DNA of 64,000 nt, taken from positions 1,266,001-1,330,000 of the forward strand of contig NC_010556.1 in assembly GCF_000019905.1 (NCBI RefSeq). Reading direction: 5' to 3'. Numbering within the stretch: position 1 is the stretch's first letter; every line of letters starts with the position of its first letter. A program made the position numbers and the translations under genes. The notes under the pieces are model-generated. The model was given only the letters and a program-made list of their open reading frames with translations. It was not told where the DNA came from and did no database searches. The stretch is from Exiguobacterium artemiae 255-15. GTDB taxonomy: Bacteria > Bacillota > Bacilli > Exiguobacteriales > Exiguobacteriaceae. Of the stretch, positions 1 to 64,000 are shown piece after piece.

Positions 1-90
1 TCCTAAAAACAGACCAACGCCAATCGTCCCCCCAAGAGCAATCATTTGTACTTGTCGTGCTGTCAGTTCGCGTTTTAAGTTCGATTCCAT
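1..90 (-). CDS. Amino-acid permease, N-terminal fragment cut by the window edge
   Basis: Only the first 30 codons are inside the window. The protein begins MESNLKRELTARQVQMIALG and continues with a GTIGVGLFLG stretch, the usual N-terminus and first membrane segment of APC-superfamily amino-acid permeases (AnsP/RocE/YbgF type), which import amino acids with protons across the cytoplasmic membrane. The ATG at 88-90 follows a GGGGG ribosome site 5 bases upstream on the minus strand. Substrate cannot be judged from this fragment. Confidence 0.8.
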   Translation of the reverse strand, partial: MESNLKRELTARQVQMIALGGTIGVGLFLG

Positions 91-123
91 AAGTACCCCC
101 ATGTAGCAAAAAATTGATGACTA

Positions 124-146
124 TCGAACTTGTAAGACCAGTTCGA
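124..146. promoter_or_regulatory. Inverted repeat upstream of the permease gene
   Basis: TCGAACT and AGTTCGA form a perfect 7-bp inverted repeat with a 9-base spacer, 34 bases upstream of the permease start codon. No T-run follows, so a terminator is unlikely; an operator or a leader hairpin for the permease is the better reading. The regulator is unknown. Confidence 0.35.
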
Positions 147-281
147 AACACTATAACCATGAGTATACTATTTTAAAAAAGAGAATAGAAAGCTTTTTCT
201 GAAAACATTTTTAATTTTGTTGTGAAAATGAAAAGAAATGAAAAAATCGAACCACTTCCAACGAAGGGATTCGACGATGAT

Positions 282-1151
282 TTATTCTGGGACGAAATCT
301 GTAAACGTACCGGCATAAAGACGGGTGTCTGTAGAAAGAACGATTCGATTTTGGCGCATCTTGATCGTTCCCTGCAACGGTGTTCCTTTTTCCGACTCAA
401 ACAGAATCCGAGCCTTCTCGATATACGTGTCGCCTTCCTGTTGTAATAGGTACGTATGCTCATTGTCGGTCGAAATTAAATATTCTCCCTGAACGACGAA
501 GTCGGAGAAATGACGTGTCGGAACTTGATAGCTCGTACTGCGTTCCCCTTGCAGATGGACGACGCGGTAATCCGGATGATAGAAGAACCACGCATCGTCG
601 GAACCGCAGACGTTCAGTGCGTAACAATCGTCAATCGGATAATCCTTGTTCTTAAAGATGACTTGTCCAAACTCATCAAAAACAGCCAACCCAAATGAAC
701 CGATCGAAGTAGTTGCACTGTCGGCAAAAACGCCTTCATCAAAGTAACTGACCCAAATCTGATTTTTTTCATCAACGTGGACGTTTTGAATCCCGTCATC
801 AAGACAATAGCTGTCGAGCAGATGACCGGCCTGGTCGTAAATGAAGGCGTTCGGCAACCAGGAGCCGTCGACATCATCGTCACAGCGGGAAGCGACGAGT
901 AGAATCCGACCATCGGAAAATGAGTCGACATAACTGAAATCTATTTCAGCCTGAGCGACAATCGTTGTTGTCCGCCATTGATCGTGCAGGCGATGGACGT
1001 GCAGAACGTTTCTACGGCGTTTCGTGTCATAGATGTCTTCGATCATCATGATTTGTCCTGAAATCGTCAGTCCCGTTGCCACGTGTTTTCCGGTAACTTG
1101 AGACGCCGTCACGCGGTCAAGATGAATTTTTAATGTGTTGGAAGTATCCAA
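282..1151 (-). CDS. Hypothetical protein, probably beta-propeller-like
   Basis: A 289-residue soluble protein without signal peptide or membrane segment. It has recurring short beta-strand-like units (for example RILLVASRCDDD, NQIWVSYFDEG, DDAWFFYHPDY) spaced about 40-50 residues apart, which suggests a propeller of WD40-like or Kelch-like blades; this is an inference from pattern, not a family match. The reading frame is open further upstream, but I chose the TTG at 1149-1151 because AAAGGAG lies 9 bases before it, and the longer frame would run through a terminator hairpin. It is downstream of the DedA gene on the same strand but separated from it by that hairpin. Confidence 0.6.
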   Translation of the reverse strand: MDTSNTLKIHLDRVTASQVTGKHVATGLTISGQIMMIEDIYDTKRRRNVLHVHRLHDQWRTTTIVAQAEIDFSYVDSFSDGRILLVASRCDDDVDGSWLPNAFIYDQAGHLLDSYCLDDGIQNVHVDEKNQIWVSYFDEGVFADSATTSIGSFGLAVFDEFGQVIFKNKDYPIDDCYALNVCGSDDAWFFYHPDYRVVHLQGERSTSYQVPTRHFSDFVVQGEYLISTDNEHTYLLQQEGDTYIEKARILFESEKGTPLQGTIKMRQNRIVLSTDTRLYAGTFTDFVPE

Positions 1152-1165
1152 GATAAGTCGCTCCT

Positions 1166-1198
1166 TTTTAAAAACAGTCTGCCACAGGGGACAGACTG
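1166..1198 (-). terminator. Terminator or attenuator between DedA and the propeller-like gene
   Basis: On the minus strand CAGTCTG and CAGACTG pair around a 10-base loop and are followed by TTTTT. It lies immediately downstream of the DedA gene and just before the ribosome site of the next gene, so it may end or attenuate transcription between the two. Confidence 0.65.
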
Positions 1199-1209
1199 CA
1201 AAACTTGAA

Positions 1210-1803
1210 TTAGGTTGTACGTTGACGCTTTTTAAGGAAGACATAGACAAGAATCATGACGACGGCAGCAATCAGGACACCGTTTGTATAAGGTGCCGCT
1301 ACTTCTTTGATGGAGCGCCAGTTCGTACCGAGCGTCTCACCGAGGTAGAGGAAAAGAATCGACCAGGGAATGATAGCGAGGATCGTATAAAGTGAAAATT
1401 TTGTCTGGTCCATTTTGGCAAGACCGGCAGGAATCGAAATTGCATGGCGGACAACTGGGATGAAACGGGCTCCGAAGATGACGCCTTGTCCGTATTTCAG
1501 GAACCAGCGTTCTGCGAGATCGAGATGGTGCTCCGTGATCAGCAGGTACTTTCCGTATTTCAAAATCAATGGTCGACCGCCGTAACGGGCAAACCAGTAT
1601 AAAAATAATTGCGAAAACAAACCCCCAATGACGGCAGCAACGACAGCGAGCGGCCAACCGATCGTCCCTTGGGAAATCATGAATCCGCCGTAAGACAAGA
1701 CGATTTCGCTCGGAATGATTTCAATCATCAATCCAAGGGCGATTCCGAAATAGCCTAAGTCAGCAAGATATAATAAAACGTTATTTACAACTTGAGATAA
1801 CAC
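1210..1803 (-). CDS. DedA family (VTT domain) membrane protein
   Basis: A 197-residue polytopic membrane protein with the DedA/SNARE-associated (VTT) fold: an amphipathic start, an early EIIPSEIVLSYGG segment, then the family signature GARFIPVVRHAISIPAG with its conserved FIP-R motif, and closing hydrophobic helices. DedA proteins are membrane proteins now linked to lipid scrambling, including undecaprenyl phosphate recycling, and to membrane homeostasis. The GTG at 1801-1803 is preferred over the GTG at 1810-1812 because AAGGAG sits 8 bases before the former and directly abuts the latter. Length is normal for the family. Confidence 0.85.
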   Translation of the reverse strand: MLSQVVNNVLLYLADLGYFGIALGLMIEIIPSEIVLSYGGFMISQGTIGWPLAVVAAVIGGLFSQLFLYWFARYGGRPLILKYGKYLLITEHHLDLAERWFLKYGQGVIFGARFIPVVRHAISIPAGLAKMDQTKFSLYTILAIIPWSILFLYLGETLGTNWRSIKEVAAPYTNGVLIAAVVMILVYVFLKKRQRTT

Positions 1804-1951
1804 ATGTAACACTCCTTCAGATTCACTTCATTCCTTTATATTAGAGAAGAAAGTCGGAAAATGAAAGAAAAAATCTTTAATCTGATGAAACAAATATATA
1901 GTAAGCATCTTTAAGTGGAAGGTACTGCCCGGTTAATGAAGTAAAATGCTT

Positions 1952-1987
1952 CAGAAAAAGAACCAACACCGGTCAAGGCATTGGTTC
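1952..1987 (-). terminator. Terminator of the YuiF-like transporter gene
   Basis: On the minus strand GAACCAA and TTGGTTC arms with inner pairing are followed by TTTTT, 15 bases past the stop codon of the transporter gene. Confidence 0.75.
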
Positions 1988-2002
1988 CTGAATGCATCCT
2001 TC

Positions 2003-3325
2003 TTATAACACCATGGCTGCAATCGTTCCGAAAAAAATCAACGGCAGATTATAGTGCAGGAATGTCGGGATAACGGTTTCCCGCATGTGATCATGCTGTC
2101 CGTCAGCGTTCAGACCACTGGTTGGACCGAGCGTCGAGTCAGACGCCGGGCTTCCCGCGTCGCCAAGGGCACCGGCTGTTCCGATGATGGCAATCGTCGC
2201 CTCCAGGCTGAATCCGTACTGGACACAGAGCGGGACGAAAATTGCAGCAATGACGGGAACCGTCGAGAAACTTGAGCCGATTCCCATCGTGACGAGCAGT
2301 CCGATCAAGAGCATGACGAAAGCGGCAACGAGTTGCGAATCGCCCATCAAAGCTTTTGAATTTTCGACAAGAGGTTCGATGTCGCCGCTTTCCCGGAGGA
2401 CGTTCGAAAATCCGTTTGCTGAAATCATGACGAATCCGATGAACGACATCATCCGCATTCCGCGGGTGATGACATCGTCTGCTTCACTGAAGCGGACGAG
2501 ACGAAGGACGAGGAACAGGACAAGACCTGTCGTTGCAGCGAAAATCATCGATTCTGTCGTTAACTGAACAGCAAGTGTCGCAAGAACGACGAGAGCACTT
2601 AAGAACAATTTCGTTTTTGTGATGACCGGAATCTCATAGTCGTCCGGAGCGATGTTGCGCATTTCATATTCACGCGGTTTCCGGTAAATATAGAGACCAA
2701 TCAATAGACCGACGAGCATTCCGAGTGCCGGAATTGCCATCGCTTGAATGACGGACGCACCGGCCGTATCCATCCCGTTTTTCGAGATGTTCGGCAGAAG
2801 GATCTGGTTCAAGTAGATGTCACCGAAACCAACCGGCAGGAACATGTACGGCGTAACAAGACCAAATGTCATGACGATCGCGATCAAGCGCCGGTCAATC
2901 TTCATTTCATTAAAGAGACCGAGTAGCGGCGGAATGATGATCGGGATGAAGGCGATGTGAATCGGCAAGACGTTTTGCGAGCTGATCGCGAGCAACAGAA
3001 TCGCAAAGACGATAAAGCCTTTTAACTTCTTGACCGACGCGGCGTCAGCCGATCCTTTTGACCGTTTGATCAAAGCGTGTGCCAAGGCATCCGGAAGTCC
3101 GGTTTTCGACAAGGCGACGGCAAACGCTCCGAGCAGGGCATAACTGAGGGCGATTTCTGCACCGGCTCCGAGTCCTTCCGCGAATGTCGCAATCGTTTTG
3201 TTGATTCCGAGACCACCGATCAATCCACCGGCGACGGCACTGAGCACCATCGCGAGGACGATATGGACACGGAAGATGGCTAAAATAAATAATAGAGCAA
3301 CGGCAATAATGACTGCATTAAACAT
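2003..3325 (-). CDS. Na+/H+ antiporter-family transporter, YuiF-like
   Basis: A 440-residue integral membrane protein with about 11-12 hydrophobic segments, beginning MFNAVIIAVALLFILAIF. Glycine-rich motifs (AVAGGLIGGLG near residue 30; GTAGALGDAGSPASDSTLGP near residue 395) match the NhaC/YuiF branch of the ion-transporter superfamily (PF03553-like). Family members exchange Na+ for H+ or carry amino acids; the substrate is not decided by sequence. The ATG at 3323-3325 matches the usual N-terminus of YuiF; a few in-frame codons upstream, including a GTG, are open but give no better ribosome site. It stands alone with its own terminator. Confidence 0.75.
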   Translation of the reverse strand: MFNAVIIAVALLFILAIFRVHIVLAMVLSAVAGGLIGGLGINKTIATFAEGLGAGAEIALSYALLGAFAVALSKTGLPDALAHALIKRSKGSADAASVKKLKGFIVFAILLLAISSQNVLPIHIAFIPIIIPPLLGLFNEMKIDRRLIAIVMTFGLVTPYMFLPVGFGDIYLNQILLPNISKNGMDTAGASVIQAMAIPALGMLVGLLIGLYIYRKPREYEMRNIAPDDYEIPVITKTKLFLSALVVLATLAVQLTTESMIFAATTGLVLFLVLRLVRFSEADDVITRGMRMMSFIGFVMISANGFSNVLRESGDIEPLVENSKALMGDSQLVAAFVMLLIGLLVTMGIGSSFSTVPVIAAIFVPLCVQYGFSLEATIAIIGTAGALGDAGSPASDSTLGPTSGLNADGQHDHMRETVIPTFLHYNLPLIFFGTIAAMVL

Positions 3326-3411
3326 AATTAAAACCACGCTTTCTTTTGGTATCACTGTACTATACTAAAGTATCATACAGACCGTTCTTTTGACTGTCAA
3401 GAAAAAAACAC

Positions 3412-3454
3412 AAAAAGGTATGACCGACGTCAAGTTGAGGCCGGTCATACCTTT
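3412..3454 (-). terminator. Terminator of the carbonic anhydrase gene
   Basis: AAAGGTATGACCG and CGGTCATACCTTT form a long stem, followed on the minus strand by TTTTTGTGTTTTTTTC. It lies 20 bases past the carbonic anhydrase stop codon. Confidence 0.85.
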
Positions 3455-3473
3455 CTTCTTCATTAAAATGTAT

Positions 3474-4025
3474 TCAGCAATCGACTTGGTCGAGTTTACC
3501 CGTTCCCGGATCGATGACGAGTCCGTGAACTTCCGTACCCGGCGGCAACAACGGATGATTTTTAATCAATCCGACCGAGTGGCTGACGTTTTCTTCGACT
3601 GATGTGAAGCCGCGCAACCATTGCTTCAAGTCGACGCCGGAAGCATCGAGTGTGTGCAAGACTTGTTCATTGATTCCGCGGTCCTGCATTTCGGAAATCA
3701 TCTTTGCCGGATCGATCGTGCTCATGCCGCAGTCATGATGTCCGATGACAATGACTTCTTCCGCTCCAAGAGCATAGAGGGCGACGAGAATCGACCGCAT
3801 GACGGATCCGAATGGATGGGACAAGACAGCCCCGGCATTTTTGATGATTTTTGCATCACCGTTTTTGAGACCAAGTGCGTGTGGAAGGAGCTCCGTCAAA
3901 CGTGCATCCATACAGGTCAGAATCACAACCTTCTTATCCGGGAACTTATCCGAGATGAATGGTTCGTATTGTTTCTCTTCGACAAACTGTTGATTAAACG
4001 CAAGCATTTGATTAACGACTGACAT
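3474..4025 (-). CDS. Beta-class carbonic anhydrase
   Basis: A 183-residue cytoplasmic zinc enzyme that interconverts CO2 and bicarbonate. Zinc ligands are visible in order: Cys of LTCMDARL with its Asp-Arg dyad (about residue 37), His and Cys of VIGHHDCGM (about residues 96-101). The NAGA motif of beta carbonic anhydrases is present as IIKNAGAVLSHPFGS. The compact length fits the small clade of Gram-positive beta enzymes such as YtiB. AAAGGAGGT lies 6 bases before the ATG. It is transcribed away from adhE, so the intergenic region between them carries two divergent promoters. Confidence 0.92.
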   Translation of the reverse strand: MSVVNQMLAFNQQFVEEKQYEPFISDKFPDKKVVILTCMDARLTELLPHALGLKNGDAKIIKNAGAVLSHPFGSVMRSILVALYALGAEEVIVIGHHDCGMSTIDPAKMISEMQDRGINEQVLHTLDASGVDLKQWLRGFTSVEENVSHSVGLIKNHPLLPPGTEVHGLVIDPGTGKLDQVDC

Positions 4026-4115
4026 GAAACTACCTCCTTTAAGACAAATGAATGATGGAACTATTCCTAGCGTACACGATGAACGATTGGTCAGACAAGC
4101 AGATTCATCGATTGC

Positions 4116-4131
4116 TGTGACAATTATCACA
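4116..4131. promoter_or_regulatory. FNR/CRP-type palindrome upstream of adhE
   Basis: TGTGACAATTATCACA is a perfect TGTGA-N6-TCACA palindrome, the consensus of FNR in Bacillus and of CRP-family regulators generally; the symmetry extends two more bases on each side (GC...GC). It lies between the divergent carbonic anhydrase and adhE genes, 91 bases from the former start and 228 from the latter. Its distance from the adhE promoter proposed here is larger than the typical -41.5 position, so either a second upstream promoter or action on the divergent gene is possible. Confidence 0.7.
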
Positions 4132-4179
4132 GCGAGTGATCGAAAAGACGGACCGTTATGTCAGAACAGGTCATTTCAA

Positions 4180-4193
4180 TGAAAACGCTCTCA
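4180..4193 (+). promoter_or_regulatory. cre site (CcpA operator) upstream of adhE
   Basis: TGAAAACGCTCTCA matches the Bacillus catabolite-responsive element consensus TGWAANCGNTNWCA at all fixed positions. It suggests that glucose, through CcpA and HPr-Ser-P, acts on adhE transcription. Confidence 0.75.
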
Positions 4194-4197
4194 TTAA

Positions 4198-4213
4198 TGT
4201 GAAATAGTTCACA
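4198..4213. promoter_or_regulatory. Rex operator upstream of adhE
   Basis: TGTGAAATAGTTCACA is a perfect 6-4-6 palindrome matching the Rex box TTGTGAANNNNTTCACAA. Rex senses the NADH/NAD+ ratio and represses fermentative genes, adhE being the classic target. It begins 4 bases after the cre site. Confidence 0.85.
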
Positions 4214-4222
4214 GGATAGTCA

Positions 4223-4251
4223 TGCACAAATCAAACAAAAGGCGGTATGAT
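4223..4251 (+). promoter_or_regulatory. Candidate adhE promoter
   Basis: TGCACA (4223-4228) and TATGAT (4246-4251) are separated by 17 bases, giving a sigma-A-like promoter with a weak -35. The Rex box ends 10 bases upstream and a second Rex-like site follows directly downstream. Confidence 0.45.
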
Positions 4252-4255
4252 TGAT

Positions 4256-4273
4256 TTGTGAAGGAAAGCACAA
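4256..4273. promoter_or_regulatory. Second, imperfect Rex-like site
   Basis: TTGTGAAGGAAAGCACAA matches the 18-base Rex consensus except for two bases of the right half (AG in place of TT). It would cover the transcription start region of the promoter proposed here, a usual position for repression. Confidence 0.5.
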
Positions 4274-4358
4274 ACTATTTAAAATCAGCTTGGCATTCCT
4301 AACATCTAATAGGGAATTGCAGACTCAGATTCGTTCCAAAATAGGGAGGAAACCTAAC

Positions 4359-6953
4359 ATGGCTGTCAAAGAAAAAATCAAATCAGAAGTCACACCTGTC
4401 GAAAAAGCAATCAATCAAATCGTCGCGAAAGGTCAAACGGCACTTCAAGAATTGTTGACATTTGATCAAACGAAAATTGATACGATCGTCCGCGACATGG
4501 CGCTCGCCGGTCTCGAACGGCACGTCGAACTTGCCCGTCTTGCGGTCGAAGAGACAGGTCGTGGTGTCTTTGAAGATAAAATGATCAAAAACATGTTTGC
4601 GACAGAGTACATCTACAACAGTCTCCGCAACGAAAAAACGGTCGGGATTTTAGAAGAGGATGTCCAAAACGGTCTGACGTATATAGCGGAGCCGGTCGGT
4701 GTCGTCTGTGGTGTCACACCGGTGACGAATCCGACATCAACCACGATGTTCAAAGCATTGATCGCGATTAAAACACGGAACCCGATCATCTTCGCGTTCC
4801 ACCCGTCGGCTCAAAATTGTTCCCTCGAAGCAGCGAAAACATTACGGGATGCGGCCGTCAAAGCAGGTGCACCAAAAGATTGTATCCAGTGGGTCGAACA
4901 ACCGTCCCTCGAAGCAACAAAAGTTTTGATGAACCACACGGACATCGCGATGGTCCTTGCGACAGGCGGAGCCGGCATGGTCAAATCCGCTTACTCGACC
5001 GGAAAACCGGCGCTTGGTGTCGGACCGGGGAACGTACCGTGTTACATCGAAAAAACCGCTAAAATCAAACGGGCTGTCAGTGACTTGGTTCTGTCCAAAA
5101 CATTTGATAACGGAATGATTTGTGCGTCCGAGCAAGCAGTCATCGTCGATCAAGAGATTTATGCCGAAGTGCGGGCCGAAATGGAAGCCCTCGGTTGCTA
5201 CTTCTGTACACCGGATGAGAAAAAACGCCTCGAAGCACTTGTCATCAAAACCGATACATGTGCCGTCAATGCGGACATCGTCGGGAAACCTGCGACCTGG
5301 ATCGCCGCGAAAGCCGGTATCGATGTTCCAGGCAACACGGTCATGCTTGTCGCGGAACTCGAAAAAGTCGGAGCCGAAGAACCATTGTCACACGAAAAAT
5401 TAAGTCCGGTTCTCGGTGCATACAGTGTCGCCTCTACAAAAGATGCCTTCCATGTTGCCGAACGGATGCTTGAAATCGGCGGACTCGGTCACACGGCGGT
5501 CATTCATACGACGGATGATGAGTTGATGACAGCGTTTGGTCTCCGGATGAAAGCCTGCCGGATTCTCGTCAACAGTCCATCGGCCCACGGCGGAATCGGC
5601 GATCTCTACAACGAGTTGACACCATCGCTGACACTCGGCTGCGGATCATACGGGAAAAACTCGGTTTCTGAAAACGTTACGGCGAAACATCTACTCAATG
5701 TCAAGAAGGTGGCGAGACGACGCGTGAACATGCAATGGTTCAAAGTACCAGAAAAGATTTTCTTTGAAAAAAACTCGGTGCAATACTTGAAATCGATTCA
5801 AAATGTCTCACGGGCTTTAATCGTCACTGATCAATCGATGGTCGAGTTCGGCTATGCCGATAAAGTCATCCGTAATCTGCCGGCCGGCGTCAGCTACCGG
5901 ATCTTTGACCAAGTCGAACCGGATCCATCGGTGACGACCGTTCAAGTCGGTGCCCAGGCGATGCGTGATTTTAAACCGGACTTGATCATCGCGCTTGGCG
6001 GTGGATCAGCGATGGATGCCGCGAAAGGCATGTGGTTATTCTATGAGCAACCAAACGAAACATTCTCGAATCTGCGCCAAAAATTCATGGATATCCGCAA
6101 ACGGGCCTATAAGTTCCCGGAACTCGGCAACAAAGCGAAGTTCGTCGCCATTCCGACAACGTCCGGTACAGGATCAGAAGTCACGCCGTTCACTGTCATC
6201 ACCGATAAAGAGAAAAACGTCAAATATCCGATTGCTGACTATGCGTTGACACCAGACGTCGCAATCGTTGATCCGGAGTTTGTCATGACGGTGCCGGCTT
6301 CAATCACGGCGGATACCGGAATGGACGTCTTGACACACGCAACAGAAGCTTTCGTCTCTGTCCTTGCGAACGACTACACGGATGGACTGGCGTTAAAAGC
6401 AATCAAGATGATCTTTGAGTACTTGCCACGTGCTTACGATAACGGTTCAGACGCCGAAGCACGCGAAAAAGTCCACAATGCGTCAACGATGGCCGGAATG
6501 GCGTTTGCGAATGCCTTCCTCGGCATCAACCACTCAATCGCGCACAAAATCGGTGGGGAGTTCCACACACCACACGGTCGGACAAATGCGATTCTGATGC
6601 CACACGTCATCCGTTACAATGCAACAAAACCAACGAAACTGGCTGCTTTCCCGAAATACGAGTCGTTTATCGCGGATGAACGGTATGCGGAAATCGCCCG
6701 TTACCTCGGTCTACCGGCAGCAACGACAGAACAAGGCGTCGAGTCGTTCATTCAAGCCGTCAGTGAGCTCGGACAACGCCTCAACATCAAGATGTCGTTT
6801 AAAGCCCAAGGCATCAACAAAGCTGACTTTGAAGCGAAACTCGACAAGATGGCCGTCGATGCGTTTGAAGATCAATGTACGACCGCCAATCCGAAAATGC
6901 CGCTTGTGACGGAACTCCGTCAAATCATGGAATTTGCGTACGAAGGTATCTAA
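4359..6953 (+). CDS. adhE: Bifunctional acetaldehyde-CoA/alcohol dehydrogenase
   Basis: An 864-residue fermentative enzyme that reduces acetyl-CoA to acetaldehyde and then to ethanol with two NADH. Residues about 1-440 are the aldehyde dehydrogenase domain, with the catalytic Cys in FDNGMICASEQ (about residue 253). Residues about 450-864 are the iron-dependent alcohol dehydrogenase, with the nucleotide-binding GGGSAMDAAKG motif and the metal-site histidines in GINHSIAHKIGGEFHTPHGR. Full length, no disruption. The frame is open 36 codons upstream, but GGGAGGA lies 8 bases before the ATG at 4359. The promoter region holds FNR-, CcpA- and Rex-type sites, consistent with induction when oxygen is short and NADH is high. 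Confidence 0.97.
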   Translation: MAVKEKIKSEVTPVEKAINQIVAKGQTALQELLTFDQTKIDTIVRDMALAGLERHVELARLAVEETGRGVFEDKMIKNMFATEYIYNSLRNEKTVGILEEDVQNGLTYIAEPVGVVCGVTPVTNPTSTTMFKALIAIKTRNPIIFAFHPSAQNCSLEAAKTLRDAAVKAGAPKDCIQWVEQPSLEATKVLMNHTDIAMVLATGGAGMVKSAYSTGKPALGVGPGNVPCYIEKTAKIKRAVSDLVLSKTFDNGMICASEQAVIVDQEIYAEVRAEMEALGCYFCTPDEKKRLEALVIKTDTCAVNADIVGKPATWIAAKAGIDVPGNTVMLVAELEKVGAEEPLSHEKLSPVLGAYSVASTKDAFHVAERMLEIGGLGHTAVIHTTDDELMTAFGLRMKACRILVNSPSAHGGIGDLYNELTPSLTLGCGSYGKNSVSENVTAKHLLNVKKVARRRVNMQWFKVPEKIFFEKNSVQYLKSIQNVSRALIVTDQSMVEFGYADKVIRNLPAGVSYRIFDQVEPDPSVTTVQVGAQAMRDFKPDLIIALGGGSAMDAAKGMWLFYEQPNETFSNLRQKFMDIRKRAYKFPELGNKAKFVAIPTTSGTGSEVTPFTVITDKEKNVKYPIADYALTPDVAIVDPEFVMTVPASITADTGMDVLTHATEAFVSVLANDYTDGLALKAIKMIFEYLPRAYDNGSDAEAREKVHNASTMAGMAFANAFLGINHSIAHKIGGEFHTPHGRTNAILMPHVIRYNATKPTKLAAFPKYESFIADERYAEIARYLGLPAATTEQGVESFIQAVSELGQRLNIKMSFKAQGINKADFEAKLDKMAVDAFEDQCTTANPKMPLVTELRQIMEFAYEGI

Positions 6954-6978
6954 TAGAGAGAAAAACATCATGGCAATA

Positions 6979-7017
6979 AAAAGCGCCTTGCCTCCGGTCA
7001 ACGGAGGCGAGGCTTTC
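6979..7017 (+). terminator. adhE terminator
   Basis: GCCTCCG and CGGAGGC arms with outer pairs AAGC/GGCTT form a GC-rich hairpin 26 bases after the adhE stop; only a short T-run follows. Further downstream, 7084-7110 holds the short tandem repeat TTTCAACTCT (2.7 copies) with no evident role. Confidence 0.6.
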
Positions 7018-7133
7018 GTCTGTTCTGAATCATAAAGGGAAACGGATGTATTTTTGATTCAGACGGATTCCTGTAGTTGTTCATTTCAACTCTTTTCAAC
7101 TCTTTTCAACAATCTTTTTTGATTGCGTCAAGC

Positions 7134-8167
7134 TCAATCTATATCTAAATCCATTGTTAGATCAATCCACCGCTCTTCAATTAACGGACAAAGCACTTCG
7201 TAATCTTTTAGCGCTGTTAACGTCTCGAGTACCTGTTGAACGGCGACTTGTTGCTCTTGATCGTCTACGGGCTCAAGGCGAAGCGCTTTTGACAAACTAT
7301 AGGCGAGCCATTCGAGCTTACCAGCGTAACCGGCAGACAAAGCCGGTTCAATTGGAAAATGGAGTTTTGCACCTGTTGAAACATATTCCTTTGCAAAAGC
7401 CTCGAAATGCAGATCGTGTAGTTGATTATTCTCGTCGAGCGACCAATAGAGAGCCGTTTCCACAAAATCGTGCATCGGATGAATGTAGCCAGCTGATTCC
7501 CAGTCGATCAGCACCGGTAGACCGGACTTCCATAAAACGTTTTTTGCATCCAAGTCACGGTGACTGAGGACAACAGTTCCTGTCAATTGTTCCATGGCGA
7601 CAGAGGAAACGTCGGCCCAACGTTTAATTTGTCTCAGGTTCGTCGTGACAGGATCTAATGCTGTCAGTCCTTGCAACCGGATGTGTTCTACAAACTCGTC
7701 CCACGATACGCCGGATTCTGATGATTCGGGCGGTTGTTGAATCTGCAATGAGGACAGGTCGGCGGAGTGAATATGCGCCAACTGTTTACCGATCTTTGCG
7801 GCGTGGTCCGCTGTAATTTGATGCGTCGTCAACATGACGGCGTCGACCCAGCGAAAGACGAGATAGTAGTGTGTCTCAATATGTTGCAGGGCGGAACCGT
7901 GAAACGAAAGGGCAGGGAGAGCAGAGCTTCGTGCTGTAAAGCCGTGGCAATCCGTTCCGAATCGATGAAGTTTTGCCGGGCCTTCGGTCGGGAGAGGATG
8001 GATGGATTTAGCAACTTAATCGCATACGTTCCGCTCGTAGTTTGAAGCTGGAACATTTGGTGCAAAAGACCACCGGACAGTGCAGTCGGCTCCGTTAAAA
8101 TTAGACCGAGTTCCAGTTGAATGCTGATTTTTTCAAATAATGTCGTATGCTTTTCTGTTAATGACAC
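7134..8167 (-). pseudogene. APH/choline-kinase-type phosphotransferase, frameshifted
   Basis: Two overlapping frames together make one 345-residue aminoglycoside phosphotransferase (APH)-like kinase. The N-terminal part (8167 down to about 7905) starts at GTG with AGGAGG 6 bases before it and carries the nucleotide-binding LLNPS region; the C-terminal part has the catalytic VVLSHRDLDAKNVLW loop and VLIDWESAGY metal-binding motif. The frames join at an A run (7902-7904 on the plus strand): adding one base restores the expected FHGSALQHIETHYYLVFRW. A single-base loss in a homopolymer can be a real mutation or a sequencing error. Such kinases phosphorylate small hydroxylated molecules; a resistance role is not implied. 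Confidence 0.75.
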
Positions 8168-8329
8168 GTCATTCCTCCTCGTGGAATTGAAATCTCTCTT
8201 CCATCCATAATTGGTTATAATTAAAGTATAGCGTACAGAAATGACCAATCGTCGTAAAAATAAGACGACTGGCGTTTCTGAATGAGACAGAACAGGAATA
8301 ATCAAACAAAGGAAAAGGAGGGATTGGCG

Positions 8330-9724
8330 ATGGAACAACAACAAGAGCGGAGCAACAGGCGTTTCTCGATTTTGGATTTCGTACTAGGGATCGGGTTCGG
8401 TCTGATTTTCTTTGCCGTCTTATATGGTCTGATGACACTTGTGACCGGACAAATCGAATCCTCCAGTGATTATCAGTCACTCGTTGCGCAGATGCGAGAC
8501 GCGGATGTTACCTGGGGCAGTAATGATGTGACGGTGACGTTAATGCTGCTGTTCGTCGGCGGACTCGACGTGACGATGCCGTCTGCCGTCCGGGAAGCAA
8601 TCATCAACCAAGTACTCGGAGCCAGTTCGGCCGGAGATGTCCTGTCGATCTTTGGAATTGATTTGAATCAAGTCTTGTCACCGCTGACGTTTGACGTGAC
8701 ATATGGTTCCCTTTTGCTGTCTGTATTCGGTATCGTATTTGTTTTTATCCTCTTTTTACTGATGCGGATCAAAGCGAACCGGCTCGGCTGGACAATCCGG
8801 TCCGTCAGTTTTTTAGTGACGGCGTGGATCGGCTGGTTTATCCTCGTACAGCGCAGTGACTCGATTTCCTTTTTATCGTTCCAGGACGGTGTTTTGACGC
8901 AAGGATTGCTCGCGCTTGGCATCGTGATTGCGTTAAGTTATCTGGCTCTCTATCCGCAAGGGTTATCCGGTTTGTCAGCGGCCGCCCGGGGGAGCCTGCT
9001 TGTCCTGATGTTTGCGAGTTGTCTCCAGCTGTATCTAGTCGTTACGGATGAAACACAGTATGACGGCGATTCGGCCCTTCGGACGGCCTTGACGGTCGCT
9101 AGTCTTGATGCCGGCAGCGGCGGCATGTACGACTTGTTGCACGGCGGACAGGTTGCCTACAAAGCAAATCTTCTTGGAGCAGATGTTGATGTACCGGTGA
9201 CGATGCTGAACGGGGAGACCTCGACCGGAAAGTTAAATCAATCGATTGAGGATGTTCTGGCAGAAGTTGATACCGACCGGGTGACGGAGCAACTGTTGAC
9301 GATTCTTGGCGGCGAGCGGCCCGATTTATCGGATACTCAGCTGAACCTCGATCCGGTCGATTACGGTATCGCAAGGCAAACGATTCAAGCACTTGATGCC
9401 GAATCGGCCGGAGTCACGCCGGAGCCGATTGACTCGGAGAGTGCATACTGGATCCTGATCCTGATACCGTTCATTCTCTATCTGCTTGTCAGTATCCGGG
9501 CGTTCAAGACGATTCTCGATCCGATTGTTTTTGCGGTCCTTGTCGGAGTCACGAGTTTCCTTGTTGCACAAGCAACGACGGCGGACTTTACGGTCGCTTG
9601 GCGTAACGAAGCCTTGTTGCAGTTTTCCCAGCAACCGACCGGACTGACACCGCTCTATGCTGCGGGGATGGCATTGATTGCCGGATTGATCGGATTTGTT
9701 ATTAAACGAAAACCAACTGTATAG
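8330..9724 (+). CDS. Polytopic membrane protein of unknown function
   Basis: A 464-residue membrane protein I do not recognise. After a short charged N-terminus (MEQQQERSNRRFS) there is a TM helix (FVLGIGFGLIFFAVLYGLMT), a cluster of about six helices between residues 120 and 250, an extracytoplasmic-looking acidic loop (about 255-370), then three more helices to the C-terminus. AAAAGGAGG lies 7 bases before the ATG chosen here. It is flanked by its own terminator and by the divergent kinase pseudogene, so it is monocistronic. Confidence 0.7.
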   Translation: MEQQQERSNRRFSILDFVLGIGFGLIFFAVLYGLMTLVTGQIESSSDYQSLVAQMRDADVTWGSNDVTVTLMLLFVGGLDVTMPSAVREAIINQVLGASSAGDVLSIFGIDLNQVLSPLTFDVTYGSLLLSVFGIVFVFILFLLMRIKANRLGWTIRSVSFLVTAWIGWFILVQRSDSISFLSFQDGVLTQGLLALGIVIALSYLALYPQGLSGLSAAARGSLLVLMFASCLQLYLVVTDETQYDGDSALRTALTVASLDAGSGGMYDLLHGGQVAYKANLLGADVDVPVTMLNGETSTGKLNQSIEDVLAEVDTDRVTEQLLTILGGERPDLSDTQLNLDPVDYGIARQTIQALDAESAGVTPEPIDSESAYWILILIPFILYLLVSIRAFKTILDPIVFAVLVGVTSFLVAQATTADFTVAWRNEALLQFSQQPTGLTPLYAAGMALIAGLIGFVIKRKPTV

Positions 9725-9731
9725 TCGAGGA

Positions 9732-9768
9732 CGCCGGTTGGCCTGAAAGGGCAGACCGGCGCTTTTTC
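9732..9768 (+). terminator. Terminator of the membrane-protein gene
   Basis: CGCCGGT and ACCGGCG arms around a 16-base loop, followed by CTTTTTC. Confidence 0.85.
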
Positions 9769-9928
9769 TTTGGCATGTAAAGTTCATTTGAAGATTATTA
9801 AGCCAGTATTTGGAATTAGTTAAACAGGTTAAATAAGACGGATGTCCGACCTATTCAAAGAAGCTATAAGCTACAATGAAAGCGTGTTAAATTAGTTGAG
9901 CAGTCATTTATACTTAGGGGGAAATCAG

Positions 9929-12652
9929 ATGAAACAAATCACGAAAATCGTCATTGCCAGCACGTTGATCGCACCGATGCTTGCGCCCGTCATTCAAGTC
10001 AAGACACTCGCCGCCGACAACAGCGTCGTCAAACTTCGTTTTTTAGAGACTACTGATTTACATACAAACTCGATGAACTACGATTACTTCAAGGATGTGC
10101 AAGATGAGACGATTGGTCTTGTCAAAGCGGCAACCGTCATTAAGCAGGAACAAAACGTCGTCGGCGAAGACAACAGCTTCGTATTCGACAACGGGGATAC
10201 GTTACAGGGGACACCATTCGGCGATTACGTCAAAAATCAGTACGACAAAGGCGACAAAGGGAAACACCCGATGTACGAGCTAATGGAATACATCGGTTAT
10301 GACGCCGTCACACTCGGAAACCATGAGTTCAACTTCGGGCTCGATTTCCTGAAGTCGGCGATGAAAGCCTCAAGCGGCGAAATCAAGTTCGTCAACTCGA
10401 ATGTGCTCGATGCCGTCACGAAAAAACCGATCGTTTCCGAGTTCAACACGGACGGGAAGGATTATCAAATCATCGAACGTCAAGTCAAAGACCAAAACGG
10501 TCAGATGAAAACGGTTAAAGTCGGTGTCTTCGGAGTCGTTGCACCGCAAATCATGGCGTGGGATGCCGGTAATCTGACAGGTAAAGTGACAGCGGAAGAT
10601 ATCGTACCGGTCGCTAAGGCAACGGCGAAGAAATTAAAAGACGCCGGTGCAGACGTCGTCGTCGCACTTGCCCATACAGGAATCGGGGATACAGCGGATC
10701 AAAAAGACGGCGATGAAAACGTCGGGTACGCGTTGACAAAAATCGCGGACATCGATGTCTTGATGACCGGTCACCAGCACGGAAAATTCCCGGATGCGAA
10801 ATCCGCCTTTAACGGCTTGCCGAACGTCGACAAAACAAACGGTCTCATCAACGGCAAACCGGTTGTCATGGCGAACACACAAGGGAAAAACGTCGGTGTG
10901 ATTGATCTTCAGTTGAAGCATGACGGCGGCAAATGGGTCGTTGATACAGCCGGTGCAAAACTGGCTGATGTCACAAAAGATACGACAGCTGATGCCGGTG
11001 CCGTCAAATTGATCGAAAAAGCACACGAAGGCACGCTGGCGTACATCCGCCAACAGGTCGGAACAATCAATGATGACATCCAAAGCTTTTTTGCGCTCGT
11101 TAAAGACGACGATTCCGTTCAGTTCGTGACGAACGCTCAAAAATGGTACGTCGAAAAACAATTGAAAGAAAATGCGGATCTTGCCCAGTACAAAGATTTG
11201 CCGCTTCTCTCTGCCGGAGCACCGTTTAAAACGGGCGGCCGTTTGCAACTGAACGCGTCTGAGTATACATTGATTAAAAAAGGACCAATCGCGTTGAAAA
11301 ACGTCGCTGATTTGTACGTCTATCCGAATACGCTTGAAGTCGTTAAAGTGACGGGAGCGGACATTAAAGACTGGCTCGAAATGTCTGCCGGACAATTTAA
11401 CGAGGTTTCGGACCAACAACAGTCGCTGTTAAATCCGGAATTCCGCAGCTATAACTTTGATATCCTGGACGGTTTGACGTATGACATCGATATCACGAAA
11501 CCGGCCAAATACACGTACGAAGGAGAACTGTCTAAGACGTATAAAGGAGACGACCGTGTCCTGAACATCAAGTACCAAGGCAAGGAAATCAAGGACGATC
11601 AGGAGTTCCTCGTCGCAACGAACAACTACCGTGCCGGCAGTGCGACTTTCCCGGGCCTTGGTCAAGGAAAGAAAATCGTCTATAAATCGGCTTACGAAAC
11701 ACGCAACGTCATCTCGGACTTCATCAAAGCAAAACAACCGGTTGATTATCAAGCGGACAACAACTGGTCACTCGTCGCAAGCAAACCGATCACGGTTGAT
11801 TTTGACTCGGCCGAAGCAGCAGCGGATTACACAAACCGTTATGAAGGTATCACCAACACGGGCATCAAACGAGCAGGCGATACAGGCACATTCCTGAAGT
11901 TCAAACTCGATGTGCCGATGAAAGACTTTAATGTCAGTGTCAGCGCTGTGAAACCGGGAGCAAAAGTCGTTACCGGTAAAGCGGTCGCCGGAGCAAAAGT
12001 CACAGTCAAACGCGGTACGACGGTACTCGGTACGGCGACAGCCGACGAAACCGGCAAGTATGCCGTGACGGTTCGTCCGGTCAAACTGCGTGACAAGTTG
12101 ACGGTCGTCTCGGAACTCGGTTTCATGAAAAAAGAAACGACAGTGACAGTCGGGACAGGCGTCGTTGCGACACCGGCCATCGACAAGAAATCAGCCGTCT
12201 ACGGTTCGACTGTCTTAACAGGAAAAGCAACGGAAGGGCTTGATGTCACGCTGTATAAAGGCTCGACGAAAATCGCGAAAGCGAAGACGACGGCAAGCGG
12301 CTTCAAGATTCCGGTCAAAAACGGTTTGATGACGGGTACGTACACAGTCAAGTCGACGGACATCTCAAACAAAATCACGAAAAAAGCGTCATTTACAATC
12401 AAAAATACGTATCCTGTCAAAAAATGGGCGGGTAAAAAGACATTGACGGGCAAAGTGGAAAAGCGTCAAATCGTCCGCTTGTTCGAAAAAACAAGCAGCG
12501 GCTACAAATTGATTGCGCAGGACGTTGCCGACAACCACGGCAACTACGTCCTCAAAATGCGGACAGGTCTAGCGACGGGTTCATACAAAATGAACATCTA
12601 CACAGCATCGGACCGTCTCGATCAATCGCGTTACTTCATCACGAAAAAATAA
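9929..12652 (+). CDS. Secreted 5'-nucleotidase / 2',3'-cyclic-nucleotide phosphodiesterase
   Basis: A 907-residue exported hydrolase that takes phosphate from extracellular nucleotides. Residues 1-29 are a signal peptide ending LAA. The metallophosphatase domain (about 35-330) shows metal-site motifs FLETTDLHTN, NGDTLQGTP, LGNHEFNFG, VALAHTG and MTGHQHG; GDTLQGTP with GNHEFNFG is typical of the CpdB/YfkN branch. A 5'-nucleotidase C-terminal domain follows (about 350-640, with YVYPNTLEVVKVTG). Residues about 680-907 are three bacterial Ig-like repeats (VTGKAVAGAKVTV, LTGKATEGLDVTL, LTGKVEKRQIVRL) that may bind the wall; no LPXTG motif is present. GGGGGA precedes the ATG by 6 bases. An upstream TTAAAC/TTAAAT pair faintly resembles a Pho box but is not convincing. 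Confidence 0.92.
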   Translation: MKQITKIVIASTLIAPMLAPVIQVKTLAADNSVVKLRFLETTDLHTNSMNYDYFKDVQDETIGLVKAATVIKQEQNVVGEDNSFVFDNGDTLQGTPFGDYVKNQYDKGDKGKHPMYELMEYIGYDAVTLGNHEFNFGLDFLKSAMKASSGEIKFVNSNVLDAVTKKPIVSEFNTDGKDYQIIERQVKDQNGQMKTVKVGVFGVVAPQIMAWDAGNLTGKVTAEDIVPVAKATAKKLKDAGADVVVALAHTGIGDTADQKDGDENVGYALTKIADIDVLMTGHQHGKFPDAKSAFNGLPNVDKTNGLINGKPVVMANTQGKNVGVIDLQLKHDGGKWVVDTAGAKLADVTKDTTADAGAVKLIEKAHEGTLAYIRQQVGTINDDIQSFFALVKDDDSVQFVTNAQKWYVEKQLKENADLAQYKDLPLLSAGAPFKTGGRLQLNASEYTLIKKGPIALKNVADLYVYPNTLEVVKVTGADIKDWLEMSAGQFNEVSDQQQSLLNPEFRSYNFDILDGLTYDIDITKPAKYTYEGELSKTYKGDDRVLNIKYQGKEIKDDQEFLVATNNYRAGSATFPGLGQGKKIVYKSAYETRNVISDFIKAKQPVDYQADNNWSLVASKPITVDFDSAEAAADYTNRYEGITNTGIKRAGDTGTFLKFKLDVPMKDFNVSVSAVKPGAKVVTGKAVAGAKVTVKRGTTVLGTATADETGKYAVTVRPVKLRDKLTVVSELGFMKKETTVTVGTGVVATPAIDKKSAVYGSTVLTGKATEGLDVTLYKGSTKIAKAKTTASGFKIPVKNGLMTGTYTVKSTDISNKITKKASFTIKNTYPVKKWAGKKTLTGKVEKRQIVRLFEKTSSGYKLIAQDVADNHGNYVLKMRTGLATGSYKMNIYTASDRLDQSRYFITKK

Positions 12653-12663
12653 GACAACAAATC

Positions 12664-12694
12664 AAAACGGCTTCTCATCTGAGGAGTCGTTTTG
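12664..12694 (+). terminator. Terminator of the nucleotidase gene
   Basis: AAAACGGCTTCTCA pairs with TGAGGAGTCGTTTT around a tiny loop; TTTT is part of the descending arm. Confidence 0.75.
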
Positions 12695-12741
12695 GTTTTG
12701 AGGAAAAAACTGGCATACTAGTTAAGAGGGGAGAGGATATC

Positions 12742-13257
12742 ATGCGGCAAGTCATCGTCACACCATATCAGTCGTCCTGGCCGGACGCGTTTCAACAGGC
12801 CAAAGAGCAGTTGGAGACGATTTTCGGCGACCGTCTGCTTGCAGTTCATCATATCGGGAGTACATCGGTCCCGGGATTATCGGCAAAACCGATTCTCGAT
12901 ATTCTGCCGGTCGTCGATTCACTCGACGGGATTGAAGCGTTTGACGCGGCGATGGAACAAATCGGCTATGAAGCGAAGGGAGAGTTCGGGATGCCCGGGC
13001 GCCGTTATTACCGGAAAGGCGGAGACGCGCGGACGCATCACATTCATCTTTATGCGGACGGTAATCCGGAAATCATGCGTCACGTCGTCTTTCGGGATTA
13101 CTTGCGGGAACACCCGCAGGAAGTCGAAGCATACAGTACAATCAAAGAGCGACTGGCGAACCGGTATCCGGAAGACATCAGCGCCTACATTGCCGGCAAG
13201 GACAGCTTCGTCAAAGCAATGGAGCTGCGGGCACTGGCCTGGTGGTCGCATGACTGA
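12742..13257 (+). CDS. GrpB family protein (UPF0157)
   Basis: A 171-residue soluble protein of the GrpB/UPF0157 family, a nucleotidyltransferase-like fold often found in small metabolic or acyl-CoA operons. The signature VHHIGSTSVPGLSAKPILDI (about residues 32-51) contains the conserved GST and the metal-binding D. GGGGAGAGG precedes the ATG. It is the first gene of a three-gene operon: its stop overlaps the start of the DinB-like gene by 8 bases. Its biochemical role is not established. Confidence 0.88.
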   Translation: MRQVIVTPYQSSWPDAFQQAKEQLETIFGDRLLAVHHIGSTSVPGLSAKPILDILPVVDSLDGIEAFDAAMEQIGYEAKGEFGMPGRRYYRKGGDARTHHIHLYADGNPEIMRHVVFRDYLREHPQEVEAYSTIKERLANRYPEDISAYIAGKDSFVKAMELRALAWWSHD

Positions 13258-13696
13258 CTGGCAACAGGCACTTGACCGGCATGTTGGTGTCGGCGTCCGG
13301 ACGACACGCGACCTGATCCGGCTGATTCAGCCGGAGGATTGGGACAAACGTCCGATTTCCGGCAAACGGTCCGTCTATGAAGTGGCGGTTCATCTCGCTG
13401 TGTTGCTCGAAGCCGATCTGCGGATTGCAACAGGGGCGACGGCGGACGAGATGGCACAGTTCTATGCCGTTCCGGTGCTGCCGGAGCAACTTGTCGACCG
13501 GCTGGACCAGTCGTGGCAGTATTATCAAGATCGGCTTATGGCCGATTTTTCGACGGAGACGACCTACTGGGGCGTCACCGACAGCACGACCGGTTGGCTG
13601 CTGGAAGCAGCTGTCCATTTGTACCACCACCGGTCACAGTTACTTGATTACTTGAACCTGCTTGGGTATGACATCAAGCTGGATTTGTTTGAATAG
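13250..13696 (+). CDS. DinB-like four-helix protein
   Basis: A 148-residue protein with the layout of the DinB/YfiT superfamily: long helices with spaced histidines (VHLAVLLEAD near residue 46; VHLYHHRSQLLDYL near residue 124) that in this fold supply a metal site. The start ATG at 13250 overlaps the GrpB stop, implying translational coupling. Family members include thiol-dependent transferases; the substrate is unknown. Followed 13 bases later by the hydrolase gene. Confidence 0.75.
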   Translation: MTDWQQALDRHVGVGVRTTRDLIRLIQPEDWDKRPISGKRSVYEVAVHLAVLLEADLRIATGATADEMAQFYAVPVLPEQLVDRLDQSWQYYQDRLMADFSTETTYWGVTDSTTGWLLEAAVHLYHHRSQLLDYLNLLGYDIKLDLFE

Positions 13697-13709
13697 GAGA
13701 GGATTTATA

Positions 13710-14579
13710 ATGGAACGGATTGTCGATACAGCAGACGGTCGCTTTGATACACGCTTGACAGGGACGGGGAATGTGACGTTCATTCTCGATCACGGAATGA
13801 TGTCGAGCCATTACCAGTGGGGCTGGCTCCGCGGGGAATTATTGAAACAGGGTCGCGTCTTCGAATACTCGCGGCTCGGTTACGGCCGATCGACCCGCGG
13901 CAAAACGAAACGGTTGTTCACCCGACAAGCGGATGAACTGGAACGGGTCCTTGCTTTGCTGGACATCAAAGGACCGTTCGTCTTCATCGGGCACTCGCTC
14001 GGTGCCTACATCTCGCTTGAACTCGGACGCCGCCGACCGGACGAGACGGCAGGGATTGTCCTGCTTGATCCGTCGCATCCGGAAGTTGATGCGGAACTGC
14101 CAAATTGGTATGAGCGGACGCAGGAGGAGTGGAACCGCTTTTTGTATGTCTTGAGTCATGTCCGGCCACTCGCCTGGTTGATTCCGGATGACCTCGGCGC
14201 ACGGATGTTCACCAGTCTGCCGGAGGCCGATCGGATTCCGATGTGGCGCAACATGGCACGGAAAAATCACTGGCGCGGGACACTGGACGAGTGGCAGGCA
14301 GTCGAAGCGAACAATCAGCACGTCCTGGAAGTCGTCGAGCATATTGTGCCGCCGGTTCTCGTGTTATCCGCTTCGGACTGGGCCGGCGGAATGCCAGAAA
14401 ACTGGCTGAACCCGGAACTGACGAAGCGGATTAATGCGGCGCATGAACGATTTGCTGCCAGTTTGCCGGACGCGGCATTCCACGTCATTCCAAATACGAA
14501 TCATTACACGATTGCTGGTTTTTCAGAAGAGGCTGCGACAACAATCGTCAGCTTGATCCGAAACGCCTTTTTTAAATAA
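13710..14579 (+). CDS. Alpha/beta-fold hydrolase
   Basis: A 289-residue serine hydrolase. The nucleophile elbow is GHSLGAYIS (Ser about residue 95); an oxyanion-region motif FILDHGMMSSHYQWGW replaces the more common HG-GG; the acid and His are likely in VLVLSASDW and IPNTNHYTI (His about residue 270). No signal peptide, so it is probably cytoplasmic. TAGGAGAGGA lies 7 bases before the ATG at 13710. Last gene of the GrpB-DinB-hydrolase operon, ended by a strong terminator. Substrate unknown. Confidence 0.85.
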   Translation: MERIVDTADGRFDTRLTGTGNVTFILDHGMMSSHYQWGWLRGELLKQGRVFEYSRLGYGRSTRGKTKRLFTRQADELERVLALLDIKGPFVFIGHSLGAYISLELGRRRPDETAGIVLLDPSHPEVDAELPNWYERTQEEWNRFLYVLSHVRPLAWLIPDDLGARMFTSLPEADRIPMWRNMARKNHWRGTLDEWQAVEANNQHVLEVVEHIVPPVLVLSASDWAGGMPENWLNPELTKRINAAHERFAASLPDAAFHVIPNTNHYTIAGFSEEAATTIVSLIRNAFFK

Positions 14580-14589
14580 GTTTGACCCA

Positions 14590-14640
14590 AATACCCCGTT
14601 TTCATGACGCGTCGAAAGCCGTCACGGAAGCGGGGATTTT
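14590..14640 (+). terminator. Terminator of the GrpB-DinB-hydrolase operon
   Basis: CCCCG...TGACG and CGTCA...CGGGG arms around a short loop, followed by ATTTT. Confidence 0.8.
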
Positions 14641-14660
14641 ATAATGTTGTGAAACAGCAG

Positions 14661-14712
14661 TTGACAGGCTAAACCGGAACGATTACTATTTAAAACGTAA
14701 TGATTCCGATTT
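14661..14712 (+). promoter_or_regulatory. Promoter covered by two abutting Zur boxes
   Basis: TTGACA (14661-14666) and TACTAT (14684-14689) with a 17-base spacer form a sigma-A promoter. Positions 14692-14712 match the Bacillus Zur box (AAATCGTAAT-N-ATTACGATTT) with two mismatches, and 14671-14691 match with four. The two 21-base boxes abut exactly, one covering the -10 and the other the start region. This predicts zinc-responsive repression of the CobW-type gene downstream. Confidence 0.8.
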
Positions 14713-14728
14713 AAAGAGGAGACTGTAT

Positions 14729-15853
14729 ATGAATCCGATTCCGATTACCGTCTTGTCCGGCTACCTGGGTGCCGGGAAGACCACTGTATTAAACCATCTG
14801 TTGAATAACCGCCAAGGACGCAAGCTTGCCATCATCGTCAACGACATGAGTGAAGTGAACATTGATGCCGTGTTGATTGAACAAGGCGGCTTTTCACGAA
14901 CGGAAGAATCATTCGTGACGCTATCGAACGGTTGCATCTGCTGTACGCTGCGGGACGATTTATTACTCGAAGTCCGGCGCCTCGTTGATCAAGGCGATAT
15001 CGATGGCATCGTCATTGAATCGAGCGGAATTTCGGAACCGATTCCCGTCGCCCAGACATTTACATATCTTGACGAAGACAGTCGGATTGATTTGACGGAG
15101 ACGACGAAAATCAATGCGATGGTGACGGTCATCGACGGCTATCGTTTCCTGAAAGACTTTGAGTCCGGTGAATCGTTGATTGAGCGGCAACAGGCGGTCG
15201 ACGAGACGGATGTCCGGGAAGTCGTTGATCTCCTCGTCGATCAGGTCGAGTTCGCGGATATCATTTTGCTGAACAAGATCGACCGGTTGACCGAGTCGGA
15301 AAAACATGATGTCACAAGCTACTTAAAGGCGCTCAATCCGATCGCCAAACTGATTGAGACGACCCACGGGCAAGTCGATCCGGCTGAGATTCTTGACGTT
15401 GATCTGTTTGACTTCGAACAGGCGGCAGCAAGTGCCGGCTGGATCCGTGAGCTGAACGCGGAGGAACACGTCCCGGAAACGGAAGAATACGGGATTAGCT
15501 CGTTCGTCTACAAGCGCGATGTCCCGTTTCATCCCGAACGGTTGATGGCACTGATTGAGGCCTGGCCGGAAGAAATCGTTCGCGCGAAGGGTTTTGTCTA
15601 CCTTGCGACGCGCCCGGAAATCGCCTTGCTGTTCCATCAGGCGGGATATGCGTCGAATATGGAATACGCCGGACGCTTCGAGTCAGTCGCGGATCGCCGG
15701 ACGGAGTTGGTCTTGATCGGGATTGGTTTCGATCAGGTAACGCTTGAAGCGGAGTTCGACACCTGCCTCGTTCAAGAGGACGAAACGGATTGGGTCAGCC
15801 TGAGTGATCCGATTCCGGGACGCGAGCTATACGATCTGAATTTTTCAAAATAG
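14729..15853 (+). CDS. CobW/COG0523-family zinc-associated GTPase (YciC/ZagA-like)
   Basis: A 374-residue GTP-binding metallochaperone. It has the Walker A motif SGYLGAGKTTVLNHLL (residues 9-24), the COG0523 metal motif CICC in SNGCICCTLRDD (about residue 70), an ESSGISEP switch region, the guanine-specificity motif NKID and a C-terminal CobW domain (from about residue 250). With the Zur boxes in front it is best read as the low-zinc paralogue that delivers zinc to client enzymes, like B. subtilis ZagA (YciC). AAAGAGGAGA precedes the ATG. Monocistronic with its own terminator. Confidence 0.9.
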   Translation: MNPIPITVLSGYLGAGKTTVLNHLLNNRQGRKLAIIVNDMSEVNIDAVLIEQGGFSRTEESFVTLSNGCICCTLRDDLLLEVRRLVDQGDIDGIVIESSGISEPIPVAQTFTYLDEDSRIDLTETTKINAMVTVIDGYRFLKDFESGESLIERQQAVDETDVREVVDLLVDQVEFADIILLNKIDRLTESEKHDVTSYLKALNPIAKLIETTHGQVDPAEILDVDLFDFEQAAASAGWIRELNAEEHVPETEEYGISSFVYKRDVPFHPERLMALIEAWPEEIVRAKGFVYLATRPEIALLFHQAGYASNMEYAGRFESVADRRTELVLIGIGFDQVTLEAEFDTCLVQEDETDWVSLSDPIPGRELYDLNFSK

Positions 15854-15865
15854 GTCAACTTTTCA

Positions 15866-15893
15866 AGAAATCACATCTGTGGTTTCTTTTTTT
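15866..15893 (+). terminator. Terminator of the CobW-type gene
   Basis: AGAAATCAC and GTGGTTTCT arms, followed by TTTTTT. Confidence 0.85.
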
Positions 15894-15956
15894 GCTATAT
15901 TTTTAGAGAAGACAGGGAATTAGAAGAACAGAGTACGTTACAGAGGAGGAAGTCTA

Positions 15957-17480
15957 GTGCGCAATCGGATTTTACAGTTCGCGCTCGTGTTTTTAGTCGC
16001 AGGCGGAATCATTTGGGGACTATACCAATTGGGCTACCTGTTTTATGTTTTGACGATTTCCGCGACCGTCGTACCCTTGGCCGTCATCATGATCATCTTC
16101 ATCGAAAACCGGACGGCGGAATCGACGATTGCCTGGTTTTTAGTTTTGATCTTCTTACCGATTCTCGGTGTCATCATCTGGATGATGTTCGGGCGCAATC
16201 CGCGCCGCCGTCGCCGGAACCGGCGGTCGCACGATGAACGGATGTTGCTGAAACAGGCAATCCGTCCCGTCCGGTCGCTCGCGGTCAGTGAGTTGCCGCC
16301 GAACCACCTGAAGCTTGCCAATACGATCCGCAACTTTGGTGGCGGTGGGGTCGACGTCCATACAGCCAGTCAAATCCTGACGAACGGCAACGAGACGTTC
16401 CCGGAAATTCTCCGGATGATCCGCTCCGCCAAGCATCATGTTCACATCCAGTATTACATTTACCGGAACGACGAGACCGGGCAGGCAATCCGCGAAGCAT
16501 TGATTGACCGGTTGAATGACGGGGTCGAAGTCCGGTTCATGTTTGACGGTCTTGGCAGTTACATGCTCGGCGAAGGATTTTTGAAACCGCTCCGGGAAGC
16601 CGGGGCAAAGATTGCCGCCTATGATCCCATCTCCAGTCCGTTGTTCATCTTTACGGCGAACTTCCGCAATCACCGGAAAATCGTTGTCGTCGATGGCAAA
16701 ATCGGTTTTACCGGTGGACTGAACGTCGGCGACGAGTATGACGGTAAAAGTAAGAAGTTCGGCTTTTGGCGCGATACCCACCTTCGGCTCGAAGGACGGG
16801 CCGTCAAGGAACTGCAGGCAACGTTCCTCGACGATTGGCTCTATGCCCATTTAGAAGGCAGTGATACGTGGGAGACGTTTGCCGGCGAAGGGGCAATCGA
16901 TCAATACTTCCCGAAACACGATGTCGAGACCGACGGCGCGGTCCAGCTCGTGACGAGTGGACCGACGTCAAAAGATCCGGCGATCCGGAACGCGTTGATT
17001 GCCGCCATCATCTCGGCCCAGCGCTCGATCTGGATTTCGACGCCGTATCTGATTCCGGATAACGAGACGATGACACTGCTCCGTCTTGCGGCCCGTGCCG
17101 GACTGGACGTCCGGATTCTGACACCGGGTAAGGGAGACAGTTTTACCTCCTACTATGGAACCCGGTCCTATTTCGGACCTTTGTTAAAAGATGGAGTCAA
17201 AATTTATACGTATAACCGGCACTTCATCCATGCCAAACTGTTCCTCGTCGATGGAAAGATTGCCGTCGTCGGAACGGCGAACATGGATATCCGGAGCTTC
17301 GTTTTGAACTACGAACTGATGGCCTTTATGTATGATTCCGAGAGTGCGGCCCGGCTCGAACGCGATTTCATCGATGATTTCGACGTCTCGATTCAGTTGT
17401 CCTCGGCGGATTATGTCAAACGGCCGATGCGGTTCCGGATTTTTGAATCGTTCTCCCGTTTGATTTCACCATTGTTATGA
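15957..17480 (+). CDS. cls: Cardiolipin synthase
   Basis: A 507-residue membrane enzyme that condenses two phosphatidylglycerols to cardiolipin. Two N-terminal TM helices (about residues 5-25 and 38-65) are followed by an Arg-rich cytoplasmic stretch and two phospholipase D domains, each with an HxKxxxxD motif: NHRKIVVVDGKIGFTGG (about residue 238) and IHAKLFLVDGKIAVVGT (about residue 422). Full family length. The start is GTG with GAGGAGGA 7 bases before it. Confidence 0.95.
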   Translation: MRNRILQFALVFLVAGGIIWGLYQLGYLFYVLTISATVVPLAVIMIIFIENRTAESTIAWFLVLIFLPILGVIIWMMFGRNPRRRRRNRRSHDERMLLKQAIRPVRSLAVSELPPNHLKLANTIRNFGGGGVDVHTASQILTNGNETFPEILRMIRSAKHHVHIQYYIYRNDETGQAIREALIDRLNDGVEVRFMFDGLGSYMLGEGFLKPLREAGAKIAAYDPISSPLFIFTANFRNHRKIVVVDGKIGFTGGLNVGDEYDGKSKKFGFWRDTHLRLEGRAVKELQATFLDDWLYAHLEGSDTWETFAGEGAIDQYFPKHDVETDGAVQLVTSGPTSKDPAIRNALIAAIISAQRSIWISTPYLIPDNETMTLLRLAARAGLDVRILTPGKGDSFTSYYGTRSYFGPLLKDGVKIYTYNRHFIHAKLFLVDGKIAVVGTANMDIRSFVLNYELMAFMYDSESAARLERDFIDDFDVSIQLSSADYVKRPMRFRIFESFSRLISPLL

Positions 17481-17486
17481 TCACAA

Positions 17487-17526
17487 GCGTACCGTCCTTG
17501 ATTTTCAAAGGACTGGTGCGTTTTTT
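17487..17526 (+). terminator. cls terminator
   Basis: GTCCTTG and CAAAGGAC core with outer pairs CG-ACC/GGT-CG, followed by TTTTTT. Confidence 0.8.
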
Positions 17527-17539
17527 GATTAACTGTCAC

Positions 17540-17578
17540 TTGAAACGGGAACAACAACTCTTATACACTAATAGTGTA
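17540..17578 (+). promoter_or_regulatory. Promoter with overlapping 15-bp palindrome before the GH31 gene
   Basis: TTGAAA (17540-17545) and TATACA (17562-17567) with a 16-base spacer give a candidate promoter. The perfect palindrome TACACTAATAGTGTA (17564-17578) overlaps the -10 element, the usual place for a repressor operator. It could bind a sugar-responsive GntR or LacI-type regulator; none is encoded nearby. Confidence 0.45.
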
Positions 17579-17614
17579 ATCGGTTGCACACTTAATTTTT
17601 GGAAGGAAGTGACA

Positions 17615-17630
17615 AGGACGTTCGCGTCCT
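17615..17630 (+). promoter_or_regulatory. TTCG-capped hairpin in the GH31 leader
   Basis: AGGACG-TTCG-CGTCCT is a perfect 6-bp stem with a very stable tetraloop, 8 bases before the start codon. The AGGA of its 5' arm is the only Shine-Dalgarno-like sequence near that start apart from GGAAGGA further up, so the hairpin could mask or reposition ribosome binding. Confidence 0.4.
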
Positions 17631-17638
17631 GATCCCGT

Positions 17639-20014
17639 ATGCGCACAATTGACGAATCCCATTTCTATACCCGAGACATGAAACCATTGGCACGACCGGA
17701 AGCGATTGTCCAAGGCGACACATACCGCTTCACCGTTCTCACCAGTCGCCTGATTCGACTCGAGTACGCAGCGGACGGACAATTCGAAGATCGGCCGACG
17801 CAAACCGTTTGGTACCGTGATTTCCCAGTGCCGTCGTACCGGATCGTCGAAGACGAAACGGAGTTGCAAATTATCACGGAACACGTCCATTTGCATTATA
17901 CGAAAGGACCGTTTGCGTCGAACACCCTCTACATCGACGTCCTTGGAAACTTCAGTACGTATTACAGCCGCTACACGTACGGCGGACCGCTCCGGACGCT
18001 TAAAGGAACGGCGCGGACACTTGACCATGCCGACGGGGAGATTCCGCTCGAAGAAGGAATCATCTCCCGCCAAGGCTATGCGGCCATTGACGACTCCGCG
18101 TCGTTCGTCCTGACGGAGGATCATTTCGTCGAACCCCGTCAAGAAGGAGCGCAAGACATCTATTACTTCGGTTACGGTCACGACTACAAACAGGCGCTGA
18201 AAGACTTTTACCGCCTGACCGGTCCGACACCGATGTTACCGCGGCAAGTGCTCGGGAACTGGTGGAGCCGCTACTGGCGCTATAACGAAAAAGAATACAA
18301 GGATTTAATGACCCGCTTCAAGACGGAAGATGTGCCGTTTTCGGTCAGCGTCATCGACATGGACTGGCACGTGACGGACATTCCGGAGAAATACGGCAGC
18401 GGCTGGACCGGCTACACGTGGAACCGCGATCTGTTCCCGGATCCAAAAGGGTTCCTGCAATGGTTAAAGGATGACGACCGGATGGTAACACTCAATCTGC
18501 ACCCGGCCGACGGTGTCCGTGGATTCGAAGAAGCGTATGAGGCGATGGCGGTTGCGATGGGGGTTGATCCGGATACGGAAGACCGGATTCCGTTCGACTT
18601 CTCGGACCGCGATTTCATCGAAAACTATTTCACGAAGTTGCATCACCCGCACGAAGCCGATGGGGTCGATTTCTGGTGGATTGACTGGCAACAGGGCGCC
18701 AACTCGAAGATGAAGGGGCTTGATCCGCTCTGGATGCTCAATCATTACCATGCGCTCGATATCGCGCGGGACGGCAACCGTCCGTTGATCTTCTCGCGGT
18801 ATGCCGGACCCGGCAGTCACCGTTATCCGGTCGGTTTCTCGGGCGATACGTTGATTTCCTGGGCATCGCTCAAGTTCCAGCCGTACTTCACGGCGACGGC
18901 CTCAAACATCGGCTACGGCTGGTGGAGTCATGATATCGGCGGTCACCAGCGTGGGGAGAAGGACGACGAACTGTCGACGCGTTGGCTCCAGTACGGCGTC
19001 TTCAGCCCGATCATGCGTCTCCACAGCACGATGAGTATCTTCAACGGGAAAGAGCCGTGGCGTTACTCGGTTGAGTCGGAACAGGTGATGAAGAAGTATT
19101 TACGACTTCGTCATCAGCTCGTCCCGTACATCTATACGATGAACGCCCGCAATCACTTTGACGGTCTGCCGCTCGTCTCGCCGATGTACTATGAGCATCC
19201 GGAAGACGAACTGGCGTATGCGGTTCCGAACCAATATTATTTCGGTACGGAACTGATGGTCACACCGATCGTCGAGCCGATGAATCCGAAGCTGCACGTC
19301 GCAGCGACGACGGCCTGGTTGCCGGAAGGCGAATGGTTTGATTTCTTCACCGGTCACCGGTACTCGGGCGGCAAACAGATGCGTCTGTTCCGCAAGCTCG
19401 ACGATCAAGGCGTCCTTGCGAAAGCCGGTGCCATCGTGCCGCTTGGTCAACACCTCGAACACTCGAACGCGCTCCACAATCCGGACCATCTCGAACTGTT
19501 GGTTTTCCCGGGCGCCTCGAACCAATTTACGTTGTTTGAAGATGATAATGTCGGTGTCGCACACCGGGACGGGGAAAATGTCGAGACGTCATTCGAACTT
19601 GACTGGGCGGCCCGAACGTTGACGATTGCCACACCGTTCGGCAAACGCGAGCTGTTGCCTGAAAAACGCGAAGTGACGTTAATTCTCCGTGGAGTCAACG
19701 AAGGACACGTCTCCCGGGACGGTGAAGTCCTGCCGAGCCGGTATGATCATCAGACCCAATCATTGTCGGTTGAGCTCGGCGAAATCGGAGAGACACAGGT
19801 CCTGTCGCTCCAGGTCGACATGTCGACGAACGATAACCGGATGGAACGGTTGTATACGTTCCTCGATCAGGCAGAAATCGGGTACGACTTGAAAGACCGC
19901 TTGTACCGGTTGCTGTCGCAACGACTCGATCCGGTCAATATGATGCATCAGTTACAGGCGCTTGATCTTGAGAAAGATCTTGTCGACTGTCTGCTTGAGA
20001 TCATGTTGTTCTAA
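17639..20014 (+). CDS. Glycoside hydrolase family 31 protein (alpha-glycosidase)
   Basis: A 791-residue cytoplasmic glycosidase. An N-terminal beta-sandwich (about 1-190) precedes the catalytic barrel, which shows VSVIDMDWHVTD, the nucleophile region VDFWWIDWQQG (about residue 345), RYAGPGSHRYPVGFSGD, and the acid/base region SHDIGGH (about residue 425). A GH31 C-terminal domain follows, and about 60 residues of extra helical sequence close the protein (from about 730). The FWWIDWQQG form belongs to GH31 proteins other than classical maltases, so the sugar removed is uncertain. No signal peptide. The start at 17639 is the first in-frame ATG after a stop; the next ATG (17678) lacks a ribosome site. 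Confidence 0.88.
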   Translation: MRTIDESHFYTRDMKPLARPEAIVQGDTYRFTVLTSRLIRLEYAADGQFEDRPTQTVWYRDFPVPSYRIVEDETELQIITEHVHLHYTKGPFASNTLYIDVLGNFSTYYSRYTYGGPLRTLKGTARTLDHADGEIPLEEGIISRQGYAAIDDSASFVLTEDHFVEPRQEGAQDIYYFGYGHDYKQALKDFYRLTGPTPMLPRQVLGNWWSRYWRYNEKEYKDLMTRFKTEDVPFSVSVIDMDWHVTDIPEKYGSGWTGYTWNRDLFPDPKGFLQWLKDDDRMVTLNLHPADGVRGFEEAYEAMAVAMGVDPDTEDRIPFDFSDRDFIENYFTKLHHPHEADGVDFWWIDWQQGANSKMKGLDPLWMLNHYHALDIARDGNRPLIFSRYAGPGSHRYPVGFSGDTLISWASLKFQPYFTATASNIGYGWWSHDIGGHQRGEKDDELSTRWLQYGVFSPIMRLHSTMSIFNGKEPWRYSVESEQVMKKYLRLRHQLVPYIYTMNARNHFDGLPLVSPMYYEHPEDELAYAVPNQYYFGTELMVTPIVEPMNPKLHVAATTAWLPEGEWFDFFTGHRYSGGKQMRLFRKLDDQGVLAKAGAIVPLGQHLEHSNALHNPDHLELLVFPGASNQFTLFEDDNVGVAHRDGENVETSFELDWAARTLTIATPFGKRELLPEKREVTLILRGVNEGHVSRDGEVLPSRYDHQTQSLSVELGEIGETQVLSLQVDMSTNDNRMERLYTFLDQAEIGYDLKDRLYRLLSQRLDPVNMMHQLQALDLEKDLVDCLLEIMLF

Positions 20015-20042
20015 AACAAGTGAGATTTGCTAAGAGGACAAA

Positions 20043-20075
20043 AGCAGCGATGGACGCGGTCATCGCTGTTTTTTT
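20043..20075 (+). terminator. Terminator of the GH31 gene
   Basis: AGCAGCGATG pairs with CATCGCTG around a short loop, followed by TTTTTTT. Confidence 0.85.
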
Positions 20076-20156
20076 GTATAGATGATTGCCCCGTTCATTA
20101 GGAGTGAGGTAACAATAGAAAAATTCGTTGCCGATTGTGAGACAAAAGAAATTAAA

Positions 20157-20194
20157 AAGGTGTTCTTCCGCAACCTGCGGAAAGAACACCTTTA
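20157..20194 (-). terminator. Terminator of the DUF1643 gene
   Basis: AAAGGTGTTCTTCCGC and GCGGAAAGAACACCTTT form a long stem just past the stop; on the minus strand TTTTTAATTTC follows. Confidence 0.85.
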
Positions 20195-20200
20195 GTACAA

Positions 20201-20782
20201 TCATTTACGTTTTAATTTCTTCGCCTTCAGCTTCATGTCCGGATACGTAATCATCGGACTGTCATCGACGGTCAGCCGGAGATGGTTCGGTTCACCTTTT
20301 GAAGTGATACCGGAACAATACAGAATGTCGGCATACTGGTCAAACAGCTTTTCGTAGGCCGGCAAATGGTGCATCAGACGGCCGGGCGATCCCCAGCCGC
20401 ACAAGACGACACCGTTCGTTTCCTTGACCCGGCGCAATGTCTCTTCGATGAACTCATAATTGAGTTCGTCGAAACTGGCTTGTGCGAACGGCAGATCTTC
20501 ACTGACGAGCAGGTCCGGCATCAGGCTGATGATATCGTATTGTTTGATCGGACCTTCGACATGTTTTTTCATCAAGTTATAGGCACGCTGCGTCGTCGTA
20601 CCGGATAAAAAAGCATCCGTCGTCCGCGGCGTGTAAATCAGGGCGGCGATGTGTGCGCCGTCCGTGACGTCGTCAAAGATGTAACTCCGTAAATAGCGTT
20701 TTGTTTTTGCTTCGTCAAACGTCGTCTGGACGCGGATTGACGATTCCTCAATCGTCAAGGACGAACGATCGGGCTGTGTCAT
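20201..20782 (-). CDS. DUF1643 domain-containing protein
   Basis: A 193-residue soluble protein of the DUF1643 family. The conserved core is present: Asn/Tyr-rich TTTQRAYNLMKK near residue 65, then DIISLMPDLLVS, and GVVLCGWGSPGRL near residue 125. The family is widespread, sometimes found near mobile elements, and has no agreed function. AAAAGGAGG lies 7 bases before the ATG. It precedes nothing on its strand; the lytic transglycosylase ends up at 20797, 15 bases upstream of its start, so the two may form an operon. Confidence 0.8.
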   Translation of the reverse strand: MTQPDRSSLTIEESSIRVQTTFDEAKTKRYLRSYIFDDVTDGAHIAALIYTPRTTDAFLSGTTTQRAYNLMKKHVEGPIKQYDIISLMPDLLVSEDLPFAQASFDELNYEFIEETLRRVKETNGVVLCGWGSPGRLMHHLPAYEKLFDQYADILYCSGITSKGEPNHLRLTVDDSPMITYPDMKLKAKKLKRK

Positions 20783-20796
20783 GGTGGTGCCTCCTT

Positions 20797-21480
20797 TTAG
20801 TTGGTCAAACGTAAGCTGATGCGAAGGAGTTGGGCAAGTGTCTGCTTTTTGAGATCGAGATCGTTCGCATCAATCGGCTCGATTTTTTGTTGATAGGCAT
20901 CGTATTGGTTGAGGACGTCAATGACATACTGTTCACTGCGATTGTATTCAAACAGTGCAGTTTCAAGCGTTCCTCGGTCCGAATTTTTCGTGACGTCGTG
21001 CTGATTGAGGTACTTCGCGGCCGTGTGGGCGCTGTCCGTCAAATCCGTCGGATCGGCTTTGCCGTCTCCGTTTGCATCGACACCCAGTCCACCGTATTGT
21101 TTGATGGCTTCCGGATCGGTTAAATCAATTCCGTCATGCTCGATGTCGCCAAGTGACGTTCCGCCTTCATATCCCCATCCGACCCATGTCTTCGGCATGA
21201 ACTGGAAAGGGCCGATTGCACCGACGGAAGACTGCATGGCGGACGATTTCGAGAAGATGGTCTCGACGCGGTGAATCGCGGCAAGTAACTTCCAATCGAC
21301 CTCGTAGCGGTCACCGGCTTGTTCGTAGATGTCGATATTCTCGGCTGGGACACCGTACTGTCCATAATAGGTGCGATACAGCTCATTTTGGACACGTTCC
21401 CGGTTTTGCCAGTAGATGATGCTACTACCGATGAGGACGATCAGTACGAACAAGATGCTTAATCGAAAAACTTTTCGCAT
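20797..21480 (-). CDS. Membrane-anchored lytic murein transglycosylase (SLT domain)
   Basis: A 227-residue cell-wall hydrolase that cleaves the MurNAc-GlcNAc bond of peptidoglycan. Residues 7-27 are a single N-terminal membrane anchor. The catalytic Glu is in KLLAAIHRVETIFS (about residue 75); SSVGAIGPFQFMPKTW is the goose-type lysozyme/SLT signature, and an insertion DANGDGKADPTDLTDS resembles an EF-hand calcium loop seen in such enzymes. GAGGAGA precedes the ATG at 21478-21480. Likely followed by the DUF1643 gene in one transcript. Confidence 0.88.
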   Translation of the reverse strand: MRKVFRLSILFVLIVLIGSSIIYWQNRERVQNELYRTYYGQYGVPAENIDIYEQAGDRYEVDWKLLAAIHRVETIFSKSSAMQSSVGAIGPFQFMPKTWVGWGYEGGTSLGDIEHDGIDLTDPEAIKQYGGLGVDANGDGKADPTDLTDSAHTAAKYLNQHDVTKNSDRGTLETALFEYNRSEQYVIDVLNQYDAYQQKIEPIDANDLDLKKQTLAQLLRISLRLTN

Positions 21481-21764
21481 TTTGTTCTCTCCTCTTTCTG
21501 TGATTCCACTGAATGGTATCATATTTCGCAAGCGGCTAATAGTTTTTTTGTAAAGTCCGTTCCCGTGCAACGGTGAGAGCGGTCACATGCAGTGAGAGAA
21601 CAACAGAAATCCTGTCGCAAAGCTTCATTTTAAGAAGGGTTTTCCGATTAAATCGGGTTGTAACGAGTAAAGAAGTTGTTAATTACTGACATCGTCAAAC
21701 TTATCAAAATTTGATAGACTGAATGTCAGATGAAGACATCGTTCATTTTTTAAGATTTTGACGG

Positions 21765-21813
21765 TTGCAGGAATCGTCGATGGGCTTGTAAAATGAAGAG
21801 GTAAACGCTTACA
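21765..21813 (+). promoter_or_regulatory. Promoter and cre site before the 140-residue hypothetical gene
   Basis: Region 21481-21836 holds no gene. TTGCAG (21765-21770) and TAAAAT (21789-21794) with an 18-base spacer form a promoter. GGTAAACGCTTACA (21800-21813) matches the cre consensus at 13 of 14 positions and sits at about the transcription start, a position for CcpA repression. The rest of the gap (21481-21764) shows nothing I can assign. Confidence 0.65.
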
Positions 21814-21836
21814 CATCAAAGGAGATGGACGAAACC

Positions 21837-22259
21837 ATGCGAACGATCACTTCCACTGGCGAACGAAAGAAAACAAGTTGGACTCTGAATATCGGGAGTC
21901 AACCGAAGTTGATGATGGATGGACTGACGGAGAAAGAAACAGATCAAGAACAACGGATCATCTTCGATCACTTTTACATTCCAACAACGGCTACACTGAT
22001 TTTTCGGTTCAAGGAACGTTTCCCGAACCATCTCTGCGAGAACGGGTATGATGTGTATGGAGCAGCAGCATTTGATGAACGGGTCGTGGAATTGATTTCG
22101 AACTGGTTCATCGAACTGGTCACCGTCTTGACGGCCATTCAACGTACGAAAGGCATCCAGCACTTTTTGATTGAGGGTGGGGTCGCCAAACGGACGGATT
22201 TCCTTCCGACCGTGCGCCGGACCTGCCGGGCACTTGAATCAACAGTTGATATCACATAA
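21837..22259 (+). CDS. Hypothetical protein under cre control
   Basis: A 140-residue soluble protein I do not recognise. It is mixed alpha/beta by eye, with TATLIFRFKERFPNHLCENGY near the middle and a helical C-terminal half rich in charged residues. Two in-frame ATGs are possible: 21825 directly abuts AAAGGAG, so the ATG at 21837 (12 bases after GGAG) is preferred, though the spacing is long. The cre site and own terminator show a catabolite-regulated single gene. Confidence 0.6.
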   Translation: MRTITSTGERKKTSWTLNIGSQPKLMMDGLTEKETDQEQRIIFDHFYIPTTATLIFRFKERFPNHLCENGYDVYGAAAFDERVVELISNWFIELVTVLTAIQRTKGIQHFLIEGGVAKRTDFLPTVRRTCRALESTVDIT

Positions 22260-22266
22260 TTCGTTA

Positions 22267-22297
22267 GACCGCCGGCCGACGCCGGCGGTCTTTTTTT
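22267..22297 (+). terminator. Terminator of the 140-residue gene
   Basis: GACCGCCGGC and GCCGGCGGTC arms with a 4-base loop, followed by TTTTTTT. Confidence 0.92.
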
Positions 22298-22305
22298 GGT
22301 AGACG

Positions 22306-22344
22306 ACAAAACGGTCCCTCACCGTAGAAGCAGATGAAGGGACC
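22306..22344 (-). terminator. Terminator of the gene at 22405-23304
   Basis: ACGGTCCCT and AGGGACCGT arms; on the minus strand TTTTGTCG follows. Confidence 0.7.
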
Positions 22345-22404
22345 GTCATTGAAAAAATGATTTTGGAAACAGACGAGGAAAAGGCTTCCTTGTAGTCGAA
22401 AGCA

Positions 22405-23304
22405 TTACATAGGGTTCGAGAAGTTTTTTTCAGCCGCCCGACACGCCCGGAGCAAGGCATCCTTGAAGAACCGGTCTTCTTGCGAGGCAAGCATACGGGT
22501 CGCTTCCTCGTCACCGCGAAGTGACTTGCCAAGCATCTGGATGACTTTGACCCAGCGCCGGACGTGGTCGAGCTGCGGACGTCCCATCGCGACGTAGACC
22601 GTGAACCAGTCATTTTGATCACGGCGGATCATCCGTTGGAAGAGTGACTTCGCGAGATCGACTTCTTCCGTCGACGGGACCGTCATCGTCTCGAAGTACT
22701 CCCGGAGTGAAGCAATGGCCGTGACATAGGCTTCTTTGACGTCAGCGGACGGTTGATGTTTTCCGTAGTCGGACGTCGACAGATGGATCAAGGCCGGTTT
22801 CTTTTCAATTCCGGTGATCCAGGCGGACATCGTCTTGCTGCTTTTGACCGCTTGCCGGTTGGCGACGGGCAGTTTGGCCGTCACTTGGCCGACCTTGCCG
22901 ATGACGTTGACTTTTCCGTTACGTTCCTGGACTTCCGTCACAGTCATTTCGACCGTATCGCCCATTTCGAACGGGATCGCTTTCGGTTGGAGTTTTTCAC
23001 CGGCCGTCAACGGCGCACGTTTGCGGATCATCCGTAACGCTTCTTGCTCCATCCGGTCGTCGAGCGACCAAAGGTGTTCCGGCGGGACGTTACGGAAACG
23101 GCGGCGGCGCACTTTGATGTATTGATCGAGGGCATCGGCAGCCTGCTCCCGGGACATCTCGCCGGCAGCGACCGGTCCGATGATATCGCGGAGTGTGATT
23201 GATTCGAGTCGTTCCATGATTCCTTCGAATGGAATCAGCTCCATCACGTAGAGGCTGCTGACGACGAGTTCACATTCGCGGGGCGTAAGAGGGCGTTTGG
23301 CCAT
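22405..23304 (-). CDS. Hypothetical protein with an OB/S1-like central segment
   Basis: A 299-residue soluble protein of unknown function. The N-terminal third is helical and basic (YIKVRRRRFRNVPPEH). The middle (about 105-165: GDTVEMTVTEVQERNGKVNVIGKVGQVTAKLP) has the alternating strands of an OB/TRAM/S1-like beta barrel, hinting at RNA or nucleic-acid contact; this is inference. The C-terminal third is helical (REYFETMTVPSTEEVDLAKS). AAAGGAAG lies 9 bases before the ATG. Confidence 0.6.
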   Translation of the reverse strand: MAKRPLTPRECELVVSSLYVMELIPFEGIMERLESITLRDIIGPVAAGEMSREQAADALDQYIKVRRRRFRNVPPEHLWSLDDRMEQEALRMIRKRAPLTAGEKLQPKAIPFEMGDTVEMTVTEVQERNGKVNVIGKVGQVTAKLPVANRQAVKSSKTMSAWITGIEKKPALIHLSTSDYGKHQPSADVKEAYVTAIASLREYFETMTVPSTEEVDLAKSLFQRMIRRDQNDWFTVYVAMGRPQLDHVRRWVKVIQMLGKSLRGDEEATRMLASQEDRFFKDALLRACRAAEKNFSNPM

Positions 23305-23345
23305 AAATTGACTTCCTTTCCAGTTGCTTGATGTTTCTAGTATAC

Positions 23346-23387
23346 CAAAAAAAAGTCACCATCACCTCTACGGGTGATGATGACGAT
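23346..23387 (-). terminator. Terminator of the DUF2922 gene
   Basis: GTCACCATCACC and GGGTGATGATGAC arms; on the minus strand TTTTTTTTTGG follows. Confidence 0.88.
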
Positions 23388-23401
23388 GAGTTTTTCTCCG
23401 C

Positions 23402-23608
23402 TTAAATGACGTAGGCGGATTCCGAACTGTTTTGCAACTCGGCCTGGCTCAACTTGACGAGCCCGTCATGGAACGGGTCATGGTCGACCATCAGTTGTCC
23501 GAGTGCCTTGATCTCGGTGACCGACGTATCGGGTTTCGCACCCGTCAGGCGTAAGCGGTACGGTTTTTTGAGTAACGTATCGAATGTCAGAACAATCGTG
23601 TGTTCCAT
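23402..23608 (-). CDS. DUF2922 family protein
   Basis: A 68-residue protein with the DUF2922 pattern: an N-terminal strand pair (TIVLTFDTLLKKPYRLRLTG) and a helix (SVTEIKALGQLMVDHDPF). Small DUF2922 proteins occur across Bacillales next to a DUF1659 partner, as here; their job is unknown. AAGGAGG lies 6 bases before the ATG at 23606-23608 (a TTG one codon earlier is open but badly spaced). It follows the DUF1659 gene by 34 bases and is probably co-transcribed with it. Confidence 0.8.
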   Translation of the reverse strand: MEHTIVLTFDTLLKKPYRLRLTGAKPDTSVTEIKALGQLMVDHDPFHDGLVKLSQAELQNSSESAYVI

Positions 23609-23642
23609 CAAATTCCTCCTTTAATTGATGTAGTGAAGTGCC

Positions 23643-23870
23643 TTAAGCATTAAGTAAAGCGAAGTCACGGCTGATTTCCGTGTGTGTGTACGAGCCGGCA
23701 AGCATCTTACCGATTGCCTGACCGATTGACGCGACGACTTGTGGTTCAAGATCGGACCGCAGACCGTTAAAGCGACGGCGGGCGAGAACAGCATCCCCGT
23801 TTGGTGTCACCTTGTCGTTTCGTTCGAAGACGACGACTAAACTGGTTTTGATTTCTTCAGCTTGTGTCAT
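23643..23870 (-). CDS. DUF1659 family protein
   Basis: A 75-residue protein matching DUF1659: TSLVVVFERNDKVTPNGDAVLARRRFNGL, then a helix with the conserved Ala-Ile residues (VVASIGQAIGKMLAG). It is first in a two-gene unit with the DUF2922 gene. AAGGAGGTG lies 8 bases before the ATG at 23868-23870. Function unknown; the pairing is the only clue. Confidence 0.8.
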   Translation of the reverse strand: MTQAEEIKTSLVVVFERNDKVTPNGDAVLARRRFNGLRSDLEPQVVASIGQAIGKMLAGSYTHTEISRDFALLNA

Positions 23871-23938
23871 GTGTATCACCTCCTTCGCCCTTATTGACAG
23901 GACGAAAACAGGAAATGTTCGGAAAGGATGAAAAAAGT

Positions 23939-24934
23939 ATGGTCTGGTTACGATTTTTACGACGGATGTCCTTTTTGAGGATGCGGACGCTCGCCTATGC
24001 GTCGTTTCTGTTTGTTTTCGGTGTCGCCTTAATCATGTATCTGGCGGAACCGGACACGTTCGGAACTTACTTCCGGGCCGTCTACTGGACGATGACGACG
24101 GTCGTGACCGTCGGGTACGGGGACTTTTTCCCGAATACGGATTTCGGACGTTTCATGACAATCTTCGTCTTCATCTTCGGGATCGGGATCGTCGGCGGTC
24201 TGATTTCAAAACTCGTCGACGGAGTCCAATTGATACGCAATCAAAAGGAAAGAGGGTTATTGCAAGTGAAAGAGACGGGACACACGTTAGTCTTCGGATA
24301 CAGCCGCCGTTCAAAACACGTCATCGACGAATTGCTTGAAACAACGGACGTCATCCTGATCGATGATCTCGAGCGGGAACCGTTCAGCCATCCGCGGTTC
24401 CATTATGTCAGCGGTGACCCGGCGCTGGACGCGACGTTACAGCGGGCGAATATCAAAAAAGCGACCCGGGCGATCGTCCTCGCCGATCATTCGATTCCAC
24501 CGGCGCTTGCTGACGGCCGGACGCTGTTGATCGCGGCGAGCATCGAACGGGCGAATCCGAACATCTATACGATCGTCGAGATGATGCTCGAGGAACATCT
24601 CGACAGTTTTGAACAGGTCAAAGTCGATGAAGTGTTGCTCGGCGACGAAACAGTCGCTCGGATGGCGATACTCGCCGCCTACCATCCCGGTGTCTCGAAA
24701 GTCGTGACGAATCTCTTGACGAAAGATGGGGACGGGATGTTTTCGCTTCCCGCCAAACCCGAGTGGCAGACGTTTCGTGATGCCTTTCATATCCTGCTCG
24801 AAGACGGGGTGACGATTTTATCGGACGGTAAACGGCTCGATTTGAACCGGCGGTTAAACGAACCGATTCCTCCGAATACGACACTGATCGTCCTATGCAG
24901 TGAAGAAACCGCGCAGCGGATTGGAGCTGTCTGA
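23939..24934 (+). CDS. Potassium channel with TrkA-N (RCK) domain
   Basis: A 331-residue ligand-gated K+ channel subunit of the MthK/YugO type. Two TM helices (about 15-35 and 75-100) flank the pore loop with the selectivity filter TVVTVGYGD (about residue 60). The cytoplasmic RCK/TrkA-N domain starts near residue 115 (HTLVFGYSRRSKHVIDELL) and regulates gating. In B. subtilis the homologue YugO carries electrical signalling in biofilms. I chose the ATG at 23939 (AAAGGA 10 bases upstream); an ATG at 23915 is also possible and would add 8 residues. It diverges from the DUF1659 gene. Confidence 0.88.
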   Translation: MVWLRFLRRMSFLRMRTLAYASFLFVFGVALIMYLAEPDTFGTYFRAVYWTMTTVVTVGYGDFFPNTDFGRFMTIFVFIFGIGIVGGLISKLVDGVQLIRNQKERGLLQVKETGHTLVFGYSRRSKHVIDELLETTDVILIDDLEREPFSHPRFHYVSGDPALDATLQRANIKKATRAIVLADHSIPPALADGRTLLIAASIERANPNIYTIVEMMLEEHLDSFEQVKVDEVLLGDETVARMAILAAYHPGVSKVVTNLLTKDGDGMFSLPAKPEWQTFRDAFHILLEDGVTILSDGKRLDLNRRLNEPIPPNTTLIVLCSEETAQRIGAV

Positions 24935-25002
24935 GGAATAGGATTACATTAATTCTTTTTCGGGTATAGTAAATACATTTACTATGCAGAGGAGAAAAGT
25001 GT

Positions 25003-25695
25003 ATGACAAACTCACAACCAGAATGGATTCAGGAATTATTTGAGACGGTCGATCAAGGGGAATTAAAAGATGTTCCGAAATTACTTTATATGGCGTTGAC
25101 GTTAGAACCAAGTTATTTCACAAAAGCAGTTAGTCGGTTAAATCAACGGCTCGAAGTCGAAACGTTACAGGAAGTCTCGGAACTGTTGACGGTCTATCGT
25201 CAATTCTTCATTTCCGCCAATCCGTCGGAAGAATACTGGTCGATTGCCTGGAACGAATTGATTCAGACGATGCACCATTTCATTGACCGCAATGAAGCAC
25301 AACAGTTGTTTAAAGAACATATTGATTTGATTGATTGGTGGTCAAGTGAATCGTTATTGTCGTTACCAAGTTGGTTGACGGTACTCGATCTCGCAGAACG
25401 AATTGATGCACTTGAACAATTTTCCAGTTACTTACCAGACATTTTTGAGAGCTACGCTTTGGAGACGGCGAAGGATGAACCGTTTGCCCGCCTCGCTTGG
25501 TACGCGCTCGCCAGTGGTCAACAGGATTTACTGACACCGTTCCGGTCACGGATTGAGCAGTCGGACGTACCGGTCATCCGATCACTCGGCGATGCGGATT
25601 TACTCGATCAAATTGATACGACACGGGTTCGTATGTTAAAGTCTAAGGATAACGAACCGATAGAATTGATGTTTGATCGAAAATGGACATTATAA
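25003..25695 (+). CDS. Hypothetical all-helical protein
   Basis: A 230-residue acidic, soluble and apparently all-helical protein (ELFETVDQGELKDVPKLLYM, ELLTVYRQFFISANPSEEYW). I do not recognise a family; repeated helical pairs would fit a TPR/HEAT-like solenoid, which is inference. AGAGGAGA precedes the ATG by 8 bases. TACTAT-like -10 sequence lies just upstream near 24980. Next gene follows after 59 bases. Confidence 0.6.
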   Translation: MTNSQPEWIQELFETVDQGELKDVPKLLYMALTLEPSYFTKAVSRLNQRLEVETLQEVSELLTVYRQFFISANPSEEYWSIAWNELIQTMHHFIDRNEAQQLFKEHIDLIDWWSSESLLSLPSWLTVLDLAERIDALEQFSSYLPDIFESYALETAKDEPFARLAWYALASGQQDLLTPFRSRIEQSDVPVIRSLGDADLLDQIDTTRVRMLKSKDNEPIELMFDRKWTL

Positions 25696-25754
25696 ATTAA
25701 CTCATAGAAAGTGACATCTAGATACTACACGAATTTAATCCAAGGGGTGTAGGG

Positions 25755-26171
25755 ATGATACACGTCAATTTGCCGCGAGGTGATTATGTCGTTTTAGTGG
25801 AGATCAACCGGGAAGTCTTGCTGTGCCATTCATTAGAAGAAGCAGAGCAGGCGGAACGCGATCGGTATGAGCTGGTCGGACGGATGAGCGAACGTTTGCC
25901 GTCTGAAGTGATTGGTCCGTCGATTGCTGATTTTGTCCGGTTCTCCACCGGTTTTATCGGAGAAGCCGTGACGTGGAGCGAGGCAGAGGAAGCCTTCTTC
26001 TGCCAACAGTTCGAGACGTTTGACGGATCACCGCTCGGAGAAGATTTGACCGGGATTGATGCCAAACGTTGGCGTGCCGTTCTCGTCCGTTATTACTCCT
26101 ATGTCACGATCGGAAAAATCATTCCATTTGAAGTCAGCGAAGAGTCCGATGGGACGATGCCATTTTTTTAG
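25755..26171 (+). CDS. Hypothetical protein
   Basis: A 138-residue acidic soluble protein without recognisable family. It starts with strands (YVVLVEINREVLLCHS) and then helices (LEEAEQAERDRYELV). GGGGTGTAGGG precedes the ATG. It lies between the helical protein gene and the protease gene, all on the plus strand. Confidence 0.55.
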   Translation: MIHVNLPRGDYVVLVEINREVLLCHSLEEAEQAERDRYELVGRMSERLPSEVIGPSIADFVRFSTGFIGEAVTWSEAEEAFFCQQFETFDGSPLGEDLTGIDAKRWRAVLVRYYSYVTIGKIIPFEVSEESDGTMPFF

Positions 26172-26231
26172 TCCGTTTGGATCAGCACATCAATAGAATC
26201 GGCGTGTCAAAAGAGAAGGGCAGGGTCCACA

Positions 26232-27575
26232 TTGAAAAAGAAACTTGCACTACTCACATTTGCTGTCGTCATAGGGTTACCTACTTCTGCGTTCGCTAAT
26301 TCTCAATATGTGCAGTATGATCCGACGTTTAATGAACAACAGAAACAAACATGGCTTGCGGAACAGGGACTTCAGGAAGTCCGGGAATTGAAACAGGACG
26401 GATTTTCACTCGTCGAACCGTTGCCGCACATCGACAAGGCGGATGTTGAAGCCGATCTGATTCCGGTCAGTGTCGTCGAAAAGGCGACGGATTCCGCTCA
26501 ATTGCGACAGACATATCTCGACCAATCGCGTATACCTACTTACTGGAAATACAGTCGTGGTAAATCGGACGTTCGTGTTGCGGTCATCGATGATGCGATT
26601 GATGTCAATCATTCGGAGTTCAAAAACGTCATCTATAAGACGACGACGATTTCCGGCATCCGGAAACCGGACGATCACGGGACGCATGTCGCAGGAATCG
26701 TCGCGGCAGCAGAAGACGGCAAAGGAACGGTTGGGGTCGCATCCGGTGTCAAACTGATTGGCGCTGACGTCTTTGACGGCGACTTCGCCAGTTCGATCGA
26801 TATCGGAGACGGCGTTCTGTATGCCATTTCCCAAGGGGCCGACGTAATCAATCTGTCGCTCGGTCAATATGAATACGATCCGTACATGGAAGCCGCGATT
26901 AAAAAAGCAGAAGCAAAAAACATCGTCGTCGTCAGTGCGGCCGGAAACGACGGCCGCAATAAACTGTTATTCCCGGCCTCGATGAAATCCGTCATTGCCG
27001 TCGGTTCAGTCGGAACGCTCGGACGCGCTTCGACGTTCTCGAACTACGGCAGAGGGCTGAACATCATGGCACCCGGTGAGGGCGTCTACTCGACGATGGT
27101 CGGCAACAAGTACGGTTATCTCGACGGGACATCGATGGCAACACCGATCGTCAGCGGTGTCATTGCCCTTGCGAAATCGAAGAATCCGTTCATTACGAAC
27201 AGTACGCTCCGCAGTAAGCTGTATGCGGCTGCGGCGAAAAAGACCGGCGATACGTCACTGCATTACGGGACAGGCCGTCTGAATGCCGGGATGCTTGCGA
27301 CGATTCCGTCACCGGTCTCGAAAGTGTCCGTCCCGTCCGTCTTGAAGCCGAATCAGCCGTTCGCGCTTTACTTTGACGAGTATTCGAACGCGAAGACGCT
27401 GACCCGTCTGTACAAGGACGGCAAAATCGTCAAGACGTTTACGAATGACTATCTGCGGAACGGTACCCATAAGTATACGTACGCTTTAAAAGAAGCAGGG
27501 ACGTATAAACTCGTCTTTGCGACGTCGAGCGGGCGTCATACACGGGTGACGGAGCGGGTCATCACCGTCAAATAA
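26232..27575 (+). CDS. Secreted S8 family serine protease (subtilisin-like)
   Basis: A 447-residue extracellular protease. Residues 1-22 are a signal peptide ending AFA; a propeptide-like segment runs to about residue 105. The catalytic triad is Asp in VAVIDDAIDV (about 121), His in DHGTHVAGIVAA (about 143) and Ser in DGTSMATPIVSGV (about 302), with the oxyanion Asn in SAAGNDG. A beta-rich C-terminal domain of about 90 residues follows (SKVSVPSVLKPNQPFALYFD), perhaps for substrate or wall contact. The start is TTG, 7 bases after CAGGG. No cell-wall sorting motif. Confidence 0.93.
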   Translation: MKKKLALLTFAVVIGLPTSAFANSQYVQYDPTFNEQQKQTWLAEQGLQEVRELKQDGFSLVEPLPHIDKADVEADLIPVSVVEKATDSAQLRQTYLDQSRIPTYWKYSRGKSDVRVAVIDDAIDVNHSEFKNVIYKTTTISGIRKPDDHGTHVAGIVAAAEDGKGTVGVASGVKLIGADVFDGDFASSIDIGDGVLYAISQGADVINLSLGQYEYDPYMEAAIKKAEAKNIVVVSAAGNDGRNKLLFPASMKSVIAVGSVGTLGRASTFSNYGRGLNIMAPGEGVYSTMVGNKYGYLDGTSMATPIVSGVIALAKSKNPFITNSTLRSKLYAAAAKKTGDTSLHYGTGRLNAGMLATIPSPVSKVSVPSVLKPNQPFALYFDEYSNAKTLTRLYKDGKIVKTFTNDYLRNGTHKYTYALKEAGTYKLVFATSSGRHTRVTERVITVK

Positions 27576-27578
27576 CAA

Positions 27579-27613
27579 CAAAAAAAGCCGTCTCACCTTA
27601 GGGGAGACAGCTC
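27579..27613 (-). terminator. Terminator facing the gene at 27632, possibly bidirectional
   Basis: AGCTGTCTC and GAGACGGCT arms on the minus strand, followed by TTTTTTTG. It also lies just after the protease stop codon on the plus strand but without a T-run there. Confidence 0.65.
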
Positions 27614-27631
27614 GTTAGGGACTCAAAGTAT

Positions 27632-28075
27632 TTACTTTGGGTCTTTTCCTTTTTTATAGATGGGCGTCGGAACGTCTAGCGCTTCGCCGGTCCACTGAAT
27701 CGTTGCTTCCATTTTGTAGCCGGTATCGTCTTCATGGATGAACGACAGGCGTCCTGAATCGATCAGCTGATACAAGCCGTATTCGACTTGATTCGCCCAC
27801 GACCGTAACGTCATCGCTTCGTCGTACAGCGGAATCTGTTGCGGGAACCGTTCATTCATCAGTAAGATGTCATGCTGGTCAAAATGGTAACTCCGTTTCG
27901 AAAATGCATCAGGTTGTTTTACATTAAATGGCTCGAACGCATGGATGAGTTCACCCTTGCGGTAAAAGGCAAAAATGCCGTTCCGGAGATGAAGGGCCTT
28001 GATTTCATCAATCTCGATCAAGAACGTCAACTTCCGTACGGTACGCTGGTTCGTACCAGAGCGTCTTTTTTTCAT
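27632..28075 (-). CDS. Hypothetical protein next to rnpB
   Basis: A 147-residue soluble protein with a basic N-terminus (MKKRRSGTNQRTVRK) and a beta-rich body (KALHLRNGIFAFYRKGELIHAF). No family recognised. AAGGGG lies 8 bases before the ATG at 28073-28075. It is transcribed away from rnpB. In many Bacillales gpsB occupies this place; this protein is not GpsB. Confidence 0.6.
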   Translation of the reverse strand: MKKRRSGTNQRTVRKLTFLIEIDEIKALHLRNGIFAFYRKGELIHAFEPFNVKQPDAFSKRSYHFDQHDILLMNERFPQQIPLYDEAMTLRSWANQVEYGLYQLIDSGRLSFIHEDDTGYKMEATIQWTGEALDVPTPIYKKGKDPK

Positions 28076-28162
28076 GGTATATGCCCCTTTCTGAACCATT
28101 GTACTATACCGTAAAATCAGGAAGAATTGCAACTTTTCCGCCCATCAAACGAGAAATACCTC

Positions 28163-28191
28163 TTGCTAGAAACGCTCGCGTGCGCTACACT
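28163..28191 (+). promoter_or_regulatory. rnpB promoter
   Basis: TTGCTA and TACACT with a 17-base spacer; the predicted start is 10-12 bases downstream, where the RNase P RNA begins. Confidence 0.7.
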
Positions 28192-28202
28192 GTTAAGCAG
28201 TG

Positions 28203-28594
28203 ACTATGTTGGTTCGGACAATTGCGGGGCACTTCGGTGCTTTGAGGAAAGTCCATGCTCGCACAACCTGCGATGGTTGTAGTGATCGTGCTACACGAAA
28301 AGATAAGTGTAGGCAGCGTCGTGCTGACGGCAGAAGGAACGCCTAAGTCTTCGGATATGGCCGAAACTTCTTGAAAGTGCCACAGTGACGGAGCCTTACT
28401 GGAAACAGTAAGGGTGGAACGAGGTAAACCCCACGAGCGAGAAACCCAAATTTGGTAGGGGAATTTCCGGAGCGGAACTGAACGCGAAGGAGAGCGTATG
28501 TAAATACGGAGATAGATGATTGTCGCCCACGTGTGAGGGTCAAACCGTTTGCAACACTAGGGAACAGAACATGGCTTACAGGACCACATAGGCT
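28203..28594 (+). ncRNA. rnpB: RNase P RNA, type B
   Basis: The catalytic RNA of RNase P, which trims tRNA 5' ends. Conserved blocks seen: GAGGAAAGTCCATGCTCGCA near the 5' end, GAAAGTGCCACAGTGACG and GTAAACCCC in the core, GAGCGAGAAACCCAAATTTG, AGATAGATGATTG, and ACAGAACATGGCTTACAG near the 3' end. CTATG at 28204 pairs with CATAG at 28587 to close helix P1. The order and spacing follow B. subtilis (about 400 nt). Ends are set by P1 and are accurate to a few bases. Confidence 0.95.
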
Positions 28595-28612
28595 GTTATT
28601 TTTACTTTGAAC

Positions 28613-28641
28613 GAGAGTCCAGGTCCAACTGGGCTCTTTTT
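28613..28641 (+). terminator. rnpB terminator
   Basis: GAGTCCAG and CTGGGCTC arms around GTCCAA, followed by TTTTTTT. Confidence 0.9.
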
Positions 28642-28692
28642 TTATTGAGTTGAACTTGGAAATTTTAAAAACAGGTAGGAGCGTGAACAATC

Positions 28693-29838
28693 ATGGCAAA
28701 ACGTTTAGTCATCGCGACGGCGGCAATGGGGATCGAATCCCTCGTCGCCAAGGAAGTCCGCGATTTAGGATACGAATGTACGGTCGAGGACGGAAAGGTC
28801 TACATCGATTGTGAGCTCGAGGACATTCCCCGTCTCAACCTCTGGTTACGGACGGCAGACCGTGTCAAACTCGTCGTTGCGGAATTTAAAGCGACATCAT
28901 TCGAAAAATTATTTGATCAGGTCAAGGACCTCCCGTGGAGCGAACTGTTGCCGTGGGAAGCGAACTACGTCGTCAACGGCCGCTCGGTCAAATCAAAACT
29001 GTTCTCGATCCGTGACTGTCAGAAAATCACGGAAAAAGCGATCGTCTCGCACATGCAGGAAGCGTACAACATGGGCGACGAGTGGTTACCGAAAACCGGT
29101 GCCAGCTTCCCGATCGAAGTTGCGCTCTTAAAAGATATCGCGACGCTGACGATCGATACGTCAGGCGACGCCCTGCATAAACGTGGCTACCGCGAGTTCC
29201 ACTCGGCGGCACCACTGAAAGAGACGATGGCCGCGGCAATGCTGATGCTGACGAACTGGAAGCCGGATATGCCGCTTTATGACGTCTTTACGGGTTCGGG
29301 AACATTGGCGATTGAAGCGGCAATGATCGGCCGTAATATCGCACCGGGAATCAACCGCGAATTCGCGTCGCAAGAATGGGCCTGTATTCCGAAAAAAGCC
29401 TGGTTCGATGCGATCAAGGAAGCAAACGACAAAGCCGAGTGGGACAAACCGCTCAAAATCTATGCCAACGATACGGATCCGGAGATGGTCAAGCTCGCAA
29501 AACAAAACGCCGAGCTCGCAGACGTCCGGGACGCGATCAACGTCATGCAGCGGGATGCAGCCGACTTCAAGCCGAAGGAAGACTTCGGTGTCATCATCGG
29601 GAACCCGCCGTACGGGGAACGTCTGGAGGACGCACGCGAAGTCCATCAGCTGTACCGGAAGATCGGGAATGCCTTCAAAGAATTCCCGTATTACAGTGTC
29701 TACATGATCACGTCATACGTCGAGTTTGAAAAAGCATTCGGCCGGCCGGCGACGAAACGCCGTAAGCTGTACAACGGGAATATCGAAGTACAATTTTATC
29801 AGTATTATGGTCTCCGTCGGAAAAGACCGCAGTCTTAA
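28693..29838 (+). CDS. THUMP-domain 23S rRNA methyltransferase (RlmL/YpsC-like)
   Basis: A 381-residue AdoMet-dependent RNA methyltransferase. Residues 1-160 hold the ferredoxin-like and THUMP RNA-binding region; the Rossmann domain follows with the AdoMet motif DVFTGSGTLAIEAAM (about 198-212) and the N2-guanine/adenine catalytic motif IIGNPPYGERL (about 298-308). Position just after rnpB is the same as for ypsC in Bacillus. Probable target is a 23S rRNA guanine (m2G), by homology. A weak GTAGGAG site lies 9 bases before the ATG. Confidence 0.9.
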   Translation: MAKRLVIATAAMGIESLVAKEVRDLGYECTVEDGKVYIDCELEDIPRLNLWLRTADRVKLVVAEFKATSFEKLFDQVKDLPWSELLPWEANYVVNGRSVKSKLFSIRDCQKITEKAIVSHMQEAYNMGDEWLPKTGASFPIEVALLKDIATLTIDTSGDALHKRGYREFHSAAPLKETMAAAMLMLTNWKPDMPLYDVFTGSGTLAIEAAMIGRNIAPGINREFASQEWACIPKKAWFDAIKEANDKAEWDKPLKIYANDTDPEMVKLAKQNAELADVRDAINVMQRDAADFKPKEDFGVIIGNPPYGERLEDAREVHQLYRKIGNAFKEFPYYSVYMITSYVEFEKAFGRPATKRRKLYNGNIEVQFYQYYGLRRKRPQS

Positions 29839-29909
29839 GCCATTTCTAGCTCTTCAGAAAATCCCATTGCACATCCATTGCACACTTGGTGTGAAAAACG
29901 GGAATTTCT

Positions 29910-31005
29910 TCACGAACCGCTCTGTTGAGCGGTTTTTTTGCGTTTTAAAAGCTGTTCAAATTGCATGGCCGTATCCGATTGTAAAGTGTGCAATACGTGA
30001 GCGTACGTATCCATCGTCAAGGTCACATCGGCATGACCGAGTCGTTCCTGGATGACCTTGGCATGGACGCCCATTTCCATCAAGAGTGATGCATGCGTAT
30101 GCCGCAATCCATGCAAGGTGATTTTCGGGAGTCCGGCGGATTTGATTGTCTCGATGTGCCGTCTCCGGAGACCGGAATGCCAAAGGTAGGCACCGGACAC
30201 ACCCAAACGAATCAAATCTTCCTCGTTTCGCCAGCCCATCCGCAAACTATCATACCGCTGCTCGACGCGGATCCGTCGTAACTCTTCCGCGACATGGTTT
30301 GAAATTGTCACGACCCGGACTTTCTTACCTTTCGTGTTGGAAAACGAATAGCCACCTTTGACCTCGATTGCGGTCCGCTTAATCATTATGACCATCCGTT
30401 CAAAGTCGACATCAGACTATCGGAGTGCCGTTGTTTCACGGGCGCGTAATCCCGCATAACTGATCAACATGACCGCTGCATAGTTGCCGGTCGTCATAAC
30501 GTCCTGCAGCGTCCGGAGATAGGTCTCTTTCAGTCCTTCGTTCAACTTGGTGACCGCATAGAAGGGATTCGCCCCTTATAGTTGTTCATTCGGATCGCCC
30601 AGCTGAACATGCCGACGAAGATGGCGCGGCGAGAATTGATCGTTGAGGCCTTCAAGCCGTCCCGGTGCCAGTCAGCAAGGAGACGTTGGTCGTACGTCGG
30701 TTCGACCTGGTCGACCTTCAGTTGCAGGAACCACGTCGGGATCCGTCGTCGTCGGCTTCGTCAGTCGGACATGATCCTCGAGCCAGACCGCAAAGAGTTG
30801 CTTCATCGTCCGTATCTGAATGATCTTGCGAATCAAACCGTCCTTGCGGGCGACGACCTTTTCGACGATCCAGAACTCGACCTCCTGTTTTCGTTTGTTG
30901 GAGTACTAGGCTTGGATGCGTTTCCCGCACTTGTCGGTCCCGAGCGATAGGCGGACCCACCAGAGTCCTGTTTTTTGTGTTCTTATTGATATTTGCCATA
31001 TTCAT
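29910..31005 (-). pseudogene. Tyrosine (phage-type) integrase, decayed
   Basis: Together the frames make one XerC/phage-type integrase. From the N-terminus: an AP2-like arm domain (KTGLWWVRLSLGTDKCGKR, broken by a TAG and a frameshift), a core-binding part (NSRRAIFVGMFSWAIRMNNY), then the catalytic domain with the first catalytic Arg in SYAGLRARET, LHGLRHTHASLL (His and second Arg), LGHADVTLTMDTYAHVL (His and nucleophile Tyr). An in-frame TAG at 30417-30419 replaces the Trp of the canonical ALRWSDVDF, and at least two further frameshifts lie near 30568 and 30740. The C-terminal 161 codons remain open. It marks an old integrated element whose cargo would lie to the right. Confidence 0.88.
29917..29942 (+). 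terminator. Terminator after the methyltransferase gene
   Basis: AACCGCTC and GAGCGGTT arms with a 4-base loop, then TTTTTTT. It overlaps the 3' end of the converging integrase remnant, so the integrase gene now ends inside the host terminator. Confidence 0.88.
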
Positions 31006-31052
31006 GGCACTCAGTTCTTTTTTTTAGAACATACGTTCGATTTGAAACGTGC

Positions 31053-31080
31053 AAAAAAAAGCACCGATGAGGGTGCTTGA
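31053..31080 (-). terminator. Terminator of the gene at 31087
   Basis: AAGCACC and GGGTGCTT arms; on the minus strand TTTTTTTTGC follows. Confidence 0.88.
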
Positions 31081-31086
31081 ATCGTA

Positions 31087-31992
31087 TTAATCTAAAAATT
31101 TATTCATACCTAAATCATGGATAACACTTATTAAATAATTACAATCTGCTTGTATCATTTGACCTCTACTAGAATGAGCAGCCAAATTCCTTATGTCATA
31201 AGCTACGCATATTCGCTGGTGTTCTTTACGATTAATTAGAGCATTCTCTTTCAACTTATCAGCTAATACCTTTATAACTGTAGATTCACTATCCTTCATC
31301 TTTACACCGTTATTTTTAAGGAGTTTGATACATAAGGTTTCTATAGTTACTCCTAAAGTAGCTGAGCTTGCCAGATACAATGAATTATCGTAAGCTGCTA
31401 TGGCTTCGTTAAGCTGATATTCAAAGTCTTCATCGTTTACACGATGAATTATTGAAGTTAAATCTAATAATGAATAAGAGTATTTTGCAGCATTATTGGC
31501 ATAATAATTGCCTTCATATTTCAAGTGAGTTTGATAATCTTTCAAAGATTCTCGAATCATAGTATCTAATCTTAGACTTAAATAGTTATCAAGCGCAGTT
31601 TCGTTGTCTAGATAGAATGGATCGACATCAATTCCGAATAGAATATCATCTTTGTTCACCTCATAATATTCTTGAATTGTAGCAATAGCAAAATCGACAA
31701 TCGAATCATAATTATGGTGTTCTGATATTAAACTATTGGAAGGTTCGATTTGTTCAACTAAATTTCCTTTTTGAGGTGAGTATACAAAAAATAGAAGCGG
31801 CTCGAATTTAGGGAAGTAATCTCCAATTTCAACAATACAGCCAATAACATTTTCTTTTTTTGACATTCTAAACGGTGTAGGGTCAACATTGTAGACATGG
31901 TTAAAATTATTCAATAAAATTTCGTTGTATTTAGCTAAAACTGTATCGTACATTTTTTCCTTGATCTTTAGTTTGTTTATTATATCATTCAC
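31087..31992 (-). CDS. Hypothetical protein with HEPN-like C-terminal motif
   Basis: A 301-residue AT-rich gene product. The N-terminal half is mixed (IGCIVEIGDYFPKFEPLLFFVY). The C-terminal 110 residues are helical (YDNSLYLASSATLGVTIETLCIKLLKNNG) and end with RICVAYDIRNLAAHSSRG, an R-x4-H motif in the position expected for HEPN nucleases and for DUF4145-like domains. If HEPN, it could be an RNase of a defence or toxin system; without a search this is inference. The start is GTG, 7 bases after GGAGG, and overlaps the stop of a 32-codon upstream ORF. AT-rich composition differs from the housekeeping part. Confidence 0.65.
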   Translation of the reverse strand: MNDIINKLKIKEKMYDTVLAKYNEILLNNFNHVYNVDPTPFRMSKKENVIGCIVEIGDYFPKFEPLLFFVYSPQKGNLVEQIEPSNSLISEHHNYDSIVDFAIATIQEYYEVNKDDILFGIDVDPFYLDNETALDNYLSLRLDTMIRESLKDYQTHLKYEGNYYANNAAKYSYSLLDLTSIIHRVNDEDFEYQLNEAIAAYDNSLYLASSATLGVTIETLCIKLLKNNGVKMKDSESTVIKVLADKLKENALINRKEHQRICVAYDIRNLAAHSSRGQMIQADCNYLISVIHDLGMNKFLD

Positions 31993-32087
31993 GTAGATTC
32001 CTCCATATCTGCGCAAAGATAATGTTGCATTGGTTTATGTTGATCTTGACGCGTTCTAGTAGAATTTTGCTTAGATGGTTTTGACAT
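31989..32087 (-). CDS. 32-residue peptide coupled to the HEPN-like gene
   Basis: A small ORF, MSKPSKQNSTRTRQDQHK..., with a strong GGAGG 5 bases before its ATG. Its TGA overlaps the GTG of the downstream HEPN-like gene, so the two are translationally coupled. The peptide is polar and basic at the N-terminus (pI high) and has no membrane segment. It could be a leader peptide that only serves coupling, or a small partner protein. No family recognised. Confidence 0.5.
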   Translation of the reverse strand: MSKPSKQNSTRTRQDQHKPMQHYLCADMEEST

Positions 32088-32123
32088 GATTTCCTCCAAT
32101 TTATTTCGAAAAGGGTGAACTAA

Positions 32124-32321
32124 ATGAATTTGATGAAACGTTATAGAGAAGAGGAGGAAGCCTTTTAACAACACAGCGAATCAGTCGACAAACGATTCAA
32201 TGATTTTCGTACTGCAGCACAAAATCAATTTGATCAGCGAGCGAATGAAAAATCACACAATCTTCCGAATCCCGTTTCTCAAAGTCCTTGGTTCGACGCT
32301 CTTCGTAATGATAAATTTTAA
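32124..32321 (+). pseudogene. Small hydrophilic protein gene with in-frame TAA
   Basis: Reading from the ATG at 32124 (AAGGGTG 6 bases upstream) gives MNLMKRYREEEEAF, a TAA at 32166-32168, and then 50 further open codons in the same frame (QHSESVDKRFNDFRTAAQNQ... FDALRNDKF) to a TAA at 32319, right before a terminator. Codon use continues unchanged past the first stop. The simplest reading is one point mutation (for example CAA to TAA) in a 65-codon gene. Function unknown. Confidence 0.55.
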
Positions 32322-32333
32322 ATATGTTTTGTA

Positions 32334-32360
32334 GGACGTTGCTGACGGCAACGTCTTTTT
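32334..32360 (+). terminator. Terminator of the interrupted small gene
   Basis: GACGTTGC and GCAACGTC arms, followed by TTTTT. Confidence 0.85.
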
Positions 32361-32378
32361 GTTTCTGGAAGTTAAATC

Positions 32379-33017
32379 TTATTTCGTAGGAATCTCAACT
32401 GTATAGCGTTCTGCTAACGTTTCAAAGGTTTCGTCATTTGGACCATCGACTATAAATTTGACGTCCGTAATTTTGTTTGGTGCGGCACTAGCGATAAAAA
32501 TAACGGTTCCTTTTTTCTTTACCTTGCCAATGTACTCTCCACCTACATCTGCTGATAGGACCATCGAAGCATCAATTTGCTCGGCAGTATTGGTTGTTAA
32601 TTTGGCTTGGTTCGGATGGAAGTTGATTGTTGCATCACTTGTATTTTCTGCTTCCACCTCGAAAACAATCAATGTAAGCTTCTCTTTGCTATCAAACATA
32701 TCTAAATACTCTTTTGATGGTTTGAAGTCTGAAGTTTGGACTTTATTAATTTTAAAGATAATTGGTCCTAAGTTCGTAGAAATGTTTAATTTCTTATTCG
32801 TGAAGTGATTAACCTTTGTTCCGAATTCTGACTTCTCAACTTTAGGAGTCTCCTCTTTTTTTACTGGAGCATCTTTAGCTCCATTCTCTTTCTCTTCTTT
32901 TTTCTCAACTTCTGTTGCAGAGGTAGTTTCAGCTTTCTTTGTAGATGCACTTTCCTCCGTGCAACCAGCCAGCAACATAGCAGCGGTTAATGATGTTCCC
33001 ATGATAAAACGTTTCAT
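32379..33017 (-). CDS. Lipoprotein with DUF4352-like domain
   Basis: A 212-residue exported lipoprotein. The signal peptide ends in the lipobox LLAGC (Cys about residue 19), followed by a Lys/Glu-rich linker to about residue 65. The beta-sandwich C-terminal part (LTLIVFEVEAENTSDATINF) has the DUF4352 / telomeric-repeat-binding-like pattern of many Bacillota surface lipoproteins. GGGAGG lies 8 bases before the ATG. Role unknown; related domains bind or inhibit other proteins. Confidence 0.75.
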   Translation of the reverse strand: MKRFIMGTSLTAAMLLAGCTEESASTKKAETTSATEVEKKEEKENGAKDAPVKKEETPKVEKSEFGTKVNHFTNKKLNISTNLGPIIFKINKVQTSDFKPSKEYLDMFDSKEKLTLIVFEVEAENTSDATINFHPNQAKLTTNTAEQIDASMVLSADVGGEYIGKVKKKGTVIFIASAAPNKITDVKFIVDGPNDETFETLAERYTVEIPTK

Positions 33018-33288
33018 AGATGATCCTCCCTTAAAATGCGTTACCCTTTATTTTACCAATTTATGATCAAGAGGAATAACTTTCCTTTTAAGAAAGAGAC
33101 AAGGATTGTGATTATCGTCCGACAGCTTTCGACATAACGTTAAGTAAGGAAATAAAAAAGTATTATCGAGGTCGAGAGGTATTCCGAACAAGTCAGTAAA
33201 AAGAATGGAATCGTATGAGAATACAGGATTTGAAGTGAACAGACAATGCATCAAGATTCGAAGTTATGATTTGATATACTCTGTATTT
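33018..33288. other. Intergenic stretch without recognisable gene
   Basis: 270 bases between the lipoprotein start and the membrane-protein stop. A minus-strand frame (33048-33254) is open for 68 codons but lacks a ribosome site and sensible composition. No clear terminator or operator seen. Confidence 0.4.
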
Positions 33289-33618
33289 TCATCTTGACTG
33301 ATTTACTTGCCGTCGTTTAATAAAATTCTTAATCCCTAATACAATACCGATGACGAGATAAAGAATCCCATTACCAACGATAACGAATCCGATAAAAGCA
33401 GCTGAAAAAGCAGCCCCAAAACCGTCTCCACCCATACTGTGATCTATTTTTAAAAAGATAGAACCTGATATTAAAGCAGTGATTGGTCCAAGAATTCCGA
33501 TTATTAAGCCGGATCCCCATAAAGGCATTTTACCTTTCCTGTATAAAAGAACAGCCGACAAATTCAAAACGATTAAGATTGATATTAGAACACTCCAAAC
33601 TAGTCCATCACCACTCAT
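33289..33618 (-). CDS. Small three-helix membrane protein
   Basis: A 109-residue membrane protein with three TM helices: WSVLISILIVLNLSAVLLY (7-27), a Gly-rich LWGSGLIIGILGPITALISG (32-52), and AAFIGFVIVGNGILYLVIGIV (74-95), ending in a basic tail IKNFIKRRQVNQSR. GGAGG lies 7 bases before the ATG. Family unknown. Confidence 0.65.
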   Translation of the reverse strand: MSGDGLVWSVLISILIVLNLSAVLLYRKGKMPLWGSGLIIGILGPITALISGSIFLKIDHSMGGDGFGAAFSAAFIGFVIVGNGILYLVIGIVLGIKNFIKRRQVNQSR

Positions 33619-33778
33619 TCAAAATCCTCCGTTCTTTTAAAAAGGTAATATATGTATTTTTTATTGAGTTGATCATATCATAAACGCGAGAAGTTGGTAT
33701 CTTCATTTCCAATTAAAGGTATAGAATGAAGAGAATACTTGTAAATAGGAGCAGTTCGAAAATTGAGGAGGATATAAG

Positions 33779-34393
33779 ATGAAACCGATTGAAAGAACAT
33801 TGACTTTGCTCAAACAAATGTTTAAAGATGAGCCGAGATTTATTATGGGAAGATACGGTAGAAACGGATGGGCAACTTGTAGTTTTAATAAACCTTTAAC
33901 TTCTCAAGAAATTGAATCCTGCTTGCCTGAAGATAATTTTTCTTTACCGAAAGACTATAAACATTTTTTAACGTTGTATGATGGATGTGGCTTATTTAGA
34001 ACTGAATCTGATCTAATTCTAGAATTGTTTCCTCTTAAGGAAATGCTGGAAATGTCGGAAGAACACCATTCAGAAGACGGTCTCCTCTCAGAAGGAAACT
34101 TCTGGATCATAGGTCAAATAGATGAGGATTGGATTTTAATTGATAAAAATCAATGTACGGATGCAGAAGGATCCTTTAAAAAACCATATATCACAGTTGT
34201 GCATCCATCAGATGGTCTGGATATGGCGGTTCCATTAAATTTGAATTTCGAATGTTTTTTAGAACGCGCTATCATTGCTCAAGGCGATTACTTTTGGGAG
34301 TGGTCAGAAGACCTTGAAATGACTGTAATATATGATGATACTTTGACGTATGAAGAAGTCGACGAAACACTTTATCTTGAAGATAAGAAATAA
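33779..34393 (+). CDS. SMI1/KNR4 (SUKH) family protein, YobK-like
   Basis: A 204-residue acidic protein of the SUKH superfamily, whose bacterial members neutralise polymorphic toxins by binding them in the cytoplasm. The fold signature is present: LTSQEIESCLPEDNFSLPKDYKHFLTLYDG (about 40-68), then FWIIGQIDEDWILID and the family's C-terminal FECFLERAIIAQGDYFWEW (about 158-176). It is a distant paralogue of the tandem pair at 42186 and 43149, which share the FLERxIIAQG motif. AGGAGGATATAAG precedes the ATG. No toxin gene is adjacent. Confidence 0.85.
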   Translation: MKPIERTLTLLKQMFKDEPRFIMGRYGRNGWATCSFNKPLTSQEIESCLPEDNFSLPKDYKHFLTLYDGCGLFRTESDLILELFPLKEMLEMSEEHHSEDGLLSEGNFWIIGQIDEDWILIDKNQCTDAEGSFKKPYITVVHPSDGLDMAVPLNLNFECFLERAIIAQGDYFWEWSEDLEMTVIYDDTLTYEEVDETLYLEDKK

Positions 34394-34428
34394 AACATTG
34401 TGAGTAGTTTTAAAAAGGAGAATGCGTG

Positions 34429-34890
34429 ATGAGCTATACTTATCTGCCACTGACACAAAGTCAGGCGGAAGAGATTGCCTATGAATGGACATACGAAGGC
34501 GACTTTGCCTTTTATGATATGCCGAACGATCAGGACGACTTGGCAGAATTTTTGGATCCCGATCAACGGACGGAACATTATTATGCGGTGATGGATGAAA
34601 CACAACTAATCGGATTTTTTGTATTTGGGCCTGGACAGAATAGTCTTGAGTTGGCACTGGGAATGCGACCAGATTTGACGGGACAGGGAAACGGCGTAGC
34701 GTTTTTGGAAAGCGGTCCCGCTTTCGCGATCGAGAAATATCAACCACATCACATCGAATTAGCTGTCGCGACGTTTAATTAACGGGCTATCCGCCTGTAT
34801 GCGAAATGCGGTTTTGAGCCGGTCGAACGGTTTCAACAGGGAACGAACGGCGGGAGCTATGAATTCGTCAAAATGCGTCTGCATATATGA
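34429..34890 (+). pseudogene. GNAT acetyltransferase with in-frame TAA
   Basis: A 153-codon N-acetyltransferase frame. The acetyl-CoA loop region LALGMRPDLTGQGNG is present (about residues 81-95). At 34780-34782 a TAA falls inside the conserved GNAT motif: AVATFN-stop-RAIRLYAKCGFEPV; the expected residue is usually Gln, so CAA to TAA is likely. The frame stays open for 35 more codons to TGA 34888-34890 and contains the family's C-terminal strand. The product made today would lack motif B and is probably inactive. AAGGAG lies 8 bases before the ATG. Confidence 0.85.
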
Positions 34891-34932
34891 GTCATGAAAT
34901 GAATAATTTTTTTACAAGGAAGAGGGATTTAA

Positions 34933-35736
34933 TTGGAATTTTGGGATGGATTATCTGGTGGAAAAGCTATTACACCTCTAAAAAAAGAAGAGATTAAACA
35001 TATTGAAAAGCAATTGGGTAGTCGTTTACCAAAAAGCTATCTCAAAAAAATGGAAGAACAAAATGGTGGGGATATTGCATTTAATTCAGTTGTTGTAAAC
35101 TTTAAAAACAGCTGGTCCGATGAAGAAACAGGACTTTACTTACCTTTATATGAATTCATGCCATTAACGATCGGAAAATTTGTAGAAAATACCTCTGTCT
35201 TAAATGAGTGGGGCTTAGCTGGGAAAAAAATGATATTTGGTGAAGGTGAAGGAAGTTATCTGTGGTACTTTGATTTTGATGAAAATCCAAAAAATCCAGA
35301 AGTATGGTGTTTGGACATTTCTGACGAGACTGCACATCTTGTAGCAGAATCTTTTGAAGCATTACTACCAAATCTCAAAAAACGAGCTAACGATGACGTG
35401 CTAACACATGAGGATGTATTTGCTGACTATCCTAGTATGTGTGAAATTCGAGAAACAATTAAAGGTACTGATGAGGATGCACGACTCGAAGCGTATCGTA
35501 TGTGGTTGACGCGTTGTGAGGATCTTGAAGGACTAATCGCTGAGTTACGTCAACGAGTAGAACATTCAGATGAGGAGGACGAATTAGATTCCTATGCTGA
35601 GCTATTAGCCGAAGTTTTAATAAATTATACAAGTGAAGAGTTTATGACCTACGAAGAAGCGATCGCATTGTTTAATAAAAAAGAAGATGTATCGGATTTA
35701 AGTCATGTTATCGTTCAACTTGAGTCTGAAGTCTAA
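34933..35736 (+). CDS. SMI1/KNR4 (SUKH) family protein with acidic helical C-terminus
   Basis: A 267-residue protein. Residues 1-150 are a SUKH domain (IKHIEKQLGSRLPKSYLKKMEEQNGGD; MIFGEGEGSYLWYFDFDENPKNPEVWCLD), close to the YobK/YxxD group. Residues 155-267 add a very acidic helical extension (SDEEDELDSYAELLAEVLIN). The start is TTG with AAGGAAGAGGG 6 bases upstream. Role by family: toxin immunity; partner unknown. Confidence 0.82.
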   Translation: MEFWDGLSGGKAITPLKKEEIKHIEKQLGSRLPKSYLKKMEEQNGGDIAFNSVVVNFKNSWSDEETGLYLPLYEFMPLTIGKFVENTSVLNEWGLAGKKMIFGEGEGSYLWYFDFDENPKNPEVWCLDISDETAHLVAESFEALLPNLKKRANDDVLTHEDVFADYPSMCEIRETIKGTDEDARLEAYRMWLTRCEDLEGLIAELRQRVEHSDEEDELDSYAELLAEVLINYTSEEFMTYEEAIALFNKKEDVSDLSHVIVQLESEV

Positions 35737-35916
35737 AATAACATAATATCTTATGTCCAATAACTACTTAAGTTTTTTGTTTTACAAGGATATAGAAACT
35801 AAGATCATTAATTTATTGATAATAATTTCCGATATTGTTGTCACTAAGAAAGGCGATATAAAAGTGACTATATCTGTTTATCTGACTTTGCGTATTATCC
35901 GTTTTAATATCAGGAA

Positions 35917-35960
35917 ACACTATCTGCTTCCGACTGACAGCCGGAAGCAGATAGTGTTTG
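35917..35960. terminator. Bidirectional terminator
   Basis: AACACTATCTGCTTCCG and CGGAAGCAGATAGTGTT form a 17-bp stem between converging genes; T-rich sequence follows on both strands. The open frame that covers it (35753-36019, plus) is an artefact of this hairpin and the EamA gene. Confidence 0.88.
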
Positions 35961-35961
35961 A

Positions 35962-36879
35962 TTATTTCAAATCGGCATTCGTGGATGGCCTTTTACTTGC
36001 CAACCGCTTTCGAAGGTAAGACCCGACTCCTAACGCAACAGCGGCACCAATGCAACTGAACAAGCAACCGAGCACTAAGTAAATAGATAAATTCGATTCA
36101 CCGATCAGCAAGGAAGCGACTCCTCCAATTGTCGGAAACAGGGCTACCATGTAGCCGCTTTTGGCACCACCGATGTTCTCGACCAACTTCAGGTAAAAGA
36201 ACCAGGCACCAAACGATGCGAGCAGCGTGAGGTAAAGAAGCGCGGACAAGTAAGAAACGGATGGCGGGATACTGATTGTCTGCCTCTGAAACCATACGAC
36301 GGATCCGAGCAAAATACCTCCTGCCGTGAATCCGATGGCATTGGCATAAACCGGATTTACTTTCTGCTTCGCATTTCGTGCGGAACTGGCGTCGCCGATT
36401 GCTGTAAGAACAGTACCAAGCAGGGCAAGGAGAATTCCTTTCACATCATTCGTATGTATGTCGTGTAGAATCGGATAAAGCAACATCAAAACGCCCAGCA
36501 CACCGAGAAGTCCGCCAATCAGGATGCGGAGATGTAACTGTTCTTTTAAAAAGATTCGCAAGGCAACGGGTGTTAGGATCACTTTCAGTGAAAAAATCAA
36601 CGTGACGATTGCGGCTGAACTGAGCATCGTTGCGTAATAGAGACAGAGATAGCTGAGTGCAAAATTACAGATACCAAACACCAAAATATACGGAAGATCC
36701 TGTTTCAGAGGTTTTCCGACCGGTTTCATGAACCATGCCAGAAGACTGAACAACACAGCAGTCAGGATTAAACGGTAGGTCAATGATAGCTCCAGGCTGA
36801 CCGGCGTCCCTTTAATCTTGACAGCAATGAAATTAAGACCCCAGATCAACAAACAAAACATGTACATAAAAATCGTCAT
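35962..36879 (-). CDS. EamA/DMT family transporter
   Basis: A 305-residue membrane protein with ten predicted TM helices in two EamA repeats (repeat 1 begins MYMFCLLIWGLNFIAVKIKG; repeat 2 near residue 150, GILLALLGTVLTAIGDASSA). Drug/metabolite transporters of this family export amino acids or metabolites; substrate unknown. GGAGTGGAG precedes the ATG. Not closely similar to the second EamA protein at 41110. Confidence 0.85.
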   Translation of the reverse strand: MTIFMYMFCLLIWGLNFIAVKIKGTPVSLELSLTYRLILTAVLFSLLAWFMKPVGKPLKQDLPYILVFGICNFALSYLCLYYATMLSSAAIVTLIFSLKVILTPVALRIFLKEQLHLRILIGGLLGVLGVLMLLYPILHDIHTNDVKGILLALLGTVLTAIGDASSARNAKQKVNPVYANAIGFTAGGILLGSVVWFQRQTISIPPSVSYLSALLYLTLLASFGAWFFYLKLVENIGGAKSGYMVALFPTIGGVASLLIGESNLSIYLVLGCLFSCIGAAVALGVGSYLRKRLASKRPSTNADLK

Positions 36880-36894
36880 CGGTATTCTCCACTC

Positions 36895-37134
36895 CTAAAT
36901 CAAGACAATCATCGAAAATCCAATCAGGATGTTGATAAAACTGAAGACATCCGTTGTTTTGGTAAAGAACGAGCGTCCCGTTTTCTTTGCTCTGTCATTA
37001 AGAACCATCAAAACGACAGCGAACAGTGTTGTTAAGCCGAGCGGAGCGTTAAGGAAACTGTCGGAATACGTGAATGAGTTAATTACGAGGTAAACACTGT
37101 TCAGTATCGAAAGGTAGAGTAATGTTTTTTGCAT
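36895..37134 (-). CDS. Small membrane protein
   Basis: A 79-residue protein with three short hydrophobic segments (TLLYLSILNSVYLVINSF, LTTLFAVVLMVLN, VFSFINILIGFSMIVLI). AGGA lies 9 bases before the ATG at 37132-37134. It is 15 bases upstream of the EamA gene and likely co-transcribed with it. Confidence 0.55.
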   Translation of the reverse strand: MQKTLLYLSILNSVYLVINSFTYSDSFLNAPLGLTTLFAVVLMVLNDRAKKTGRSFFTKTTDVFSFINILIGFSMIVLI

Positions 37135-37360
37135 CCAATCACATCCTGTTTGATTTATTATATTATTATACATTTTTACATAAAATTGCCAACTGAGGAA
37201 GGGGCACCTTAAATGTCTTTGCCTGTAATCCTCTAAAACTACGGATTTTTGTATTATGAATCGAGAAGAGGACGGTGTACCGGTAATAGCTAACGGATAG
37301 AAGACAGTTTAGGATAGAAGAAATGGTATGGGAATCTGAACAGCGTAGACTAAGTAACAC

Positions 37361-37416
37361 CTTAAAAGGAGCAAAATTCCTTCTCTGTTAGAGGTGAAGG
37401 CACGTTGCTCCTTTTC
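37361..37416 (-). terminator. Terminator after the RelBE pair, similar to the one at 50630
   Basis: AAAAGGAGCAA and TTGCTCCTTTT form the outer stem, with an inner CCTTC/GAAGG stem. The sequence is recognisably related to the terminator of the second DUF2268 gene (GAGCAAAAT ... GAAGG ... TTGCTC). Confidence 0.7.
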
Positions 37417-37510
37417 ATCATACGTATAAATAATGTTTAAGTTATGTTTGCAAAAACGGTCGTTAAAAAGAGAAACGAATATGTTTCCTCATTCGTGAGT
37501 CTTAACTCCC

Positions 37511-37780
37511 TTATTTATAGATATCTCGACGATGTCCGATCTCAAGAATCAAGATCAAGACTTTGTCATCTTGGATGTCAGCAATCAGACGATAGTCGCC
37601 AATGCGATACCGCCATTCACCCGAACGATTCGAGATAAGTCCCTTTCCATGACGACGCGGATCATCCGTCCCGACCAGGTTCTTCTTGATCCAGGACATG
37701 ATGATCCGCGATTGTTGAGGATCCATCTTCTTAAGGGACTTTTGAGCTCCACGCTCAAACTCCACTGTATATGTTGTCAT
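37511..37780 (-). CDS. RelE/ParE family toxin
   Basis: An 89-residue RelE-superfamily protein. It has the family pattern: N-terminal YTVEFERGAQKSLKKMDPQ helix, then the strands with conserved basic residues GEWRYRIGDYRLIADIQDDKVLILILEIGHRRDIYK, where the Arg residues and the final Tyr are the usual catalytic and RNA-binding positions. Such toxins cleave mRNA on the ribosome. It overlaps the antitoxin stop by 4 bases (ATGA). Confidence 0.92.
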   Translation of the reverse strand: MTTYTVEFERGAQKSLKKMDPQQSRIIMSWIKKNLVGTDDPRRHGKGLISNRSGEWRYRIGDYRLIADIQDDKVLILILEIGHRRDIYK

Positions 37781-38001
37781 TCTAAATCAAGTTTCTTCAT
37801 CATATCGTCAAACGAGATTGCTTCTGATTTTTTGCGGTGTGCTGCCATGGAATCATGATAGAGTTGTAAATCAATCTCGTCTTCAATTCGATCGAGGACG
37901 GCATCGCGAACAAGTGTAGAAATCGTGATGTTTTTTGCTTTCGCATATTCTTTGATCAGTCGCGTATCCTGATCATCGAGTCGAACAGAAATCGTACTCA
38001 T
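37777..38001 (-). CDS. RelB-like ribbon-helix-helix antitoxin
   Basis: A 74-residue antitoxin. Residues 1-45 are a ribbon-helix-helix DNA-binding domain (TISVRLDDQDTRLIKEYAKAKNITISTLVRDAVLDRI); the acidic tail FDDMMKKLDLE would wrap the toxin. AAAGGAG lies 9 bases before the ATG at 37999-38001; the longer open frame upstream has no ribosome site. The gene is first in the operon, as usual, and overlaps the toxin gene. Confidence 0.92.
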   Translation of the reverse strand: MSTISVRLDDQDTRLIKEYAKAKNITISTLVRDAVLDRIEDEIDLQLYHDSMAAHRKKSEAISFDDMMKKLDLE

Positions 38002-38016
38002 ACTTATCATCTCCTT

Positions 38017-38036
38017 TGTAATACATTGTAATACAT
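38017..38036. promoter_or_regulatory. Candidate antitoxin operator (tandem repeats)
   Basis: TGTAATACAT occurs twice without gap. Each copy contains TGTA-A-TACA, a short palindrome. The position, 16 bases before the antitoxin start, fits autoregulation by the ribbon-helix-helix antitoxin. Confidence 0.6.
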
Positions 38037-38078
38037 ATTCAGATGTTAGTACAGACACGAGGTTTATTTGTTCTTCCT

Positions 38079-38516
38079 TCAATCTACTTTGATTAAGAAA
38101 GCAAACTGACCGTCACCATTCTCGGACCATCTTGCTTGAAGTTCATAGGCATATGTGCCGGCTTCTTTCGGTGTTACGAGTTGATTATTTTTTAATGTAA
38201 CCCGCTTACCGGTCTCCTTATTAAATCGAAGGATTTTGATCGTATCAGGTTCTGGATCGAAGGAAATCTGGATTTTCTCGTTCGGCATGACGGTGACCGG
38301 TTTACTTTTTTCAGTCATGTGCAAACCGTCGACATAAATTTTATCGACGCATTGGCCGCTAAACATACCACTCCAACAAAATGTCCCTTGAACCGTTGGA
38401 ATACTTTTTTCCTGTATCTCGACACGGGGATCGGGTGGTTCATCACGGAATGGTTCGAATTGAACGAAAAAAGCAATGATGATTATAACGGAGCCGATTA
38501 ATAAAAATTTACGCAT
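38079..38516 (-). CDS. Membrane-anchored hypothetical protein
   Basis: A 145-residue protein with an N-terminal membrane anchor (FLLIGSVIIIIAFFVQF, residues 4-20) and a beta-rich outside domain with two Cys (TFCWSGMFSGQCVDKIYVDG) that may form a disulfide. No lipobox. GGAGG precedes the ATG by 10 bases. It lies 51 bases downstream of the DUF2268 lipoprotein gene on the same strand. Confidence 0.6.
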   Translation of the reverse strand: MRKFLLIGSVIIIIAFFVQFEPFRDEPPDPRVEIQEKSIPTVQGTFCWSGMFSGQCVDKIYVDGLHMTEKSKPVTVMPNEKIQISFDPEPDTIKILRFNKETGKRVTLKNNQLVTPKEAGTYAYELQARWSENGDGQFAFLIKVD

Positions 38517-38566
38517 GTGAAACTGTCCTCCTTCGTAAGTGGTATTCTTCTGTGTCAACAATCTTT

Positions 38567-39538
38567 TCATTCAAGGAGCTTTTGATATTTATACCCGTTC
38601 AAAATAGCGTGATTCTCTTCATACGTCCATGTTTTGATGGAAAGATCAGGGTTTGCTTTCAGATGATGCGTCAAGATATCGCGACCTAAAGAGTAACGGC
38701 TCCATAAAGGAATGTCTTTTTCAGTATTCCCCATTGTAATCTCCTGATAATCGGCTTCACCATTCCCGATCAAACGCGCCACATGTTTTTTGGTCGTATC
38801 ATCCATCGGTATATTCCAAGGAGGCGAGACATCCGTGACGATCTGATCGGCAAAGGCATCTGCTTTTCCTTCGAAGATGACCGAATCAAGGGATGTGTCA
38901 ATTCTGCTTAGCTCGGGTGTATCATTTAAAACCAGATGATGATATTCATGAGCGATTGTATAGGCCAAAACTTCTTTATCGAAGTTTGGATTCAGTTGAA
39001 TGATAATCGAGTCCTGAAAAGCTGCTCCTGACACTCCGGCCAAAGGATCCGTCATTGACCAAAATTCCAGATTGGACGGTGCGATGAAAATCGTAGCTTT
39101 CTTTTTAGGGAGCGCTTCATAGGAAGCGCTATAGTTTTTCGTAATGATATCTTTGATTTCGTCATGCTGTTTCATCAATTCATTTGTTTGGTTCAGCATA
39201 TCCTGCTCGTAAGCTGTTGCCTTTAACATGAAGAAAGTTTCTAGGGTGGTCGGATCAAAATTTTCCTTCTCTCCAATCTTATCTATGTAACGAAGGACGT
39301 ATTCTGCGTAATTTTTTGAATCCGTTTCTGAAGTGTCGGCTTTAAGCGATGCTTTCAAATAAGTTTGATAGGGCGCATAAAGTGGGACGATGTTTAATTC
39401 ACCGTCCTCGCCGATCTTCACAGTTTCTGGTTTAAATTCTTTACTTTCGGAGTGCGTCACGGCTTTTTCTGCTTCGTCTGTACAGGCTGCTAACAGCAGG
39501 AACGGGATGCAAAGTAAAGGAGCGATTACTTTTTTCAA
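38567..39538 (-). CDS. DUF2268-type lipoprotein, putative zinc protease (copy 1)
   Basis: A 323-residue exported lipoprotein with lipobox LLAAC (Cys about residue 19). The central zinc-metallopeptidase motif is AYTIAHEYHHLVLND (HExxH, about residues 205-218) with downstream VIFEGKADAFADQIV, in which the Glu is the likely third ligand, as in DUF2268 peptidases. Paralogue of the protein at 50688-51656, with which it shares roughly half its residues across the full length. TTG start with GGAGG 9 bases before it. Substrate unknown; probably acts at the membrane-wall interface. Confidence 0.82.
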   Translation of the reverse strand: MKKVIAPLLCIPFLLLAACTDEAEKAVTHSESKEFKPETVKIGEDGELNIVPLYAPYQTYLKASLKADTSETDSKNYAEYVLRYIDKIGEKENFDPTTLETFFMLKATAYEQDMLNQTNELMKQHDEIKDIITKNYSASYEALPKKKATIFIAPSNLEFWSMTDPLAGVSGAAFQDSIIIQLNPNFDKEVLAYTIAHEYHHLVLNDTPELSRIDTSLDSVIFEGKADAFADQIVTDVSPPWNIPMDDTTKKHVARLIGNGEADYQEITMGNTEKDIPLWSRYSLGRDILTHHLKANPDLSIKTWTYEENHAILNGYKYQKLLE

Positions 39539-39774
39539 AGGGAATGACCTCCATTTCGAATTCGTTAGACTGATGAATGTTCTCGTTGATTAATGAGGAT
39601 AAATTTCAGAACTTCATATGTAAAATTATACCATGGGAATTAAGGAGTTTAATGATGCTTGAGGCTATTAAAGGAGAATAGTTAATTTCGCTGATTGAAT
39701 TTTCTCAAGCAATCATCGTATTCATGAAACCTTTGTTCAAAAAAACAGGTAAAAAGAGGAAAGGGGATGATGAG

Positions 39775-39993
39775 ATGGTACGATGCACGAATTGTGGTTC
39801 TAAGTGGAAGACGAAGGATGTGCTTGCTGTCAGTATTGCAAACCATGGCAAGGCCTGTCCGAACTGCGGAAAGAAACAGTATCTATCAAAAGATACCCAA
39901 CATTATCTGTCACTCGGATACATCAGTCTGTTTTTTCTGTTGATCATGCCGTTTGTCATTAAGCTGAGCGAACGGGAAGAACACATCTGGTAA
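39775..39993 (+). CDS. Zinc-ribbon membrane protein (TIGR04104-like)
   Basis: A 72-residue protein with two CxxC pairs, CTNCGSKWK and CPNCGKKQY, 22 residues apart, that form a zinc ribbon, followed by one TM helix (ISLFFLLIMPFVIKL). This is the layout of the small CXXC-20-CXXC proteins of Bacillales. AAGGGG lies 9 bases before the ATG. Confidence 0.75.
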   Translation: MVRCTNCGSKWKTKDVLAVSIANHGKACPNCGKKQYLSKDTQHYLSLGYISLFFLLIMPFVIKLSEREEHIW

Positions 39994-40065
39994 GTAAGTT
40001 GACGCGTGTTCAAAAAAGACGGTGCTTTTTCAGCGAGGTATACTGATGACAAAGGGGGAATGAAA

Positions 40066-40545
40066 ATGAATACATCGCTCTATGAAATCGAGGTACAGGA
40101 CGCAACCGGTCAGACTGTTTCACTCAACGACTACGCCGGAGAGGTGCTTGTCATCGTCAATACTGCAAGTAAGTGCGGGCTCGTAAAGCAACTCGGAGAC
40201 CTGCAACAGTTGCATGACAAGTATGCGGATCAAGGTGTCAAAGTGCTCGGATTCCCGTGTGACCAATTCAACAATCAGGAGTTTGCCGATCAGCAAGAAA
40301 CGATGCAGTTTTGCCAGCGGAATTACGGTGTGACGTTTCCGATGTTTCAGAAGATTGACGTCAACGGCCCGGCAGAACACCGGTTGTATACGTATTTAAA
40401 GCAGCAACAGGGTGGTCTGCTGTCGTCGAACATCAAGTGGAACTTCACGAAGTTTCTTGTCGATCGCGAAGGACGGGTCGTCAAACGCTTTGCGCCGGTC
40501 GATTCGATTCAGACGATTGAAAAAACACTGGCGCGCTATGTATAA
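40066..40545 (+). CDS. Glutathione/thioredoxin peroxidase (GPx, BsaA-like)
   Basis: A 159-residue thiol peroxidase that reduces hydroperoxides. The catalytic Cys is in VIVNTASKCGL (about residue 36), the catalytic Gln and FNNQEF in GFPCDQFNNQEF (about 64-75), and the Trp-Asn pair in KWNFTKFLVD (about 125). The Cys of GFPCDQF is the likely resolving Cys of thioredoxin-dependent members. AAAGGGGG lies 7 bases before the ATG at 40066. Confidence 0.92.
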   Translation: MNTSLYEIEVQDATGQTVSLNDYAGEVLVIVNTASKCGLVKQLGDLQQLHDKYADQGVKVLGFPCDQFNNQEFADQQETMQFCQRNYGVTFPMFQKIDVNGPAEHRLYTYLKQQQGGLLSSNIKWNFTKFLVDREGRVVKRFAPVDSIQTIEKTLARYV

Positions 40546-40596
40546 TTAAACCACGTCCCGTCCGGCGCAAGACGTCGGGCGAGACGAGTCGCATCA

Positions 40597-40627
40597 CCCT
40601 ACCTTTGGCGAGGTAGGGCTTTTTTTA
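40597..40627 (+). terminator. Terminator of the peroxidase gene
   Basis: CCCTACCT and AGGTAGGG arms around a 6-base loop, followed by CTTTTTTT. Confidence 0.9.
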
Positions 40628-40629
40628 TG

Positions 40630-41094
40630 TCAACTCTCCGTCGGAAGATTAAAAGAATGTCGGACGGTAAAATCACTCATCTTGTGACCAAGATCAGTAA
40701 AAACGGGTGGACGCGGGGACAGGACATGAAAGTCCTGTTCGAATGCCCGGATGGCGTAGTGCGTCCAGTCTCGCGACGTGTCCCGCTTCAAGCCCATCCA
40801 GGCCGTCGCAAAGGTCAGAAGTGCCGAGTCCTTATACAGGACGAGCGGAATCGTATTAAACTCCACCCCGTCATCCAGTTCATGCAAATCCGACGATCGA
40901 AGCAGGACGCAATCTGCTTCAAACGACAGTTCAAAATAATTGCAGGAATAGTCGCCGATGAGCACCATGACTTCGTCCGTATGACCGCGAAAATAGAGTG
41001 CCAGCCGATTGCCGTTTTCCTCGTTCATGACAATGTGATCAAGTTTAATCTGATAGTCTTCCCGGTACAACAGTTTCTCGAATGTAATGTGCAT
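40630..41094 (-). CDS. Hypothetical protein
   Basis: A 154-residue soluble protein with a beta-rich first half (DHIVMNEENGNRLALYFRGH; EVMVLIGDYSCNYFELSFE). No family recognised. AAAGGAGGG lies 8 bases before the ATG. Its stop lies only 3 bases past the T-run of the converging peroxidase terminator. It follows the second EamA gene by 15 bases and is probably in one operon with it. Confidence 0.6.
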   Translation of the reverse strand: MHITFEKLLYREDYQIKLDHIVMNEENGNRLALYFRGHTDEVMVLIGDYSCNYFELSFEADCVLLRSSDLHELDDGVEFNTIPLVLYKDSALLTFATAWMGLKRDTSRDWTHYAIRAFEQDFHVLSPRPPVFTDLGHKMSDFTVRHSFNLPTES

Positions 41095-41109
41095 GACTGA
41101 TGCCCTCCT

Positions 41110-42015
41110 TTAAGAGTGTTTTTCCTTGGCGAGTTCGACGATGTCCGGCTGACGTGTCGAACGCGACGACCAGATGAGTAGACCGATACCGCAGAATAAA
41201 AGTAAGATGCCGACCCACGACAACAGACTGAGCGTTTCCCTGAGGACAAACACGCCGAGCAGGGCAGCGGTCAAAGGTTCACCAAGAGAGAGTGTGACGG
41301 CTGTCGACGACGAGACGTGCGCAAGACCTCGTGCAAACAATAAGTAGGCGATACCTGTTGCGAGAACACCAAGATGCAGACTGATGCCGGCGCCGCGCAG
41401 ACTGAAGACCCATGACAGATCAAACAGGAATAACAGTGGCGATAATAAGAGAGCACTGAGTGTAAACACGACTGCGACGACGGATAGCGGAGGGTGTGTT
41501 TTCACTAAGTCCCGGCTGACAAACGTGTAGACGGCAAAGGACATTCCGGCACCGAGTGCGAGTACGATCCCGAATGGATCGACGGAAACGGATGCCTGAT
41601 TCATGACTAACAGTAAACAACCGGCAATCGAAAGCAATGTCGACAGCCACCAAATCGTGCCCGGTCGATTTCTTAAGACCAGCCATTCGATCACTCCTGA
41701 AAAAATCGGCGCACTGCCGATCGCGACGACCGTTCCGACGGCGACTCCGGTCATGAGAACCGCGGAAAAGAACAACGGCTGATAGGCGGCCATACTGATG
41801 GCAGCAAGGAAAATCGTTGGCAGCGGCCAATCTTTCAGCGTCAGCTTTCCGGTCAATAAGACGAGACTGAGTAAAAAGAAGCCGCCGACGGCTAATCGGA
41901 CTGCGCCGATGGCAATTGGATGGGCTGCTTCCGGCGCAAAGGCTTGCGACGTGCCGGTCGTACCCCAAAGCATTGCCGCCAGTAAAATCAGCAGCATCGA
42001 AGACTGTTTCTGCAT
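41110..42015 (-). CDS. EamA/DMT family transporter
   Basis: A 301-residue ten-helix drug/metabolite transporter. Repeat 1 starts LLILLAAMLWGTTGTSQAFA with the family's WG-T motif; repeat 2 begins near residue 148. Related to YwfM/YddG-type exporters by layout; substrate unknown. TGGAGGTG lies 6 bases before the ATG. It heads an operon with the hypothetical gene at 40630. Confidence 0.88.
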   Translation of the reverse strand: MQKQSSMLLILLAAMLWGTTGTSQAFAPEAAHPIAIGAVRLAVGGFFLLSLVLLTGKLTLKDWPLPTIFLAAISMAAYQPLFFSAVLMTGVAVGTVVAIGSAPIFSGVIEWLVLRNRPGTIWWLSTLLSIAGCLLLVMNQASVSVDPFGIVLALGAGMSFAVYTFVSRDLVKTHPPLSVVAVVFTLSALLLSPLLFLFDLSWVFSLRGAGISLHLGVLATGIAYLLFARGLAHVSSSTAVTLSLGEPLTAALLGVFVLRETLSLLSWVGILLLFCGIGLLIWSSRSTRQPDIVELAKEKHS

Positions 42016-42185
42016 GGTTCACCTCCAGATGGATAGACATAGATGCTGTTCGGGCATCATTTTGGTTAGAAAAAGAATACCACAGAAACAGGAAGCTTGA
42101 ACCACCCAAATTATTGGTAAAATGGTAGACTAAAGGAAGATGAGGCAAGACGGCTCATACATAGAGAGACAAAAGGATGGATATT

Positions 42186-43133
42186 ATGAATCAAATCGCA
42201 GTTGTCCTCGATAGACTCAAACAGAAAATCAGCCATGGATCGACGTTCATCCAGCGCAGTTACAATTCAATCGGTCACGCTACGTTCCATCTGCCAAAAC
42301 CGGTTAGATCGGAAACACTGGACGCGTTCGAAGCCGAGTTCAAGCAACCGTTACCGAGCGAATATCAGACATTTCTCGAACTGCATGACGGAGCGAAACT
42401 GTTTATGTTAGGTGACGAGGGACTGGTCTTGTATCCGCTCGAGGAAGTGATCGAAAAGACGATCGAAGCCAAGGAAGACGGTCTGATTGATGAAGACTAT
42501 GATCATTACTGGATCATCGGTGAGGTGAACGAAGGGTACCTACTGATTCACACGAATCATGCAAAAACGGAAGATACACCCTACATGTACTGGAAGTATC
42601 ATGAAGGGTCAACGGAAGACACCGACGCCATCGGTCAAAACTTCGGGACGTTTCTTGAACGGTCGATCATCGCCCAGGGCGACATGTATTGGGAATTTAA
42701 CATTTTCGATGTCCGGGAAGACGACTACTATGTCGAAGACGAAACCGAGCACGAGCAGGCTGGTGTACCGATTGCATCTGAGGAACGGGTCCGGATCGAA
42801 ATCGAGTATCCGATTTACCGCCGGGGAGGGTTTATCGTTTCTTTTTATACATATGAAAATGGAAAAGCCCAGTTACGGTCGGAATCAAACGGTTTCGATA
42901 ATTTTAAACAAATCCATCGTTATCTAGTGGGTACTTTGGATGAACCAGGATACTACTATTCTGAAATCGTCGTTTTCCAAAAAGAAGCACCGCTTTGGGA
43001 AAGTGAAGATGCATCCGGTGAACAGATTGCGAGACGCGTCGAACATCCGCAAACCCAAATTATGCAGTATGACGGTTATCAAGCATTTGTGAATGACTTG
43101 CCGCGTCCGTTACCGGGCTGGGAAAAAGCATGA
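42186..43133 (+). CDS. SMI1/KNR4 (SUKH) immunity-type protein, tandem copy A
   Basis: A 315-residue protein. Residues 1-175 are a SUKH domain (ALDAFEAEFKQPLPSEYQTF-like helix, HDGAKLF, HYWIIGEVNEGYLLI, FGTFLERSIIAQGDMYWEF). Residues about 195-315 are a second, unnamed beta domain ending QYDGYQAFVNDLPRPLPGW. The copy at 43149 has the same two-domain plan and about two-thirds identity in the SUKH part, so the pair is a tandem duplication. AAAGGA lies 8 bases before the ATG at 42186. Confidence 0.85.
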   Translation: MNQIAVVLDRLKQKISHGSTFIQRSYNSIGHATFHLPKPVRSETLDAFEAEFKQPLPSEYQTFLELHDGAKLFMLGDEGLVLYPLEEVIEKTIEAKEDGLIDEDYDHYWIIGEVNEGYLLIHTNHAKTEDTPYMYWKYHEGSTEDTDAIGQNFGTFLERSIIAQGDMYWEFNIFDVREDDYYVEDETEHEQAGVPIASEERVRIEIEYPIYRRGGFIVSFYTYENGKAQLRSESNGFDNFKQIHRYLVGTLDEPGYYYSEIVVFQKEAPLWESEDASGEQIARRVEHPQTQIMQYDGYQAFVNDLPRPLPGWEKA

Positions 43134-43148
43134 TAGGGAGAGAATGAT

Positions 43149-44105
43149 ATGAATCAAATCGCAGCAGTACTCGGCGGGCTTCAGCAGAAAATCAGTCATG
43201 GTTCAACGTTCATTCAACGGAAGTACAATGAAATCGGTCAGGCGAAATTTAATCTCCCGGAACCGGTGACGGCAGCATCGCTTGCGGCATTCGAAGCCGA
43301 ATTTAATCAAAAACTGCCGAGCGAATACCAAACGTTCCTTGAACTGCATGATGGAGCGAATCTGTTTATTCTCGATGATGGTCTTGGGCTGGTCTTGCAT
43401 TCACTGGACCAGGTAATTGAAGCGACGAATGAAGCGATTGAATATGAATTGATTCATGAAGACTTCGACCATTACTGGGTGATTGGGGAAATCAATGAAG
43501 GGTACCTGTTGATTAACCGGGAGTTTGCGAAAACGGAGGATACACCCTATATGTATTGGGTGTTCCATGAGTTATCAACCGAGGAGGCCGATCCAATCGG
43601 CCAAAACTTCGGCACGTTTCTTGAGTATTCGATCATTGCCCAAGGGAACGTGTTTTGGGAATTTAAAGACTTCAGCATTGAAAAGGATAATTATTTCGTC
43701 GACGAAGAGACTCCGGAAGCGACCGTTAAACCCCCAATGCCGATCAAATTTGTCGATTCCGTCCGGGTCGAAATCGAATATCCGATTTCAAAAACTGATT
43801 CAGATTACGAATATACTGTTTCGATCTACGAAGGAAAGTCTGGTAAAGAACGGTTGATGTCGCGTCATGAAGGCGGATCCCGTTTTAATAAGCTAATTGA
43901 GGATGTCCGTAACCGGCTGTCTGGTCGACAATTTCATTATTCATTAATTAATGTCTTTCAGACAGAATCTCGATTTTGGGAAAATGAAGAAGAAACAGGC
44001 GACTCATTAATTATAAATGAAAGCCCGCAAAAACAAGGGCTCAGTTATGACGGCTACCGGGCCTTTGCGGACCAGTTGCCGCGTCCATTACCGGGTTGGA
44101 AATAA
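43149..44105 (+). CDS. SMI1/KNR4 (SUKH) immunity-type protein, tandem copy B
   Basis: A 318-residue paralogue of the preceding gene, 15 bases after its stop. SUKH motifs: LAAFEAEFNQKLPSEYQTFL, HDGANLFIL, HYWVIGEINEGYLLI, FGTFLEYSIIAQGNVFWEF. The second domain (about 195-318) is more diverged than the first and ends LSYDGYRAFADQLPRPLPGW. Unequal divergence of the two domains fits selection for new partner specificity in the C-terminal part. GGGAGAG precedes the ATG. Confidence 0.85.
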   Translation: MNQIAAVLGGLQQKISHGSTFIQRKYNEIGQAKFNLPEPVTAASLAAFEAEFNQKLPSEYQTFLELHDGANLFILDDGLGLVLHSLDQVIEATNEAIEYELIHEDFDHYWVIGEINEGYLLINREFAKTEDTPYMYWVFHELSTEEADPIGQNFGTFLEYSIIAQGNVFWEFKDFSIEKDNYFVDEETPEATVKPPMPIKFVDSVRVEIEYPISKTDSDYEYTVSIYEGKSGKERLMSRHEGGSRFNKLIEDVRNRLSGRQFHYSLINVFQTESRFWENEEETGDSLIINESPQKQGLSYDGYRAFADQLPRPLPGWK

Positions 44106-44179
44106 GCAAAGCGTTACGTTCAAAGAGCACCTTCATTTATTCAACTCTTTTGAAACGCATGCGAAAAGGAGAAATGGAA

Positions 44180-44596
44180 ATGAAAAAACTACTGATTATT
44201 CCGTTGTTATTCAGTTTAGCCGGATGCATGTCCCTCGATATGAAACCGAGCAGTCAGACAATCGAAACGGGGTACACAGGAAGTGTCAAAGACGGGTTTG
44301 TATTTGAATACAAACTGACCAATACCGGCGATTATCCGGTGAAAGTCGACTCCCGTGCCGGTCATCTGCTCAACGTCAAGGTCCGAAAGCACGATTCGCA
44401 AAAAGTCGTCTATGACTCGTACGAAGAGGTGGAGCCGAAACGGTTGTCGAAAGAAGTGCAACCGCATAAAACGGTGACGCTGAAGAGAAAAGTCAAAGCC
44501 GGTGTCATTCCGGCGGGTGTCTATGACATCGACTATATCGTTCGTGACGATAAAGGTGAAAGTAGCGGTGGCGATATAGAAATAAGATTAAACTAA
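44180..44596 (+). CDS. Lipoprotein with BsuPI-like domain
   Basis: A 138-residue lipoprotein. Signal peptide with lipobox SLAGC (Cys about residue 15). The remainder is a beta sandwich like the intracellular proteinase inhibitor BsuPI (FEYKLTNTGDYPVKVD; HKTVTLKRKVKAGVIPAGVYDI). AAGGAG lies 8 bases before the ATG at 44180. A protease-inhibitor function is possible but unproven. Confidence 0.72.
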   Translation: MKKLLIIPLLFSLAGCMSLDMKPSSQTIETGYTGSVKDGFVFEYKLTNTGDYPVKVDSRAGHLLNVKVRKHDSQKVVYDSYEEVEPKRLSKEVQPHKTVTLKRKVKAGVIPAGVYDIDYIVRDDKGESSGGDIEIRLN

Positions 44597-44617
44597 TTCA
44601 ATCCAGGAGGAATAAAA

Positions 44618-44884
44618 ATGTGGAAGAATCCAAGTTACCGCTATGGAATATGGTCATTGATTGTCAGCTTTTTCTTATTCTTAATCGTTCAAATGTATAG
44701 TGCTTATATCGAACTGTCACCCAAGTTTGATGGAGAGGCACTCGAAGAATATCATTTGATCTACTTCCCGGTTATCGCATTGATTGTGGGATGTACATTC
44801 CTGATTGGCGGTTGGTGGAATGAGGACTTCAAACAGGAAGCACAAAAACGAGCAGCACTCGAAGCGGATAAACCGGCAGAGTAA
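44618..44884 (+). CDS. Small two-helix membrane protein
   Basis: An 88-residue protein with two TM helices (GIWSLIVSFFLFLIVQMYSAY, 9-29; YFPVIALIVGCTFLIGGWW, 47-65) and a charged C-terminal tail EDFKQEAQKRAALEADKPAE. AGGAGG lies 7 bases before the ATG. It follows the BsuPI-like gene by 21 bases. Family unknown. Confidence 0.65.
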   Translation: MWKNPSYRYGIWSLIVSFFLFLIVQMYSAYIELSPKFDGEALEEYHLIYFPVIALIVGCTFLIGGWWNEDFKQEAQKRAALEADKPAE

Positions 44885-44910
44885 CTGTGATTTTAGGAGG
44901 AGCAATGATA

Positions 44911-45073
44911 ATGGTTAAGAATTTTTCGAGTTTACTGATGCTGAGAGTAGCGGGTATCGTATCCATGCGTTTCTTGTCGACCATTTTTGAAGACTGTTCT
45001 GACACTTGTCGGACTCGTCATGATCTTGCATGGCTGGGTGATGGGGTATGAACAAAAGAAGAAACAATTGTAA
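44911..45073 (+). pseudogene. Small membrane protein remnant, frameshifted
   Basis: AGGAGG is 10 bases before the ATG at 44911. The first frame gives MVKNFSSLLMLRVAGIVSM and then loses sense; a second frame from about 44982 reads LKTVLTLVGLVMILHGWVMG and YEQKKKQL to a TAA at 45071. The second part has a typical TM helix and basic tail. One indel near 44980 would join them into a small membrane protein of about 54 residues. Confidence 0.5.
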
Positions 45074-45101
45074 AATCAACTAAAATAAATCCAATGAGCA
45101 A

Positions 45102-45164
45102 TCCATTAAAAATAAGTCCGATGATGTCCAGTTAGAGGATATCGTTGGACTTATTTTTAATGGA
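45102..45164. terminator. Strong terminator with 18-bp perfect arms
   Basis: TCCATTAAAAATAAGTCC and GGACTTATTTTTAATGGA are exact complements, with inner pairs around GTTAGA. The T-rich descending arm makes it a terminator for the plus-strand genes before it; symmetry would let it work both ways. Confidence 0.8.
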
Positions 45165-45307
45165 CATTCTCTCAAAAATCAAGGCTTCACATAGAAATGT
45201 GATAAGACACATTATCAAAATAAATGAAAAATATTGATAATCTACTTCTATTTGTAAAGAAGGCTTAAATTGATTGCATTTTGGAAATGGTTTTTTAATA
45301 CAAAAAA

Positions 45308-45344
45308 TCTATATAATTTAGATAGAATGTCTAAATTATATAGA
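45308..45344. repeat. Perfect 15-bp AT-rich inverted repeat
   Basis: TCTATATAATTTAGA and TCTAAATTATATAGA are exact complements separated by TAGAATG. There is no following T-run. It lies in a 370-base gene-free AT-rich stretch (45074-45442) and could be an operator, a cruciform, or a recombination end. Nothing else is seen in that stretch apart from the terminator at 45102. Confidence 0.6.
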
Positions 45345-45442
45345 GTCAATTAAGATTTAATTCTATCAGAAAGATTTGAAAATATGTTAGTTGCTAGTTA
45401 TCAATAATGCTCGGACAAAAACATTATAAGAGAGTTGCTAAA

Positions 45443-45616
45443 ATGAAAACGAGAAAACCAACAATACCAACACTAGTTAAAATATATCCTGATGTTCGTG
45501 TTGATTTATTTTTAGTATTGGAAAATTTTAAGAGGAATATTCCTGTACTGATAATTACTAATGTAATAACGGTCATTAATATAAATATAAGCATATTCAT
45601 TTTGTCATCTCCCTAA
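45443..45616 (+). CDS. Doubtful small ORF
   Basis: MKTRKPTIPTLVKIYPDVRV... with a hydrophobic C-terminal half (NIPVLIITNVITVININISI), 57 residues. Only a weak AAGAGAG stands before it and the composition is simply AT-rich. It converges on the secreted-protein gene at 45619. Could be a small membrane peptide or noise. Confidence 0.2.
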   Translation: MKTRKPTIPTLVKIYPDVRVDLFLVLENFKRNIPVLIITNVITVININISIFILSSP

Positions 45617-45618
45617 TT

Positions 45619-46374
45619 CTATGCACGCATATAATAAATTTTAGCATTTTTCATCGCGTTCATAAGTGAAAGTAACTGCTTAACGGTATTACCATATATT
45701 CCTGCGGCAGCAAATGCAGCTGTAGCCGTCGCACCACCTGCAGTTGGAATTGATAAAACGACAGCTAAACCTGACATTAAAACTGAAACTGAAGCACCAC
45801 CAATAATATTTAATTCGAGTGAATTGATTTTATCCACTTGTGATTTAAAACTATTTAAATTCCCTTTGGTAGAGGATTTATATGTAACGCTTTTTGAATT
45901 CTTGCTTAACAGTGAATCGCCCTTAGGCATGCGAATGTTCCATTTTTCTGGCTTGCTGTGAGTAATTGTATATTCATAGTTACTAAATGTATTTTCTGAA
46001 GTTTTAGAAACGGAAGCTGACTTCATTAAAAAATTCTCATCTGAAAAGTCATTACTTTTATCAGTCGAGTTAAAATCTATAACTTTAGTGGAATAACTTT
46101 GTGATTCGATAGTCATTATCTGATTTATTTTATCGAATGAAATTATCGAAGTAATATCATCTTCAGTAACTTGAATAACGTTCTCCAAAGGATTACTTTT
46201 AATTATTTTAAAATCGGAGTTTTGAATTTCGAAGTCAGACATTGCTTTAAGTATTTCTGTATCATTCTCTTGTTGACTAATCGTTGATTCTTCAGCATTT
46301 ACTGAGTTAGAAAATGGTGTTAATAAAATTGATGCAGACATAGGTAAAATTAAAATTTTAGAACTTATTTTCAT
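45619..46374 (-). CDS. Secreted protein with hydrophobic Gly/Ala-rich C-terminus
   Basis: A 251-residue exported protein, cleaved signal peptide ending SVNA (about residue 28). The mature part is Ser/Lys/Asp-rich, low in hydrophobics to about residue 185. The last 65 residues form two or three hydrophobic, Gly/Ala-rich helices (IIGGASVSVLMSGLAVVLSI, GGATATAAFAAAGIYGNTV). This layout, soluble head and membrane-active tail, resembles large secreted bacteriocins of the geobacillin-26 type, but I cannot confirm that. AT-rich composition differs from its neighbours. AAAGGA lies 10 bases before the ATG. Confidence 0.6.
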   Translation of the reverse strand: MKISSKILILPMSASILLTPFSNSVNAEESTISQQENDTEILKAMSDFEIQNSDFKIIKSNPLENVIQVTEDDITSIISFDKINQIMTIESQSYSTKVIDFNSTDKSNDFSDENFLMKSASVSKTSENTFSNYEYTITHSKPEKWNIRMPKGDSLLSKNSKSVTYKSSTKGNLNSFKSQVDKINSLELNIIGGASVSVLMSGLAVVLSIPTAGGATATAAFAAAGIYGNTVKQLLSLMNAMKNAKIYYMRA

Positions 46375-46724
46375 AGCATATCAATCCTTTATAGAATATT
46401 TTTAATTCAGATATATTTATAACACTTAAGTCTTAGAAATTACACTTACTGTTTTGTAAGATGAAATCGATTGATGTACTTTAAGAATTTTGAGAGTGGC
46501 ATCGAATGGATGAAATTTATTTTCTATATTCTAAAAAGGGTAACTCATTATGAAAGTAGTAAATCTCGTGAAAATGGTGATTTTTATTTGTAAGGAGGAG
46601 TGAAAAAAAGCAGGTTTTTCTAGGAAATCAGGGTGAAATCCGGCGTAGGTGGGAGATGAATCGCCTGACTTTGCAAGACTCCAATCGTTCGATAAAATGA
46701 GTATGACGAATCAAAAGGAAAGGT
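46375..46724. other. Intergenic stretch before the TnpB remnant
   Basis: 350 bases without a supported gene. The part near 46600-46720 probably holds the left end of the IS605-type element, since such elements carry subterminal hairpins upstream of tnpB, but I could not define the end. A minus-strand open frame here (46620-46904) is a shadow. Confidence 0.3.
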
Positions 46725-47626
46725 GTGATTGCGTTGCTGAAGGCGTATAAGTTTCGACTCTATCCGACGAAACCCCAACAAGAATATTTTGTGAAGACGT
46801 TCGGCGGTGTCCGTTTCGTCTACAATAAGATGGATCCGATTGTATGAAGATTCGAAGCTCAATCCTGACGCGAAGCAGAAGCTCTCGACACCAGCAAAGT
46901 ACAAGCCCGAATTCCCTTTCCTAAAAGAAGTCGACAGTCTTTCTCTTGCGAACGCTCAGATGGACTTAAACAAGGCGTATACCAACTTTTTTCGGGATCA
47001 GTCTGTCGGGTTTCCGAAATTCAAATCGAAGCACAACGACCGGGCCTCTTACACAACCAACAATCTAAAGGGGAGCATCCGCATCGAAGATGGTAAGGTG
47101 AAACTTCCTAAAATCGGTTTTGTGAAGTTGAAGCAACATCGTCCGTTTGATGGTGTGATCAAGTCCGCGACGGTCTCGATGACGAAGACGCGGAAATTTT
47201 TCATCTCCATCCTTGTCAATCAAGCCGAAGCGCAATGGGTCCCAGCCCAAAATAAAGTAGGAATCGACCTTGGTTTGGAGCACTTCGCCATCATGACAAA
47301 TGATGAGCGTGTTTCTGAGAAAGTTGACAATCCTCGTTTTCTTCGAAAGTCCGAAGAGAAGATAAAGAAGGCGCAACGCGCCTTGTCCCGCAAGAAGATC
47401 GGGAGTAAGAACCGAGAGAAGGTGAGAATCATCCTCGCCAAGAAGCATGAAAAGATTGCAAATCAACGTCAAGATTTTCTTCGTAAGCTGTCGAAACGGA
47501 TGGTTGACGATAACCAAGCCTCGTCGTCGAGACACTTAAATCGAAGAATATGATGAAGAACCATAAGATCGCCAAATCGATTGGAGATGTCAGTTGGTAT
47601 GAATTCGTCTGGCAGTTAGAATACAA
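46725..47626 (+). pseudogene. IS200/IS605-family TnpB remnant
   Basis: An RNA-guided TnpB nuclease of the IS605 type, broken. The N-terminus LLKAYKFRLYPTKPQQEYF runs to NKM at 46832, where about 11 bases seem missing; the frame resumes as IRLYEDSKLNPDAKQKL and stays open through the RuvC region VGIDLGLEHFAIM (first catalytic Asp). A second one-base loss near 47524 shifts DNQA-LVVETLKSKNMMKNHK. The gene then stops at WYEFVWQLEYK, where unrelated HisRS sequence begins. The zinc finger and last RuvC motifs are absent, so no active nuclease is made. Confidence 0.85.
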
Positions 47627-47783
47627 ATATCAAAGCGGATCAATGGAACGGGCCAACCGGAAACACATTCCGGAAGTCCTCGTCCTTGGCGAAAACGAAC
47701 TCCAAAACGGGTTCTTTGACATCAAAGACATGGCGAGCGGTGCAACGACACGTGTCAAGTATCCCGTCGGATCCCTTATGTGA
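47627..47783 (+). pseudogene. Histidyl-tRNA synthetase C-terminal fragment
   Basis: From about 47627 the frame reads SMERANRKHIPEVLVLGENE then LQNGFFDIKDMASGATTRVK and stops at 47783. IPEVLVLGENELQ with the following KDM-SG pattern is the anticodon-binding end of class II HisRS. Only about 50 residues are left and they are fused in frame to the TnpB stub. It is followed by a good terminator, so it is the 3' end of a former hisS-like gene, its 5' part removed by the TnpB element or a deletion. Confidence 0.7.
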
Positions 47784-47792
47784 AGGAAACGA

Positions 47793-47840
47793 AAAAACGC
47801 AGATCCTCTGTTCTTCCGTGAACAGGAGAATCTGCGTTTT
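47793..47840. terminator. Bidirectional terminator
   Basis: AAAACGCAGAT-CTCTGTTC and GAACAG-AG-ATCTGCGTTTT arms around TTCCGT; ends both the HisRS remnant and the converging small gene. Confidence 0.88.
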
Positions 47841-48062
47841 TCACATGAAAGTCTTTCGTTTGTACAGTTTGTCTTCGATCCATTTCCAAACACGTGTGGC
47901 AAGATACACATTTGGAATCGTACTAAGCAAGAGGAGACCGAGCATGATGATGCCACTCTTATCAACAGCGAGAAGCGGTTGGAAGATGGTAAAGACTGCA
48001 ATCAACTGTAATGGTACGCTGAGGCTGAGCCAAACAGAAAAAAACAACAGTGGTTTCCACAT
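47841..48062 (-). CDS. Small two-helix membrane protein
   Basis: A 73-residue protein with two TM helices (PLLFFSVWLSLSVPLQLIAV; SGIIMLGLLLLSTIPNVYLA) and a basic tail WKWIEDKLYKRKTFM. AAAGG lies 9 bases before the ATG at 48060-48062; an ATG three codons earlier abuts that site. Family unknown. Confidence 0.6.
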   Translation of the reverse strand: MWKPLLFFSVWLSLSVPLQLIAVFTIFQPLLAVDKSGIIMLGLLLLSTIPNVYLATRVWKWIEDKLYKRKTFM

Positions 48063-48202
48063 ATAATTCATCCTTTCATATGTCAGTTCTTCTTTTAGTA
48101 TATCAAAATGCATACTGGATACTAGAAAAAATGGAAAGCCTAAGCCAGGTTCGTTATGCTTAAAAGAATAGAACGATACGATGATGGGGTGAGGAGAACA
48201 AA

Positions 48203-48886
48203 ATGGCAGAAATCATGATTATGGAAGAAAAGATTATCGAAAAGGATGCGATGAACTTAGGATACCCGTTTGAAGTGGGTGGAGAGTTGACGACAGCTTA
48301 TCTCATTGATGTAAGCCGTATTGAAAAAGACGGAGCAGATGAAAACAAAGAGTTTTTAATCGACTTCTTAATTCATCAACAGGTGTTTCCACTCTATGTC
48401 AGTTTCGTGGATGAGTATGGATTACATGATGAACATGACGCGTTTTTCAAACAACATAAGCTTTCATATGTCGTATTGGATTTAGATACACAGTTTCGAA
48501 GTGGAGAGGTGAAAGTCCGTTATAAGGAATACCATCCGTGTTATACGATTACCGTTCAAAACGCGGAAGAACTGCGTCTTGTCCTGAACAAAACCTACTG
48601 GCTGGCATCGGAAAATCTGTTATATACCATCTCGTACTCAGACAACCTGTCATTTAAATTGGGGGAGACGAACTGGTGGCGGTTGAAACTGATTCGCCCG
48701 ATTGGTGTTCTGACCATGCATCCGAACATGACCTGTTTTAAGATTGCCCATGATGGCGACGGTTTTTACCTGCTGTCAAACGATGAAAGCTATATACCAA
48801 TCGAACACCTGGTGACCCGGTTTCCGAAAGGGACCGTCATTTCGCAAATCAATGACGACTGGTTACTGGATGACGAAACCGATTGA
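48203..48886 (+). CDS. Hypothetical protein, three-member local family, member 1
   Basis: A 227-residue acidic cytoplasmic protein. It shares a plan with the proteins at 54577 and 61349: an N-terminal strand-helix unit, a motif with FPLYVSF (about 73-79), a block LRLVLNKTYWLASENLLYTI (about 130-150), a Trp-rich stretch NWWRLKLIRP, and a final FPKGTVISQINDD. The three are clearly paralogues but diverged. I do not know the family. Size, acidity and neighbourhood suggest an immunity protein. TGGGGTGAGGAG lies before the ATG. Confidence 0.68.
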   Translation: MAEIMIMEEKIIEKDAMNLGYPFEVGGELTTAYLIDVSRIEKDGADENKEFLIDFLIHQQVFPLYVSFVDEYGLHDEHDAFFKQHKLSYVVLDLDTQFRSGEVKVRYKEYHPCYTITVQNAEELRLVLNKTYWLASENLLYTISYSDNLSFKLGETNWWRLKLIRPIGVLTMHPNMTCFKIAHDGDGFYLLSNDESYIPIEHLVTRFPKGTVISQINDDWLLDDETD

Positions 48887-48934
48887 TCCTGGTACACGTA
48901 AAAGAAGGATGAAACTGAATATGGAGGAATGAGA

Positions 48935-49255
48935 GTGGAGCACGTTTTGTATTATCTGTGTATAGCTACCTGTATCGGAACGGTCGCGGCCTTTCTGTTT
49001 GATCGGTTGCAACCGGGAAGTCGTATTCGGACGATCAGTATCAGTCTAAACGTTTTATTGCTAGTTTTAGTAGGTGTAACCGCATTGCTTGGGTGGGATG
49101 CTGCAGAGGAAAAGCTATACCGGTCCTTTGGCTTGTTAGTCATGAATATCTTTCCGCTCTGGTATGTACGAATTGAGGGGAACAATCGAAAAACAATCGT
49201 CTGGTCACTGACGCTGGCGTTGGTCGTATTGGTGTTCGGAACAATTTTAGAATGA
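48935..49255 (+). CDS. Small membrane protein
   Basis: A 106-residue protein with about four TM helices (VLYYLCIATCIGTVAAFLF; ISLNVLLLVLVGVTALLGW; SFGLLVMNIFPLWYV; TIVWSLTLALVVLVFGTIL). The GTG at 48935 is 7 bases after GGAGG; the ATG two codons earlier abuts the site. Family unknown. Confidence 0.6.
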   Translation: MEHVLYYLCIATCIGTVAAFLFDRLQPGSRIRTISISLNVLLLVLVGVTALLGWDAAEEKLYRSFGLLVMNIFPLWYVRIEGNNRKTIVWSLTLALVVLVFGTILE

Positions 49256-49301
49256 CATAGGATAGAAATCGTACATAGACGTTAAAAAGGAGCTGTTCAT
49301 A

Positions 49302-49577
49302 TTGAAGAAAAAAATGTTGATCATCTCCATTCTGTTGATGGTAGGCGGCGTATTTGGAAACATACTTTTTACCCGACTCGGTTATTTTCCGAATGCAGAT
49401 TTTCGGATTATGAGTATTCCGTTAGCAGCGGGAGCGCATTACTTTAATCTAGGACTGGTGTTGCTTACCATGACGCTAATCGGGCTGGTGTTACTGCCAT
49501 GGTTTCTGGAGAAAAAACAATTTTCGAAAACGGTGCTGGCACTTGTATTAATTATTTGGTTGCCTGAAGTCGTCTAA
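49302..49577 (+). CDS. Small membrane protein
   Basis: A 91-residue protein with three TM helices (MLIISILLMVGGVFGNILF; YFNLGLVLLTMTLIGLVLL; TVLALVLIIWLPEVV). TTG start, 9 bases after AAGGAG. It precedes the SUKH-DUF4241 gene by 26 bases and may be translated from the same message. Confidence 0.6.
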   Translation: MKKKMLIISILLMVGGVFGNILFTRLGYFPNADFRIMSIPLAAGAHYFNLGLVLLTMTLIGLVLLPWFLEKKQFSKTVLALVLIIWLPEVV

Positions 49578-49603
49578 ACAACATGGACAGGAGCGATGAT
49601 ATC

Positions 49604-50479
49604 GTGAGCAAACTCATTAAACGCCTCCATCCCGATTCAAAAATGCCCGGGGTATCAGCCGTTGACCTGAAAAAAGCGGAACATGCCTTAGGTGTTTTGT
49701 TTCCAGATGAATACAAAGACCTTTTTTTACAGACGAACGGTGCACAGTTTGGCGAATGGACCCTGTATCCTATACCAACCAGACGAACAGTTTCGATCGA
49801 TCTCGTTCGTCACAATGAGAAGCGTCCGGCTGGTTTACCCGATGACTTGATCTGTATCGGTGAAAATATGACCGGGGACAAGCTGTGTTACCGGATTCGG
49901 AAACGTTTTCTGCAGGAACTCGTCTTTAGATGGAATGAAAAGACGGGAATCGCAAAATATCCGTCGTCTTCTTTGGAACAGTTCGTCGATTGGCATGTCC
50001 CAAAACGAAAAACGAATCAGGTACACCGACTTGGCTGTTTCACGGTAGAGAGCGACGAGCTGATCGTGACGGATCCTTATTACGGACTAGAGGAAGGTAC
50101 CGATCTACAGCTGATTTTGCCGAATGTGAAATCAGGAAGTTGGACGGCAGCTATCATTTACACGGAAGACGATTGGGTTAAGCAATTGCTTGTTTTTGAA
50201 GGGAACAAAAAGCGGAGCGGCAAATGGCACCGGCAGGAACAACCAATCGGCGTGGACTCGGCACTTGTCGGTATTTTTGATGGGACAGCTTATCGTCAGC
50301 ATCAAGCAACGGAGTTCGAGACAGTTGTTTCTGTCGACGATCAGGCCGGTATCGTCTCATTCGGTGCCGTCTCAACGTCGGGTTTTGGAGACGGACTGTA
50401 TGATGTGGACATACAGTATGATGTCTCGAGGCAAATCGTCGGTGTACGGGTGAACTTCGCAGAGGAAGACTCGTATTAA
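49604..50479 (+). CDS. SMI1/KNR4 plus DUF4241 two-domain protein
   Basis: A 291-residue immunity-type protein. Residues 1-140 are a SUKH domain (VDLKKAEHALGVLFPDEYKDLF, QTNGAQFGEWTLYPI). Residues 145-291 are a DUF4241 domain (LGCFTVESDELIVTDPYYGL; PIGVDSALVGIFDGTAY; GIVSFGAVSTSGFGDGLYDV). Both domains occur in polymorphic-toxin immunity lists. I chose GTG at 49604, 10 bases after AGGAG; an ATG at 49583 lacks a ribosome site. Confidence 0.82.
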   Translation: MSKLIKRLHPDSKMPGVSAVDLKKAEHALGVLFPDEYKDLFLQTNGAQFGEWTLYPIPTRRTVSIDLVRHNEKRPAGLPDDLICIGENMTGDKLCYRIRKRFLQELVFRWNEKTGIAKYPSSSLEQFVDWHVPKRKTNQVHRLGCFTVESDELIVTDPYYGLEEGTDLQLILPNVKSGSWTAAIIYTEDDWVKQLLVFEGNKKRSGKWHRQEQPIGVDSALVGIFDGTAYRQHQATEFETVVSVDDQAGIVSFGAVSTSGFGDGLYDVDIQYDVSRQIVGVRVNFAEEDSY

Positions 50480-50629
50480 TAATTCACAAAAAAATAAATT
50501 AGTGATAATAGGGTGTCTTCAATGGAGTTTTATCTTCAAAAGACAAAAGATATAGCTGAATTAATGTAGACATCGTGTCTTTCGAATAATCAGCTTTAAA
50601 TGAAGGAATTGAAAATCAAACGTTCAAAA

Positions 50630-50683
50630 CAAAACGAGCAAAATACTTTCTCTATTAGAAGGGAAGGTGTTTTGCTCGTTTTA
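50630..50683 (-). terminator. Terminator of DUF2268 copy 2
   Basis: AAACGAGCAAAATAC and GTGTTTTGCTCGTTT arms with an inner CTTTC/GAAGG stem, starting 4 bases past the stop codon. Related in sequence to the terminator at 37361. Confidence 0.85.
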
Positions 50684-50687
50684 GTCA

Positions 50688-51656
50688 TTATTCAAGGATG
50701 TTTTGATACTTATAGTCTTTTAAGATTTCATGTTCATCTTTATATGTCCACTCTTTGATTGAAAGATTTGGATTTGATTTCAAGTAATGATTTAAGATAT
50801 CTCGCCCTAGGATATAGTTGCTCCATCTTGGAATATCTTTTTGCTCATTCCCGAATGTAACATCGTTAAAAGTTGTTTCATAATTATTTACAAGACCGGC
50901 TACGTGTTTCTTGGTCGTATTATCCATCGGCACATCCCACGGTGGTGAGACACCTTTGACAATACGATCAGCAAAAGCATCCGCCTTACCTTCGACAATC
51001 ACAGACTTAAGAACAGAACTGATTTTAAAATCTGGTGTATCATGAAGAATTAAATGATGGTATTCATGGGCAATCGTATACGCAAGAACATTCTTATCAA
51101 AAGTTTGATCTAAATAAAGAACGAAAGCGTCTTTATATGCGGCTCCGGTCACTCCAGCCAATGATTCACTCATGGTCGGAAAATCCGAGTTGGAGGGTAC
51201 AATGAAAATCGTACTCTTCTTTTTAGGAAGTATCTTATGTGCAGCGATATAGTTTTCCGTAATGACTTCTTTGATTTTGTCGTGTTGTTTCATCAACGTG
51301 TCAATGCGATTTAAAAGCTCTTGCTCATAGGATGTCGACTGTAGCATAAAATTGCCTTTCAAATCTGCTGTGCTGAACTTCTCCTGTTCTCCAATCTCGT
51401 CTATGTAACTGAGAACATATTTTGCATAATATTTTTTATCCATTTCTGGATCATCGGTCTTAAGAGATGCCTTCAAATACTTTTGATAGGGCGTATAGAG
51501 CGGCACGATTGTTAATTCGCTGTTGCGAGCAATTTTCACGGTTTCTGGTTGGATCTCTACAGGCTTTTGATGAGCTTCTGCTTCTTCTTTATTCTCTGTA
51601 CATGCGGATAACAAAAGTAAAAGCATGCAAAGTACAGGAACAATTATTTTTTTCAA
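50688..51656 (-). CDS. DUF2268-type lipoprotein, putative zinc protease (copy 2)
   Basis: A 322-residue paralogue of the protein at 38567. Lipobox LLSAC (Cys about residue 18); zinc motif AYTIAHEYHHLILHD with downstream VIVEGKADAFADRIV. The two copies keep identical spacing of all motifs (SPPWxVPMDxTTKKHVA, LGRDIL). TTG start with GGAGG 8 bases before it, as in copy 1. Base composition is more AT-rich than copy 1, so the copies have different histories or ages. Confidence 0.82.
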   Translation of the reverse strand: MKKIIVPVLCMLLLLLSACTENKEEAEAHQKPVEIQPETVKIARNSELTIVPLYTPYQKYLKASLKTDDPEMDKKYYAKYVLSYIDEIGEQEKFSTADLKGNFMLQSTSYEQELLNRIDTLMKQHDKIKEVITENYIAAHKILPKKKSTIFIVPSNSDFPTMSESLAGVTGAAYKDAFVLYLDQTFDKNVLAYTIAHEYHHLILHDTPDFKISSVLKSVIVEGKADAFADRIVKGVSPPWDVPMDNTTKKHVAGLVNNYETTFNDVTFGNEQKDIPRWSNYILGRDILNHYLKSNPNLSIKEWTYKDEHEILKDYKYQNILE

Positions 51657-51742
51657 CAAGATGACCTCCATTTTTTTCTTAATATCTGTAATGTCAGTTG
51701 GCGTAATCAATGATTTTTAGTCATTATTTCTCTCTGTAGATA

Positions 51743-51832
51743 AACTATGGTGGAAATGGATTTGACTTTGTTGCGAATTTTTCAGATCATCCGTATCAAC
51801 ACGAGACGATTGAAATCGAGGACGTTGAATGA
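51743..51832 (+). pseudogene. C-terminal scrap of an unknown protein
   Basis: An open run reads NYGGNGFDFVANFSDHPYQH then ETIEIEDVE and stop. It has normal codon use, no start and no ribosome site. It looks like the last 29 residues of a lost gene. Confidence 0.35.
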
Positions 51833-51844
51833 GCGGATGTGGTA

Positions 51845-51893
51845 AAAGGAGTGCAAACGGGCGATGGAAACAGACCCGGTTAGCACTCCTTTT
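51845..51893 (-). terminator. Terminator hairpin between converging remnants
   Basis: AAAAGGAGTGC and GCACTCCTTTT arms, 2 bases past the distal stop of the interrupted lipoprotein gene on the minus strand. Confidence 0.8.
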
Positions 51894-51894
51894 G

Positions 51895-52422
51895 TTATTC
51901 TTTCACTTCTGCAATCGTCTCGAAGATTCGTGAATAGACATCTTTGACATTTTTATCGTTCTTTTGATTGTTGTTTAACCCATATTCCTAGAAGCGATAG
52001 CTATCTTTTTTCTCTTGCAGATAACCGGATACATAGGCATCATTCACTTCGCTCGCATTGGCATACGTTAAATCTTCAAACACGAAGGGGAGAAACCCCT
52101 TTGTTGTCTCTAAGAAGAAGATCGGAACATCAAGTTTCCGGTACACCTTCACGTACTTCTCTTCATCTGCCTGTTTTAAGTTATCTTTTGTGATGAACAC
52201 CGCATCAAACTTTGAGGAAATCCGGTTTGTGTCCTCTAGTTCTTCAAACGAGAGTGTCATGAACTTTACATTTTTCTCTTTCAGATCAGGCTGTTCTCCA
52301 ATTACACCGATTTTTAAGTATGTTCCATCATAGGAAGAAGCTTTTACTTCCGTAGATTCACCTGAATCACAGCCTGCAAGTGCACTCGCAGCAATCAGTG
52401 AACCCATTAATATTTTTTTCAT
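51895..52422 (-). pseudogene. Lipoprotein gene with in-frame TAG
   Basis: A 175-codon frame. The product begins MKKILMGSLIAASALAGCDS with lipobox ALAGC, then a Rossmann-like pattern (LKIGVIGEQPDLKEKNVKFM, FDAVFITKDNLKQA). A TAG at 51988-51990 follows SYRF; the same frame continues EYGLNNNQKNDKNVKDVYSR and IFETIAEVKE to TAA 51895-51897, directly before a terminator. The distal part has normal codon use, so the ancestral gene probably ended there. The current product would lack 31 residues. Confidence 0.75.
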
Positions 52423-52625
52423 GGACACGTTCCTTTCACGTTCGTTTAATATCACTGTGATTATACTAATTATTTGGAAGTTGCCCCTAAATCGAAATGA
52501 AAAAACGAGATTTAACAATTAAAATAAAAATTCCCAATAATGTTATCTGATTATATAATATGAAGTATAAATGGAATTTCTTTTTGGCCTTGTTTGGTCG
52601 GTGAAGAAAGAAAACGGGAGGACAT

Positions 52626-53195
52626 ATGAATTACATTGAGCATTTGGAAAAGCACTGTGGTGAGATTAAAGGAAGTTTAGAACTAGAAGATATGATGGAA
52701 GAAAATATTCAATTCCTGAAGTTCGAGAACGCACCAATTAATGCTACCTATACGGCGACATCGCTCGGGTTGATCTGGCATTCGCTTCAGTTCGAAGACG
52801 GACGGATAGCCCACCAGGAAGTGATGATGTCGGTCAAGCAGCCGGAAGCGAAGGAAGATGTCATCGAATTGCTATGGCGTCTGACGACGCATGCTTTGGA
52901 AACCGGACAGGCTTTTGAATTGGGCGAATTCTACAGTATGCCTGAGACGGTGTTCGGACAATATGGATTTGCAGGAGTCTACGTGACGGCACCGATTTAT
53001 TTTGATGAGAGCTTTTTCATCCATCATGGGGACGACGATTTTGATGAGCCGGAACACGTTTTGCCGGTTTGGTTTGTTCCGATTTTTGAATCGGAGGCGG
53101 ATTATCTTGAGCAACACGGTGCGGAAGATTTCGACGAAATTATTGATGCAACAGAGGATGAACTGCTTGACTTAACACGTCAGCCATTGATTTGA
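52626..53195 (+). CDS. SUFU (suppressor of fused) domain protein
   Basis: A 189-residue protein with the bacterial SUFU-like fold, another superfamily used as toxin immunity. Features: ATSLGLIWHSLQ near residue 45, ELLWRLTTHALETGQAFELG, then LPVWFVPIFESEADYLEQHG (about 140-160) and the C-terminal acidic helix. A homologous C-terminal scrap lies at 63660-63764. GGGAGG precedes the ATG by 5 bases. Confidence 0.82.
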   Translation: MNYIEHLEKHCGEIKGSLELEDMMEENIQFLKFENAPINATYTATSLGLIWHSLQFEDGRIAHQEVMMSVKQPEAKEDVIELLWRLTTHALETGQAFELGEFYSMPETVFGQYGFAGVYVTAPIYFDESFFIHHGDDDFDEPEHVLPVWFVPIFESEADYLEQHGAEDFDEIIDATEDELLDLTRQPLI

Positions 53196-53254
53196 GGATC
53201 ATATTCATAGAACGAAAAGCAATCATACGTTGCTGTAGGGAGGAAGAAAGCAAC

Positions 53255-53836
53255 ATGTTCGTCGATCACTACAAACAGGTTCATCATCTAGAAGTCAATA
53301 TACCGAAGGATGAGCGTTTTCAAAAGTATGAACATCTCAATATTTATTTTGAGTGGGGATTCGCGATCAACCAATCAACCGAAGAAGTTGCCAGCGAGGA
53401 TGCGATGTGGTTACTTGGACAAACGAATGCATTCCCGATCTGCATGGTCTTTGATGTATTTGATTTTTCGATAAATGAAACAATTGAGGTTCTCGAATCC
53501 TTCGACATACCGTATCAGACGTCAAGAAATAACGGAACAGAGCTCGTTGATGGAGGAGAAGCTTCGTATGACATCAGCATACGGCTCATCGTTAATCAGG
53601 AAAAAACGTTGCGAGAAATGATTCCATTCCTGCACGCATGCGGATGTCACGGTCAGAAAAATTATCTCTATTCCGTGATCACGTACGGAACAGATGTATT
53701 ATCAGCCACAGAAGACTTTCCGGGAATCGATGTCTCATACGCCGTCGTCTCGGTCGGACCGGATGGAGAAGGTGTAGATGTCATCGGACCGAGGGAACGG
53801 ATCATTCCGCTGTATCGGAAAGTACGAAATAGATAG
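53255..53836 (+). CDS. Hypothetical immunity-type protein
   Basis: A 193-residue acidic protein without recognised family: HLNIYFEWGFAINQSTEEVA, then FPICMVFDVFDFSINETIEV, then ISIRLIVNQEKTLREMIPFL. The FPI--VF position and a later ligand-like YLYSVITYG resemble the layout of the three-member family (48203 etc.), perhaps the same fold. GGGAGG lies 11 bases before the ATG at 53255. Confidence 0.6.
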   Translation: MFVDHYKQVHHLEVNIPKDERFQKYEHLNIYFEWGFAINQSTEEVASEDAMWLLGQTNAFPICMVFDVFDFSINETIEVLESFDIPYQTSRNNGTELVDGGEASYDISIRLIVNQEKTLREMIPFLHACGCHGQKNYLYSVITYGTDVLSATEDFPGIDVSYAVVSVGPDGEGVDVIGPRERIIPLYRKVRNR

Positions 53837-54072
53837 ATGCAGAAAAGCATATGATCCTTAACTATTTTATTGTGATCGACGAAAGTTCAAAAGGTTGGTC
53901 AAGCGAATACAGGATTCGAAGCAGAATATTCGCTTGAATACATGGAAATGAAAAGTTTATCTCACTTCATAAGAAATGGAGCGGATGTGAAGGAGAGGAT
54001 GTTAGGGGGCAAGTCATCAAATCGATTGATGGTCGGAATCACTTTTGGTTATTCGTTAAGGACGGCCGGAAG

Positions 54073-54540
54073 TTGTATACGTTGCAAGGTATTGTTGAAG
54101 AGATAGCGGAAGAACCGGAAAGTGAACAGAAATTCTCCCGTTTTTTCAACATGGATGGCTATATCCGGGAGCTGGCGGAGGCAAAGGTTGCAGACGGCTA
54201 CCGGTTAATCCATGAACAGGACTTTAAGGAAGTCGTCGTTCAGCTGACCTGCAACGAGGAACAGTATGATGCCGTTTGGAAGAGTCGCACGAAAATCGAG
54301 GAAGATCTCGAAGAATTTCTTGGAGTAACCGGGAACGGTTATTTCTTAGAAGATGACTATGGACCGGAAGCAATCGAATTCGTCCTCCATGTCCTCGACC
54401 CGTCTCATATCGTCGAGGCAGTCGTTGAATATTTTAAGGAACAATATGACGTAACTCAGATCCGGATGGGTCAAGCAAAAGTTCATTACGGCAGGCGCTT
54501 GATTGGACTTTATCCTGCAGGAAAGAACTTTAATCGGTAA
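54073..54540 (+). CDS. Hypothetical protein, probably N-terminally broken
   Basis: A 155-residue acidic protein if read from TTG 54073 (AAGGA 10 bases upstream). The same frame is open and coding-like from 53938 (HGNEKFISLHKKWSG, then IDGRNHFWLFVKDGRKLYTL) but has no start codon there; it ends at TGA 53935. A different frame just before reads from ATG 53851 as MILNYFIVIDESSKGWSSEY. The best explanation is a longer gene with a frameshift near 53935, now translated, if at all, from an internal start. Family unknown; C-terminal part VEYFKEQYDVTQIRMGQ. Confidence 0.5.
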   Translation: MYTLQGIVEEIAEEPESEQKFSRFFNMDGYIRELAEAKVADGYRLIHEQDFKEVVVQLTCNEEQYDAVWKSRTKIEEDLEEFLGVTGNGYFLEDDYGPEAIEFVLHVLDPSHIVEAVVEYFKEQYDVTQIRMGQAKVHYGRRLIGLYPAGKNFNR

Positions 54541-54576
54541 AATTGAGAAGTGACGAATCTAAAGGGAGTAAAAGGC

Positions 54577-55233
54577 ATGAATGAGCTGACAATCTTCGAA
54601 ATCTCTTTTCAGACAAAGAGTATCCAACGGAAACTTCAGGCGTATGAGATCAACGTGCTTGGTCAAATGCAAATCGTATATGAAGTCATGTGTTATGACC
54701 ATGCAGTAGGCGGCTACATGAGTGAACTGACAGAAGAAGTGTTATATGACGCCCTAGTGCGCTATGATCGTTTTCCCTTATACATCACGACGAATTTTGA
54801 TGAGATTCGAGAGGATGAGTTGCACATTCTGGAGCGTTTAAAAGCGCGACCATTAAACTGTCATAAACATCCACGATATGAAGGCGATCAGCGTCGCACG
54901 GGTTTTTATTGTTGTATCGAAGTGTTGAATGCGAATGATCTACATTTCGTGTTAAGCGAGACATTTTTTCGAGCCGCTTGGAGTGAAACGTTCATCATCA
55001 CGTTCACACGACCCGCGTATCAATTAAAAACCTCAGGAAAATGGATATTCAAAGAAGCGAAATTTACGCATGTGCTCGATGCACATGATGGGTTGCCGTT
55101 CATTCTTCCTTCTCATGACGCGCTTGGTTTCATGTGGTTCGCAAATGGAGATGCCTTCAAGACGGTAGATCAGCTAAAAACGATATTACCGGATAGTTAT
55201 GAGATGGACCACATCATTGATACAGAAACGTAA
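54577..55233 (+). CDS. Hypothetical protein, three-member local family, member 2
   Basis: A 218-residue paralogue of the proteins at 48203 and 61349. Shared blocks: RYDRFPLYITTNFDEI (about 67-82), LHFVLSETFFRAAWSETFII (about 125-144), KWIFKEAKFTHVLD, and the final hydrophobic-acidic segment FKTVDQLKTILPDSYEMDHI. AAAGGGAG lies 8 bases before the ATG at 54577. Likely cytoplasmic immunity protein, by context only. Confidence 0.68.
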   Translation: MNELTIFEISFQTKSIQRKLQAYEINVLGQMQIVYEVMCYDHAVGGYMSELTEEVLYDALVRYDRFPLYITTNFDEIREDELHILERLKARPLNCHKHPRYEGDQRRTGFYCCIEVLNANDLHFVLSETFFRAAWSETFIITFTRPAYQLKTSGKWIFKEAKFTHVLDAHDGLPFILPSHDALGFMWFANGDAFKTVDQLKTILPDSYEMDHIIDTET

Positions 55234-55271
55234 ATGCAAGAAACGAAATTGTACATAAAGGAGTAGTGAAA

Positions 55272-56051
55272 ATGGAACACCAGATCGGATTACCAGGCAT
55301 TACAGAAGAACGGTTGCAGGAAGTCGAGACAGAACTCGGATTTTCGCTGCCTTCCGAGCTGCGGACGTACTTTAAAAAGGAAAATAAGTTTGAAGCCGGT
55401 GAGTGGCAATTCCATCCGATCAAGGACGAACAGTATATCAAGCGGACGTGGGAAGACGTCGTCCATGTCAACTCGACGGATGCAGAAGACTATCCGGACG
55501 GGTTTTTCCGGATTGCCGCGGACGGTTCCGGGGATGAACTCGGCTATCTCTTGCCGGACACAGAAACCATCGTCCTGTGGGATCACGAAGAACAGGAGTT
55601 GTTCCCGGTCGCCCCGACGCTCGTAGTCTTTTTGGAACAAGAGCAACAGCTTTTAGAGAGTGCCATGCAGGCGGAAGACTTTCTTCAGACGGTAATTGAG
55701 ACAGGAACTGTTTACGGTTTATCGAAATTGAAGCAGTCGGGCTAGGCCTATTGTCCATCGAATCAAGAGGAAACGGATGTGCCGCTGTTTTTCTCGACGG
55801 AAGAAGGCGCACGTGCCTGTCAGAGGAACGGATGGGAGAATTATCATCTGATTCGACTCGATCTCGAGGTCTTTACAGACGGCTGGCTGCCGAACATGAT
55901 TCAAGACGGTTTGTATTGCGGACTGAACTGGGATGCCAGTTTACAGGGACTGGAGCTGAACCCGGAGAACGTTCTCGAGGAACTCGAAGGGGAACGACAG
56001 AGTAAGCACCACTTTTCCGGCCGGACGAGCGGAAAAGTGGTTTTTTTATGA
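55272..56051 (+). pseudogene. SMI1/KNR4-DUF2750 fusion split by an in-frame TAG
   Basis: Residues 1-125 are a SUKH domain (GITEERLQEVETELGFSLPS; IAADGSGDELGYLL). A DUF2750 domain follows (AEDFLQTVIETGTVYGLSKL ... PLFFSTEEGARACQRNGWEN ... ENVLEELEGE). A TAG at 55743-55745 replaces the Trp of the DUF2750 motif G-W-A-Y-C; the frame continues unbroken. The distal end is also odd: the frame has no stop before the terminator and reads through its hairpin to TGA 56049-56051, while a TAA two bases out of frame sits at 56002. As it stands only the SUKH domain plus 30 residues is made. AAGGAG lies 8 bases before the ATG. Confidence 0.8.
56009..56047 (+). terminator. Terminator inside the read-through 3' end of the DUF2750 frame
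   Basis: CCACTTTTCCG and CGGAAAAGTGG arms, followed by TTTTTTT. Confidence 0.9.
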
Positions 56052-56110
56052 AACCGACTTTTGGAACGAGACGTAGTTGATATAACAAGTTAACGAATCG
56101 AGGAGAAAAC

Positions 56111-56208
56111 ATGACTGCATCATTTGCTCCTTATCCGTCAAACAGTATGGCTACCTGTGCTTTGCCGGCGGCTTTCTACTGCTGTACTGGATCGGTGCGT
56201 CATGGTAA
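56111..56208 (+). pseudogene. Remnant of a small membrane protein
   Basis: GAGGAG lies 5 bases before an ATG at 56111, but its frame loses sense; a second frame reads VKQYGYLCFAGGFLLLYWIG and ends TAA 56206-56208, a typical TM helix. A small gene with a frameshift or deletion. Confidence 0.4.
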
Positions 56209-56232
56209 AAAGCAAGAAAAGAGGAAATGAAC

Positions 56233-56619
56233 GTGTGGAAAAAAATTAGAATCATCGCGAGTCTACTTGTCATACTGCTGGCGGGATATTTGGCCTGGCA
56301 AATCTATATCTCGCTCTTCGCCGTAGATATCAAATACGTACCGCAAGGCGATTTATACAAGACGGTCACTTCTCCGGACGAGCGGTATACGTTACGGTTT
56401 TATCGTTCGAGCGGAGGGGCGACGACGGGATTTGCGATGCTCGGAATCATGGAAGATCAAAAAACTAAAGAACAGCGGCGCATCTACTGGGAATATCCGT
56501 GTAGAGAGGTAAGTGTGAAATGGCGACGGGACGTTGTCATTATTAATGACACCCGCTTAAACATTTGGACCGAGGTGTATGATTTCAGGTTGGATCAACC
56601 GATTTATCCAGCAAAATAG
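56233..56619 (+). CDS. DUF5412-like membrane-anchored protein
   Basis: A 128-residue protein with one N-terminal TM helix (IIASLLVILLAGYLAWQIYI) and a beta-rich outside domain: SPDERYTLRFYRSSGGATTG, RRIYWEYPCREVSVKW, VVIINDTRLNI, matching the DUF5412 pattern of Bacillota proteins. GTG start, 8 bases after GAGG; the ATG two codons earlier abuts the site. Function unknown. Confidence 0.68.
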   Translation: MWKKIRIIASLLVILLAGYLAWQIYISLFAVDIKYVPQGDLYKTVTSPDERYTLRFYRSSGGATTGFAMLGIMEDQKTKEQRRIYWEYPCREVSVKWRRDVVIINDTRLNIWTEVYDFRLDQPIYPAK

Positions 56620-56648
56620 AGTTTATGAAGGGAAGATGAAATATCCTG

Positions 56649-57215
56649 ATGATCATACTTAGAAAACAAATCGGCAGCTTGATGTATTCCTGGACCATTT
56701 ATCGCGACGGCCGGACGGTTCAGGCATTATTTGGAGTCAATGAACCGTGGATGCTGGATGAAGATATTGATGAAAAAACGGAAGAACGGTTTACGTTTCG
56801 TTTTCAAGCCCGACGTCGCGTGAAGGAACTGATTGCCGAGAAGCAGGCGGACGGGTATCAACAGGAAATCACACCGGATCCGGTGCCGATTCAAGAAGAA
56901 CAGTTGACGTTTCACAAGAGGGCGACATGGTTTGCGTATGTACTTTTCGGAGTGGTATTGATTCCGATTGTAACAACCTGGACTTTATCTCCGTACGTGA
57001 TAGTCATCCTTGCAGTACCCTTCCTCATCATGTCGACGAGCGGAAAAATGCTGCCGTTTTGGGTCAAAACGATGTGCTTTATCAGTTATGTCCTGATTAA
57101 CATCAGTTACAGACATGCACCGGGCATAAAATATCTGGACGCCGGTCTGTTACTCGTAACGGGTGTGTTCCTGTATGTGTATATGAAAAAAAGCAAAAAA
57201 CGTTTTGACACGTAA
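56649..57215 (+). CDS. Hypothetical membrane protein
   Basis: A 188-residue protein. Residues 1-90 are soluble, with a WGR-like start (YSWTIYRDGRTVQALFG) and a charged helix (FQARRRVKELIAEKQADGY). Four TM helices follow (about 95-180: FAYVLFGVVLIPIVTTWTL; VIVILAVPFLIM; FISYVLINISY; AGLLLVTGVFLYVYM). The ribosome site before ATG 56649 is weak, so the start may be elsewhere. Family unknown. Confidence 0.55.
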   Translation: MIILRKQIGSLMYSWTIYRDGRTVQALFGVNEPWMLDEDIDEKTEERFTFRFQARRRVKELIAEKQADGYQQEITPDPVPIQEEQLTFHKRATWFAYVLFGVVLIPIVTTWTLSPYVIVILAVPFLIMSTSGKMLPFWVKTMCFISYVLINISYRHAPGIKYLDAGLLLVTGVFLYVYMKKSKKRFDT

Positions 57216-57241
57216 GCTGACAAGGAACGGGAGGGTCAGGT

Positions 57242-57924
57242 ATGCCGACAACATTTTTAAAGCAGTTGTTGCAAGAAAAAGAGAGTTCAGACTTCTCATC
57301 ATTACGTTCCGCTTATCTTGCGAAACAACAGGGATTGCGAAACGTGTTTTTACAGCAGATGAACAAATTCATAGCGGAAGCACTCGTATGGGACATTCAG
57401 CGACAACGGCAGTTCACGGACTGGTTGCTGCATGTGAACGGGAGGAAGAGGTACACGAATTGTTGATTCATCCCTTGAATGAGCGGTTATTGAAACCTGT
57501 CCTCAAGCAGTGGATGAATGATTTGCCGGAAGACGTACGACCGTATCGGTGGTTTGGCGTCTTCTCTTTTGAAGAAGATAACCGTCTTGAGTACCTGCAG
57601 ACGGCGATTGACCGCGGAGGTCGGCAGGAACAATTGGCAATTGAGACGATGATTCGTCATCTGTTGAATTGGCTATGGTATGCCTTCCATCATCTCAATG
57701 AAGATTTGTATTTAAGTGAGACGGAAGACGATGCGGAGACGCTGAAAGAAACACGTTTGTTGATTGATCAACTCGATGATTCGGTTCAAAAGACCGAGTT
57801 CATGGAGGAATGGCAGGAACACGCCCGGACGTATGAACTTTGGTTGCGTTTTTCAAAAGAAGAGACGGCAGGGTTCATGGAGTGGCGGGAGCGACAAGAA
57901 AAGCAGGGAGAGAATAAGCAATGA
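57242..57924 (+). pseudogene. Hypothetical all-helical protein, frameshifted
   Basis: GGGAGGGTCAGGT precedes the ATG at 57242. The first frame gives 63 good residues (FLKQLLQEKESSDFSSLRSA ... ALVWDIQRQRQFTDWLLHVN) then ends at 57466; a second frame continues from about 57434 as EREEEVHELLIHPLNERLLK to a stop at 57924. Restoring one base near 57434 joins them to a 227-residue acidic helical protein. The C-terminal part has LNWLWYAFHHLNEDLYL. Its stop overlaps the next start (ATGA). Confidence 0.65.
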
Positions 57925-58091
57925 AAACGCCATACGATCCATACAAGAATACGGAACTGTGGAACGTCATTTCGGAAGCGATTGACGAATTGGTTGAAAA
58001 CGATGACTTGAAAGAACGGACGACCCATAATCATATCGTCGGATACCTCTGTCAAAAAGTATCATCTAGCCTAACAGAGAAGGGAAACTGA
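57921..58091 (+). CDS. Small acidic protein of a recurrent Bacillota type
   Basis: A 56-residue protein: YDPYKNTELWNVISEAIDEL then VENDDLKERTTHNHIVGYLC. Similar short proteins (NPY--ELW--I---I-DLVEN-D, followed by a VGYLC motif) occur in many Bacillus genomes beside toxin-immunity and SMI1 genes. Its ATG overlaps the stop of the preceding frame by 4 bases, and GGGAGAG lies 8 bases upstream. Function unknown. Confidence 0.65.
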   Translation: MKTPYDPYKNTELWNVISEAIDELVENDDLKERTTHNHIVGYLCQKVSSSLTEKGN

Positions 58092-58250
58092 GTAAATAGG
58101 ATTTTGAAGCGGACTTCGAATAATTGAATACCAGCGATTGAAAGCGTCTCGCCTAAGCTTGTTGAAGTAACCATTCAAGTAGAAGGTGAGATTTTTTAAT
58201 ATGCTTACTAGAAATCTTAAGCACAACGGATGTTAGAGAGGATTATATCG

Positions 58251-58730
58251 ATGAAGACAACTTATTCTTATGAAGAACTTTTGAAATTTGACGACCCGTT
58301 TGAATATGAATTGGGTCTCCCGTTGAAGATCAATAACCTGCCCTCAACCGTGGTGGAAGAGGATATCCCGGACAGTAAAACAAAACTACTTGAGAAGCTG
58401 GCGGAAGGTTACTCCTTGATCATTCAAAAACCGCAAATTCCAAACGAGAAAGTGTTCGCTGCGCTTCAACTGTTGGGCGAAAATGATTTCATGAAATTGT
58501 ATGCGGTAAACGAAAAGGATTTTAATGAACCATTGTGGGATCTTTTGTATGAGAGTGAATACAACCTTCACTGGACATTCTTTTTACTAATAGAGATGAC
58601 AGGTGTCGTTTTCGAATTGTCCTATACGGGTGGAGAAACTCGCGCTCTGACTCTCTCAGGTCTGAACGCAAATACCCTGATTCACCTACGGCTTGAAGTA
58701 GACGAAAGCGTGACCTGTCGGTGGGGTTGA
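58251..58730 (+). CDS. Hypothetical immunity-type protein
   Basis: A 159-residue acidic soluble protein (EELLKFDDPFEYELGLPLKI; TKLLEKLAEGYSLIIQKPQI; LHWTFFLLIEMTGVVFELSY). No family recognised. AGAGG lies 9 bases before the ATG at 58251; the longer open frame lacks a site. Preceded by 160 bases without a gene. Confidence 0.6.
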   Translation: MKTTYSYEELLKFDDPFEYELGLPLKINNLPSTVVEEDIPDSKTKLLEKLAEGYSLIIQKPQIPNEKVFAALQLLGENDFMKLYAVNEKDFNEPLWDLLYESEYNLHWTFFLLIEMTGVVFELSYTGGETRALTLSGLNANTLIHLRLEVDESVTCRWG

Positions 58731-59557
58731 TTAGATAGAAAAATCACAAAGATAATTCACGAACGCTGCGATTGATGAATGGGGTTTTGGGTTTGCAACG
58801 TACTAAGGAATGAGGTAAGCCAAGTTTTAGGAGGAGCAAAAGTGGAATTTCAGAGTGGTGAATGGATTGATATCTACCGGGAACTGTTACCGCATGACGA
58901 TTGGCAAGAGCTCGTCCGAATTCAAGTGACTCAGGATAACTATCCTTTTGAAGTCAAATTGTTGGAACGTCCGGTGAAACAAAACCGCAATACCTACGAT
59001 TTATCAGATTGGACAGTCTTGTCGCATATCATTATGACAGAAACGTCGCAACTGAAGACATTTCTAAATCAACTCGAAATCGAACAGATAGGGATGTCAG
59101 CCGAGTCGAAGACGATTCTCAGCATTCGGAAACACGGGCAGGAAATCGTTTGCGTTACTAACGATAGTGTCTCGATGTATGGTGTCGTCTATGAGGAACT
59201 AAGCGAGTCGGGTACGGAGTACGAAAACTTTTTTGATGCTGTCTTACCGTATGCGACGTTCCCGGTTGAGGTCGTCTTTTGCGGCCGTGGCGTTTTAAAT
59301 GATGAGGACTCGATACATGCGATGACATTGACCGATACGAATTGGCAAGCGGTCTTCGAAGATCGTCTGTTGCATTTGCTGAACCGAAAAGAAATCACTT
59401 CTGGATTCCTGCCAACGAATTACTCAAAGCCCTCTCGACGAACGCTCGAGAACTTCATGACAGAGTTCATGTTGTGCATGCCGTATAACTTCATTGTGAC
59501 ACGTGATGCAAATGGACGGTTTGGTATGCTCGATCATTTTTGTACCAAGACGGTTTG

Positions 59558-60496
59558 TCAAATTAAGTGCAACACTTCTTGCGTGAAGACCTCGTATGCA
59601 GTTTTCCAGTTAAGACATTTTCGTGGTCTCCCATTAATCCAGGCGAGCGCTTGAGCGATTTCAGAACGACTGACCTTTCCGAAATCTGTCCCCTTCGGGA
59701 AAAATTCACGGAGAAGACCATTGGCGTTCTCGTTACTACCACGCTGCCAAGAAGAATACGGATCTGCAAAATACATGGGTAAGCCTAACGTGTCACGAAT
59801 TCGTTCATGACAGCTAAACTCTTTTCCACGATCTGTCGTCGCAGTTTGGAACGTTCCCAACGGGAAGGAAAGATGTAATGCTTGAATCGCAGACTCCATC
59901 GATTGAGCGGACCGATTTTCCATCGGTACAGCGAGATAAAAACGACTCTTTCGCTCGACGAACGTTGCGACACAGGCTTTTGACGTTCCTCTACCCGATA
60001 CAACAGTATCAAGCTCCCAATGTCCAAACGTTTGACGCCCTTTGACGTCGGACGGACGTTTACTGATTGGCAGTCCGACGTTGAAGCGTCCGCGCGTCTC
60101 ACGTGGTTTCTGACGCTTTCCCTTTTGCCGAAGAAGTCCAGAATCGGCCTCGACGAGGCCACTATAAATCCAACGATAAATTGTCTTGAACGAGAGTCCT
60201 TCTTCTTGGAATAATCGTCCGGCAATTTGTTCAGGGGACCACGTCTCCCGTAATTTTTCGAGGATGCAGATTCCTTTTTCGAGCGTAAACTTCGTACGTG
60301 CACCGCACTTCTTCTTTCGCTCCACATAACGCTGGTCAGCATGAGAAGAATCGTAATGAGGATTTCGTTTCAATTCTCGTGAAATCGTATAAGGTTGACG
60401 CCCCAGGCGTCCCGCAATCTTTCGGACAGAGAAACCTAGCTCGAGATACGTCTCTATTTTGACTCTTTCTGATATGGTAAGATGAATATAGCTCAT
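59558..60496 (-). CDS. IS30-family transposase
   Basis: A 312-residue DDE transposase. The N-terminal helix-turn-helix is LTISERVKIETYLELGFSVR with RKIAGRLGRQPYTISRELKR; the catalytic Asp, Asp and Glu are in GHWELDTVV, TTDRGKEF and GSNENANGLLREFF. Full length and intact. GGAGG lies 7 bases before the ATG. The reading frame leaves the element at its end: the last Ile codon and the TGA stop come from target DNA, so the exact C-terminus depends on the insertion site. Confidence 0.95.
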   Translation of the reverse strand: MSYIHLTISERVKIETYLELGFSVRKIAGRLGRQPYTISRELKRNPHYDSSHADQRYVERKKKCGARTKFTLEKGICILEKLRETWSPEQIAGRLFQEEGLSFKTIYRWIYSGLVEADSGLLRQKGKRQKPRETRGRFNVGLPISKRPSDVKGRQTFGHWELDTVVSGRGTSKACVATFVERKSRFYLAVPMENRSAQSMESAIQALHLSFPLGTFQTATTDRGKEFSCHERIRDTLGLPMYFADPYSSWQRGSNENANGLLREFFPKGTDFGKVSRSEIAQALAWINGRPRKCLNWKTAYEVFTQEVLHLI

Positions 60497-60588
60497 AACG
60501 AATCCTCCGTTGAATTTTGTGTGGTAACTCTATTCTACACGAGGCCGTTATGGGTTTTTTTTGTGTTTTCAGCTAGGTGTTGCACTTA
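59564..60588. mobile_element. IS30-family insertion sequence, complete
   Basis: A 1025-bp element. The left end TAAGTGCAACAC and the right end GTGTTGCACTTA are inverted repeats (longer with mismatches: right end continues CTAGCTGAAAA inward on the complement). A 2-bp direct repeat AT (59562-59563 and 60589-60590) flanks it, in the IS30 range. It carries one transposase gene on the minus strand and splits a host gene whose frame is restored by excision. Confidence 0.92.
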
Positions 60589-60695
60589 ATATTACAATTC
60601 GTCACCAATGAAAAGATTGCGCATTTTGGAAGTATAGATGATGTAGAGACAAATCCAGGTCAACACAGATAAAAAAGAAGAAGGAGGAAAAAGCG

Positions 60696-61130
60696 ATGAG
60701 CTTAGCTTCGTATATTTGTATGGATAGGCAGATACCTGATAAGTATCTAGATTTGGATGACGAAGATGAAACACTTCCATTTTATATAGGGCGGTGTTTT
60801 GCAGATGAAAATTGTCTATACAATGTTAAAACTTCACAGTTTCATAAATGGTATGTGTATGAGATTTCAAGTCACTGGGGCAGCGAAATCGTAGAACCTT
60901 TCGATTCCGTTGTTTCAGTGAGGTCAAAAGAAAAATTACGTCATTTATTTACGCTCATGAACGAGTTCTTAGACGAGGGGGAATCCTTTGAACTATATAC
61001 ATGTTGGCTTGGAGAAGAGTCCTATCCAAAAGAAAAAAGTATGACGCTCTCTTTAGAACTTGAACAGCTGGAGGATATTCAGATTCCTGAAAGAACACAT
61101 ATCTTAATCACAAAAACTCGTGGGAACTAA
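60696..61130 (+). CDS. Hypothetical immunity-type protein
   Basis: A 144-residue acidic protein (DLDDEDETLPFYIGRCFADE; WYVYEISSHWGSEIVEPFDS; LRHLFTLMNEFLDEGESFEL). No family recognised. GAAGGAGG lies 8 bases before the ATG. AT-rich, 24 bases past the distal fragment of the IS-split gene. Confidence 0.6.
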   Translation: MSLASYICMDRQIPDKYLDLDDEDETLPFYIGRCFADENCLYNVKTSQFHKWYVYEISSHWGSEIVEPFDSVVSVRSKEKLRHLFTLMNEFLDEGESFELYTCWLGEESYPKEKSMTLSLELEQLEDIQIPERTHILITKTRGN

Positions 61131-61156
61131 AACTGCTTATTAACAGAGATGATGAT

Positions 61157-61282
61157 TCAAGTGATTCGCTTTCCCCTTAAGACAATATCTGCGATGTCAT
61201 GGATTGTCTCATCGAAACTACCTCTTAAATGAAATAGATATGTCTCATTGTTGAACATAAATGAAGTCCATCGATATATAAT
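61157..61282 (-). pseudogene. Scrap of an unknown gene
   Basis: A minus-strand open run reads IIYRWTSFMFNNETYLFHLR then GSFDETIHDIADIVLRGKRI and T-stop, with protein-like composition but no start site or ribosome site. Probably the C-terminal end of a deleted gene. Confidence 0.3.
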
Positions 61283-61348
61283 CTATTACCGTTTAGCAAA
61301 CAATCCTGAAGATGACTTTGACAATCCAGCGAAAGTGAGAGAAGCAAC

Positions 61349-61966
61349 ATGCACATCTATATCGAAGAAAAGCTGGATCACGTGAAAACGATCAAAGAGT
61401 ACTATGTAGTGATGAAAGGACAAGAACGACTGAAAACTATTTTTTCGTTCGAGTATTATAACGAGGATTCCAATGAAGATGAAATCATTTCGGATGAGGA
61501 AGTTTTAACGCAATTATTTACGCGTTTGAATCGTTTTCCCGTCTATCTATCCTTTGGGTTACATGAACTGACTGATTCAGGAATAGAAGATGTGATATCT
61601 ACGGTTAAGCAAAGAAAGTTACTTTATACGCAGACTTCGGTTAATAAACGTGAGACTTATATGATCATTGAAGTAAATCAACCAGAAGACTTGCTTCAAG
61701 TGCTAGAGAAGTCACTTTCATTGGCTAGTTACAATGGCTACTATTTGATTTCTTTGACGAATCTATTGAAATTTGAAACGCGGCGTACTAGACGGTGGTT
61801 CGTCAAAAAAGAAAGACTCGTACCAGTGGTCGATATGACAGAACCGACGACGTTTTTGAAAATCGGATTTGATTTGGAGAATGTCCTGATCTTCTCAAAC
61901 GAAGCATGTTTCGATGCATTGGAAAAAATCGAAGCATTCTTTCCTGAGGATGAAATCGAACAGTAG
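61349..61966 (+). CDS. Hypothetical protein, three-member local family, member 3
   Basis: A 205-residue paralogue of the proteins at 48203 and 54577. Shared blocks: LNRFPVYLSFGLHEL (about 65-79), LLQVLEKSLSLASYNGYYLI (about 116-135), RWFVKKERLVPVVDMTE, and the final FEALEKIEAFFPED-like helix. AGAGAAG precedes the ATG. AT-richer than the other two members. Confidence 0.68.
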   Translation: MHIYIEEKLDHVKTIKEYYVVMKGQERLKTIFSFEYYNEDSNEDEIISDEEVLTQLFTRLNRFPVYLSFGLHELTDSGIEDVISTVKQRKLLYTQTSVNKRETYMIIEVNQPEDLLQVLEKSLSLASYNGYYLISLTNLLKFETRRTRRWFVKKERLVPVVDMTEPTTFLKIGFDLENVLIFSNEACFDALEKIEAFFPEDEIEQ

Positions 61967-62031
61967 GCAGAAGGGAGGCAAAAATATGTTTGGTATCAGT
62001 AAGAGCATAAATTAATTGCTTAAAATCAGTC

Positions 62032-62388
62032 TCAGGATAATCCTAGGAAAAAAATCAGTCGATCTTGATAAACAGCCTGTATACACATACCTTTTAATTT
62101 TTGCAAAAAATAATGCAAATCTTGAATGAGAGGGTCTGCCGACTTCAATCTCCATGGTTCATGAGGGAAACAATGTCGATGAGAAAGAACCTCACAAATA
62201 CCAAGGAGTTCAAGGACTTCAGTGGGCTTGAATAGTTTATCTTCGTATTCATCCAGTTGGATGAGTAAAGCACAGCGGTGTTTAATGACCTCAGTATCCT
62301 GAGATAAAAAAATTTGTAGGCGATCGGGATAGATTAACGTCCCCTCTTGATCTGAAATATCGATTAAATCGTTTCTAATTAAAAACAT
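62032..62388 (-). CDS. Hypothetical protein
   Basis: A 118-residue soluble protein (LIDISDQEGTLIYPDRLQIF; CALLIQLDEYEDKLFKPTEV; LIQDLHYFLQKLKGMCIQAV). No family recognised. AAGGAG lies 9 bases before the ATG at 62386-62388. It is the only complete minus-strand gene in the last 12 kb apart from the transposase. Confidence 0.5.
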   Translation of the reverse strand: MFLIRNDLIDISDQEGTLIYPDRLQIFLSQDTEVIKHRCALLIQLDEYEDKLFKPTEVLELLGICEVLSHRHCFPHEPWRLKSADPLIQDLHYFLQKLKGMCIQAVYQDRLIFFLGLS

Positions 62389-62409
62389 CTGCAAGTTCTC
62401 CTTCGTGTT

Positions 62410-62609
62410 TTAATGATAAGCAGGTTTCTTCAATAAATAACGAGGTGGTGCTCCAAATGATTGTTCTGTCTCAAAGTAAGCCAGTTCACCGGGAATGCAG
62501 GAAATGATGGAAGAAAAGCCAAATCCAACGGCGTGTTCAAGCACTCCGGCATGAAGATTCATTAAAATTTCAAATACTTTATGATTATTATAGCAATCCC
62601 GTATGAGAA
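62410..62609 (-). pseudogene. C-terminal remnant of an unknown gene
   Basis: The minus-strand frame ending at TAA 62410-62412 reads RDCYNNHKVFEILMNLHAGV, LEHAVGFGFSSIISCIPGEL and AYFETEQSFGAPPRYLLKKP before the stop. Composition is protein-like, but the only ATG (62560-62562) has no ribosome site and the frame runs into the start of the divergent gene at 62622. Likely the 3' end of a gene whose 5' part was lost. Confidence 0.35.
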
Positions 62610-62621
62610 GGAGATGAACAT

Positions 62622-63341
62622 TTGAATTACATATCTGCAGGATATTTTCTTGTTATGCCAACACCCCGCAAAGATTATATGGATGAAAATATTGTTTCTG
62701 AAACCCTGCTATCAGTGAGTGATTGTCTCTGTAAGCAATATCCTGATACCAGTATTTTATGGGGAAATTCTGAAGTGAAAAAAGAACGCTATATGGATCA
62801 ACTCGGTCTTTCGCTCAACACCGTTCAGTTATTCGAACAATGGATGGAAGAACATAGGAATACTGGTGATGTTTTGTTTCCTCAAGTATTTTCTGATTTA
62901 CATACTGCGGAAGATTTTTTAAAGCGTTTTTTGATTCATCTACCTGGTATACGCATCATCAGCATCGGATTACCTGAGCAGTATATAGTAGATTTTCTTA
63001 AAGATGTAGAATTATTCAACAGTAAAAATCCTGAACCATATGGAGTGGAAAAAATGTTGTCACAGCACCACCCACCTGGGATAGAGGGAGCAAAAAAAAT
63101 AGGATACGAAGTTTTGGGATTTGACTCTGGCTCGTTTCACTCTTATTTATGTAATGGATTAGAGCGTGATTTGCATCAGCATTTTAATTTTTCACCAAAT
63201 CGTTATGGGTTGATTGATTCGATAGAAGAAGCTGATCGTTATTCAGATTATTGTAATGCATTGGGTGAGAAGACAGAATCCGTACTATGGTTTCCGTGGG
63301 CCATTTTTGAACACAAGAAAAGAAGAGCAAATAAGAATTAA
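62622..63341 (+). CDS. Hypothetical immunity-type protein
   Basis: A 239-residue soluble protein: NYISAGYFLVMPTPRKDYMD, then LGLSLNTVQLFEQWMEEHRN, then FLIHLPGIRIISIGLPEQYI, closing EHKKRRANKN. No family recognised, though the strand-helix plan and single conserved-looking GYEVLGFDSGSFHSYLCN fit a toxin-immunity fold. TTG start, 8 bases after AAGGAG. Confidence 0.65.
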   Translation: MNYISAGYFLVMPTPRKDYMDENIVSETLLSVSDCLCKQYPDTSILWGNSEVKKERYMDQLGLSLNTVQLFEQWMEEHRNTGDVLFPQVFSDLHTAEDFLKRFLIHLPGIRIISIGLPEQYIVDFLKDVELFNSKNPEPYGVEKMLSQHHPPGIEGAKKIGYEVLGFDSGSFHSYLCNGLERDLHQHFNFSPNRYGLIDSIEEADRYSDYCNALGEKTESVLWFPWAIFEHKKRRANKN

Positions 63342-63366
63342 CGATTGATACAACTGAGGGGACAAT

Positions 63367-63651
63367 ATGAATCAATCAATATTAATAAGATCTTTCATCG
63401 CAGTATTTGTAATTAACATAGGCTTGTGGATTTTCATAAGATTTTCAATTGATGAGTTAGTTTCTGATAAACGTATTTTATCTGCTTTTTTTATGATCAC
63501 CATTTGGTTAATATTTATCTTACCAATCAAGAGACTGGATGTTTATAAGAATCAACCGATACCCTATTGGACGTTTAACCTAGTAATGACGCTTGGTATG
63601 ATTTTAATCACTATTATTTGTTTTTCTGTACTTATAGTCGTATTCCCGTAA
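63367..63651 (+). CDS. Small three-helix membrane protein
   Basis: A 94-residue protein with TM helices SFIAVFVINIGLWIFIRFS, ILSAFFMITIWLIFILPI and FNLVMTLGMILITIICFSVL. GAGGGG lies 5 bases before the ATG; the gene follows the preceding one by 25 bases and is probably co-transcribed. Confidence 0.62.
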   Translation: MNQSILIRSFIAVFVINIGLWIFIRFSIDELVSDKRILSAFFMITIWLIFILPIKRLDVYKNQPIPYWTFNLVMTLGMILITIICFSVLIVVFP

Positions 63652-63659
63652 AAATATTT

Positions 63660-63764
63660 AAATTCGAAGAAAAATATATCGAAAAGCATCGAGCGGATCA
63701 ATTCGAAGATCGATTGTTCGATACGGATGAACTAGTAAACTTCACCCGTAATCCTTTCGTATAA
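63660..63764 (+). pseudogene. C-terminal scrap of a SUFU-domain gene
   Basis: The open run KFEEKYIEKHRADQFEDRLF then DTDELVNFTRNPFV and stop aligns with the end of the SUFU protein at 52626 (EADYLEQHGAEDFDE ... EDELLDLTRQPLI). There is no start and no ribosome site. A second SUFU gene once stood here. Confidence 0.55.
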
Positions 63765-63842
63765 GAGGTTTTAAAACTTCATAATTAATTGTTGCGATCA
63801 AGAGAAGTACGGTCAATCTATTAAAACTCACGATAATCAAAC

Positions 63843-63877
63843 GAAGCCTACATCCAATCAGCGATGTCGGCTTTTTC
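63843..63877 (+). terminator. Terminator near the window end
   Basis: AAGCC-ACATC and GATGT-GGCTT arms, followed by TTTTTC. The rest of 63765-64000 shows no gene. Confidence 0.7.
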
Positions 63878-64000
63878 TTTATGTGGTATTTCTAAACATC
63901 TTGTCGATATCCGATTGGGAGAATCACGTTCCTTGATTACGATCTCTAAATATTTAATTTGGGATTTTTTTCATGAGTGAAACTTAATAAAGGAAAATAT

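Follow-up and report, generated by a model that had tools for sequence, protein, structure and literature searches.

The SUKH-DUF2750 frame and its surroundings

The window considered here is a 64,000-nucleotide stretch of the Exiguobacterium artemiae 255-15 genome (contig NC_010556.1, positions 1,266,001–1,330,000), in which a single frame on the + strand (55272–55991) encodes a SUKH domain followed by a DUF2750 (Imm16) domain and is broken by an in-frame TAG at 55743–55745 (+; codon 158). The open reading frame up to the TAG (55272–55745, +) specifies 157 amino acids, including the whole of SUKH (residues 9–123) and the first part of DUF2750. A profile search places the SUKH domain in PF09346 over its entire length (profile positions 1–125, E 9.1e-16, 59 bits against a curated cut-off of 25.4), and the ATG at 55272 is preceded by a ribosome-binding duplex of −11.8 kcal/mol (the anti-Shine-Dalgarno letters behind this and the other duplex energy are those we presume to apply). 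Read across the stop, DUF2750 (PF11042) occupies 55674–55985 (+; contig positions 1321674–1321985) with a match to profile positions 2–102 at 76.5 bits, and because this match spans the TAG, the stop lies within DUF2750 and not between the two domains. The frame is otherwise open through the remainder of DUF2750, and this downstream piece matches the profile at positions 27–102 only (E 8.6e-17). The window copy has no uninterrupted frame that matches the whole of PF11042, and owing to the TAG it does not join two immunity domains in one polypeptide. It is also the only DUF2750 match in this genome (n=1). The initial annotation described SUKH and DUF2750 as lying in one frame split by a TAG at a tryptophan codon, and was right as to the frame, the stop and the codon (TGG in 24 of the 26 aligned copies, replaced by TAG in the window copy and by TGA in G755). 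Its two-domain immunity protein is found intact in relatives, whereas the broken window copy would yield one only with readthrough of the TAG.

The 3′ end of the frame has changed as well. At the place of the original stop (55992–55994, +) the window reads GAA where 24 of the 25 other aligned copies have TAA or TGA, and the frame runs on for 19 codons beyond this position to a TGA at 56049–56051 (+), crossing, as was noted initially, a terminator-like hairpin with a following T run (56008–56041, +; −19.2 kcal/mol, z −3.98). The hairpin is also present 3′ of the intact genes in two of the five closest relatives (G013 and G018). The natural stop, said at first to have been lost with a TAA left out of phase at 56002, is indeed missing, but that TAA is at 56003–56005 (56002–56004 reads GTA) and was not the natural stop, since in four of the five closest relatives it is likewise present and out of phase while their own stop is upstream. 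A frameshift as the reason for the loss is ruled out by the same arrangement and by the alignment of the relatives' stop with the GAA codon; judged from these alignments, the stop is absent owing to a point difference (GAA versus TAA or TGA in close relatives) and not to a phase shift. Overall, the terminal stop is kept in 24 of 26 aligned copies, the other exception being G569 (L073), in which the fusion is intact, the stop reads TTA and the frame goes 13 codons further, a second, independent terminal-stop loss. Further downstream, a 12-base direct repeat (window positions 56021 and 56374) flanks the hairpin and the start of a DUF5412 gene (56227–56619). In G004 and G014 (L074 and L071) the sequence jumps from the first to the second copy of this repeat, as a deletion of some 353 bases between the copies would produce, taking with it the hairpin and the beginning of that gene.

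The gene lies among other immunity genes, with SUKH at 42177, 43149, 49583 and 55272 and SUFU at 52626, all on the + strand of the window. A polyimmunity locus would have closely spaced, co-directional immunity genes uninterrupted by toxin genes; interspersed here are frames for which Pfam gives no match and a pair on the minus strand (50688 and 51988). Four frames (48203–48886, 53192–53836, 54550–55233 and 61349–61966) are of similar size, look alike by eye and have no Pfam match over the cut-off; they possibly represent an undescribed immunity family of the locus. There are also two frames that resemble transposon genes, one presumably encoding part of a TnpB-type transposon protein (46807–47553, +) and the other presumably an IS30-type transposase (59558–60496, −). 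The latter abuts a frame at 58779–59654, and in three of seven loci (L004, L005 and L006) relatives cease to resemble the window near 59545–59548, so that to judge by position this element may have interrupted the gene of that frame.

Intact and interrupted copies among relatives

The SUKH part and the DUF2750 part are each matched in 17 of the 19 genomes of the genus, and the DUF2750 family is present in 27 of the 38 genomes of the order. An alignment was made of 26 of the 27 first copies in the order, excluding a frameshifted copy (G549) and a second copy in G017. The fusion is free of internal stops in 22 of the 26 aligned copies and in 16 of the 17 copies in the genus, where the window copy is the only broken one, and in these 22 both immunity domains are joined in one polypeptide (profiles were run on three intact relatives, and both domains were found in each). 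Intact fusions can thus be found in other genomes, as the initial annotation had proposed to establish, and the contrary prospect it raised, that SUKH and DUF2750 are always separate genes, is not borne out. Internal stops are present in the remaining four: TAG at codon 158 in the window, TGA at the same codon in G755, TAG earlier in DUF2750 in G772, and TGA within SUKH in G538. Three-frame translation shows a frameshift within DUF2750 in G549, and with this copy five of the 27 first copies in the order are broken. The second copy in G017 (L093) is a degraded fusion that retains the first part of SUKH and the greater part of DUF2750, in different frames.

In a class-level sample, which includes the genomes of the order, DUF2750 was found in 80 of 398 genomes, and 17 loci outside the family were inspected, drawn from among the best DUF2750 matches. 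In 16 of these 17 DUF2750 is standalone, the frame being too short, by length, to accommodate SUKH as well; in one genome (G728) a separate SUKH gene lies upstream of it. The exception, G537 (L055) from another family of Bacilli, has DUF2750 continuing a SUKH frame that contains a single TAG in its SUKH part and is otherwise open. Other copies of the fusion in the genus of G537, sought via DUF2750, were not found, with matches in one of five genomes, that of G537 itself. On these counts SUKH and DUF2750 are as a rule fused in this order and seldom so in the sample from outside, and because the G537 fusion is interrupted too, broken fusions occur in three genera. As for mobile DNA, none of 135 pattern matches on viral contigs encodes a relative of the fusion, and the six plasmid records that match each do so over 40–53% of the query, none of them over 80%.

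Probable decay, and the alternatives of readthrough and separate initiation

Very probably the window gene is an allele, now decayed, of a polyimmunity gene of Exiguobacterium. We infer that the TAG was the first change, or an early one, and that losing the original stop was then without cost; the product would be 157 residues long, with SUKH complete and DUF2750 reduced to a useless stub. Neighboring immunity genes are broken in relatives as well: going by the match tables, four (G004, G013, G007 and G015) of the 26 genomes that match the SUFU-like gene have it interrupted, split or in fragments, and a 298-aa SUKH gene is broken in three of eight genomes with a strong match (G013, G018 and the distant G001).

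The low dN/dS is the chief finding that lends decay no support; the stop shared by two genera at one tryptophan codon, and the single TAG in the otherwise open frame of G537, count against it as well. For intact pairs whose dS lies at 0.05–1.5, the median dN/dS of SUKH is 0.144 (83 pairs) and that of DUF2750 is 0.100 (72 pairs), and the window DUF2750 compared with five relatives gives 0.086–0.142, within the range of the other pairs (0.073–0.221); the part after the TAG gives 0.066–0.127. There is no measurable relaxation of selection on the window DUF2750, this copy evolving no faster than its relatives, and therefore either the loss is recent or some constraint still acts on the remnant. 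Private changes in the DUF2750 half number three amino-acid changes and the stop versus two silent changes, too few for a test; one of the three replaces leucine by proline at codon 172, a change that fits decay.

A remnant that is otherwise open and has low dN/dS is also what leaky or programmed readthrough at the tryptophan-codon stop would leave, a little full-length fusion being made beside abundant SUKH-only protein, and the recurrence of a stop at one codon in two genera (TAG in the window copy, TGA in G755) points the same way. However, there are several reasons to regard readthrough as most improbable. First, in a simulation that distributes four nonsense changes over the opportunities found in close intact relatives, two or more of them fall in one column in 5.4, 7.0, 10.6 and 15.6% of trials at transition biases of 1, 2, 4 and 8, respectively. 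Second, the absence of TAA among the four stops has a probability of 0.20, 0.26, 0.34 and 0.42 across the same biases (1–8). Both tests cover the four nonsense copies in the alignment, to which G537 does not belong, and neither result requires a special mechanism. Third, the two remaining stops (G772 and G538) are at other places. Finally, a readthrough product would overrun the lost original stop and would bear the proline of codon 172 in place of the leucine shared by the other 25 copies. An elaboration in which the tryptophan codon is a recurrent on/off site, with a leaky stop (TAG in one genus and TGA in another) setting the ratio of SUKH-only to SUKH-DUF2750 protein and holding the second domain in low-level reserve, strikes us as equally improbable.

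The gene might also have been split in two, with SUKH ending at the TAG and DUF2750 translated alone from a GTG at 55779–55781 (+), a start that the initial annotation proposed to check and that has a purine-rich stretch upstream (duplex −6.5 kcal/mol). Neither codon conservation nor ribosome-binding comparison supports it: of the 26 copies, only 12 have GTG here and 14 have a different valine codon, and among 331 internal start-like codons 28.7% are preceded by an equal or stronger ribosome-binding match; the duplex at the true start is −11.8 kcal/mol. The product would moreover be without roughly the first third of DUF2750 (profile positions before about 38 of 102), and we think separate translation very unlikely. 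A working split or readthrough gene would be a surprise, if true, and the evidence favors neither. As for sequencing error, the TAG and the GAA are known from one finished assembly of the strain, but two separate errors would be required and other genomes have stops too, leaving this explanation only a slight chance.

A two-domain immunity gene that is kept across the order, yet broken independently in several lineages, is as expected for a defense against toxins that are met only sometimes, and comparing the broken copy with its intact relatives is a natural way to ask what the DUF2750 half contributes.

Predicted toxin pairing and related immunity proteins

SUKH and Imm16 are predicted immunity domains, Imm16 being paired with Ntox8 and also listed with Tox-LD-peptidase (PMC3482391), and in the intact protein each domain would bind and block a toxin delivered by competitors. 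There is no match to Ntox8 in the genome containing the window, and for this reason the DUF2750 half is read as orphan immunity, whose loss would be tolerated while its toxin is not met; in the order, weak Ntox8 matches occur in three of 38 genomes, each with three internal stops and one above the cut-off. Outside, in G498, DUF2750 is encoded directly 3′ of an RHS protein that ends in Ntox8 (E 2.2e-31), in agreement with the published pairing. Toxin neutralization by SUKH and DUF2750 is a prediction, made from family assignment and from this one toxin-adjacent homologue. From sequence, the window appears to contain an orphan two-domain immunity gene that has recently lost its DUF2750 half and from which the SUKH protein is probably still made; SUKH-based immunity may remain, and immunity based on DUF2750 (against Ntox8-type toxins by the published pairing) would be lost.

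Searches of PADLOC and NCBIfam and a sequence search of the PDB gave no match. Structure prediction for the intact protein of G013 gave five models with mean pLDDT of 39.7–84.9, the best of which (84.9, pTM 0.72) has SUKH followed by DUF2750, a long helix (117–144) forming both the end of the first domain and the start of the second. Foldseek comparison of this model with the PDB finds Knr4 core structures and other SMI1/KNR4 proteins as the best matches, with E from 1.4e-4. The SMI1/KNR4 fold is thus predicted for an intact relative rather than for the window product, as the 157-aa protein modelled alone has a mean pLDDT of 44.5 and is unusable.

Proteins in which SUKH is joined to unrelated immunity domains have been described as polyimmunity proteins, with two specificities as the general prediction (Zhang et al. 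2012, PMC3482391); the text of that paper that we consulted, its figure of combinations aside, does not name SUKH with Imm16. The relatives are like those proteins in that one polypeptide combines SUKH with an immunity domain of unrelated structure, and the window copy is unlike them in being interrupted. Standalone Imm16/DUF2750 genes, one of them (G498) directly behind the RHS-Ntox8 protein, belong to the same Pfam family, whereas in the window DUF2750 is fused behind SUKH and broken. The dual-SUKH proteins of gut Bacteroidales are also two-domain orphan immunity proteins, but contain two SUKH domains instead of SUKH and DUF2750 and were tested experimentally, one SUKH domain sufficing for protection by a dual-SUKH protein (PMC12247911). 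Finally, esaG4 of the Staphylococcus aureus esaG array is likewise an immunity gene with a premature stop within a repertoire, though it belongs to a tandem array of one family and was broken by a nucleotide insertion (PMC9484751).
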